Of a stretch of DNA of 36,110 nt, positions 1 through 36,110 are shown one piece after another. Under the pieces are notes generated by a model. That model was not told the origin of the DNA and ran no database searches. It was given only the letters and a program-made list of their open reading frames with translations. How positions within the stretch are numbered: the stretch's first letter is position 1; each line of letters starts with the position of its first letter. The position numbers were made by a program, and so were the translations under genes. This DNA comes from Eximiradius proteiniborus (GTDB lineage: Bacteria; Bacteroidota; Ignavibacteria; Kapaibacteriales; UBA2268): assembly GCA_937936035.1 (NCBI GenBank), contig CALGXJ010000055.1, positions 1-36,110 on the forward strand. The letters are read 5' to 3'.

Positions 1-42
1 TAATAATGATTAAAGAGAACAAATATCAGGAAGGGTAAAAAT

Positions 43-72
43 AAAGAGGCTGCACTTTTGAGCAGCCTCTTT
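43..72 (-). terminator. Rho-independent terminator downstream of the ftcD operon
   Basis: Perfect 11-bp inverted repeat AAAGAGGCTGC(43-53)/GCAGCCTCTTT(62-72), 8-nt loop; followed on the minus strand by a T-rich tract; lies just after the stop of the 83..1708 minus-strand CDS. Confidence 0.85.
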
Positions 73-82
73 TATTCAAATA

Positions 83-1708
83 TTATTTTTTGTCCCTGTC
101 GTCTAATATTTTCAGTATTTCGTCGCATTTTGCTTTTGCCCGACCAACCATAGCTTCTGCCTCTGCAAGAATTCTTTGCTTGAACTCTTCGTCCTTTATT
201 CCCGGCAAGTTAATCAACACATTACGGTATGCTCCCCAAATCCCAACTTCAAGTGCACGCGCCCCAACTTCAACATCCGATTTCGAAGCAATATTCCCAA
301 TTTTTGCACATTCAACCATTGCGTCCCAAACTGCATCTCCAAGTCGCATAGTGCCAAGTGGCACCTCGATTGCCTTTTTCAAGCCATCTTGCATTTTCTG
401 CTCTCGCACACGCTTTTCCTCTTCAGTGTCTTTCGGAAGTCTTAGTGCCTCCATATAGTCATTGAACGCGTTTGTGTCGGCATCAATCATTGGAATAAGC
501 GATTGCACTGCATTATGCAACGGCGGAATAATTTTCCGTAAATCCTTTTCAAGATGCTCGAATTTACGAACTCCATAAGTAAGCTTTGCTACCATTGCTC
601 CAAGTCCGGAACCGATTGCGGCAATTGCTGCCGAAGCACTTCCTCCGCCGGGTGCAGACGAACGAGCAGCTACTTCTTCGATGAAAGCTCTAACTGTCAT
701 CCCGGCAAGTGGTTCAACCGCTTCTTCTTTTATTATATACTCAATTATTCGTTTCTTTGGGTCAAACTGCGAAACAGAATTTAGCCCAAGTCTATCAATT
801 ACAAGCTTGATTTTTTGGTCTTCATCCAAAATAAACAAATTTTCTTTTTCTATATAATAATCTGCTGCCATCAGCATTGCTTCGAGCGGGATTAATCCTA
901 CTATTTCCGAACCCGCAACTCCGACGTTAATTTCCTTAGCTATGCGTTTTGCTTCTTCGAATGCGATGTGTGGCGGAGTAACCTTGAAATTAGTCAAATT
1001 CATAGAGATTTGAGCCATATTGTATTCATTTACCCACCAGCCAATTGCTTTCACTTCTTTGAGCAATCCTGGCTGACCATCTCCGCGACCAGCCTCACGC
1101 AGATCCAACGCAATCCGGTGAGCCTGGTTGTTTGTTCCAAGTATGTTGATATTATATGCAATCAGGAAAAATCTTGCTCCTGCAACAGTTGCCCCCCATT
1201 CCGGAATAAACTCGGCAGAACCAAAATCGGGCTTCCACTCGGGCTTATGTATTTTTTCACGTAATCCTTCATACTCACCCTGGCGAATATCCGGAAGACG
1301 CTTGCGATATTCTTTCTCTTGTGCATATTCATACAAATAAACCGGAATGCCAATTTCTTCGGCAGCACGCCGGCCAAACTCTTTTGCAAGCTCTACGCAC
1401 TCTTCCATAGTAACATTTGCAACAGGAATAAACGGACAAACGTCCAATGCTCCCATTCGTGGATGTTCACCTTTGTGGTGGCGCATATCAATTAGTTTTC
1501 TCGCAACTTTTGCTGCGTTAATTGCACCATCTACGATGTGTTCGGGAGAGCCAACGAATGTATAAACTGTTCTGTTGGTTGATTTGCCCGGGTCAACATC
1601 GAGCAGTGTGCAACCTTCTGTTTGTCTGATGGCATCTGCTATTGCATTGATTATCTCTTCGTTCCTGCCTTCTGAAAAATTTGGCACACATTCAACAATT
1701 TTTTTCAT
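83..1708 (-). CDS. ftcD: Bifunctional glutamate formimidoyltransferase / formimidotetrahydrofolate cyclodeaminase
   Basis: 541 aa; N-terminal MKKIVECVPNFSEGRNEEIINAIADAI and HPRMGALDVCPFIPV typical of glutamate formiminotransferase; C-terminal AARSSAPGGGSASAAIAAIGSGLGAMV typical of the cyclodeaminase domain. Confidence 0.93.
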   Translation of the reverse strand: MKKIVECVPNFSEGRNEEIINAIADAIRQTEGCTLLDVDPGKSTNRTVYTFVGSPEHIVDGAINAAKVARKLIDMRHHKGEHPRMGALDVCPFIPVANVTMEECVELAKEFGRRAAEEIGIPVYLYEYAQEKEYRKRLPDIRQGEYEGLREKIHKPEWKPDFGSAEFIPEWGATVAGARFFLIAYNINILGTNNQAHRIALDLREAGRGDGQPGLLKEVKAIGWWVNEYNMAQISMNLTNFKVTPPHIAFEEAKRIAKEINVGVAGSEIVGLIPLEAMLMAADYYIEKENLFILDEDQKIKLVIDRLGLNSVSQFDPKKRIIEYIIKEEAVEPLAGMTVRAFIEEVAARSSAPGGGSASAAIAAIGSGLGAMVAKLTYGVRKFEHLEKDLRKIIPPLHNAVQSLIPMIDADTNAFNDYMEALRLPKDTEEEKRVREQKMQDGLKKAIEVPLGTMRLGDAVWDAMVECAKIGNIASKSDVEVGARALEVGIWGAYRNVLINLPGIKDEEFKQRILAEAEAMVGRAKAKCDEILKILDDRDKK

Positions 1709-1724
1709 AACTAACCTTTTTTAA

Positions 1725-3347
1725 TTAAAAATCACCAAATTTTAATATCAAACGTGCGTATGGACGCACATCCCCATTTATATTTGAATGCCTGAAATAT
1801 CCCAAAACATAGAAATTACTTAATATTTCATATCCCATTGAAATAGAAGCTGAAAAATTCCGTTCTACCTTGCCACTCAAAAATGAAATTTCCATCGGGT
1901 CGAACCATCTGCGAGTTTGAAATGGGTCGCCACCTGCATTATATATTAAGCTATCGCCTTCGAAAACATTTGCTCCGTGCCGTGTGTAGCTTATTCCAAG
2001 TTCAATAGGATAACGCTGCCCCCACCAGTATTTTACCGATAGCAAATATCTGTCTGAATTAGGCAAGAGTATAGAACCAATAAGTTTTCCATCGTGCGAA
2101 ACAGTGTTTTGTCGGTTAAAATGCGAAAAAGTATATGGTTCGACCCGTGCATACTCAAATCCAATATCCAGATTATATAGGGAAGCATATTCTACTGAGA
2201 AATTATAAGCCATCTTGTTGCTCCAGTAGCCTGTTCCGACTTTTTCGAAAATTATGTCGTCGAGCAAATAACTGCCTTTGATTTGCAATCTGCTAACCGG
2301 GCGAACTGTATAAAACAATCCCATAAGCGAATTATCTCTATCGTGCAATGCGTGTTCAATCGATTTCAAAAAGCCAATCGGGTTCAGGTATGCTAAATCA
2401 GTATTCCTATTCGAGTATATCACTTGCTCGACAAAGGCAACTTCTCCCCAGCTCGGTCTAACCGCAATTTTATGGTAAGCCATATACTTGGGTGGTATTT
2501 CTGCGAAGGCACCAATCGAGCTTTGAGTTGGCTCCCCAATAAGCGAACCGTGAATAAATGAATATTCAAAATTGCTGAATTTTGCTGCAAGAGTGAGCGC
2601 ATCGAATGCTGGCGCAAGGTCTGCAATAAAAATTCTTTGCTGAAGTCCGGCACCTTCGAGCTTTGTTTCGCGTGCGATTGATGCAAAGAACCAACGATTA
2701 CGATAATTCACGTGCGATTCAGAAAAGTCAATATCATCATTCAATTTTGTAAATTTTATACTTTTTGCATAGTATTTATCGGCTGCAGCAAGTTCACGCG
2801 AACCAGAGAACAAACGTCCATTAGTCGCCTGCAAATTAAACCCCATTCGATTGTCGATGCTTCCATTGAAGCGAACACCTAAAGTACCTATGATGCTTTT
2901 TTCGCCATTTCTTAGGGAGAACATATTATCGAGCATACCAAGTGGCGAAACCAAAACTCTTGTAGAGTCGTAAGAATAATAATAGAAAAACTTTTCTTTG
3001 CCCGAAAACAAATCTTTTGAAAGCACAAAAGAACTATCGCTTGGGCTACTGAAAAGAACTGTTTTTTCTCTACTAACAATTTCGAATTCGATTAAATACT
3101 TTTCAAGTAATTTTACATCAGAATTTGAAAGATATTCTCGCTTATTATTAATTAAACGCAGAAATTCCTGAATTTCCATTTTTTGAAGTGGCAGCGACGA
3201 TAGCGAAAGATGTTCAAGCAAACCAATAGATTCAGCTCTTTGCAGAAAGATATATACAGGGTGGGCAACCTGAACATTTTCTACTTGTGCATATACAGTG
3301 CTTGCAATCAAAAGGCAGATTGCCGCTATTAATCTTCTTTTTATCAT
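1725..3347 (-). CDS. Wzi-like capsule assembly / outer-membrane beta-barrel protein
   Basis: 540 aa, signal peptide, alternating beta-strand pattern to an aromatic C-terminus (LILKFGDF); start overlaps the stop of the SLBB protein; operon context with polysaccharide export genes. Confidence 0.6.
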   Translation of the reverse strand: MIKRRLIAAICLLIASTVYAQVENVQVAHPVYIFLQRAESIGLLEHLSLSSLPLQKMEIQEFLRLINNKREYLSNSDVKLLEKYLIEFEIVSREKTVLFSSPSDSSFVLSKDLFSGKEKFFYYYSYDSTRVLVSPLGMLDNMFSLRNGEKSIIGTLGVRFNGSIDNRMGFNLQATNGRLFSGSRELAAADKYYAKSIKFTKLNDDIDFSESHVNYRNRWFFASIARETKLEGAGLQQRIFIADLAPAFDALTLAAKFSNFEYSFIHGSLIGEPTQSSIGAFAEIPPKYMAYHKIAVRPSWGEVAFVEQVIYSNRNTDLAYLNPIGFLKSIEHALHDRDNSLMGLFYTVRPVSRLQIKGSYLLDDIIFEKVGTGYWSNKMAYNFSVEYASLYNLDIGFEYARVEPYTFSHFNRQNTVSHDGKLIGSILLPNSDRYLLSVKYWWGQRYPIELGISYTRHGANVFEGDSLIYNAGGDPFQTRRWFDPMEISFLSGKVERNFSASISMGYEILSNFYVLGYFRHSNINGDVRPYARLILKFGDF

Positions 3348-5095
3348 TATTTGTTCTTCGAAACCCAGTAAATGTTAAATAAAGTTCCGATTACAGCAAC
3401 TGTTACACTCACAAGCGAAGCAATTGTTCCGTATTTTTGCCATTCTATTGCAAGAGGAACGTCTGGCGGACGCGGCACATAAATTTCATCACCTGCGAAC
3501 ACGAATGTATTTTCATCGCCTTCTGTCCATACGCGAGATTTGCCACGAATAATACGGGATCGCTTTTTCGCAGCTCCTTGCGCATAGCCTCCAGCTTTCT
3601 CAATATACCATTGCATTGTTTTGCCTTCGTGAAACTCTACATATCCCGGATGATTAACCTGACCATATACGTAAACATATCCGGGATTGTCCGGCACTGT
3701 TATCACATCACCGTCGTAAAGCAGAACGTTATCTATTTCTGAATTTTCCTTAAATGCTTTTACAAAATCACAAGAAACAATTTGCTTTTTAAGCATCATA
3801 TCAATATAGAAACGCGTTGTATCCTCCATCGTTAAATCACTGTACTGGAAGGATGAAAAATACTCTCCCCGGTAATCTACATATGCATCAATCATTTCCT
3901 GACGTCTGGTAATATATGCAAGCGGCAAATACGCTTTGCTTGTGAAACCTCCTGCTTGAGCTATCACATCTTTAAGGCGTGTTTGTCCAAAAGTAACTGG
4001 ATAAATTCCGGGATTTTGAACTTCTCCACGAACCGAAACAGTTGCCGTGTTTTCATATTTTTTTTGCTCCAACATCCCGACAACAATGCTTGCTCCGGCT
4101 TCAATCTCAATATCTTCTTGCAACAGGTTTAAGTTTCTGTCAACCTTTATTTTTCTTGGAGCTTGTCCCTGCTGATATAGTGTAATATTGTTCAAGTCAG
4201 CATTATCTTTAAGTCCGTAGCAGAATTTCAACACATAAGATAATTTATCGTCATTTTTGTAGGGAAGCACAACAGGTCTGTGAACAGCACCGCTCAAAGA
4301 TACTTTTGGATATTGATATGGTTCGAATGGGACGAATATTTCATCGCCTTCTGCAATGAACGGGTCGTAGCCAAGGTCTCCTGTTGCAATTGCTCGCTCT
4401 ATATCAACATTTTGTGAAGTTTTAAATTTACGCAACAGAGTAATATTTCGCATTGAATACAGATTTTCTGCTGCTATTCCTGCTTCGGAATAGCTTTTGG
4501 TTCTTTCTCTTGTCCTTGATTGTAGTTTTTGTATCGATATTTTTTCTTCGTCTGCAAGTGATTTTTCTGTAGAAATTTGATTTGCGAATTTTATTGCTGT
4601 TGATACTCTATATGACGAAGGCAAAGCGTAAGTACCGGGGAACAACACATTTCCACTTATAGTAACAATTACAGTTCTTGCCTTCCTCAGCGAAAGATTG
4701 ACTTCTACTCTTTCGTTCCTTTGCCTGAAAATACTTGATAGAGTATCTTTCAACTGTGCAAGTGTCATATCCCGAACAGATATTTCTCCGCCGCGTGGCA
4801 ATACAAGGGTTAGATCGGGCGACACCATAAGTGGCACTTCATAGGGAACAATAGGATTTGCCTGCAATGAAACAATATCGCCAGGTCCTAAATAGTAATA
4901 CTTCGGCTCTACTACATTGCCAACAGGCATCCTATCCTGTTCTATTGCAGAGGTCAATGCCTTGTCTGTTGAAGTTTGCAGCTTGAATATGTCTTCTTTG
5001 TCAAGTGTTGAAGATGATGGCAGCCCTTTCAGTTGTGAGCTTAGATTTATACTTGCAACAAACAAGATAAACACTGCTATTGCAATTCTTTTCAT
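3347..5095 (-). CDS. SLBB-domain polysaccharide export protein (Wza-like), C-terminal TM
   Basis: 582 aa; YYLGPGDIVSLQANP (polysaccharide export motif), repeated SLBB segments (VRGEVQNPGIYPV, VYGQVNHPGYVEF), C-terminal hydrophobic helix. Confidence 0.88.
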   Translation of the reverse strand: MKRIAIAVFILFVASINLSSQLKGLPSSSTLDKEDIFKLQTSTDKALTSAIEQDRMPVGNVVEPKYYYLGPGDIVSLQANPIVPYEVPLMVSPDLTLVLPRGGEISVRDMTLAQLKDTLSSIFRQRNERVEVNLSLRKARTVIVTISGNVLFPGTYALPSSYRVSTAIKFANQISTEKSLADEEKISIQKLQSRTRERTKSYSEAGIAAENLYSMRNITLLRKFKTSQNVDIERAIATGDLGYDPFIAEGDEIFVPFEPYQYPKVSLSGAVHRPVVLPYKNDDKLSYVLKFCYGLKDNADLNNITLYQQGQAPRKIKVDRNLNLLQEDIEIEAGASIVVGMLEQKKYENTATVSVRGEVQNPGIYPVTFGQTRLKDVIAQAGGFTSKAYLPLAYITRRQEMIDAYVDYRGEYFSSFQYSDLTMEDTTRFYIDMMLKKQIVSCDFVKAFKENSEIDNVLLYDGDVITVPDNPGYVYVYGQVNHPGYVEFHEGKTMQWYIEKAGGYAQGAAKKRSRIIRGKSRVWTEGDENTFVFAGDEIYVPRPPDVPLAIEWQKYGTIASLVSVTVAVIGTLFNIYWVSKNK

Positions 5096-5098
5096 TAT

Positions 5099-6199
5099 TT
5101 ATCTCAGATAATTATAAATAATTTCTACTATTCTCGAGGCAGTTTTCCCGTCCCAAAGTTTCGGGACTTCGTAAATTTTATTTTTTTGATCGAATGCTTC
5201 GTATATTGCTTTCAGTATGTTTTCCTTTTCTGGTGGAACGAGCACATTTGTGCCAATTTCAACAGTTATTGGTCGTTCGGTTGTCGTTCTTGTTGTGATG
5301 CAGGGTATTCCCAAAAAAGTTGTCTCTTCCTGTATTCCCCCCGAATCAGTAATCACAAGCGAGGCACTTTCCATGATTTTCAGGAAGTCCAAATATCCAA
5401 GAGGTTCTATCAAAAGAAGTCTTTTGTTGTTATTTATAACGTTCGATAGACCAAATTCTTCGATTTTCTTTCGAGTTCTTGGATGAAGAGGGAAAACAAT
5501 TTTCTTTTTGCTTGTTATGTAGTCAAAAATATCAAAAAACATTTTCAACATTTCAGGTTCATCAACATTTGTAGGTCTATGCAAAGTAACAAGGACGTAA
5601 TCGTCCTTTGCGAGATTCAGTTTTTCCAATATTGTCGATTTGTGTAGCCTATCTTTTGCGAAAATCACTGAATCAATCATAGTATTTCCTACAAAGTGAA
5701 TTTTTTCACTTGGCACACCTTCATTCAATAAATTTTCGTAGCCTGATTTTTCAGTAACAAAGAGCAAATCAGAAATTGCATCAGTAACTATTCGATTGAT
5801 TTCTTCTGGCATTGTGCGATCGCCCGAGCGCAATCCAGATTCAATATGTCCAAGAGGAATATTGAGCTTCTTAGCAGTAATTGCGGCAGCCATCGTGGAG
5901 TTTACATCACCAGCAACCAAAACTAAATCAGGTTGCACCTGCTTGCATACCTTTTCGAACTCAATCATTACTTTAGCTGTTTGTTCGGCGTGTGTTCCGG
6001 AACCAACCCCAAGGAAGAAATCAGGCTTTGGCATCTCCAAATCCTGAAAAAACGCCTCGGACATCTCATAATCGTAATGTTGTCCGGTGTGCACAATGAT
6101 ATGCTGGATTTTATCAGAGTATTTTGCGGTTTCCCGTACGATTGGCGCAATTTTCATAAAATTTGGCCGCGCCCCGACAACAGAAATGATTTTTTTCAT
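5099..6199 (-). CDS. wecB: UDP-N-acetylglucosamine 2-epimerase (non-hydrolysing)
   Basis: 366 aa; VVGARPNFMKIAPI, HTGQHYDYEMSEAFF, HIESGLRSGDRTMPEEINR, TDSGGIQEE motifs. Confidence 0.93.
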   Translation of the reverse strand: MKKIISVVGARPNFMKIAPIVRETAKYSDKIQHIIVHTGQHYDYEMSEAFFQDLEMPKPDFFLGVGSGTHAEQTAKVMIEFEKVCKQVQPDLVLVAGDVNSTMAAAITAKKLNIPLGHIESGLRSGDRTMPEEINRIVTDAISDLLFVTEKSGYENLLNEGVPSEKIHFVGNTMIDSVIFAKDRLHKSTILEKLNLAKDDYVLVTLHRPTNVDEPEMLKMFFDIFDYITSKKKIVFPLHPRTRKKIEEFGLSNVINNNKRLLLIEPLGYLDFLKIMESASLVITDSGGIQEETTFLGIPCITTRTTTERPITVEIGTNVLVPPEKENILKAIYEAFDQKNKIYEVPKLWDGKTASRIVEIIYNYLR

Positions 6200-6224
6200 A
6201 ATTCTTTCAAATATATTTAATCTG

Positions 6225-6232
6225 CAAATTTA
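6225..6232 (-). promoter_or_regulatory. Candidate Bacteroidota-type -7 element (TAAATTTG) upstream of wecB
   Basis: Minus strand reads TAAATTTGC 26 nt upstream of the ATG; matches TAnnTTTG. No convincing -33 TTG seen. Confidence 0.3.
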
Positions 6233-6262
6233 CAAAAATGTTAAATATATAACATACTTCAA

Positions 6263-6296
6263 TTAGAAAATAACTTTTAGAAAATAACTTTTAGAA
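6263..6296. repeat. 14-bp tandem direct repeat TTAGAAAATAACTT (2 full copies plus partial third)
   Basis: TTAGAAAATAACTT at 6263-6276 and 6277-6290, then TTAGAA; located in the divergent intergenic region. Confidence 0.8.
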
Positions 6297-6410
6297 TAAT
6301 AAAAGCGTTACAAAATAAACAATAATTTGTTTATTGTATTTAATAATACTAATTAATTAAGTTAATGTTAATTTTGAAATTAATTAAAAATAAGTTAAAT
6401 TAAAGATAAT

Positions 6411-6418
6411 TAATTTTG
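6411..6418 (+). promoter_or_regulatory. Candidate Bacteroidota-type -7 element (TAATTTTG)
   Basis: TAATTTTGC lies 8 nt before the ATG at 6427; matches TAnnTTTG, no clear -33. Confidence 0.35.
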
Positions 6419-6426
6419 CTTTTGCG

Positions 6427-9400
6427 ATGAAATACACATTTTTTCTTACAATTGCTGTTTTGCTCTTGTTTTGTGGGCAAAATGCATATACGAATACGTA
6501 TTCTTCCTATTCCGGAAGAAATTTTTATGTGTCTTTTATGCAAAACGAAATTCATCTCAACAGAGATCCGCTTGTTTTACGTATTTTTCTTACATCACTC
6601 TATCCTGCCAACTATCAGGTGATAATGCCAGGCGAAACTTTTACAGGTTCTTTGAGAGCCAACGAAATCAAAGAAATAGAAGTGCCCGCTACCTTAGAAG
6701 CAAGAAATTCAGAAGTCCCAGAAAAATTGGCAATACAAATTAAATCAGATATTCCTATTACTGTTTATTGTTTTTCGAGTAAACTCACAACAAGCGACAG
6801 CTACTCGGCTATTCCGGTCTCGCGCTGGGGGAAAAAATACATCGTTGCAAGCTATCCCAACGATCAATATGTTGCACCTGAACGCGAAAATTTAGATTCC
6901 CTAACGAAGTTTGTTCCTCGCTCCAGCCAATTTTTGATTATTGCTGCGTATGATGGAACTGTTATTAATTTTACTCCAAAATCAAACACCCGAGCCGGTA
7001 AATTAGTTAATCAAAATTATCAGGTGATACTTAATCAGGGCGATGTCTATTTAGTCCAGTCCTATCCATTTCCAAAAGGATTCGGTGATCTAACCGGAAC
7101 AATTGTTACCGGCAACAAACCATTTGGATTACTATCCGGCCACGTAAGAACAGCTATTCCACAAAATGCTCCTTACCCGTTTGATTCCAAAGATCATCTC
7201 GTGGAAATGCTTCCCCCGACGTATTCTTGGGGAAAAAACTTTATTTCAACACCTTTTGGTGTGAATTCAAAAGGTGATTTGTTCCGTATTGTTGCTCTCG
7301 AGCCGGAAACAATTGTTGAAATGAGAAAGTTAGATGGAAGTACTAGCTATCTGCCAATCAACAGTACTGGTGGCTATTACGAAGTCAGAAATTTAAATAC
7401 TCCTATAGTCTGGAATTCAAACAAACCTATTCAAATTGTTCAGTATATGCAACATACCGGAGAATTTGGCGACTCTAAAGAATACGATCCGTCAATGGTT
7501 GTGATCCCGCCAACAGAACAATTTGTTAACGAGATTCTTTTCCTCACACCTCGTAATTTTCGGGTTGAAGATCAATTCAAAGAGCATCGCGTTGCTGTCG
7601 TTTTCGAAAATTCCGCTCTTGCAACTTTAGCGCTCGACGGTCAAAAAATTACCGATATGTGGGATGTATCTGTCGAAGCTATCCCAAATACAAACTATTC
7701 CTGGACTTCGATAAGGCTCAAAGAAGGACGCCACAAGCTATCCTCCACTTCCGGAAAATTTTCCGGTGTCTTATACGCTTATGGTTTTCACGATTCCTAC
7801 GCTATGTCGCTTGGCAATTCGCTTATCGATCCCACTAATCCGGATACTATTCCTCCTACAATTAAGGTTTCCGATATTTGCGGTGTTATTCAAGGTTTCG
7901 TTACCGACCTGCACAATGCTGCCGATTTAGGTCTGGACTACGCTTATGTTGTTCCAGAGCTTACAAATAACTATTCCTGGACAATTTCCGAGATTTCTGA
8001 TACTGCTTTTTTTGCTAATTTTACAGCTTCGCCAATAGATCTTTATCGAGATGGGCGCTTTACTATTGACTTTTTCGACAAAGCAAGCAACCGCACAAGA
8101 TATTCCTTTAATTATATCGGCACAAAAATTGACAATGTCGAATCGCTAAGTTTCCCAAATACTGCACTAAATAGCAAAGATTGCCGAAGCTTTGAAATAA
8201 CCAACAATAGTAATAAAATTATTGAACTGCAATCAATTGATATTGTTGGCGATGGCAGAATTTCCTTCAACACCGGCAGGACGCTTCCTTATCAGCTTTC
8301 CCCAAAAGAAAAAATAAATCTGCAGGTTTGCTTTGCTCCAAATGGTGATTCAACTTCTCTTTCTGCCGATCTAAGACTTAATTTCGATTGCGACTATACT
8401 AAAATCGTTAAATTAAACGGTCGCGTGTTTGCTCCTCAATTCGAACTCACAGGGTACGATTTTGGAAAAATTCGCTTAGGAAACGAGGCATTAGGATTTA
8501 TAAAGCTTGTTAATACAGGCAATACAAATATCTTAATTGAAAACATCAGCGGTTTTAATGGTTTCACTGATTTTCAACTCGAAAACATTCAATATCCGAT
8601 TTCGCTTCTGCCCGGCGAAGAACGTCAATATTGGGTAGTCTTTTCACCTTCGCAAAGATATTTCTATGATTTCGACATTACTGCTACAAATAGTTTTGGT
8701 CTGAGCGCAACTGCTCAAATCAAAGGCGAAGGAATTGCCCCGGATATTAATGATGTTATAGTTGATTTTGGCAGAAAAAGAGTTGGGACTAAAAATTCTA
8801 TTTCCGCTTTGCTGAAAAATTCCGGTAACGATGCTACTACAATTTCTATTCAAACTCTCGACGGCAATTTAGATGATGGAAATTTTGAGTTGATTTATAA
8901 TCTTGATGGTATTCCATTGGGAATAAATCAGGAAAAACTCCTTGATTTTTCATTCGAACCAACTAAAACAATTAATTACAATACTGTTGCGAAATTTCAG
9001 TGCGACTGGGAGCTTCACCCACCGATTAATATTGAAATCACAGGAGTTGGCACTTTGCCCGAAATCACCTCTTTCGATAATCGCTTTGATACCACATTTG
9101 TTTCTCACGATTTGGATAGTGCTCTTTTGATTTTCGAGACCTCCGGCAATGAAGACCTGACAGTATTTGATGTGAATATTATAGGCGGAGATATTAATTC
9201 TTTCGAGATTGAAAATTATCCTTTTAGTAACCAAAAAATTCAACCTAACGAGAAAGTTTATTTTCAGACTAAATTCAAACCAAGACGAGCTGGCGAACAT
9301 ATTCTCTTTCTCGAAATCGTTAGCGATGCACTTCCAAACTATGGCATTAAACGCGATACTGTTACAATCTCTGGATATGCTTTGCCAATTGATACGCTCA

Positions 9401-10425
9401 ATTATTCAATGTCAGTTGATTTTAATAATTTTGAAGCCTGCAGGTTCTACTCAGGAAATTTAGTAATCCGAAATCTTGGAAATGTAAATATTAATGTTCA
9501 ATCTATCACAATAAACAGAAATAATAAAGACTTGTTCGTGGATTTTGCAACAGATATATCTGCCTTGTTGCCATTTACAATATTGCCAGATTGCTCACTT
9601 GCAATACCAATTGTTTCTTATGCTGAAAGAAACCAAAATGGAAAAGTCGAATTCGAGATGCTTTTCAACGATACTCTTAGTCAAATACTTGAAGTAGAAA
9701 TGTCGCCGATAGTATATCAGATTGAACTTGTGGAAGCGAACAATTTGCGCGTAGTTCCGGGCGACACAGTTAAATTGCACATTCACGGTCGTTTCCCAAA
9801 GGGTATAGATGCTAAAATAGCACCAAATATTTCATTGTTTGTCAATCGCTTCCTGCTCGATTTGCTGAGCAATAATACTGAATTTGTTCTGAAAGGTGCC
9901 AATACTGATTTGCATTTAATATCGCAAATAAATAAATCCAATGATAGAATTAATCTTATATTGTCTGTTGATTCGCTGATTATTTCCGAACCTCTCGATT
10001 TTTATTTCACACTCGAATTTTTGGGATTACTTCATAAGGATGATTCAACTACAATAAAATTATCTCTTAATGCTGATAATTGCTTCGATCCACTGATTGA
10101 CTTAATTCCGTTGAAAATTATCAACGTATGTAATTTTCCCTTGCGTCCAATAAAATTAATTACTAATTTGCCATATTTAAGTGTAACTCCAAATCCAATT
10201 ATAGATGAATTGGTAGTGGAATTATATCTAGTTGATAATGATGAGGTTACGCTTTATTTAACTGATATGCAAGGGAAAATGATGATTTTAGATGAAAGCA
10301 GAAAATTTCATAAAGGTAAATATATTTTGAGATACAACACCTCAGACTTAACAAATGGTGTTTACAATTTGATACTTTTATCAAAACAAATGAAGGAAAA
10401 TATTATTTTTATTAAAACTAAATAG
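6427..10425 (+). CDS. Large T9SS-secreted protein: IgGFc-binding-like N-terminal domain, choice-of-anchor D/ASH-like repeats, C-terminal sorting domain
   Basis: 1332 aa; signal peptide; GRNFYVSFMQNE.. and FDSKDHLVEMLPPTYSWGKNFISTPF.. (IgGFc-binding style); repeated DFG..G....SALLKNSGN..I-type modules; C-terminus SVTPNPIIDELVVELYLVDNDEVTLYLTDMQGKMM...LTNGVYNLILLSKQMKENIIFIKTK typical of a type A T9SS CTD. Confidence 0.85.
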   Translation: MKYTFFLTIAVLLLFCGQNAYTNTYSSYSGRNFYVSFMQNEIHLNRDPLVLRIFLTSLYPANYQVIMPGETFTGSLRANEIKEIEVPATLEARNSEVPEKLAIQIKSDIPITVYCFSSKLTTSDSYSAIPVSRWGKKYIVASYPNDQYVAPERENLDSLTKFVPRSSQFLIIAAYDGTVINFTPKSNTRAGKLVNQNYQVILNQGDVYLVQSYPFPKGFGDLTGTIVTGNKPFGLLSGHVRTAIPQNAPYPFDSKDHLVEMLPPTYSWGKNFISTPFGVNSKGDLFRIVALEPETIVEMRKLDGSTSYLPINSTGGYYEVRNLNTPIVWNSNKPIQIVQYMQHTGEFGDSKEYDPSMVVIPPTEQFVNEILFLTPRNFRVEDQFKEHRVAVVFENSALATLALDGQKITDMWDVSVEAIPNTNYSWTSIRLKEGRHKLSSTSGKFSGVLYAYGFHDSYAMSLGNSLIDPTNPDTIPPTIKVSDICGVIQGFVTDLHNAADLGLDYAYVVPELTNNYSWTISEISDTAFFANFTASPIDLYRDGRFTIDFFDKASNRTRYSFNYIGTKIDNVESLSFPNTALNSKDCRSFEITNNSNKIIELQSIDIVGDGRISFNTGRTLPYQLSPKEKINLQVCFAPNGDSTSLSADLRLNFDCDYTKIVKLNGRVFAPQFELTGYDFGKIRLGNEALGFIKLVNTGNTNILIENISGFNGFTDFQLENIQYPISLLPGEERQYWVVFSPSQRYFYDFDITATNSFGLSATAQIKGEGIAPDINDVIVDFGRKRVGTKNSISALLKNSGNDATTISIQTLDGNLDDGNFELIYNLDGIPLGINQEKLLDFSFEPTKTINYNTVAKFQCDWELHPPINIEITGVGTLPEITSFDNRFDTTFVSHDLDSALLIFETSGNEDLTVFDVNIIGGDINSFEIENYPFSNQKIQPNEKVYFQTKFKPRRAGEHILFLEIVSDALPNYGIKRDTVTISGYALPIDTLNYSMSVDFNNFEACRFYSGNLVIRNLGNVNINVQSITINRNNKDLFVDFATDISALLPFTILPDCSLAIPIVSYAERNQNGKVEFEMLFNDTLSQILEVEMSPIVYQIELVEANNLRVVPGDTVKLHIHGRFPKGIDAKIAPNISLFVNRFLLDLLSNNTEFVLKGANTDLHLISQINKSNDRINLILSVDSLIISEPLDFYFTLEFLGLLHKDDSTTIKLSLNADNCFDPLIDLIPLKIINVCNFPLRPIKLITNLPYLSVTPNPIIDELVVELYLVDNDEVTLYLTDMQGKMMILDESRKFHKGKYILRYNTSDLTNGVYNLILLSKQMKENIIFIKTK

Positions 10426-10435
10426 TAGGTTAATT

Positions 10436-11293
10436 ATGAACAAAAGGTTCATTTTACTATGTCTCGGGATATTTGCGTTATCCTTTTTTAAGTCGAATGC
10501 TCAAATGGATTTAGCAGACCCTCTTATGCCTGTCGAGAAAAAGCCTAATCTCTACGTTGGTCCCGTTCTGGGATACAATAAGTCTATGCACACAGTTGAA
10601 TTGAAAACATTTGCTCAGGATCCGCTGTGCCCAACTTTTGTTGATGGTTCGAGCAACGGATTTTTTGGAGGACTTTCCTTTGAATATCTTTTGGGCGAGG
10701 CTGAGAATTCAAATTCTTCTATTATAGCTCGTTTATTATACAATAATTTGCCTGCATCGATGGAGCAAAACGATCTCGACCTTCCAACGCGTGTGATTTC
10801 TATAAGCGGCAGAGATACTGTAGAATCTATAGAATACACTTCTATTGTTCACAAAAACGAAGTGAAATATGATTTGGTAACTTTCGAAGTAATGTATAAA
10901 TTCAATCCTATTCAGGGAAATGGCTTAGGGCTTACAGTTGGTCCAACATTTGATTTCGCTCTTGTTAAAACTCAGAAACAGACAATGAACTTAATTCGTC
11001 CTTTAAATGCACAATTCAGTCGCGACCCAAACGCTGAAGCTAAAGGCTACAAATATACTAACAACGATAGAACAATAGTTATTCAAGATGGCGATATTCC
11101 TAATTCAAGTGCTTTTCGTTTAGGATTAAAGTTTGGTGTGCAATATGAAGTGCTTATGAAAGGTGGTATGTATATTGTTCCTGCTGTTTTCTATAATTTT
11201 GGGGTTACTAACTTAAATAGTGATTTCGATTGGCGAGTAAACGCTCTTCAAATCGGTGTTGATTTGAGATTTTCATTCGTCAGCCTATTCTAA
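10436..11293 (+). CDS. Outer-membrane beta-barrel protein
   Basis: 285 aa; signal peptide; barrel-like pattern ending VDLRFSFVSLF; 10 bp after the preceding CDS. Confidence 0.6.
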   Translation: MNKRFILLCLGIFALSFFKSNAQMDLADPLMPVEKKPNLYVGPVLGYNKSMHTVELKTFAQDPLCPTFVDGSSNGFFGGLSFEYLLGEAENSNSSIIARLLYNNLPASMEQNDLDLPTRVISISGRDTVESIEYTSIVHKNEVKYDLVTFEVMYKFNPIQGNGLGLTVGPTFDFALVKTQKQTMNLIRPLNAQFSRDPNAEAKGYKYTNNDRTIVIQDGDIPNSSAFRLGLKFGVQYEVLMKGGMYIVPAVFYNFGVTNLNSDFDWRVNALQIGVDLRFSFVSLF

Positions 11294-11315
11294 TTATATT
11301 TTTAAAATAAATAGT

Positions 11316-11350
11316 AAAAAAGTGCTGCCCCAGTGATGGCAGCATTTTTT
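11316..11350 (+). terminator. Rho-independent terminator
   Basis: AAAAAAGTGCTGCC / GGCAGCATTTTTT stem with 8-nt loop (11330-11337) and T-tract, directly downstream of the 11293 stop. Confidence 0.8.
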
Positions 11351-11408
11351 ATAATATAATTTTTTATGTTTCGTTTCTAATAAAATGTTTTATACAATAT
11401 ACCAGTAA

Positions 11409-12206
11409 ATGAAAAAGTTAGTAGTTTTTTTCCTGTTGTTATCTTCTTCATTATTATTTTCTCAATCAGATAAACAAATTTACAGCATTGGTGGCAACGT
11501 CATTGTAAAAGGTCGCGTTACCTGCGAGCTCACTGGCGAACCAGTCGAAACCGAACTTGAATTTCGCGCCTCTAATGGGAAAAAAATTCGAACGAAATCA
11601 AATTCCATTACAGGCAATTGGGAACAAGTTCTGCCATCAGACAATTACAAAGTTATCCTTCATAGCTGGAATGTTGCTCGTAAAACTTATGATCTGCAAG
11701 TGCAACCAAGCGAAAAGTATAAAGAAATTCAACAAAATTTCTCAGTTAAGCGATTGCTCCCAACGGATATTTATTTGCAGTCTCCTTTATTTAAAAACAA
11801 TAGTGCTGAATTGAATGCCGATTTCTCGCAAATCGCTGGTGAAATAAAAGAGGTGCTAAAATATAACCGTGCTGTGGAATTTACTTTTTATGTCAGTGCC
11901 TCAGATATGAATAGACCTTCCGAAATAAAAGTTAATGCTATCGATAATACTCCGGACAAAACAAAATCGTCTAAAAAACCTGTGAAAAAGCAACAGACTG
12001 CTCAAACCGAGACAGCCGAAATTCCTGACTATACTAAACTGCTAAACCAACGTTATTCTGTATTGAAGAGTTACGTCAGTGAGCATTTCTCAGATAACAA
12101 TCGTGTTAATGTTGCAATTGACATAGAAGGAAAATATTCTCTCCACCCGAATAATTTTTCGGTAGTTGTAACCAATAATTACGATAAATTCGAAACTAAT
12201 AGATAA
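11409..12206 (+). CDS. Secreted protein with carboxypeptidase-regulatory-like N-terminus and a degenerate OmpA-like C-terminal region
   Basis: 265 aa; signal peptide; VKGRVTCELTGEPVETELEF.. regulatory-like fold; SPLFKNNSAELNADFSQIAGEIKEVLKYNRAVEFTFYV ... LLNQRYSVLKSYVSEHF resembles OmpA topology. Confidence 0.5.
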   Translation: MKKLVVFFLLLSSSLLFSQSDKQIYSIGGNVIVKGRVTCELTGEPVETELEFRASNGKKIRTKSNSITGNWEQVLPSDNYKVILHSWNVARKTYDLQVQPSEKYKEIQQNFSVKRLLPTDIYLQSPLFKNNSAELNADFSQIAGEIKEVLKYNRAVEFTFYVSASDMNRPSEIKVNAIDNTPDKTKSSKKPVKKQQTAQTETAEIPDYTKLLNQRYSVLKSYVSEHFSDNNRVNVAIDIEGKYSLHPNNFSVVVTNNYDKFETNR

Positions 12207-12232
12207 GTCAACCTGTTTTTTCTGTTGTAAAT

Positions 12233-12264
12233 AAAATAGGATATAATTATATATACCCTATTTT
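12233..12264. terminator. Bidirectional AT-rich hairpin between convergent genes
   Basis: AAAATAGG(12233-12240)/CCTATTTT(12257-12264) with an AT-rich pairing centre, between stops at 12206 (+) and 12290 (-). Confidence 0.55.
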
Positions 12265-12289
12265 GTATATTTATGAAAATATTAAATTA

Positions 12290-12841
12290 TTATGCAGTTG
12301 CCTTGATTTTTTTCAATACTTGCTTTGCAAGTTTTGCAACATTTTCACGGGAACTTGTTGTGCATTCCTCGACAAATTCTTTTGCTTCTTTGTTTCCAAT
12401 AATAAATCTATAGTTTTCTTTCAGGAATTCGAGCAATTTCCCACGAGAAATATCGCGGCAGTCCTCTGTATCGAACTTAATATTTCTCAGTGCAAGAAAC
12501 ATCGGAACGATCTCGTCGGCAAAATGTGGCTTATGAAGTAATATTTGCCCAAGAGCTGCCAGAGCGTGATTAGATGGAATTAATTTCCCGCTCAGCAGAA
12601 AATCTTTTAACATCGGCAGTATCTTTGCAACATTTTCATCAGTCAATACAGTTGCTAAATTGCCAAGCAAATCAATACCTGTCCACTTTATAATGTTGTT
12701 CTTTTCTTTCGTGAGTTCAATTATATAATCAAAATCCTCCAAAAAAAAGGCTGGATTTTTTGCACTATCCCTTACAATCTGCTTTGCATAAGAGAACTTT
12801 ATTTTAGGGTTTTTCGATGTTATTTTCTCTCTATCAATCAT
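12290..12841 (-). CDS. HEAT-repeat-like hypothetical protein
   Basis: 183 aa all-alpha pattern with repeated helical pairs (WTGIDLLGNLATVLTDENVAKILPML.., NHALAALGQILLHKPHFADEIVPMFLAL); 8-bp gap to the upstream gene. Confidence 0.5.
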   Translation of the reverse strand: MIDREKITSKNPKIKFSYAKQIVRDSAKNPAFFLEDFDYIIELTKEKNNIIKWTGIDLLGNLATVLTDENVAKILPMLKDFLLSGKLIPSNHALAALGQILLHKPHFADEIVPMFLALRNIKFDTEDCRDISRGKLLEFLKENYRFIIGNKEAKEFVEECTTSSRENVAKLAKQVLKKIKATA

Positions 12842-12849
12842 AACTATAC

Positions 12850-13659
12850 CTACAACTTTTTCATTATTTGCTTGTACATATCTGGTAATCTATCGTTATT
12901 AATGTCATTTATCAAATTAAATGATTTATCGCGGGTTCGCTCCGGATAGATCTCAGCAGTTTTTATTTTAGCACTGTCAGATGGTGCTTCTGCAAGAGTG
13001 TCCCCATTATAATCATAAATAGACGAACGTCCATTGAAAAGCAGAGTTTCATCATTTCGTTTCTCTATACCAATACGATTGGCAACTGCCAGATACACCT
13101 TGTTCTCTATTGCTCTTGCTGGCATTACTTTGTTCCACAATGGAGTTACCAGGTTCGACGGACACGCAATTAAATCGGCTCCATCCAGACCAAGACACCT
13201 TGCTGCCTCTGGGAAACGCCAATCGTAACAAATCATTGTGCCAATTCGGATGTCCCTATCTGGAAACGAAACAACAAAAAAGCCAGTATCACCACGGTCG
13301 AATGCGTAAATTTCTTTATAAAATAAATGTGTTTTTCTATATACACAATTTAGCGTCTTGTCCGGAAAAAATAAACCTGCTGAATTGAATATCTTGTTGC
13401 CTTTGCTTTCAGCAAAACCGATTATTATTATTCTATTGTTGTTTTGCGCATCTTCTCGCAAAAAATCTAATTCTTCTGACTCAAAATCTATTGCATTTGC
13501 CGAAGCTTCATCACGGTTAAGAAAAAAATATCCGCTTAGGCTCAACTCAGGAAAAACTATTATGTCAGATTTTATTTCAGATAAACATTTTTTCACATAT
13601 TCAATGTTAAATTCTTTATTAAAAAATTCAGGTGCAAATTGAACAGCCGAAATTAACAT
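12850..13659 (-). CDS. Carbon-nitrogen hydrolase (nitrilase superfamily)
   Basis: 269 aa; E-K-C catalytic triad context: FPELSLSGY, YRKTHLF, MICYDWRFPEAAR. Confidence 0.9.
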   Translation of the reverse strand: MLISAVQFAPEFFNKEFNIEYVKKCLSEIKSDIIVFPELSLSGYFFLNRDEASANAIDFESEELDFLREDAQNNNRIIIIGFAESKGNKIFNSAGLFFPDKTLNCVYRKTHLFYKEIYAFDRGDTGFFVVSFPDRDIRIGTMICYDWRFPEAARCLGLDGADLIACPSNLVTPLWNKVMPARAIENKVYLAVANRIGIEKRNDETLLFNGRSSIYDYNGDTLAEAPSDSAKIKTAEIYPERTRDKSFNLINDINNDRLPDMYKQIMKKL

Positions 13660-13688
13660 GATTTTTTCCTGATATTTATAATTTTCAT

Positions 13689-13719
13689 CAAAATTAACAA
13701 GAAAATTTCAAAAATCCAA
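13689..13719 (-). promoter_or_regulatory. Candidate Bacteroidota-type promoter for the C-N hydrolase/HEAT operon
   Basis: Minus strand TTG(13719-13717)-N20-TAATTTTG(13696-13689), followed by AGGA and the ATG at 13659; matches TTG/TAnnTTTG spacing closely. Confidence 0.4.
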
Positions 13720-13926
13720 TATTATCAATAATTTTAGAATATTAGCGTGGGCTAAACACGTTCAGAAAAATGAATATTTGATTAAAATTTTATCATAAAT
13801 CAATTTTTTCTTTGGTGTTTTTTTGAGATTTTTGTTTATTGCATTGTGTTGAATGTGTAATTTTTTTCACACTTTGTTTTAAAGTTTCCTTTTATTAAGT
13901 GAAACGTAAAATTAACTAAAAAATTA

Positions 13927-13952
13927 CTCCCGGTTTGGAGCTCAAATCGGAG
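13927..13952 (+). promoter_or_regulatory. Hairpin sequestering the Shine-Dalgarno of the NlpC/P60 gene
   Basis: CTCC(13927-13930) pairs with GGAG(13949-13952); stem continues GGTTTG(13932-13937)/CAAATC(13943-13948) including one G-T pair; GGAG is 7 nt before the ATG at 13960. Confidence 0.4.
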
Positions 13953-13959
13953 TGTAAAA

Positions 13960-14814
13960 ATGTCTCAAAATTGGAGAGAAAGAATGTTTGGATATAGTAA
14001 GTTAAAGAAATTAATAATAATTCTGATTTTGCCCATATTATTGTTAGCTTCGTTTGAAGATGTCTCTGCTGCTAAAAAGAAAAAAACACATCGTCGTGCA
14101 AAAAGTACTAAATACAATCCTTCCGCAACTCGCGCACAAGCAATCGAAATAATAAAATCAAATTCTGCATCTGTTAGTGAATTAGCTGGTTTGGAATCCA
14201 AAGTGGGACAAAACAACGACTGGTTACTTAATAACGATGGCGAAGACCTATACGACCCTAATATCGTCGGCGACTACGGCGAAGACTTAGCTGAACTCGA
14301 AAAAGAAGACGATATTACAGTAAATATTGATGATTTTAAGACTCTTTGGATTCAATTTGTTACCGGAGAGTTCGACAAAACTTCATATGGCTTGAAAAAA
14401 ACTGACTTGATGGACAAAATAATGGAATGGCTTGGCACTCCTTATCGCTTTGGCGGAACTTCCGAAAGTGCTATCGATTGCTCCGGATGGACCCAAAGAA
14501 TTTTCCTTGAAGTTGCTAATATCGCTCTTCCGAGAACCGCTCGCGAACAAATTAACGTCGGACAAAAAGTTAGTCGCAAAAACCTTGAATTCGGTGATTT
14601 AGTATTTTTCCATACATATTCAAGAAAATTCGCATCACACGTAGGCATTTATTTAGGGGATAACTTATTCGCTCACGCAAGCTCGAGATTCGGTGTTACC
14701 GTTTCTTCGCTGGAAAGCCAGTTCTATAAAACCCGCTTTATCGGTGGTCGCCGTCTGTCAACTAACGATTTGCGTAAGCTTGCATTAAACAGTCCAAAGA
14801 GCAACCAGTTATAG
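13960..14814 (+). CDS. NlpC/P60 family peptidoglycan endopeptidase
   Basis: 284 aa; LGTPYRFGGTSESAIDCSGWTQRIF (Cys), FFHTYSRKFASHVGIYLGDN (His), FAHASSRFGV (His); signal peptide. Internal ATG at 13984 is an alternative start. Confidence 0.92.
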   Translation: MSQNWRERMFGYSKLKKLIIILILPILLLASFEDVSAAKKKKTHRRAKSTKYNPSATRAQAIEIIKSNSASVSELAGLESKVGQNNDWLLNNDGEDLYDPNIVGDYGEDLAELEKEDDITVNIDDFKTLWIQFVTGEFDKTSYGLKKTDLMDKIMEWLGTPYRFGGTSESAIDCSGWTQRIFLEVANIALPRTAREQINVGQKVSRKNLEFGDLVFFHTYSRKFASHVGIYLGDNLFAHASSRFGVTVSSLESQFYKTRFIGGRRLSTNDLRKLALNSPKSNQL

Positions 14815-14836
14815 GGCTTTACTATTTATTCCTATT

Positions 14837-14863
14837 AAAGGCGAATGTAAATTCGCCTTTTTT
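14837..14863. terminator. Bidirectional rho-independent terminator
   Basis: AAAGGCGAAT(14837-14846)/ATTCGCCTTT(14851-14860) perfect 10-bp stem, 4-nt loop, T-tract; between convergent stops at 14814 (+) and 14935 (-). Confidence 0.88.
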
Positions 14864-14934
14864 GTTGTGATGCAGATTATTGTTTAATCCCGCAGAAATA
14901 GAAATTTTGTTGAAGAAGAGAAATTTGATATTCT

Positions 14935-16617
14935 TTATTTTTCTCTTTTTAATCCAACAATTGTAATATCATCATAGTAGCTTGCTTTAAACGAATGTTC
15001 CTCTACTTCTGAGATAATTTTTTCTATAAGCAATTCGGCATTATATTTATGATATTCTTTTATTATTTTTTCTAATCTTGCTTCTGTGAATTCTTCGCCG
15101 TGTTTGTTCTGAGCTTCGCTTACTCCGTCGGTAAACATCACGATAGTGTCTTCTTCACTGAACTCTGTTTCGCCTACTTCATAATTGAAAACTTTATCCA
15201 AGCAACCAAGCAGCAAGCCACCTTTTCTTAATAATTCAATTTCTTTTGTCTTATTTCTATATAGCATAGGTGGATTGTGTCCGGCGTTTATATAAGTAAA
15301 CTTATTCGATTTAAGGTCAAGCTTTCCAACAAAAAACGTAATAAATTTATCAGGAGAAGTATTTGAATAGACCAAACTATTTAATTTTTCAACTAATTCA
15401 TTTAATTCAAGCTCAAGCGAAGCCAATATACGCAAGGCAGACTGAAAATTTGCCATAAGAAGCGCGGCTGGCAATCCTTTGCCGGAAACGTCAGCTATTG
15501 CAACCAATAATTGATAGTTATCTATCATAATGTAATCAAAGTAATCGCCACCCACTTGACGCGAAGGAATGCTACGACCATAAATAGAATAATTTGGAAT
15601 AGCAGGAGCTACTTTGGGCAAGAGGTTCTTTTGAATTTCGAGTGCATAAGCAAGTTCGCTCTCGATTGCTTTTTTGGCAAGTTCTTCCTGAAATAATCGT
15701 TCGTTTTCCATCGCTGTTATTGTTGTATTAGCAATGGCTGTAATAAACAGTTTCTTTGTTTCATCATACGGTGCAGAATTATATGTCGGACCTACAATCA
15801 GCAGCCCTTTGGTTTCACCTTGCACAATCATAGGCACAAGTAGCTCTGCCTTTGGAAACAATTCAGCTATGTTGTGCGGGAACTCAGCTTTTTCTATTAC
15901 ATTTACAAATTGATTTTCTCCACTAATTTCTATTCGAGTTCCATTTTCTGAATTGTTAAATCTATTTATTAGCACCTCATAATTGTTTTTGCTAATTTTC
16001 AGAAGCAAAGCGAACCGATTTATCATCAACTGTCCCATCAAGTGATACGAAAGCATTTTTACGATTTTATCACGTGAAAGCAAATGGCTGAAATCTCTTG
16101 AAATTTCAAATACAGTCGAAAGCATCTGGCTATGGCGTTCTGCTTTAAGCTTCGCTTTGCTCAAACTATGCACATATTTGGTTGTTTGAAGTGCGTTAGC
16201 AGTAATTTGCGATATTAGTTCGCCGTAATGTAACTCTTCGTCTGTCAGCTCAGTTTTTCCAAGCGGACTGGAAAGCAGAAAAACAGCAAGAAGCTCGCTT
16301 TTGTAATAAACCGGAAAAATATAGCTAAGTTGAAATTTCTTAAAAAAATTACTAAGTGTAGAAAATTTGAAATCGCTAAAATATACCTTTTCGGGCAATA
16401 GTTTTATTCCTTTATCTACAGCTAATTGTAGGCATTCCTCGTTTCTGATGTATACAGCAGAACGTGAAAATTTTAGCTTACCCATCATACTCAAAATCGA
16501 AGCATTAAGTATCTTTTGCTCATCGTTAAGCTCGTTGAGTTTTGTGCTTAAGTCGAGCAGTGATTGCAGATTTACAATTGATTTTCTTCTTTGCTCTAAT
16601 AAATTGGCAATATCCAT
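14935..16617 (-). CDS. GAF-domain PP2C/SpoIIE-type serine phosphatase (RsbU-like)
   Basis: 560 aa; ALEIQKNLLPKVAPAIPNYSIYGRSIPSRQVGGDYFDY, IADVSGKGLPAALLMANFQSALR, NAGHNPPML, IVMFTDGVSEAQN; GAF-like region upstream. Confidence 0.9.
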   Translation of the reverse strand: MDIANLLEQRRKSIVNLQSLLDLSTKLNELNDEQKILNASILSMMGKLKFSRSAVYIRNEECLQLAVDKGIKLLPEKVYFSDFKFSTLSNFFKKFQLSYIFPVYYKSELLAVFLLSSPLGKTELTDEELHYGELISQITANALQTTKYVHSLSKAKLKAERHSQMLSTVFEISRDFSHLLSRDKIVKMLSYHLMGQLMINRFALLLKISKNNYEVLINRFNNSENGTRIEISGENQFVNVIEKAEFPHNIAELFPKAELLVPMIVQGETKGLLIVGPTYNSAPYDETKKLFITAIANTTITAMENERLFQEELAKKAIESELAYALEIQKNLLPKVAPAIPNYSIYGRSIPSRQVGGDYFDYIMIDNYQLLVAIADVSGKGLPAALLMANFQSALRILASLELELNELVEKLNSLVYSNTSPDKFITFFVGKLDLKSNKFTYINAGHNPPMLYRNKTKEIELLRKGGLLLGCLDKVFNYEVGETEFSEEDTIVMFTDGVSEAQNKHGEEFTEARLEKIIKEYHKYNAELLIEKIISEVEEHSFKASYYDDITIVGLKREK

Positions 16618-17642
16618 CTAAGTCCATTTTGAACGTTTACACTATGTTTTATCGTTCCCGTGGAACGGTCGCAAATGTTTATTTTCTTGGAATTACCTTG
16701 TTCGTCAACTTCAAGAGCAATCAACTCGCTTCTGAAATTATTAAAGAAAAGCTCACGGTATGAATATTTACCTACGTTAGTAGCCGAGGAACGGTTTTTT
16801 ACGTTTATTCGCAATAAATTATTACCGTTTGTAACAAACAAATAATTTGAGTTTGTTATTACTGATGAAACAGGTAGAACGGTTTCAGCTTTGATGGAAG
16901 ATGTTCCTATTGGTATTTCGCCAAGTTTCTGCCTTGTTGAAACATCAATAATTGTTGCTATTGCTGCAGTAGGAGCAACGTCTGTAAGGTCTTTCCCAAG
17001 TCCGCGCGACACAACCACAACCTGTTTTCCGTCTGAACTAATGCCTACATAAACGGGGTGGTGGGCAACCGAAATTACAGACTCCTGCTTGTTTGTTCGA
17101 CTATCTATTACTGAAACAGTATTGTCCGAGTAGTTTGCCACATAAATCTGATTACCAGATGCTACTATTGAACGCGGTGAGGAACCTACTTTTATCTGCT
17201 TTGCCAAGACAAAATTTGTTAAATCTAACAAACCCACCTTGTCAGTATTCTCGAACGAAATGTATGCATCAGTTGCATTAGCAAATGCAATGTCGTTCGG
17301 AATGATCTGGCTTTGCGAAAAATCAACTGTAAATTTATAGTCAAGTGTATTAAAATCTAAAACATAAATTTTGAAGCTTCCCTTTGCAAATAAAAATATG
17401 TTATCCCGAAAATGCCGTGCAAGAGAAATTGTGTCATTTCTATTTATCTGAGGTAGCTTTGAAAGAATATTTTCTTCTAGCACATTCCCGTTCAGCAAAT
17501 CTACTTTTGCAATTGAAAGGGTATTCTCTGTGTTATAAATAAATAATGCTTTATTCGAATCAGTAAAATTATCAATTAGTTTTTCTTCGCTGTTGCAAGC
17601 TGCGAGTAGAAACGCAATAAATAGAATATATTTGAGTTTCAT
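16596..17642 (-). CDS. YncE-like beta-propeller lipoprotein
   Basis: 348 aa; lipobox-like LLAACNS; propeller motifs VGSSPRSIVASGNQIYVANYSDNTVSVIDSRTNK. Confidence 0.75.
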   Translation of the reverse strand: MKLKYILFIAFLLAACNSEEKLIDNFTDSNKALFIYNTENTLSIAKVDLLNGNVLEENILSKLPQINRNDTISLARHFRDNIFLFAKGSFKIYVLDFNTLDYKFTVDFSQSQIIPNDIAFANATDAYISFENTDKVGLLDLTNFVLAKQIKVGSSPRSIVASGNQIYVANYSDNTVSVIDSRTNKQESVISVAHHPVYVGISSDGKQVVVVSRGLGKDLTDVAPTAAIATIIDVSTRQKLGEIPIGTSSIKAETVLPVSSVITNSNYLFVTNGNNLLRINVKNRSSATNVGKYSYRELFFNNFRSELIALEVDEQGNSKKINICDRSTGTIKHSVNVQNGLRWILPIY

Positions 17643-17822
17643 TGCTTCCCTCTTTTTGTGATAATACGAAATTAATTTGATAAAAGTTTATACTATATAA
17701 TAAAACAAGCAACAATTTTTTGTTACAAATTAAATAATAACACATTTATATACTAAAATATTTTGTTTAATTATTTGTTTGATAAGTTGTATTATTGTAA
17801 TTATTATTTTTATTTTTTGCAA

Positions 17823-19256
17823 ATGAACGATTATTTCAATGAATATGATGATGAGTTTCCCGAGGATATAGAAGAACAATTCAAGAGGTTCCGTCGGGCA
17901 ATTCGTCGTCGCAATAAAAGCAACGAAGACCTTCCGAGTGCTGATGCACTTGATGATTTAATTGATTATTCTCTTTCGAAAAGTAAGTTCGAAGATGCTC
18001 TTGCTTTTTGCGAACTTCTTTTGGAATATAATCCGGCATCTGTTGATGCACGAAATAAAAAATGTGTGATTTTGTTCAATCTTGGCAGATACAAAGAAGC
18101 ATTTGAAATTGCCGAAGATTTGTATAACGAAAACCCGACAGATATTGATACTTTGATAAACTACTCAATTGCTTTAGAAAATACCGGCAATCCCAAAAAA
18201 GCTCTGAATATTATTAATATTGCCAAGCAACTCGACCCTGCCAATGATGATATTGATTTTCAAATGGGATTGATTTTCCAATCTCTTAAAGAATACGAGA
18301 AATCTGCTTCCATACTGAAAGGTTTGGAAGAGAATGCTTCTTACCGCAAAGACTTGTTTCAGGAAATTGCTTTTTGCTACACTAATTTAGATAAATACGA
18401 CGATGCAATAGAATATTACAAAAAAGCTATAGACGAAAATCCATACGACTACTACCTTTGGTTCAATCTCGGGCTTGTGTATTCATACAATAGTATGCAC
18501 TACAAATCTATTGATGCCTTTAAAATGGCACTCGCTATTAATCCTAATTTTTTAGTATGCTACTACAATTTAGCTAATGTGTACACAACTATTGGTCATA
18601 CCAACGAAGCTATTGAATGCTACCGGGAATGTATAAATATTAATCCATCAGATGTCGATGCTCTTCATAATTTAGCAAGTTTGCTTGGCGACAGTGGCGA
18701 TTATACTTCTGCTATCACAACATTTACTCGTTTGTTGCAAGTGCGTCCAAACTATTATCCTGCTCTCTACGGCAGAGGAATTTGCTATGACGCAATCGAA
18801 GAATATGAGCTTGCTATTCGCGACTTTAAGCAATGCGTGAAAATTAAGCCTGATTATGCAGACGTCTACCACTCTATGGGCGACGCATACTACAATCTTG
18901 ATAATTTAGACGAATCTTCGAAATCATACGAAAAAGCACTTGAAATAGAGCCCTATAATTCCGAATATATATTCGATTACGCTCAGGTGCTTTATGAATT
19001 AAATAAATTCGACGAAGCTCTCAAAGAAGTTGCCCACCTGGTTGATTTAGCTCCGAATTGGCTTGAAGCCTTGTATTTGAAAGCTAAAATCCACACAAAA
19101 TTAAATCATTTCGAGGAGTTTATAGAAGTAATTGCTGAAATTAATTCGCTCGATCCATCTGGTACGAAAATTTTTATAGAGGAAATGAAAGATTTTATCG
19201 CCAAAATTCCTGATTTCGAAGAAAAATTGAATAAAGCAATTCAGGAAAACAGCTAA
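17823..19256 (+). CDS. Tetratricopeptide repeat protein
   Basis: Many TPR units (YDDAIEYYKKAIDENPYDYYLWFNLGLVY, TNEAIECYRECININPSDVDALHNLA..). The ORF track begins at a TTG at 17763; the in-frame ATG at 17823 (MNDYFNEYDDE) looks more likely. Confidence 0.92.
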   Translation: MNDYFNEYDDEFPEDIEEQFKRFRRAIRRRNKSNEDLPSADALDDLIDYSLSKSKFEDALAFCELLLEYNPASVDARNKKCVILFNLGRYKEAFEIAEDLYNENPTDIDTLINYSIALENTGNPKKALNIINIAKQLDPANDDIDFQMGLIFQSLKEYEKSASILKGLEENASYRKDLFQEIAFCYTNLDKYDDAIEYYKKAIDENPYDYYLWFNLGLVYSYNSMHYKSIDAFKMALAINPNFLVCYYNLANVYTTIGHTNEAIECYRECININPSDVDALHNLASLLGDSGDYTSAITTFTRLLQVRPNYYPALYGRGICYDAIEEYELAIRDFKQCVKIKPDYADVYHSMGDAYYNLDNLDESSKSYEKALEIEPYNSEYIFDYAQVLYELNKFDEALKEVAHLVDLAPNWLEALYLKAKIHTKLNHFEEFIEVIAEINSLDPSGTKIFIEEMKDFIAKIPDFEEKLNKAIQENS

Positions 19257-20428
19257 TTCTTTTCGCCGGTGTAAGTGTGTGGGGTGGATACAAACCTGTT
19301 GCGTTGCCCTCTTGCTTTTATCCACGAAAGTAACATTAGCAACAGCATTTTTGGGAGTTCTAATAATGCTGCAAACATTCTTTTAGTGTAAAAACGCTTT
19401 GGAATTGATAGCATCAAAGTTGCAATATATAGAACGAATACTGAAATCCACCATTCAGAAAACGGAAAATCAGAAATAAAGAGCGACAGAATAAAAAATA
19501 CAGACAATGCTCCAAGCAAAATTATTCTTGGTGGGATTAAGCTATGCAACACCTTGTTAAAATAATCCAAATTCCCTTTGAATAACTGAACAAAGCCTTT
19601 TGTGAAGTATTTCAAAACAAAATCAAGATGTGCTGCTGCCCAGCGAGAACGTTGCCGGGTGTAATTTCCCCAGTTTTCGACCTTCTCGTCCAATACAACT
19701 GCCGTACTGCAATATGCTATCTTTATTCTTTCTGCTAATATGCGAATTTCAAGTTCGCGGTCCTCGCCTGCCACATCCAGAATATCCGACATAAGCCTTC
19801 TGAACAAATTCCATTCAATAGAGAAAGCCGAACCAATTATCATAGCCGAACCGCCAAGCCTGAAAATTCCACGCCTAATCAGCGAATTGGCACTTTCCTC
19901 GCTCAATGCGTCCAAATATGCTGTATTCGTATTAATGTTTTTTGCTGTGCGATGTCCCTGAACTACTTTGTAACCACTATTGTGAACTAAATTCATCTGA
20001 TGCAGAAATCCCGGTTGCATAATATTATCGACATCAAGAACCACAGTATAGTCGTATTTGCCTTGTTCAATGCTACTAAGAGCTGAATTAAGCGATCTAG
20101 CTTTTGTGCTGTTTTCAAATTGCACTTCTAGCACATTGCATCCAGTGTTTTTCAACTTTGCAATAGTTTCGGGCGCAACTCCATCAGCGATTACATATAC
20201 ATCAAAATACCCGCGTGGATAATCGTGATTTAGTGCGGAATGAGCTACATCAAGAATAATTCTGTTTTCTTTATAATTGGGTATCAGAACAGCAAATCGG
20301 TTTAGTTTGTTTATTTGCGGTTGAAAGCTCTTTTCGCGTAGCAACGAAAACACAGCAAGCACAAACAAATAAACCGTTCCAAATCCAAAATAAAGCAACA
20401 ATATGAAAACTGCTACATCCACAATCAT
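19253..20428 (-). CDS. Membrane-associated family 2 glycosyltransferase
   Basis: 391 aa; VLIPNYKE, VLDVDNIMQPGFL, GEDRELEIRI, QRSRWAAAHLDF (Q-x-x-RW) with N- and C-terminal TM segments. Confidence 0.88.
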   Translation of the reverse strand: MIVDVAVFILLLYFGFGTVYLFVLAVFSLLREKSFQPQINKLNRFAVLIPNYKENRIILDVAHSALNHDYPRGYFDVYVIADGVAPETIAKLKNTGCNVLEVQFENSTKARSLNSALSSIEQGKYDYTVVLDVDNIMQPGFLHQMNLVHNSGYKVVQGHRTAKNINTNTAYLDALSEESANSLIRRGIFRLGGSAMIIGSAFSIEWNLFRRLMSDILDVAGEDRELEIRILAERIKIAYCSTAVVLDEKVENWGNYTRQRSRWAAAHLDFVLKYFTKGFVQLFKGNLDYFNKVLHSLIPPRIILLGALSVFFILSLFISDFPFSEWWISVFVLYIATLMLSIPKRFYTKRMFAALLELPKMLLLMLLSWIKARGQRNRFVSTPHTYTGEKN

Positions 20429-20548
20429 AAAATAGCAAATTTTTGGATGTTAATCAAAATAGCATTTCGGAATAATCTAATTTAGAACAGATGAGATCAT
20501 TAAGTTAGATAAAATAATTCTCCTTTTGCAAATGGAAAGGGTGCGAAC

Positions 20549-21655
20549 TCAAAATTTTGGTTCTTCAATTAATATTACTTCTTTTCCAGTGCTATTAATA
20601 AATCCGCGTGAAACTTTTTTAGTTTTTTCATCAAATTTTTCAAAATACGCCATCCCACACGACATTGAGTGCAGCTCTCTGTAGATAAAACCAACCACAG
20701 TGTTGCCTCTATAATCTATAAAGCCTTTTTTATATCCTTTCATTGCGACGGCATATCCTTCCGAAAAACCGCTCAAAATCGTAACTGTCTCGATACTATT
20801 AGCTGTTTTTCCAAATACTTTTACGGGTTTGCCATTAACATCAATTATCTGGTATGTTAAGTTCCATTTTTCGTCCATTAGGCTTACAACAGCATATCCT
20901 CCACTATAATTAAATACTTGATGATAAATTGGTTCTATTATCAAATTACCAACAGTATCAATTATTCCCCATTTATTATTTGTGCCTTGTACAAAAGCCC
21001 TAGCATTCTTAAATGAACTTGGTTTGTTACTAAACTTAAAGTCAACTTTTACATTTCCCAAAGTATCAATAAAACCCCATTTCCCCCCCATTTTTACAGC
21101 GGCAAGTCCTTCGGAAAAATCATCAGCTTCATCGAATTTTGCTTCAATTACAAATTTCCCGGTTTTATTTATGTAGCCATAAACAAACCCTTTTTGCACA
21201 CAAGCACGATTGTTTGAAAAATATGAATAATAACCATTGATAGCAACAAAGTTTTGTCCTATAATTTTCCCAGAAGTATCAATCAGCACATAATCATTTT
21301 GACGTCCAACAAATGCAACACCTTCATTAAATGAAGTTGCTGAGTAATAAACAGCAGGTATTTTTATCTCGCCTTTTTTGTCTATATAGCCCACTCTTCC
21401 TGTTTCAAAATCCACTATTGCAGTTAAACCTTCAGAAAAACAAGGAGAATCACCATAATTATTAACAAAAACTTTGAATTTTGGTTGAATTACAATGTTT
21501 CCTGCTTTGTCAAAAAAAACCCACTTGTTGTCAAGCAAAAAAGGAGCTACTCCATCACTGTAAGTTCCAATAGAATTGGCAGTAATAACTTTTTGTGAAA
21601 ATAATGATGAATGTACCCCTAAAAAAATTAAAGAAATTAAAATAACAAATCTCAT
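20549..21655 (-). CDS. WG-repeat-containing secreted protein
   Basis: 368 aa; signal peptide; repeated FSEGLAAVKMGGKWGFIDTLGNV-type units. Confidence 0.9.
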   Translation of the reverse strand: MRFVILISLIFLGVHSSLFSQKVITANSIGTYSDGVAPFLLDNKWVFFDKAGNIVIQPKFKVFVNNYGDSPCFSEGLTAIVDFETGRVGYIDKKGEIKIPAVYYSATSFNEGVAFVGRQNDYVLIDTSGKIIGQNFVAINGYYSYFSNNRACVQKGFVYGYINKTGKFVIEAKFDEADDFSEGLAAVKMGGKWGFIDTLGNVKVDFKFSNKPSSFKNARAFVQGTNNKWGIIDTVGNLIIEPIYHQVFNYSGGYAVVSLMDEKWNLTYQIIDVNGKPVKVFGKTANSIETVTILSGFSEGYAVAMKGYKKGFIDYRGNTVVGFIYRELHSMSCGMAYFEKFDEKTKKVSRGFINSTGKEVILIEEPKF

Positions 21656-21904
21656 TTTTCATCTCATATTTGTAAATAATAATGTTAATTAATCGCAATT
21701 GTTGATTTTCATCATATTAAGTGAAATATTATTAAAAAAACAATTGTTTTTCAATAATTATGAAATATTAACTAATAAACATTTGTATTTATTATCGTGA
21801 GAACAATTTTGAGTAGCTATCTTACTGATATCAGAAATATATTAGAAAAACAGCTGAAAATATCCAATAAGTTGAATAACGAGCATTGATCTCTAAATAA
21901 TAAA

Positions 21905-21950
21905 AACTTCAACTTCTTTCGTGAACAAAATACGAATAAAAGTTGAAGTT
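21905..21950 (-). terminator. Large structured terminator of the cytochrome operon
   Basis: Perfect 11-bp stem AACTTCAACTT(21905-21915)/AAGTTGAAGTT(21940-21950) with an inner TTCGT(21918-21922)/ACGAA(21932-21936) stem; minus strand continues TTTTATTATTT; lies just beyond the 21983 stop. Confidence 0.75.
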
Positions 21951-21982
21951 GCAAACAAATATAATAGAAAATAATAGTTTAC

Positions 21983-23176
21983 TTAGAAGCCAGCCATTAT
22001 TCCAATAAGAGCTTTGCCAAACTTTCCTAATTCTTCGCTATCGGTGTATGTATACTCAGTAAAAAGTCGAAAATTGCGACGGATGGCATGTCCGGCGTGC
22101 AATGTTAAGGACTTTTCGTTGAGTTCTTTGTAGTCACTATTTATATAATTAAGCAGCACCGCGCCATAAGGTCCAGAATTATCACCTTTAGGAGTGAAAA
22201 TCAACTCGGCAAATCCTCCATCGGTTTTGACTTCTTTATCAATAGCCGAAGAAGCTGAATTTCTCAAAGTGTTTTTATCAGTTCGGAACAGGTATTGAAG
22301 ATTTAGCTCCAAAATATCATTATAACTTAATGTTAGGTCAGGTCCGAATATCGTAAACTCTGGGCTGCTACGTGTAAAATTATTAAATACACTTTCTTTG
22401 CCCAAATAAGAAAATACACCTATTCGGGCAAATTCTCCAATATCTTGGGAAATTCTTGCTGAAAAGTTTTTATATTTGTCCTTGTCAAATAGTCTTGCTT
22501 CATTTGCTGGAGAAATACCATTTCCATTTCCTATTTGCAAAACAATGTCTGTGCTGGTTTCGAGACCGAGAGTAAGCATAGCCCCACGGTCGTATGCAAG
22601 ATTTGCCTTTGCAATGCCAACTTTTGTTTTGTAAATGTTGTAGTCGGCAAAGGTCAATCGAAGTTCTCGTTTGAAAAGCGGGTCTGATATTTGGTATTGC
22701 CCAATATATAAATCTAAATCGATATTGAATAAATCATTAAACATTATGTAAGCATCTTCAATTCCTGCAACATTACCTCTTTCTGAAAAGAAAAAGTAGA
22801 AGTAGTATGCTATATCGGGGGCGATTGTCCCACCGGATAAAATTTTCAAAACATAAGGAGTTGCAAAGTCACCTTTCTTTTGGTTTGCTGTATTGTATAC
22901 GGCATTCAAATCTAAGCGGAAACCGATTGGGAATTCTCTCATCAACGACAGATGGGAGTCGCCTGTTTCAAGAAAATAGCGTGGTGCTTCGCTGTCTTTA
23001 AACTTAAAACCATTTGCTGCGAATTCATCACCGTAAGGTTTTAGTTTTGGAGCAGGAGCGTGGCAAGTTTGGCAGGATAATTTATACTGGCGAGCGAATG
23101 CCGGGATAGCAGATGCTTCGCTGCATGCTTCAAAAAATATGAACACAACAATAATAACTACAAAGAAATTTTTCAT
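21983..23176 (-). CDS. Cyc2-like fused monoheme cytochrome c - outer-membrane porin
   Basis: Start taken at the ATG at 23176, preceded by AGGTGG (track gives 23194). Signal peptide, then AIPAFARQYKLSCQTCHAPAPKLKPYGDEFAANGFKF with a CXXCH heme site, then ~330 aa of beta-barrel-like sequence. Confidence 0.65.
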   Translation of the reverse strand: MKNFFVVIIVVFIFFEACSEASAIPAFARQYKLSCQTCHAPAPKLKPYGDEFAANGFKFKDSEAPRYFLETGDSHLSLMREFPIGFRLDLNAVYNTANQKKGDFATPYVLKILSGGTIAPDIAYYFYFFFSERGNVAGIEDAYIMFNDLFNIDLDLYIGQYQISDPLFKRELRLTFADYNIYKTKVGIAKANLAYDRGAMLTLGLETSTDIVLQIGNGNGISPANEARLFDKDKYKNFSARISQDIGEFARIGVFSYLGKESVFNNFTRSSPEFTIFGPDLTLSYNDILELNLQYLFRTDKNTLRNSASSAIDKEVKTDGGFAELIFTPKGDNSGPYGAVLLNYINSDYKELNEKSLTLHAGHAIRRNFRLFTEYTYTDSEELGKFGKALIGIMAGF

Positions 23177-23186
23177 TTTTCCACCT

Positions 23187-24530
23187 TTAATCAATTATTT
23201 TAACTTTCGCATAAGCTGTGTTAACTTCAAAGGGACGGTATTCTTCTTCGGGAACTTTCAAGTATTTCCCGACTGAACTTACAAGCAGTTGATAATACAG
23301 AGTGGCTTTGAATGTAAGTTCTTTTGATTTGATTTTATCAGGTATATGAAATGTAAAGTTTTCAATTTTTGTTTCGCGTGGTCCTATGCGGTAATCAACA
23401 CCAAGCGAAGCAGTGTTCCATTGCTGAATAGTCATTCTTCCTTGTGGGTCAAAATATGGCATACGGAAAATTCTATTGCCTTCGGGAATATCATCACGTT
23501 CTAATCCTTTAAAATTCGGGTCTTTCAGAGGAACTCCCATATCCTGATATGAAAGCGTCTTTGTAGAAATTGTATATTCCTCGCCGGGAAAACCTTTTTT
23601 GGTAACCGGGATATGATATTTTGTTCCGTCTTCGCCGATTGCAACAAGTTCGAGCCACACTAACCTGTCTTCTACCGAACCAGTCGGGAACTTGTGTCCA
23701 GTTTTTTGGTTATATAATGTAACTGTAAGATTCAGAGCATCGCCGGGTGCGCATTCACTATGGTCTGGGTACACTTTCAGCTCGATTGTTCCTCGAACTT
23801 TGGATGGGTCGTGAGCACCTGCAAAAATATGCTGACGCACGTCAGGATACACTTTGCCCATTGCTGCTTTTATGCTTTGTGCCCGTGGCATATGACAATC
23901 CTGGCAATGGACGTTTTCTTTGGCGTAAGGTCCTTCTTTCCATTCGAGATGAGTGGATTTTACCCATACTCCGTATGGACTTTTTTCGTTGTGGCAAATA
24001 CCGCAAAAGTCCCCTGTTTTCATAATTGGATTTACTTCAATTTTGTGCACAGGCGAACCAACCTCGCCAATTCGTGAGTTGTACTTAGTTTTGCCGGGTT
24101 TAATAACGTAGTTGAAATTGTAAGGAAGGTCTCCTTCAAATCCCGAAATCAGATGACATACCTCGCAGGAAACACCTTCGTTAGCACGAGTTCCAGCTGA
24201 TGGAGGTTGCGGAGGTATATCGCCAGAAAGCAAAGCCAAGGGCGCGTGGCAACCGTTGCAACCAGCTTCGACTTCTGCAACTTTCTCGTCGAGTCGTGCG
24301 TGAGGCAGAGCCAAAGCAAAATATTCTATCTCGTCCCATTCGTGAGTATAGGACTGGGACATCATTGCTTGCGACCATTGATTGTAGAAGTCGCGGTGGC
24401 AGGCAGTCCCACAATATTTTGGCGTTTCAAAATCAGAATACTTAAACTTCGGGTTGTTCGGGCTATTTAAAAATGATAACAATAAAGCTGAAACGCCTAA
24501 TAATGCGCTAATAAGTAAAATCTTTTTCAT
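23187..24530 (-). CDS. Multiheme cytochrome c (cytochrome c554-like), four CXXCH plus one CX3CH
   Basis: 447 aa; signal peptide; CGTACH, CNGCH, CEVCH, CGICH, CQDCH; C-terminal beta-rich domain. Confidence 0.85.
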   Translation of the reverse strand: MKKILLISALLGVSALLLSFLNSPNNPKFKYSDFETPKYCGTACHRDFYNQWSQAMMSQSYTHEWDEIEYFALALPHARLDEKVAEVEAGCNGCHAPLALLSGDIPPQPPSAGTRANEGVSCEVCHLISGFEGDLPYNFNYVIKPGKTKYNSRIGEVGSPVHKIEVNPIMKTGDFCGICHNEKSPYGVWVKSTHLEWKEGPYAKENVHCQDCHMPRAQSIKAAMGKVYPDVRQHIFAGAHDPSKVRGTIELKVYPDHSECAPGDALNLTVTLYNQKTGHKFPTGSVEDRLVWLELVAIGEDGTKYHIPVTKKGFPGEEYTISTKTLSYQDMGVPLKDPNFKGLERDDIPEGNRIFRMPYFDPQGRMTIQQWNTASLGVDYRIGPRETKIENFTFHIPDKIKSKELTFKATLYYQLLVSSVGKYLKVPEEEYRPFEVNTAYAKVKIID

Positions 24531-24548
24531 ATTTACTTATAAATATGT

Positions 24549-25499
24549 TTATAAATGGCTGTTATTTAATTCAATTAGATATCTTACAGTTGATAATAGT
24601 TCGCCTATCTGTGGCTTTGTTAGCTGTGCATCTGCCCCGATTGATTTACCTTTGTGAAGTATATCTTCAGAAATTATCGAAGAAAAAATTATAACAGGTA
24701 ATTTTTGCAGTATAGGATCGCTTTTTACTAACTTCGTTAAAGTGTAACCGTCCATTATAGGCATTTCAATGTCTGTTATTACAACATCACAAAAATCTTG
24801 TAATTTGTAACCTTCACGCACTTTCTGGGCAATTTCTTGCAACCGTTTCCACGCTTCCTCGCCATTATGAAATGCTTCAATTTCGAAACCTGCAATCTTT
24901 AATCTATCTGTAATCATCCGGCGAATAGTTTGAGAATCCTCTGCCGTGATGGCGCGTAATTGCTTCTCAAATTTTTCTACTTTTTGTTTGATATCAATTG
25001 CAGATGAGGGGTCAATATCGGCTACAATTTTTTCAATATCAAGCATCAAAACAGTTACATCTTTCAAATTGATTATCCCGACGATAGATGATTTGTCGCT
25101 CCCGAATTCTTCCATAGCGTCAGGTGTTGTAATTTCGGTCCAGGAAATTCTGTGAATTCGCTTAACATCGCTAACAATTAATCCAACCCGCAGCTTATTA
25201 AATTCAGTGATTATCATTTTGTTGTCTGTCAGATCCGATGGAATTCCATATAAGTACTTTCGCAAATCAAGCGCCGGAATTACCACTCCCCGCAAATTGA
25301 ACACTCCACAAACGCATTCGTGTAAATTGGGCAATTTAGTTAGCTGAGGCATTCTGATTATTTCCCGTACCTTCGCAACATTCACACCGAATGATTGAGT
25401 TTGTTCAAGTCTATTCTCATCTGTAAAATCAATTATAAATTCTACTATTTCGAGTTCGTTGGTTCCTGTTTCCAGCAAAATGTTTGTTTGAGTAGCCAT
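24549..25499 (-). CDS. CheV-like chemotaxis coupling protein (CheW domain + response regulator receiver)
   Basis: 316 aa; CheW-like EIIRMPQLTKLPNLHECVCGVFNLRGVVIPALDLRKYL; receiver region with VVITDIEMPIMDGYTLTKLVKSDP and PVIIFSS.. and K (QLTKPQ). Confidence 0.88.
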   Translation of the reverse strand: MATQTNILLETGTNELEIVEFIIDFTDENRLEQTQSFGVNVAKVREIIRMPQLTKLPNLHECVCGVFNLRGVVIPALDLRKYLYGIPSDLTDNKMIITEFNKLRVGLIVSDVKRIHRISWTEITTPDAMEEFGSDKSSIVGIINLKDVTVLMLDIEKIVADIDPSSAIDIKQKVEKFEKQLRAITAEDSQTIRRMITDRLKIAGFEIEAFHNGEEAWKRLQEIAQKVREGYKLQDFCDVVITDIEMPIMDGYTLTKLVKSDPILQKLPVIIFSSIISEDILHKGKSIGADAQLTKPQIGELLSTVRYLIELNNSHL

Positions 25500-25636
25500 A
25501 ACAAAACCTCTTTTTTATCCATAATATACAAATAAAAAACGAAATAATCAATATTTTAATAATGAATTAATCGTTAAACTTTTTTTATTCTTTAGAGTAA
25601 ACTTATGTAGATTAATTTTAACGATAATAGAGAAAT

Positions 25637-25664
25637 GCCCGTATTGCAAATATGCAATACGGGC
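25637..25664 (-). terminator. Rho-independent terminator downstream of the TonB-dependent receptor
   Basis: Perfect 12-bp inverted repeat GCCCGTATTGCA/TGCAATACGGGC, 4-nt loop AATA; just past the 25696 stop. Confidence 0.75.
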
Positions 25665-25695
25665 TTTGATTTTGTCTTTATGATGCAAATCAAAA

Positions 25696-27690
25696 TTAAT
25701 ATCTTACGCTAATTCCGCAAGTAAATGTTCTTCCGTAGCCAGGTAGCCCAATTTGGGTTAAGTAATATTCATCAGTTATGTTGTTAATTCGGGCAAATAA
25801 TTCAAAGTTGTTTCCATATAGGTCAAAACTATAGCCGATGCGGAAATTTAGCAAGGTATAGCTTTCAAGCTTGTCGAGCTTGCCGGAAATAGCATTCAGA
25901 GCGAATTGCTTGCCGATATGCTCCAATTCAATTTGTGGGACGAGCCCAAAACTAAACTTATACCCAGCTACCAACGATGCCTGCAATTCAGGTTTATATT
26001 CGAGATGGTCAACCTTCTTGCCTTGTTCTTTGCCTTCTGATTTCATAAATGTCGCATTTCCTTGAAGCAGCAGGTTAGAATTTGGCAATAAATTAAATCC
26101 AAGTTCTGCTCCATAAACGGTTGCTTCGGCAAGATTATCTCTCATACGCATATTGGGATAATTCGGGTTGTAAAGTGGATGCTCCTTTGGCACTTTGATA
26201 CGAATAATCAAATCATCATAGAAGCTTCCGAAAGCTGTAAAATTCAAATTTACAATTTCAGAAGTGTACGAAATTCCCCAGTCGAGTAGCAGACCCGTCT
26301 CTGCGCCTAAATCAGGGTTTGGTATGAATTTCCCTAATGCTCCGGAATATGCTTCGCGCAGAGTTGGGAAACGCGTTCTTCGCGAAATATTTGCATAAGT
26401 AGAAATTTCATCTGTCAAATAATATCGAGAACCTACAAATAGCCCAAAATCTTGAAATGTTTCGCCTTCGCTATCTTTGTAAATTCCTGTTTTCGGGGTT
26501 ACTGCTCCGTCGTATGTTGCTCCTGCAGCAAAATTAATATCTTTATAGCTCGATTTGTATTCTACTCCTGCTGAATAAGTAAACAGCGAAAATTCATCTT
26601 CTGCGTCGTTATCTATTTTTTCTTTGTGCATCGAGTAATACGAATTAAACACAGCGGTCAGCCAGTTTTTTTCAAACACTTCATATTCCAATGCAAAGCG
26701 GTTCCCAAATGTGAGATCTTTGTCCTTTTGCTTTGTTACTATTTTCGAATAAGTAGAATCATATGTATCTATTTGCTGATTGAAGAAATCGCCCCATAGC
26801 GTTGTGCGGAATATCACATTTCGCCCTAAATACTGTTCAGCATTAAACGTAAAAACATTTCGATTAATATCTGAATAACGCCAGAAACGAGCATCTTTTG
26901 CATACAGATATTCTTCGCTGGGAACCCCTTTTTCAGCTGTAGTCAGATTATAGGACAAACCAAGTGACGTCCCGTCAGATGGTTTGTATTCTGAACGAAT
27001 GAAAATATTCAGCCTTTCGAAATCGCTGTTTGTGCGAAGCCGAGAGTTCTGCGATTGATGCAGCAAAGAATTTGGAGCATCTTTCGACATCAAAAATCCG
27101 TCCGATTTGTTGTAACTGACTGCTGTCAGGTAATTGAAATCCCCGGACTTCCCATCATTCGATGCAGCAATATATGTTCCACCTCCATCTGTATATTGAA
27201 GCTTTACATTTCCACCCACTCCGTCTGATACTCGCTCATAAGACGAAATACTAACGACACCACCGAGGATATTAGGCCCCCAAAGTGCTGAATTAGAGTT
27301 TTTTTCAACCTTTACCCGTCCAATTATTTCAGTAGGAACAATGTTCAAGTCGAGTCGATTGTCCCACGGAATGTTTAGCAGAGCTCCATCTAAAAATAAT
27401 CCCATCTGGCGTTCGCCAGCCCCTCGAAGAAATGACAAAGCTTCTCCGCGAGAGTTTGTTCTAATCATCGTTGAAGTCATATATAACTGCAACTCGGAAA
27501 ATGATTTGACGTCCGTTATGGAGAGCATTTTTAGATCAATCACAGACGACGAAGCAGTAATCTGTGGCGTCTTTTGAGCACCGCTTACAACTACATCGCC
27601 AAGACGATACACTCGCAAAGTGTCCTTGCTGGCAAGTGCTGAATTAAACAATAGACAAAGAAAAACAATATATATGCTTATTTTCCTCAT
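25696..27690 (-). CDS. TonB-dependent receptor
   Basis: 664 aa; plug-like FLRGAGERQMGLFLDGALLNIPWDNRLDLNIVPTEIIGRVKVEKNSNSALWGPNILGGVVSI; C-terminal barrel ending RTFTCGISVRY. Confidence 0.9.
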   Translation of the reverse strand: MRKISIYIVFLCLLFNSALASKDTLRVYRLGDVVVSGAQKTPQITASSSVIDLKMLSITDVKSFSELQLYMTSTMIRTNSRGEALSFLRGAGERQMGLFLDGALLNIPWDNRLDLNIVPTEIIGRVKVEKNSNSALWGPNILGGVVSISSYERVSDGVGGNVKLQYTDGGGTYIAASNDGKSGDFNYLTAVSYNKSDGFLMSKDAPNSLLHQSQNSRLRTNSDFERLNIFIRSEYKPSDGTSLGLSYNLTTAEKGVPSEEYLYAKDARFWRYSDINRNVFTFNAEQYLGRNVIFRTTLWGDFFNQQIDTYDSTYSKIVTKQKDKDLTFGNRFALEYEVFEKNWLTAVFNSYYSMHKEKIDNDAEDEFSLFTYSAGVEYKSSYKDINFAAGATYDGAVTPKTGIYKDSEGETFQDFGLFVGSRYYLTDEISTYANISRRTRFPTLREAYSGALGKFIPNPDLGAETGLLLDWGISYTSEIVNLNFTAFGSFYDDLIIRIKVPKEHPLYNPNYPNMRMRDNLAEATVYGAELGFNLLPNSNLLLQGNATFMKSEGKEQGKKVDHLEYKPELQASLVAGYKFSFGLVPQIELEHIGKQFALNAISGKLDKLESYTLLNFRIGYSFDLYGNNFELFARINNITDEYYLTQIGLPGYGRTFTCGISVRY

Positions 27691-27756
27691 AAATTCCTCA
27701 AATAATTGTTTAAAATATTTTGTTCTAATTTTTTAAAAGTTGTTTTAATGATACTT

Positions 27757-28296
27757 TTATATTTCTGGCGGCGGAGTAGGTATATCTGAAATATAAGAAA
27801 TGTATTTTTCTAATATAACTATATTATTCTGAATTAAAGCTACATTCGGTAAGAATATTGTTTTTGCGTGCTCTTCGAAAAATAACAGAAGCGAGAGCAA
27901 TTTACTTAATACATATCCCCGACTTCCTTCGTTTTGATAAGAATTGCTTATCAATTCATCCAAATTTTTGAAGAGCTGTTCCTCTTTTTTATCGTTTATG
28001 CACACAATATGCATCCATCCATCTGCAATTTCCATCTTAATTACATCATACAGCCGCCCGAAATAGAAAAATTCATTTTTTTCGAACTTTCTGTAATTGG
28101 GGTCTCCAATCTTTATTTTCAAAAATTCTACTTCCGTTTCCGGTAAGCTCGATTTTAGCAGTTGTTTGATTTCTTTTTTTATTATTTTTTGAGAAATTGA
28201 GAATAGAAAAAAATATCCAGCTGAATTAAATAATATTACCGGGATAATTAGTAAAACAATTAATCTGTTAATTATATTTGCTCTGTTTCTTTGCAA
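27757..28296 (-). CDS. Hypothetical membrane-anchored protein
   Basis: 179 aa; N-terminal hydrophobic segment LIVLLIIPVILFNSAGYFFLFSI; no recognised family. Confidence 0.55.
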   Translation of the reverse strand: MQRNRANIINRLIVLLIIPVILFNSAGYFFLFSISQKIIKKEIKQLLKSSLPETEVEFLKIKIGDPNYRKFEKNEFFYFGRLYDVIKMEIADGWMHIVCINDKKEEQLFKNLDELISNSYQNEGSRGYVLSKLLSLLLFFEEHAKTIFLPNVALIQNNIVILEKYISYISDIPTPPPEI

Positions 28297-28489
28297 TTAT
28301 CTACTTTCGGCACATAGTCAATAAACAATTCATCTAAAACATATTTAATCATTATTCAAATATCAAAATTAATATATTATTAATTATTATTTAAAGTCAA
28401 TTTTGAATAAGATAGTATCTTCACTATACGACGAATTTATTGTTATGAACATAATTTTTGCTTAATATTGCAAAAAAACAAGTGATAAT

Positions 28490-29722
28490 ATGAGAATGCT
28501 GAAAATATTTCTAATATCGTTCAGTTTGATAAGCTCATTAGCATTTGCAGATGAAAACGATACTTCTGGTGTAAGCATCAATACGCTTCCGTTTGGATTT
28601 TATAGCAATTCATTGGGTTGGGTTTTTGGGAGCTTTACAAGTATTAAAGGTTATCCTCAAAAAAACTCATTTGCCAAAGCTGGTGGAATAATATCTACTA
28701 ATGGTTCGAAATATGTTTACCTTCAAGCAGATGAAGTGCAAAACCCTATATTTAAAAGGCAGTTCATAAGACCAGACATATTTGTTGGCAAACTTGGCGA
28801 CGTGAAAGAATACATTGGATTGCCGGATGCAAATAGGATTGTGCCCGGAAGCAACAACTCACGCGAAGAGCAACATCTACTTTTGCACGGCACAGATTAC
28901 TGGTTTGAACTGAATTTGAAGCATCTATTGCCAATAGGTAAGGGAATAAACAAAGATTTTGAATATGTTATCGATATTCGGAACAGCGAGCAAATCAATG
29001 AGCCAATGTTGAATATTGGTAAAGTATTTTTCGAGACAAAGCTTATTTATAGGGATATGACCCTGAAAAATAGTTTTACAAAGCTCAAGCTTGTTACTTC
29101 TGCAATTGATTTTTCTCTATCAAACGATAATACAAACTATATTTATTTCCCAACTTATGGAACATATCAAAAAGTTTCATATATCAAACAATTCAATGCT
29201 TTCGGGTGCGACGTCCCTGCTGATATATGGAAAGTCGATTTCCGTAGCTTTTACCCGATTTTTGATGGAATCAACTCATTTCCTACTGTGATTGCGTTCA
29301 ATTTTGTTACGATGGATACACCTTCTTGGTACGAAAAATTCAAAGGAAAGTATAAAAGAGGCAAACTATTTGTCGGACCGACGCTTGGCGGGACCAAATA
29401 CCTTCGCGGATATAAAGACCTGAGGTTTCACGATAGGGCTATGCTCTATTATTCGTTGGAACTTCGGAAAAATCTTGATTGGAATCCTTTTAACTATTAC
29501 GAATGGACGCGAAAAATTGGAATTGACGTTTTGCAATTGGCTTTGTTTGGCGATTTAGGGAGAGTTGCTCCCGAATGGGATATTACTGAATTTCATCAAA
29601 ATATGCGTTATACTTATGGTTTAGGAATTCGTGCCTTTATGCAGGGAATGGTTTTAAGAATGGATGTTGGTAAAAGCAAAGAAAATATAATGATACAAAT
29701 GTTTGTCGAAAACCCATTCTAA
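28490..29722 (+). CDS. Outer-membrane beta-barrel, Omp85/BamA-like barrel without evident POTRA domains
   Basis: 410 aa; signal peptide; GTKYLRGYKDLRFHDRAMLYYSLELRKNL, LALFGDLGRVAPEW, C-terminal phenylalanine (FVENPF). Confidence 0.55.
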   Translation: MRMLKIFLISFSLISSLAFADENDTSGVSINTLPFGFYSNSLGWVFGSFTSIKGYPQKNSFAKAGGIISTNGSKYVYLQADEVQNPIFKRQFIRPDIFVGKLGDVKEYIGLPDANRIVPGSNNSREEQHLLLHGTDYWFELNLKHLLPIGKGINKDFEYVIDIRNSEQINEPMLNIGKVFFETKLIYRDMTLKNSFTKLKLVTSAIDFSLSNDNTNYIYFPTYGTYQKVSYIKQFNAFGCDVPADIWKVDFRSFYPIFDGINSFPTVIAFNFVTMDTPSWYEKFKGKYKRGKLFVGPTLGGTKYLRGYKDLRFHDRAMLYYSLELRKNLDWNPFNYYEWTRKIGIDVLQLALFGDLGRVAPEWDITEFHQNMRYTYGLGIRAFMQGMVLRMDVGKSKENIMIQMFVENPF

Positions 29723-29867
29723 TTTGCATTATTTTTCGAATTTTTAATAATAATTCAATTTTGTTGTTTTCAAATTAAGTAAAAATACGGATGTTTCTTT
29801 TTTCATTATTCTCTATAATCTATAATGGTAGAATAATATTAAAAAAGAAATTTCGTTATTTTTTACT

Positions 29868-29875
29868 TAATTTTG
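29868..29875 (+). promoter_or_regulatory. Candidate Bacteroidota-type -7 element (TAATTTTG)
   Basis: TAATTTTGC 9 nt upstream of the ATG at 29885; no clear -33. Confidence 0.3.
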
Positions 29876-29884
29876 CAACCAAAT

Positions 29885-30193
29885 ATGAAACCGAAAGATT
29901 ATTATGCAATATTAGGTGTGGAGCGAACCGCTTCGCGAGACGATATAAAAAAAGCGTTTTATGAACTTGTTAAGCGCTACCACCCTGATTTGCATAACGG
30001 AGATGAATATTTTCTTCAACGATTTCAGGAAATTAATGAAGCCTACTATGTGCTTGGCGATTTAGACCGCCGTCTTGATTATAGCTTGCAGCTTTACCGC
30101 TACGAAGAGTTCAAAGAAGAAGCACTTGAAAAACTAAAAGAACTTCAAAAACAAATGAAACGTGAAATAAAAAAATCCAAAAAGAAGTATTAG
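29885..30193 (+). CDS. J-domain (DnaJ-like) protein
   Basis: DYYAILGVERTASRDDIKKAFYELVKRYHPDLH with HPD motif. ATG at 29885 preferred over the TTG at 29873. Confidence 0.9.
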   Translation: MKPKDYYAILGVERTASRDDIKKAFYELVKRYHPDLHNGDEYFLQRFQEINEAYYVLGDLDRRLDYSLQLYRYEEFKEEALEKLKELQKQMKREIKKSKKKY

Positions 30194-30215
30194 TTCAACA
30201 AATTTCGGAGTTTAG

Positions 30216-30761
30216 ATGAAACTCGAAACAGGTAATAGTGGAAGTATAATTTCATACAATGGCAAAAGCCCAAAGATTCATCCTACTGCTTTTATTTGCG
30301 AAGGTGTTCGGATTATCGGCGATGTAGAAATTGCAGAGAATGTATCTGTTTGGTATAATACTGTTATTCGCGGTGATGTTCATTATATTAAAATCGGAGC
30401 TCGTTCAAATATTCAGGATATGTCTATGCTTCACGTTACAAACGATGTTTATCCACTTGTGTTAGAAGAAGATGTGTCTGTTGCTCATTCAGTTTCCCTG
30501 CATGGCTGCACTCTCAAAAAAGGCTGTTTAATCGGAATTGGTGCTATTGTTTTAGATGGTGCAACTGTTGGTGAAGGAGCTTTGGTCGCGGCCGGTGCTT
30601 TGGTGCGCGAAGGCTTCGAAGTGCCGCCCTACACTCTTTTCGCAGGTCTTCCCGGAAAAGTTGTTCGCGAACTTACTCCCAAAGAAATAGAACGCGTCAG
30701 GAACACTCCGACTAACTATATGAAGTATGTTGCAACTTATCGCGAACTACTCGGTAAATAA
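30216..30761 (+). CDS. Gamma-carbonic anhydrase family protein (left-handed beta-helix)
   Basis: 181 aa; hexapeptide repeats and the three His positions: SMLHVTND, VAHSVSLHGC; NVSVWYNTVIRGDVHYIKIGARSNIQD. Confidence 0.92.
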   Translation: MKLETGNSGSIISYNGKSPKIHPTAFICEGVRIIGDVEIAENVSVWYNTVIRGDVHYIKIGARSNIQDMSMLHVTNDVYPLVLEEDVSVAHSVSLHGCTLKKGCLIGIGAIVLDGATVGEGALVAAGALVREGFEVPPYTLFAGLPGKVVRELTPKEIERVRNTPTNYMKYVATYRELLGK

Positions 30762-30781
30762 TACATCGACTTTTTCTAATG

Positions 30782-30816
30782 AAAGAGGCTGCCTCGTTGA
30801 GAGAGCAGCTTTTTTT
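30782..30816 (+). terminator. Rho-independent terminator
   Basis: AAAGAGGCTGC / GCAGCTTTTTT outer stem (two G-T pairs) with inner CTC/GAG; long T-tract; follows the 30761 stop. Confidence 0.7.
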
Positions 30817-30837
30817 GTTTATTCTACTTGTTTACTA

Positions 30838-31860
30838 TCAAAACAACCTGTTTTCTTCTTCTTGATGTGATGCACCTAAATGCTCGAATGCCAGCTTCGT
30901 CGCGGTCCTTCCGCGAGGCGTGCGATTGATGAACCCTTGCTGAATTAGAAACGGTTCATATACTTCCTCAATGGTTCCCGGCTCTTCGCCAACTGAGACC
31001 GAAATTGTGTTTATCCCAACTGGACCACCATTAAATTTATAAATTATCGCCTGAAGAATACGCTTATCCATTTCGTCCAACCCGTATTTATCAACATCAA
31101 GAGCGGAAAGAGCGTATTGGGCAATTTCTCGCGTGATTCTTCCATCTGCTTTCACTTGGGCAAAATCCCGAGTGCGTTTGAGCAATCGGTTTGCTATTCT
31201 GGGAGTTCCACGCGAACGCTTTGCTATTTCCATTGCTCCTTCTTCATCGATTGGTATATCCAGAATCTTCGCTGAACGCAGCACCACAACAAATAAATCT
31301 TTGCTATCATAATAATCAAGCCGGTTTACAATTCCGAAACGTGAACGGAGCGGATCCGAAAGCAATCCGGCACGTGTCGTTGCACCAATTAATGTAAATT
31401 TAGGTATTTTTATCTGTATTGTCCGAGCCGATGGTCCGCTATCAAGCATAATATCCAGCCGAAAATCTTCCATTGCTGAATAAAGGTATTCTTCTACTAC
31501 AGTCGATAGCCGATGTATTTCATCAATAAATAATATATCACCGTCGGTCAAATTTGTTAGCAATCCGGCTAAATCACCGGGCTTTTCCAGAACAGGACCA
31601 GATGTGGTTTTTATGTTTGTGCCCATCTCACGGGCAATTATGTAGCTTAATGTTGTTTTGCCAAGTCCGGGCGGTCCGGTTAGCAGAACGTGGTCTAATG
31701 CTTCTTTTCTTTGCAATGCCGCTTTGATGAATACTTTCAGATTTTCTACAATTTTCCTTTGCCCGATAAATTCTTCGAAAATAGCCGGACGCAGCGTGAT
31801 ATCTAATTCATCTTCTTTGTTTTTCAGTGGCGAAACTGTATCTTTTTGACGTTCTTTCAA
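30838..31860 (-). CDS. ruvB: Holliday junction branch migration ATPase RuvB
   Basis: 340 aa; [59 protein letters not shown], winged-helix [30 protein letters not shown]-type C-terminus. Confidence 0.97.
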
Positions 31861-31876
31861 TTATTTCCCTCGCAGA

Positions 31877-32770
31877 TTATCTTCTGGCTTCGTTGTAAAT
31901 GTGTGCATTAGTTGGATCTAAATATATTAAATTGTCAAAAACTTTTCCGTCGGGATAGCCTTTGAAAAGTGCGGCGAATTCCCGCGATTTTGTATCAAAA
32001 AACATTTGCAGAAAAGCGCTCGGTCCGACCATTCGCTTTTCCTTGAAATCAGCCATTTTAGATATGGTTTGAGCAATATTTTCAAGTGCTTTTTGCTTGT
32101 TTTTTGCAAGCAGGTCCATTCCGTCCAAATATAATTCTGTTATTAATTTACGGAAATTATGATAACGCGGGTCAGTAAGTTCACTTATTAAAGTGTATTT
32201 GGTAAGTTCACCCGGTGCCGCGTGTGTTCCCCAACCTTCAACTCCCTGATTTGCTCCAAGCAACAACACTTGCTTTGCACGGTCGAATGCAACGTTCCCA
32301 TCAAGTTCGCCATAGCTGTCTAAGTCCATCCCGATTATTAGCATCATATAAAAATCAATAATGCTTGTTATTTCATCAAATCTATTGATATTGAAGGTTA
32401 AATTTGCTCCCTGCGAATACGAAAATGCCCATTTGTTTTCGAGCAATCTCACAGCAACGGAAGTTGCTTCGGCATCGTCCAGCAGTGGGCGACGGGACAC
32501 AATATACATCCGTGCTGAAAATCTGTTTCTATTGCCACCCGATAATACAATGTTTATATCCACCGGAATGCGTTCGCCTTCCCATTCAATATTTACGAAC
32601 TGTTGATTGTTAATATAATTCTGCAAGTCATTTTCGAGAGATGAAACAAATATTCGTTTATCCGGATCTATTTGCTCCATATTGACGCTTACTGTTGCTC
32701 TTATCTCCTGCGAAATCAGATTGTTAAATAAAAAAAATGGCAGTATAAAAGTTAAAAGTAATTTTTTCAT
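31877..32770 (-). CDS. DUF4835 family protein
   Basis: 297 aa; signal peptide; ATVSVNMEQI...F.SLENDLQNYINNQQFVNIEW and FDEITSIIDFYMMLIIGMDLDSYGELDG typical of this Bacteroidota family. Confidence 0.8.
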   Translation of the reverse strand: MKKLLLTFILPFFLFNNLISQEIRATVSVNMEQIDPDKRIFVSSLENDLQNYINNQQFVNIEWEGERIPVDINIVLSGGNRNRFSARMYIVSRRPLLDDAEATSVAVRLLENKWAFSYSQGANLTFNINRFDEITSIIDFYMMLIIGMDLDSYGELDGNVAFDRAKQVLLLGANQGVEGWGTHAAPGELTKYTLISELTDPRYHNFRKLITELYLDGMDLLAKNKQKALENIAQTISKMADFKEKRMVGPSAFLQMFFDTKSREFAALFKGYPDGKVFDNLIYLDPTNAHIYNEARR

Positions 32771-33014
32771 TGCATCACCGTTATTACTTATGTAATTAAC
32801 GAAATATAACTAATTATGTTAATCTATCCAAATTATTGTGAAACGATAAAAAATAGCAAAAACAAAATATTTTGCTTATTTATCAGTGTATATTGAATAT
32901 TGTGAAAAATGTATGTTTTTTCTAAAAATATTTTGTTTGAATTGTATATTTCTACGATATTTGTATGTTTATGAAATTTGATAATAATTATTGTTGTAAT
33001 ATATAGGTTTTTTT

Positions 33015-33386
33015 ATGTTAAATGTAAATCAGTTAATTAAGATTTTTATCATTTCATTGCAAAATCAGGGTAAGCAACATTTCTTCGCTTATTCCCCGGA
33101 AATTTCTTTAATTGCACCAATCAGCCTGAACAAAGAAAACGATGATTTTGACGAAGACGAAGATGACGATGACGACGACGAAGACGACCAAGATTACTAC
33201 GAAGATAATGAATACGAAGGTGATGAGTTTGACTTTGGCGATGATGATGACGATTTTGATGATGAAGAGTTCGAATTTGACGACGAAGAATTCGATTTCG
33301 ACGACGAAGATTTAGATTTCGACGAAGACGACCTCGATTTCGACGAAGAAGACGATTTGTTCGAGGACGACGAAGATTTAGCATAA
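33015..33386 (+). CDS. Ultra-acidic Asp/Glu-rich repetitive protein
   Basis: 123 aa; ~45-aa non-acidic N-terminus, then nearly continuous D/E; AGG 7-9 nt upstream of ATG. Confidence 0.7.
   Translation: MLNVNQLIKIFIISLQNQGKQHFFAYSPEISLIAPISLNKENDDFDEDEDDDDDDEDDQDYYEDNEYEGDEFDFGDDDDDFDDEEFEFDDEEFDFDDEDLDFDEDDLDFDEEDDLFEDDEDLA
33255..33359 (+). repeat. Five tandem 21-bp (7-aa) units within the acidic protein
   Basis: FDDEEFE / FDDEEFD / FDDEDLD / FDEDDLD / FDEEDDL, each 21 bp. Confidence 0.85.
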
Positions 33387-33398
33387 GTTTCTGTTACA

Positions 33399-33406
33399 TA
33401 TATTTG
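33399..33406 (+). promoter_or_regulatory. Candidate Bacteroidota-type -7 element (TATATTTG)
   Basis: TATATTTGC between the acidic ORF and the next CDS; no clear -33. Confidence 0.25.
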
Positions 33407-33452
33407 CTTTTTGGTTGAAATGGAGAACTTTAAGGTTCTTCATTTCTCGTTT

Positions 33453-35408
33453 ATGAGCAAAAAATGCTTTATATTGAATGTCCTCTTACTATTTTCAAAT
33501 TGTCTGTATTCTCAGGATATAGATGATTTCGAATTAGAAAGATACCTTGTTCAGTTTTCCTCAGAAGAAGAACTGACCAACGTTATAGAAACTCTCGAAT
33601 ATTATTTCGCAAATCCTGTCAAACTCTACAAAGCCCGCCCGGATGCCCTGACTGTTCTGCCAAATATTAATTATTATGTTTCTTCTGCAATAATTGAACG
33701 GTTCAACAATAATCCGGGTTCGTCCTATTTGTCGCTTTTCGATGGTTTAGAGCTTTCCGACATCCAGCAAAAAATAATCATTAAAGCAACCGATAGGGAC
33801 ACAATTCAGCAGCGTCGGTTTTCTGCCGACTACAGAGTTCGCAGCATCGAGCGTCTCGAAACTGTCCGTGGATTGAAAGAGAAAAAATACCTTGGAGATA
33901 AATCCGACATCTATCAGAGATTTCAGGCAAATTACTCTCAATTCCAAATTCAGGCTATCGGAAATAAAAATTTAGGTGAGATTTATCTTTATGATTTTTT
34001 TTCTGTTGGTTCAAAATATCAAACTGATAATTTAAAAATATTAGTTGGGGATTTCGCTGCTGCTTTCGGTTGCGGGAATACGCTCTGGCAAACATATTCT
34101 CTTGGCAAAGGTGGCGATGCGGTTCGCTCGGCTACACCCTATCGAAACTCGGTAAATCTCAACACTTCATCAATGAGAACAAATTTTATGCGCGGCGGCG
34201 CCATCGAATACAAATTCAATCACCTCTGGCACACCTTTACTCTGACCGCTTTTGTCTCGAATGCTAAACGACCAGCAAATGTTGATACAGCAAAAAAAAT
34301 TGCTACTTCTATCTACACTGCAAATTATTTCCATACCAGAACAGAAATCAACAAAAAAGATGCTCTTGGTGAAACATCCGTAGCCGTTAATTTTGCATAT
34401 AATTACAAAAAAATCACACTTGGTGCTACCTGTTTCTCGTTAAAATACGATTATCCACTAAAAAGCTCTTCCAGCCGTGCCTTCGAAGGCTCGAGCTCAA
34501 CTATTATTTCAGTATATTCGCTTTATTCTGCTCCAAAAATTAGCTTGGGCGGTGAGTTTTCTCTCTATTCAGAAGAGTTTCCAGCGGTGAAACTATATTC
34601 TTTATTCAAACTCAATAATGTTGATTTTGCTGTTCATTACAGAAACTACCATTCTAATTACAGAAGCTTTTGGGGATATAACTTTGGCGAAAGCTCTATC
34701 ACTGCCAACGAAGAAGGGCTTTATACAGCCTTTTCTGCAAAAATAAGCAAAAATCTTAGAGCGGAAGCATACTTGGATTTATATCGCACTCATTGTCGCA
34801 CCTATTCCGTCGAAAAGCCAATCAAAGGCTTTGACTATTCAATAAAACATCTATATGATAATAAATTGCTCGGTTCGTTCTTTCTATTGATAAGAGCCGA
34901 AGCTAAAACTGATGGCTTCAAGCCCAAAGGAACCTCAAACCAGGTTATTTACACTCTTCGCCGTAATCAGGTTCGTTTTGAATTCGAGCGCAGAATTATA
35001 AAAAATTTTACATTCAAAACACGATTTGATGCGACTGATGTTGACTTTGAACGCAAAAAGCCCAATGAAAATGGTTATGCCTCTTATTTGCAAATAAGTT
35101 ATGATGTGCTGAAAAATCTCTCAATTACAGGCAGAGTCTCTATTTTTAATACTGATAGTTATTCATCTGCAATCTGGCATTATGAATATAGAATGCCAAC
35201 TTCTGTTTACACAAACCCGCTATATGACGAAGGCAGTCGCGTGTTGCTTCGGATTAATTATTCACCATTGAAATTCATCAAGCTGTATTTTGCTTATACG
35301 AGATTAGAAAAACCGAAACTCGAAAATCTGGGCAGTTCCTACGATTTAATCAAGGGCAACAAAGACAATCGGCTTTATATGCAAATAAACATTAGCTACG
35401 CGGAATAA
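33453..35408 (+). CDS. Helix-hairpin-helix-like domain fused to an outer-membrane beta-barrel
   Basis: Track starts at TTG 33411; the ATG at 33453 gives a good signal peptide (MSKKCFILNVLLLFSNCLYSQ). N-terminal HhH-like DALTVLPNINYYVSSAIIERFNNNPGSSYLSLFDGLELSDIQQKIII; remainder beta-barrel-like. Confidence 0.65.
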   Translation: MSKKCFILNVLLLFSNCLYSQDIDDFELERYLVQFSSEEELTNVIETLEYYFANPVKLYKARPDALTVLPNINYYVSSAIIERFNNNPGSSYLSLFDGLELSDIQQKIIIKATDRDTIQQRRFSADYRVRSIERLETVRGLKEKKYLGDKSDIYQRFQANYSQFQIQAIGNKNLGEIYLYDFFSVGSKYQTDNLKILVGDFAAAFGCGNTLWQTYSLGKGGDAVRSATPYRNSVNLNTSSMRTNFMRGGAIEYKFNHLWHTFTLTAFVSNAKRPANVDTAKKIATSIYTANYFHTRTEINKKDALGETSVAVNFAYNYKKITLGATCFSLKYDYPLKSSSSRAFEGSSSTIISVYSLYSAPKISLGGEFSLYSEEFPAVKLYSLFKLNNVDFAVHYRNYHSNYRSFWGYNFGESSITANEEGLYTAFSAKISKNLRAEAYLDLYRTHCRTYSVEKPIKGFDYSIKHLYDNKLLGSFFLLIRAEAKTDGFKPKGTSNQVIYTLRRNQVRFEFERRIIKNFTFKTRFDATDVDFERKKPNENGYASYLQISYDVLKNLSITGRVSIFNTDSYSSAIWHYEYRMPTSVYTNPLYDEGSRVLLRINYSPLKFIKLYFAYTRLEKPKLENLGSSYDLIKGNKDNRLYMQINISYAE

Positions 35409-35466
35409 TTGATTTAAGTAATATTTGTTGAGAATGTTTCTACTTGTGATGGATATATAAAGCACA

Positions 35467-35632
35467 CTATACTTTATTTTTTGTAAATTCGTAGAGTTGA
35501 TAAGTAAGTTTATCTATTTCTTGCTTCTATACGGTTTTATTTGCATTTTTATCCTTCTTTTTTGCTTCTAATATTTTATCTATTAACTTTTCCGTTTAAT
35601 GAACCGTCGGTTCCCTCTATTACATTAAAAGT
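35467..35632 (-). pseudogene. Decayed C-terminus of a type IIG-like restriction enzyme / N6-adenine DNA methyltransferase
   Basis: Minus-strand manual translation: TFNVIEGTDGSLNGKVNR* then, after a frame change, DKILEAKKKDKNANKTV*KQEIDKLTYQLYEFTKNKV*; resembles the common C-terminal DKILEAKKKDKNADT..LEQEIDKLVYQLYGLTEEEI pattern. Interrupted by one frameshift and one in-frame TAG. Confidence 0.6.
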
Positions 35633-35644
35633 TTTAATATTTTA

Positions 35645-36110
35645 TTAGAAAATATATTGTTTTTCTTCTTTTTCTTTTGCTAAACTGCGAGCGAATTCTA
35701 TACAGATTGGTAAATTATTTAAAAAATCTTCTGTACCCATTATTAAGTATTCAAAGCTACCAGATGAAATTTTCTTGATATTAAAATCAGGTAATTCAGT
35801 ATAAATTGGATTTTGCTGGACATTACTAAAAAAATCGACAAGCTTTTGTTTTGATTCTTGTTTCAAAATTCTCTGCATACCATTATTTTCCTCAAAATAA
35901 TCACTCTCGGATATATCGTCACTAATTTTTGGATTTATTATCACTAAAAACTTATCAGTACTTGAAGCAAGCTCATTGAAAATTAAATTGTTTATATGAG
36001 GATCGAAAAAACTATATCCAATAACAAAAAAGTATTTTTTCTTCTTTAGAGAGTTTTTAAAATATTCAAGAAGAGAAAAAAAAGGATCTATAGTATAAAT
36101 TTTTGTCCCA
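35645..36110 (-). CDS. SIR2-like domain protein, C-terminal part (truncated by the window edge)
   Basis: Reading frame stays open to the edge beyond the GTG in the track: GTKIYTIDPFFSLLEYFKNSLKKKKYFFVIGYSFFDPHINNLIFNELASSTDKFLVIINPKISDD...; FVIGYSFFDPHINNLIF matches the ..viGySf.D..in..l signature of SIR2-like proteins. Confidence 0.7.
   Translation of the reverse strand, partial: GTKIYTIDPFFSLLEYFKNSLKKKKYFFVIGYSFFDPHINNLIFNELASSTDKFLVIINPKISDDISESDYFEENNGMQRILKQESKQKLVDFFSNVQQNPIYTELPDFNIKKISSGSFEYLIMGTEDFLNNLPICIEFARSLAKEKEEKQYIF

Follow-up and report, generated by a model that had tools for sequence, protein, structure and literature searches.

A pentaheme cytochrome and a Cyc2-like porin encoded behind cheV and a predicted flagellar-type promoter in Eximiradius proteiniborus

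The window analyzed here, a stretch of 36,110 nucleotides from a draft genome of the uncultured, flagellated bacterium Eximiradius proteiniborus (1.69 Mb, 78% complete), carries three consecutive minus-strand genes in the order cheV, multiheme cytochrome, Cyc2-like porin (Table 1). This order, already read in a preliminary description of the DNA, is borne out by open reading frames and domain matches, as are the gaps of 18 bp (cheV to cytochrome) and 10 bp (cytochrome to porin); the identities given there to the three gene products were right, and the likeness to Cyc2 can be extended by a signature motif and 16 modeled strands. The ATG start of the porin lies at 23176, and a TTG at 23194 belongs to an upstream extension of its reading frame. 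Tight spacing as a special feature of the group was ruled out, since 10 of the 16 same-strand gaps in the window measure 22 bp or less; spacing by itself thus says little beyond operon structure. Both terminators of the earlier account correspond to hairpins, with folding energies of -24.3 kcal/mol downstream of the porin (tested fragment) and -22.6 kcal/mol upstream of cheV. Of the three sister species only one retains the former, and the site of the latter also holds a hairpin in sister species, with a changed sequence in two of them. The TonB-dependent receptor gene beyond it (25696-27690, minus strand) precedes cheV in each of the four species of the genus; its nearest models are heme/hemoglobin receptors, with scores below their cut-offs.

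Table 1. Genes and predicted regulatory features of the cheV-cytochrome-porin locus (window positions).
Feature	Position	Strand	Remarks
Likely terminator: hairpin then T-rich tract, 3' of the porin	about 21905..21950	-	z -4.95
Cyc2-like porin: N-terminal monoheme domain and 16-strand barrel (modeled)	21983..23176	-	
Pentaheme c-type cytochrome with C-terminal beta domain (PHC / ExtKL-like)	23187..24530	-	
cheV	24549..25499	-	CheW domain E 2.9e-30; receiver E 4.3e-17
Conserved 112-bp region 5' of cheV	25500..25611	-	identity to sister species
Possible second promoter, sigma-70-like, TTGATT-N17-TATATT	25523..25551	-	9/12 matches, inside the conserved region
Predicted sigma-28 (FliA)-type promoter, TAAAGAAT-N11-AACGATTA	25568..25594	-	AACGATAA in three sister species
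Likely terminator: hairpin between the TonB-dependent receptor gene and cheV	25637..25664	-	12-pair stem, z -6.5

Each of the three parts is of a known kind. The first gene product shows the architecture of a CheV adaptor, a CheW domain and, after it, a receiver whose active site holds the residues to be expected there, E187, D188, D243 (the phospho-acceptor aspartate), and K295; it differs from other CheV adaptors in that its gene leads an operon holding a putative electron conduit. Methyl-accepting proteins, for which the preliminary description advised a search elsewhere in the genome, are indeed present, and FliA, flagellins, CheA, and CheW are likewise encoded in the genome and the genus, which thereby possess the machinery for taxis.

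The cytochrome contains five heme motifs, in the order CGTACH, CNGCH, CEVCH, CGICH, and CQDCH. The first is of the CX3CH type, as in 54 of 76 relatives, and the other 22 have CX2CH; this site thus differs in spacing among the relatives, with its cysteines and its histidine constant. As the N-terminus forms a signal-like helix and no lipobox was found in any cytochrome relative, a periplasmic location is suggested. The structure model (pLDDT 89) finds its best PDB match in the penta-heme c552 of Thermochromatium tepidum (5ze8; E 6.6e-21, TM 0.60/0.69). The protein has five c-type heme sites and a C-terminal beta domain in a modeled c552 fold, and it fits the PHC family, described in 2025, which groups ExtKL, Gsu2801, and the pentaheme proteins of cable bacteria and whose likeness to c552 was noted (PMC11976967). 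It shares five hemes and the beta domain with cable-bacteria sPHC and with c552, and it differs in being encoded beside a Cyc2-like porin and in the frequent CX3CH form of heme 1. All 77 cytochrome sequences match the ExtKL model (NCBIfam NF040886) weakly; the window protein scores 39.6 bits against a curated cut-off of 250, outside ExtKL proper.

In the porin, a single CQTCH lies in the context AIPAFARQY-KLS-CQTCH-APA-PKL. The Cyc2 signature has been described as AXPXFAR[Q/K][T/Y] plus PXL, in a protein of at least 365 residues with a 16-strand barrel (Keffer et al., PMC8406198). PXFAR[Q/K][T/Y] precedes the one CXXCH of the window protein and PXL follows it, the distance from motif to CXXCH being three residues, against five in PMC8406198; the protein has 397 residues, and 16 long strands are modeled between residues 85 and 396. 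The strict form of PXFAR[Q/K][T/Y] occurs in 57 of 67 porin relatives and a looser full signature in 66. The model, whose confidence is low around the heme (residues 37-46), matches general porins in the PDB; sequence searches of Pfam and of the PDB with the porin returned nothing informative. These features are shared with Cyc2 of Mariprofundus and Acidithiobacillus and with Cyt572 of Leptospirillum. In contrast to the porin part of Cyc2, described as poorly conserved (PMC8406198), the barrel here is much better conserved, with a mean column identity of 52% over the whole protein in an alignment of 68 sequences. It also has a fixed pentaheme partner, and the carriers are mostly not known as iron oxidizers; the protein is Cyc2-like by motif, barrel, and length. 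Up to six proteins in each of several genomes of the class (G124, G030, G105, and others), most of 410-510 residues, are weakly similar to the porin, often within the heme domain only, and they are probably members of a larger Cyc2-like family. Another genome (G130) encodes a close porin relative of 50% identity (contig C13:33517-34653, locus L091), and a cytochrome search of that genome gave no match.

Comparison with other genomes identifies the cytochrome and the porin as the conserved unit. Among 80 loci from other genomes, four are cut by contig ends, and the porin adjoins the cytochrome in 72 of the 76 that can be resolved; in three of the remaining four unrelated genes follow, and the fourth has a broken cytochrome frame. 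The adjacency extends throughout the class. By database labels, carriers of the pair include Ignavibacteriae/Kapabacteria, Bacteroidales, Aminicenantes/Acidobacteria, Zixibacteria, KSB1, Calditrichota, Latescibacterota, Krumholzibacteriota, and Gemmatimonadetes, the closest relatives being labeled as Ignavibacteria or Bacteroidetes metagenome-assembled genomes and more distant ones as Candidatus Kapabacteria. The neighbors of the pair differ among loci and lie on the same strand at a near-random rate (38 of 73 upstream, 33 of 64 downstream), and the 25 commonest of 84 upstream-neighbor families contained nothing informative. A related arrangement is known from ExtHIJKL of Geobacter sulfurreducens, in which ExtKL, a pentaheme cytochrome of the periplasm that shares the fold family, is encoded with an outer-membrane barrel (ExtI) and in which, as here, an outer-surface cytochrome is absent (PMC6148476). 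The two differ in that the porin described here has a heme of its own, the rhodanese lipoprotein is absent from the present locus, and the cytochrome falls far below the ExtKL cut-off. Adjoining genes for a porin and a multiheme cytochrome, with a proposed electron route across the outer membrane, are also found in the MtrAB and OmbB-OmaB systems; the present pair differs from these by a smaller barrel with its own heme, a five-heme partner, and the absence of a surface cytochrome, and porins of that type gave no sequence match to the window porin.

The association with cheV is far narrower. The gene order, for which the preliminary description advised a search of related genomes, is shared by the window species and its three sisters, all that were sampled in the genus, and does not extend further: in the other 77 loci, no CheV was found close to the pair. 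A CheV-like protein is absent, at the threshold used, from 46 of 50 other pair-carrying genomes and encoded elsewhere in the remaining four, and two genomes of the same family that carry the pair (G155 and G157) gave no CheW-domain match at all. The three genes are therefore ruled out as a widely conserved system, and the idea of a single conserved functional unit does not hold, the pair recurring in many phyla without CheV. Since so few genomes hold both, the lack of adjacency shows that the pair needs no CheV and hardly tests a coupling where both exist. Within the genus, 18-28 bp separate cheV from the cytochrome, whereas in other loci the median distance from the cytochrome to an upstream gene on its own strand is 250 bp; the synteny of four close species is nevertheless weak evidence of selection, because the upstream receptor gene is kept too.

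The DNA ahead of cheV is strongly conserved. The 112-bp region is identical to the three sisters at 109, 100, and 98 positions (97%, 89%, and 88%); in the three genes themselves, identity to the same sisters at four-fold degenerate sites amounts to 70-77%, 46-50%, and 46-48%. Within this region, 95 bp ahead of cheV, stands a TAAAGTTT-N11-GCCGATAA-like site, which, in front of a chemotaxis gene in a FliA-encoding genome, is the sequence expected of a sigma-28-type promoter. The same pattern precedes flagellin, cheY-cheA, FliL-like, and CheW-domain genes in the genus. With a matrix built from these other genus sites, the cheV sites being left out of the training, the cheV site takes first place both in the whole window, at 15.6 bits (a rate of 2.3e-6 per position for simulated sequence), and in each of the three sister loci, at 19.7 bits; the lower score of the window is due to its -10 element, CGATTA, one step off the CGATAA of the sisters. 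The matrix test is not fully blind, because the motif was first noticed at cheV and the training sites were picked partly by that pattern. The spacer of 17 between TAAA and CGAT was read by eye from flagellin upstream regions. In one sister (G151), a hand count gave 26 of 94 TAAAG..CGATA matches at the 16-bp spacing, many of them inside genes, and an average of 8.5 at each of the other eight spacings. Among 76 upstream regions of cytochrome genes, none has the site within 300 bp. A sigma-28-type promoter in front of a cheV gene is by itself unsurprising. The sigma-70-like candidate in the same region has a level of match that is common by chance, and an inverted repeat around the promoter is present in the window and one sister and absent from the other two.

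Taken with the unconserved cheV-cytochrome gap, this site supports one transcript for the three genes. We consider it on balance probable that the pair is a conserved outer-membrane electron conduit which, in this genus, is transcribed behind cheV from the sigma-28 (FliA) promoter and made with the flagella and the chemotaxis proteins. The analysis establishes the gene content, the motifs, the modeled folds, the recurrence of the pair, the common order in four species, and the conserved sigma-28-type site; we infer the single transcript, the control by FliA, the periplasmic placement of the cytochrome, and the electron transfer itself. The one heme of the porin, in its N-terminal domain, would sit at one mouth of the 16-strand barrel. 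The pentaheme cytochrome, exported and lacking a lipobox, would most likely pass electrons to or from this heme in the periplasm. In the genus the pair appears to be left without promoter space of its own and would be read out from the cheV promoter, so that the conduit would be produced together with the flagella. CheV would meanwhile keep its usual role as the link between receptors and CheA, with adaptation through its receiver. As to origin, the simplest account would be that either the pair landed behind a sigma-28 cheV unit or cheV landed before the pair, the cheV promoter now being shared. Since a flagella-type promoter and a chemotaxis gene stand ahead of the pair only in this genus, the conduit may switch on there with swimming.

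Two other explanations are, in our judgment, rather unlikely but deserve attention. According to the first, the genes are neighbors only: the pair would be driven by its own promoter inside cheV, and the flagellar promoter would serve cheV alone or mainly. The existence of the pair as a free-standing two-gene unit elsewhere, and the restriction of the order to close species, agree with this proposal. No conserved candidate for such a promoter was found in the cheV-cytochrome gap or in the last cheV codons. The gap holds nothing conserved comparable to the 112-bp region among the four genus species compared, and against the two more distant sisters, conservation at four-fold sites is not raised in the final 45 codons of cheV (9/16 and 7/16) over that of the others. 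Among the hairpins listed for the window, none that resembles a terminator lies between the genes.

The second, to which we assign a similarly modest chance, concerns the direction of the electrons: in an Fe(II)-oxidizing Cyc2 system, the porin heme would take electrons from Fe(II) in the barrel and the pentaheme cytochrome would carry them inward. The Cyc2 signature and the barrel size speak for this proposal. Many of the lineages that carry the pair are usually described as anaerobic or facultative heterotrophs, which we count against Fe(II) oxidation. Cyc2 matches in Ignavibacteriales are already on record (PMC8478452, PMC6344600), and the FeGenie iron-oxidation genes reported for this order, dominantly of Cyc2 cluster 3 at the sites concerned, favor such a function (PMC8478452). 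On the other hand, the closest described analogue of the partner, ExtKL with ExtI, sits in a Geobacter cluster studied for reduction, and selenite and tellurite are reduced less well when extI is lost (PMC6148476).

Two further proposals link the conduit to behavior itself. In the first, which seems to us improbable, the conduit would have become part of the flagellar (FliA) regulon and would serve swimming cells in their energy or redox taxis, while CheV would adjust the output of the receptors to the use of the conduit. Slightly less credible still is a dedicated redox taxis in which the redox state of the conduit feeds CheV: the shared operon with its probable flagellar promoter, and a soluble chemoreceptor with an Fe-hydrogenase-like domain in sister genomes, which makes redox-linked receptors plausible, speak for it, but the pair is exported and CheV cytoplasmic, no bridging protein is present in the operon, and most pair-carrying genomes lack CheV.

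On the reading that we prefer, a conduit served by the cheV promoter, expression of the pair together with flagella is predicted, and the genus-level operon offers a concrete and cheap test of the co-regulation of electron-transfer and motility genes. Beyond the genus, a compact conduit of a pentaheme cytochrome and a single-heme porin would be common to many lineages whose outer-membrane electron transfer is mostly unexplained. Cyc2 matches in such genomes get listed as iron-oxidation genes, and the constant presence of an ExtKL-like partner makes it worth testing which way the electrons flow. In the literature searched, the coverage of which is incomplete, we found neither a PHC cytochrome constantly paired with a Cyc2-like porin, nor such a pair behind a flagellar-type promoter and cheV, nor any treatment that connects FliA with multiheme cytochromes and extracellular electron transfer.

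The soluble chemoreceptor mentioned above, with 4Fe-4S and Fe-only-hydrogenase-like domains (PF02906, E 7.1e-32), is encoded in sister genome G151 (contig C18, L296:2791-5052, minus strand) and is a candidate sensor of redox state or of hydrogen in taxis. Similar open reading frames occur in sister genomes G149 and G150, and none was found in the 78%-complete window genome. In two sisters, a methyl-accepting protein gene adjoins a gene on the opposite strand (L297, G151 contig C21; L298, G150 contig C56), the start of which, by eye, resembles cytochrome bd oxidase subunit II.

Follow-up and report, generated by a model that had tools for sequence, protein, structure and literature searches.

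The name BPAS was given by Song et al. (2023; PMC10620215) to a long-B pAgo whose gene is followed downstream by that of a SIR2_2 protein. In a gammaproteobacterial BPAS, an invading plasmid triggers Asn-dependent NAD+ depletion, and the depletion of NAD+ by GbbAgaS needs its Asn155. Before the trigger, the toxic SIR2 is restrained by the BPAS Argonaute (PMC10620215). Like BPAS (long-B pAgo and bAgaS, og_44, SIR2_2; GbBPAS, PMC10620215), the operons related to the locus described here have a SIR2_2 gene directly downstream of an inactive long Argonaute gene, and the catalytic Asn and His and the two-gene arrangement are likewise present in them. We consider it very probable that the SIR2 protein of this locus serves as effector in a long-B Argonaute-SIR2 (BPAS-type) abortive-infection system, which consists of two genes and is inserted between two chromosomal genes. 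As far as can be judged from sequence, the locus is a divergent BPAS-type Argonaute-SIR2 pair, a new member of a kind that is already known.

The window, which is the whole stretch of 36,110 nucleotides that was analysed, makes up the entire contig C55, and its edge is therefore a contig end. The source genome has a size of 1.69 Mb in 198 contigs and is 78% complete. On the minus strand, a frame of 154 codons that ends with a stop codon at 35645 is open as far as the window edge (36109). It encodes the C-terminal part of a SIR2_2-type (bAgaS-like) protein, the 5' end of the gene being cut by the contig end. The earlier note had described the listed 99-aa ORF (35645-35944, minus strand) as part of a longer frame, open to the edge and containing YFFVIGYSFFDPHINNLIF. 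This description was borne out by the 154-codon frame, of which the 99-aa ORF is the section after an internal GTG. The conserved SIR2_2 motif region YFFVIGYSFFDPHINNLIF lies at 35975..36034 on the minus strand (approximate codon limits). All four rows of alignment A1 have GYSFFDPHINNL without any change, and the GYSF-D of the motif region is common to other SIR2 proteins.

The fragment matched Pfam SIR2_2 with an E-value of 0.0018 and 18.8 bits (profile positions 75-136 of 141), which is under the cut-off of 24.5 bits because the C-terminal part alone is present. Its best match among defence models was PADLOC Aga_SIR2 (PDLC02414; E = 1.1e-22, profile positions 201-310 of 313), the model of the Argonaute-associated SIR2 family. 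The next PADLOC model was 12 orders of magnitude weaker. Searching solved structures with the fragment using phmmer gave chance matches and nothing else. By the two profile matches, the SIR2 similarity of the fragment is real and beyond chance. The SIR2-like identity suggested from the letters of the window thus passed the HMM check, and the reading as a defence effector is supported and can be narrowed to a probable SIR2 partner of a long-B Argonaute. A full length of about 424 aa is expected for the SIR2_2-type protein, of which the fragment represents the C-terminal third.

Three full-length homologues, 51-60% identical to the fragment, turned up when 85,000 species genomes were scanned. 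They come from a Melioribacteraceae genome (L002), a contig binned as Pacearchaeota (L003) and Ignavibacteriae BY39 (L004). Their SIR2 proteins are 422-426 aa long, compared with 304-375 aa in the BPAS proteins used for comparison. SIR2_2 is the sole Pfam family above its cut-off on these proteins, with 34.6-40.7 bits in all three, and PADLOC Aga_SIR2 is the best match of each (E = 2e-75 to 4e-88). In all three loci an Argonaute gene is located directly upstream of the SIR2 gene on the same strand, and the two genes overlap by ATGA (...TTTATATGA...). The Argonautes are 669 and 675 aa long, the gene of L002 being cut by the contig start. They match the PADLOC pAgo model PDLC02385 with E-values of about 1e-105 to 1e-112, and Pfam Piwi was found in two of the three. 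The pair of L003 lies within an apparent type I restriction operon, with the methylase gene before it and the specificity and restriction subunit genes after it. A type I methylase/specificity-like gene is immediately upstream of the pair in L004.

Among solved SIR2 proteins, 8w9l is nearest in sequence (E = 3.7e-9); it belongs to the SIR2/HerA set (8w9l, 8wld). A fold model of a homologue has low confidence (pLDDT 61) and contributes little, and Foldseek lists SIR2/HerA and SPARSA as weak matches to it. Such matches would fit a SIR2 effector of another kind, such as a Thoeris ThsA-like protein, SIR2/HerA, a DSR-type protein, or SPARSA with a short Argonaute. However, the three close homologues are all paired with an Argonaute of about 670 aa, no HerA or ThsB gene is found beside any of them, and generic SIR2 models score many orders of magnitude below Aga_SIR2. 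SPARSA (a short pAgo with SIR2-APAZ) likewise has an Argonaute-controlled SIR2 NAD+ hydrolase, but the Argonaute here is long rather than short and no APAZ was detected on the SIR2 protein. A SIR2 effector of another kind is thus very improbable, and the comparison favours the SIR2 partner of a long-B Argonaute.

The earlier note had proposed to look for the catalytic Asn and His of SIR2 in the missing N-terminal half. All full-length relatives have both residues (Asn in TLNND, His in KLHGS); in the window copy, that half lies in unassembled sequence. Argonaute-associated SIR2 domains were taken as putative nucleases by Ryazansky et al. (2018; PMC6299218), and the SIR2 protein could accordingly be a nuclease, or else a protein deacylase, instead of an NAD+ hydrolase. 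We hold this to be improbable, since GbbAgaS depletes NAD+ via Asn155 (PMC10620215) and the likely counterpart of this Asn is kept in the relatives. An NAD+ hydrolase remains the preferred reading of the SIR2 protein.

At the PIWI tetrad positions, the Argonautes of the relatives have N (GFNVY), Y (IHYYKPL) and S (IYSKL), not D, D and D/H. These substituted positions, which cover three of the four positions of the tetrad, align with the inactive RsAgo. In their MID domain the Y...K...Q pattern is kept, and by its family this domain is predicted to bind a 5'-phosphate guide. The sequence relatives of the Argonaute in the PDB are AfAgo, RsAgo and EcAgo, which belong to long-B in the published classification.

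The guide type, the activation and the NAD depletion proposed here are modelled on the characterised system. The Argonaute gene, followed by the SIR2 gene, would be co-transcribed and translationally coupled with it. The catalytically dead Argonaute would hold a small 5'-phosphate guide RNA and, once loaded, would find complementary DNA of an invader (plasmid or phage). This recognition would free the bound SIR2 to hydrolyse NAD+, and with the loss of NAD+ the infected cell may halt growth or die ahead of the spread of the invader.

The partners of the effector had been expected beyond position 36110. When the genome was searched with the Argonaute of L004, a single match was obtained, for residues 1-96, at C134:2746-3033 on the plus strand and running off the contig end. 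Full-length SIR2 also gave a single match, namely the fragment at the end of C55. Contig C134 (locus L011, 3,035 bp) has an OPT transporter gene at 268-2331 on the minus strand, and the Argonaute start at 2746-3035 is open to the contig end without stops. In the window, the left chromosomal flank is a gene for a 665-aa protein without Pfam match (33411..35408, plus strand), whose orthologue adjoins the OPT gene in two genomes of the same genus, G002 and G003. By blastn, homology to the three sister genomes (G001-G003) ends at about 35410-35425 of the window, and the DNA from 35425 to 35644, up to the SIR2 stop codon, is unique and forms the left end of the inserted segment. On the C134 side, DNA similarity to same-genus genomes stops at about 2415-2453. 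Both stops meet at one short stretch of the same-genus relatives. In G002 and G003, the orthologue of the 665-aa gene lies directly beside that of the OPT gene, on the same strand and at a distance of about 105 bp, and both Argonaute and SIR2 are absent from all three sister genomes.

The ends of C55 and C134 most probably bound a single insertion, a joining that we infer because the flanking genes are adjacent in matching orientation in two same-genus genomes. The gene order would then be 665-aa gene (+), SIR2 (-), Argonaute (-) and OPT (+). The start of the expected partner gene was thus located on C134 and tied to the edge of the window by this empty-site comparison. The unassembled middle of about 2.5 kb would hold the greater part of the Argonaute gene and some 270 codons from the start of SIR2, including those of the catalytic residues, and it was found on no other contig of the genome.

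That the middle of the locus is absent from the assembly, and that the matching region of G001 is rearranged with its OPT gene split over contigs, would also be expected of a decaying remnant, in which the Argonaute piece and the SIR2 piece would each be a broken gene on its own, with a real rearrangement behind the contig ends. We find this unlikely: both fragments are stop-free up to the contig ends, the breaks coincide with contig ends, which is the pattern expected of assembly failure, and the flanks and orientation fit one intact two-gene insertion. A probably intact Argonaute-SIR2 pair, interrupted by assembly, is the reading that we retain.

Both the Argonaute and the SIR2 protein here are distant from the BPAS main group; for the Argonaute, identity is about 21-24% along roughly 60% of its length. 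Long-B-type pAgos of the same phylum (L078-L085) lack an adjacent SIR2 and have other proteins as neighbours. A model of the Argonautes of this lineage scored 222-273 bits against L078-L085 and 120-147 bits against the SIR2-paired group. The Argonautes of the lineage form a tight group (100/100) far from the SIR2-paired ones of Hymenobacter plasmids, Leptolyngbya, G162 and G367, and in the Argonaute and SIR2 trees alike the lineage is a branch of its own apart from these. The trees are unrooted and were built without GbBPAS sequences and without long-A or short Argonaute references.

When three long branches were left out, a single branch (99/97) split the SIR2-paired from the other Argonautes. 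When they were kept, the SIR2-paired group was split, and one SIR2-paired clade was not rejected (AU p = 0.11). These unrooted trees demand no second acquisition of SIR2. A partner exchange, that is a swapped effector, had been suggested by the better scores against Argonautes without SIR2, and it was not supported by the reduced tree, in which a single change suffices, or by the AU test. It is doubtful that the locus represents a separate, rare long-B lineage, related to Ignavibacteria (one copy binned as Pacearchaeota), that gained its SIR2 independently of known BPAS. If it did, this would mean effector exchange among long-B Argonautes.

Among 396 genomes of the phylum, a close SIR2 was found in this genome and in G412 alone, and the G412 match has the contig coordinates of L004, so G412 and the L004 genome are the same. 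Viral contigs and phage records yielded no virus-borne copy. The relatives on plasmids are distant ones alone, all under 60% identity. Occurrences of the combination are rare and scattered, in line with the account of pAgos in general given by Ryazansky et al. (2018; PMC6299218). With this pair, NAD-depleting defence triggered by an Argonaute would reach a group of uncultured bacteria that has been poorly sampled. The find changes no principle, and gives a divergent pair for studying how Argonautes control SIR2 effectors.

At the insertion site, the nearest relative G001 has the 665-aa gene followed by genes for a Y1-transposase-like protein, a type IIG restriction-modification-like enzyme and a PLD-SNF2 helicase (L027:6971-14694). 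A type II restriction endonuclease and a methyltransferase are encoded on the OPT side (L028:1-3977). The putative defence cassette is present in one genome and missing from its sister species, and the nearest relative has a restriction-modification-like cassette at this spot. On the evidence of G001 as the one genome of this kind, with its disrupted OPT gene, the site may be a hot spot that repeatedly receives defence cassettes.

The OPT gene of G001 appears broken in the assembly (L027, L028, L029), with residues 1-45 on C113 and 418-687 on C121. Between the OPT and Argonaute genes of C134 there is a perfect 16-nt palindrome, ATTCATCCGATGACTT (L011:2509-2541), which is REP- or MITE-like. Three near-copies of this palindrome are found in G001 (L028 at 340, 663 and 4042), one of them beside the OPT break. 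In the window, a 123-aa ORF at 33015-33386 on the plus strand has an almost pure aspartate/glutamate tail that makes up its C-terminal two thirds.
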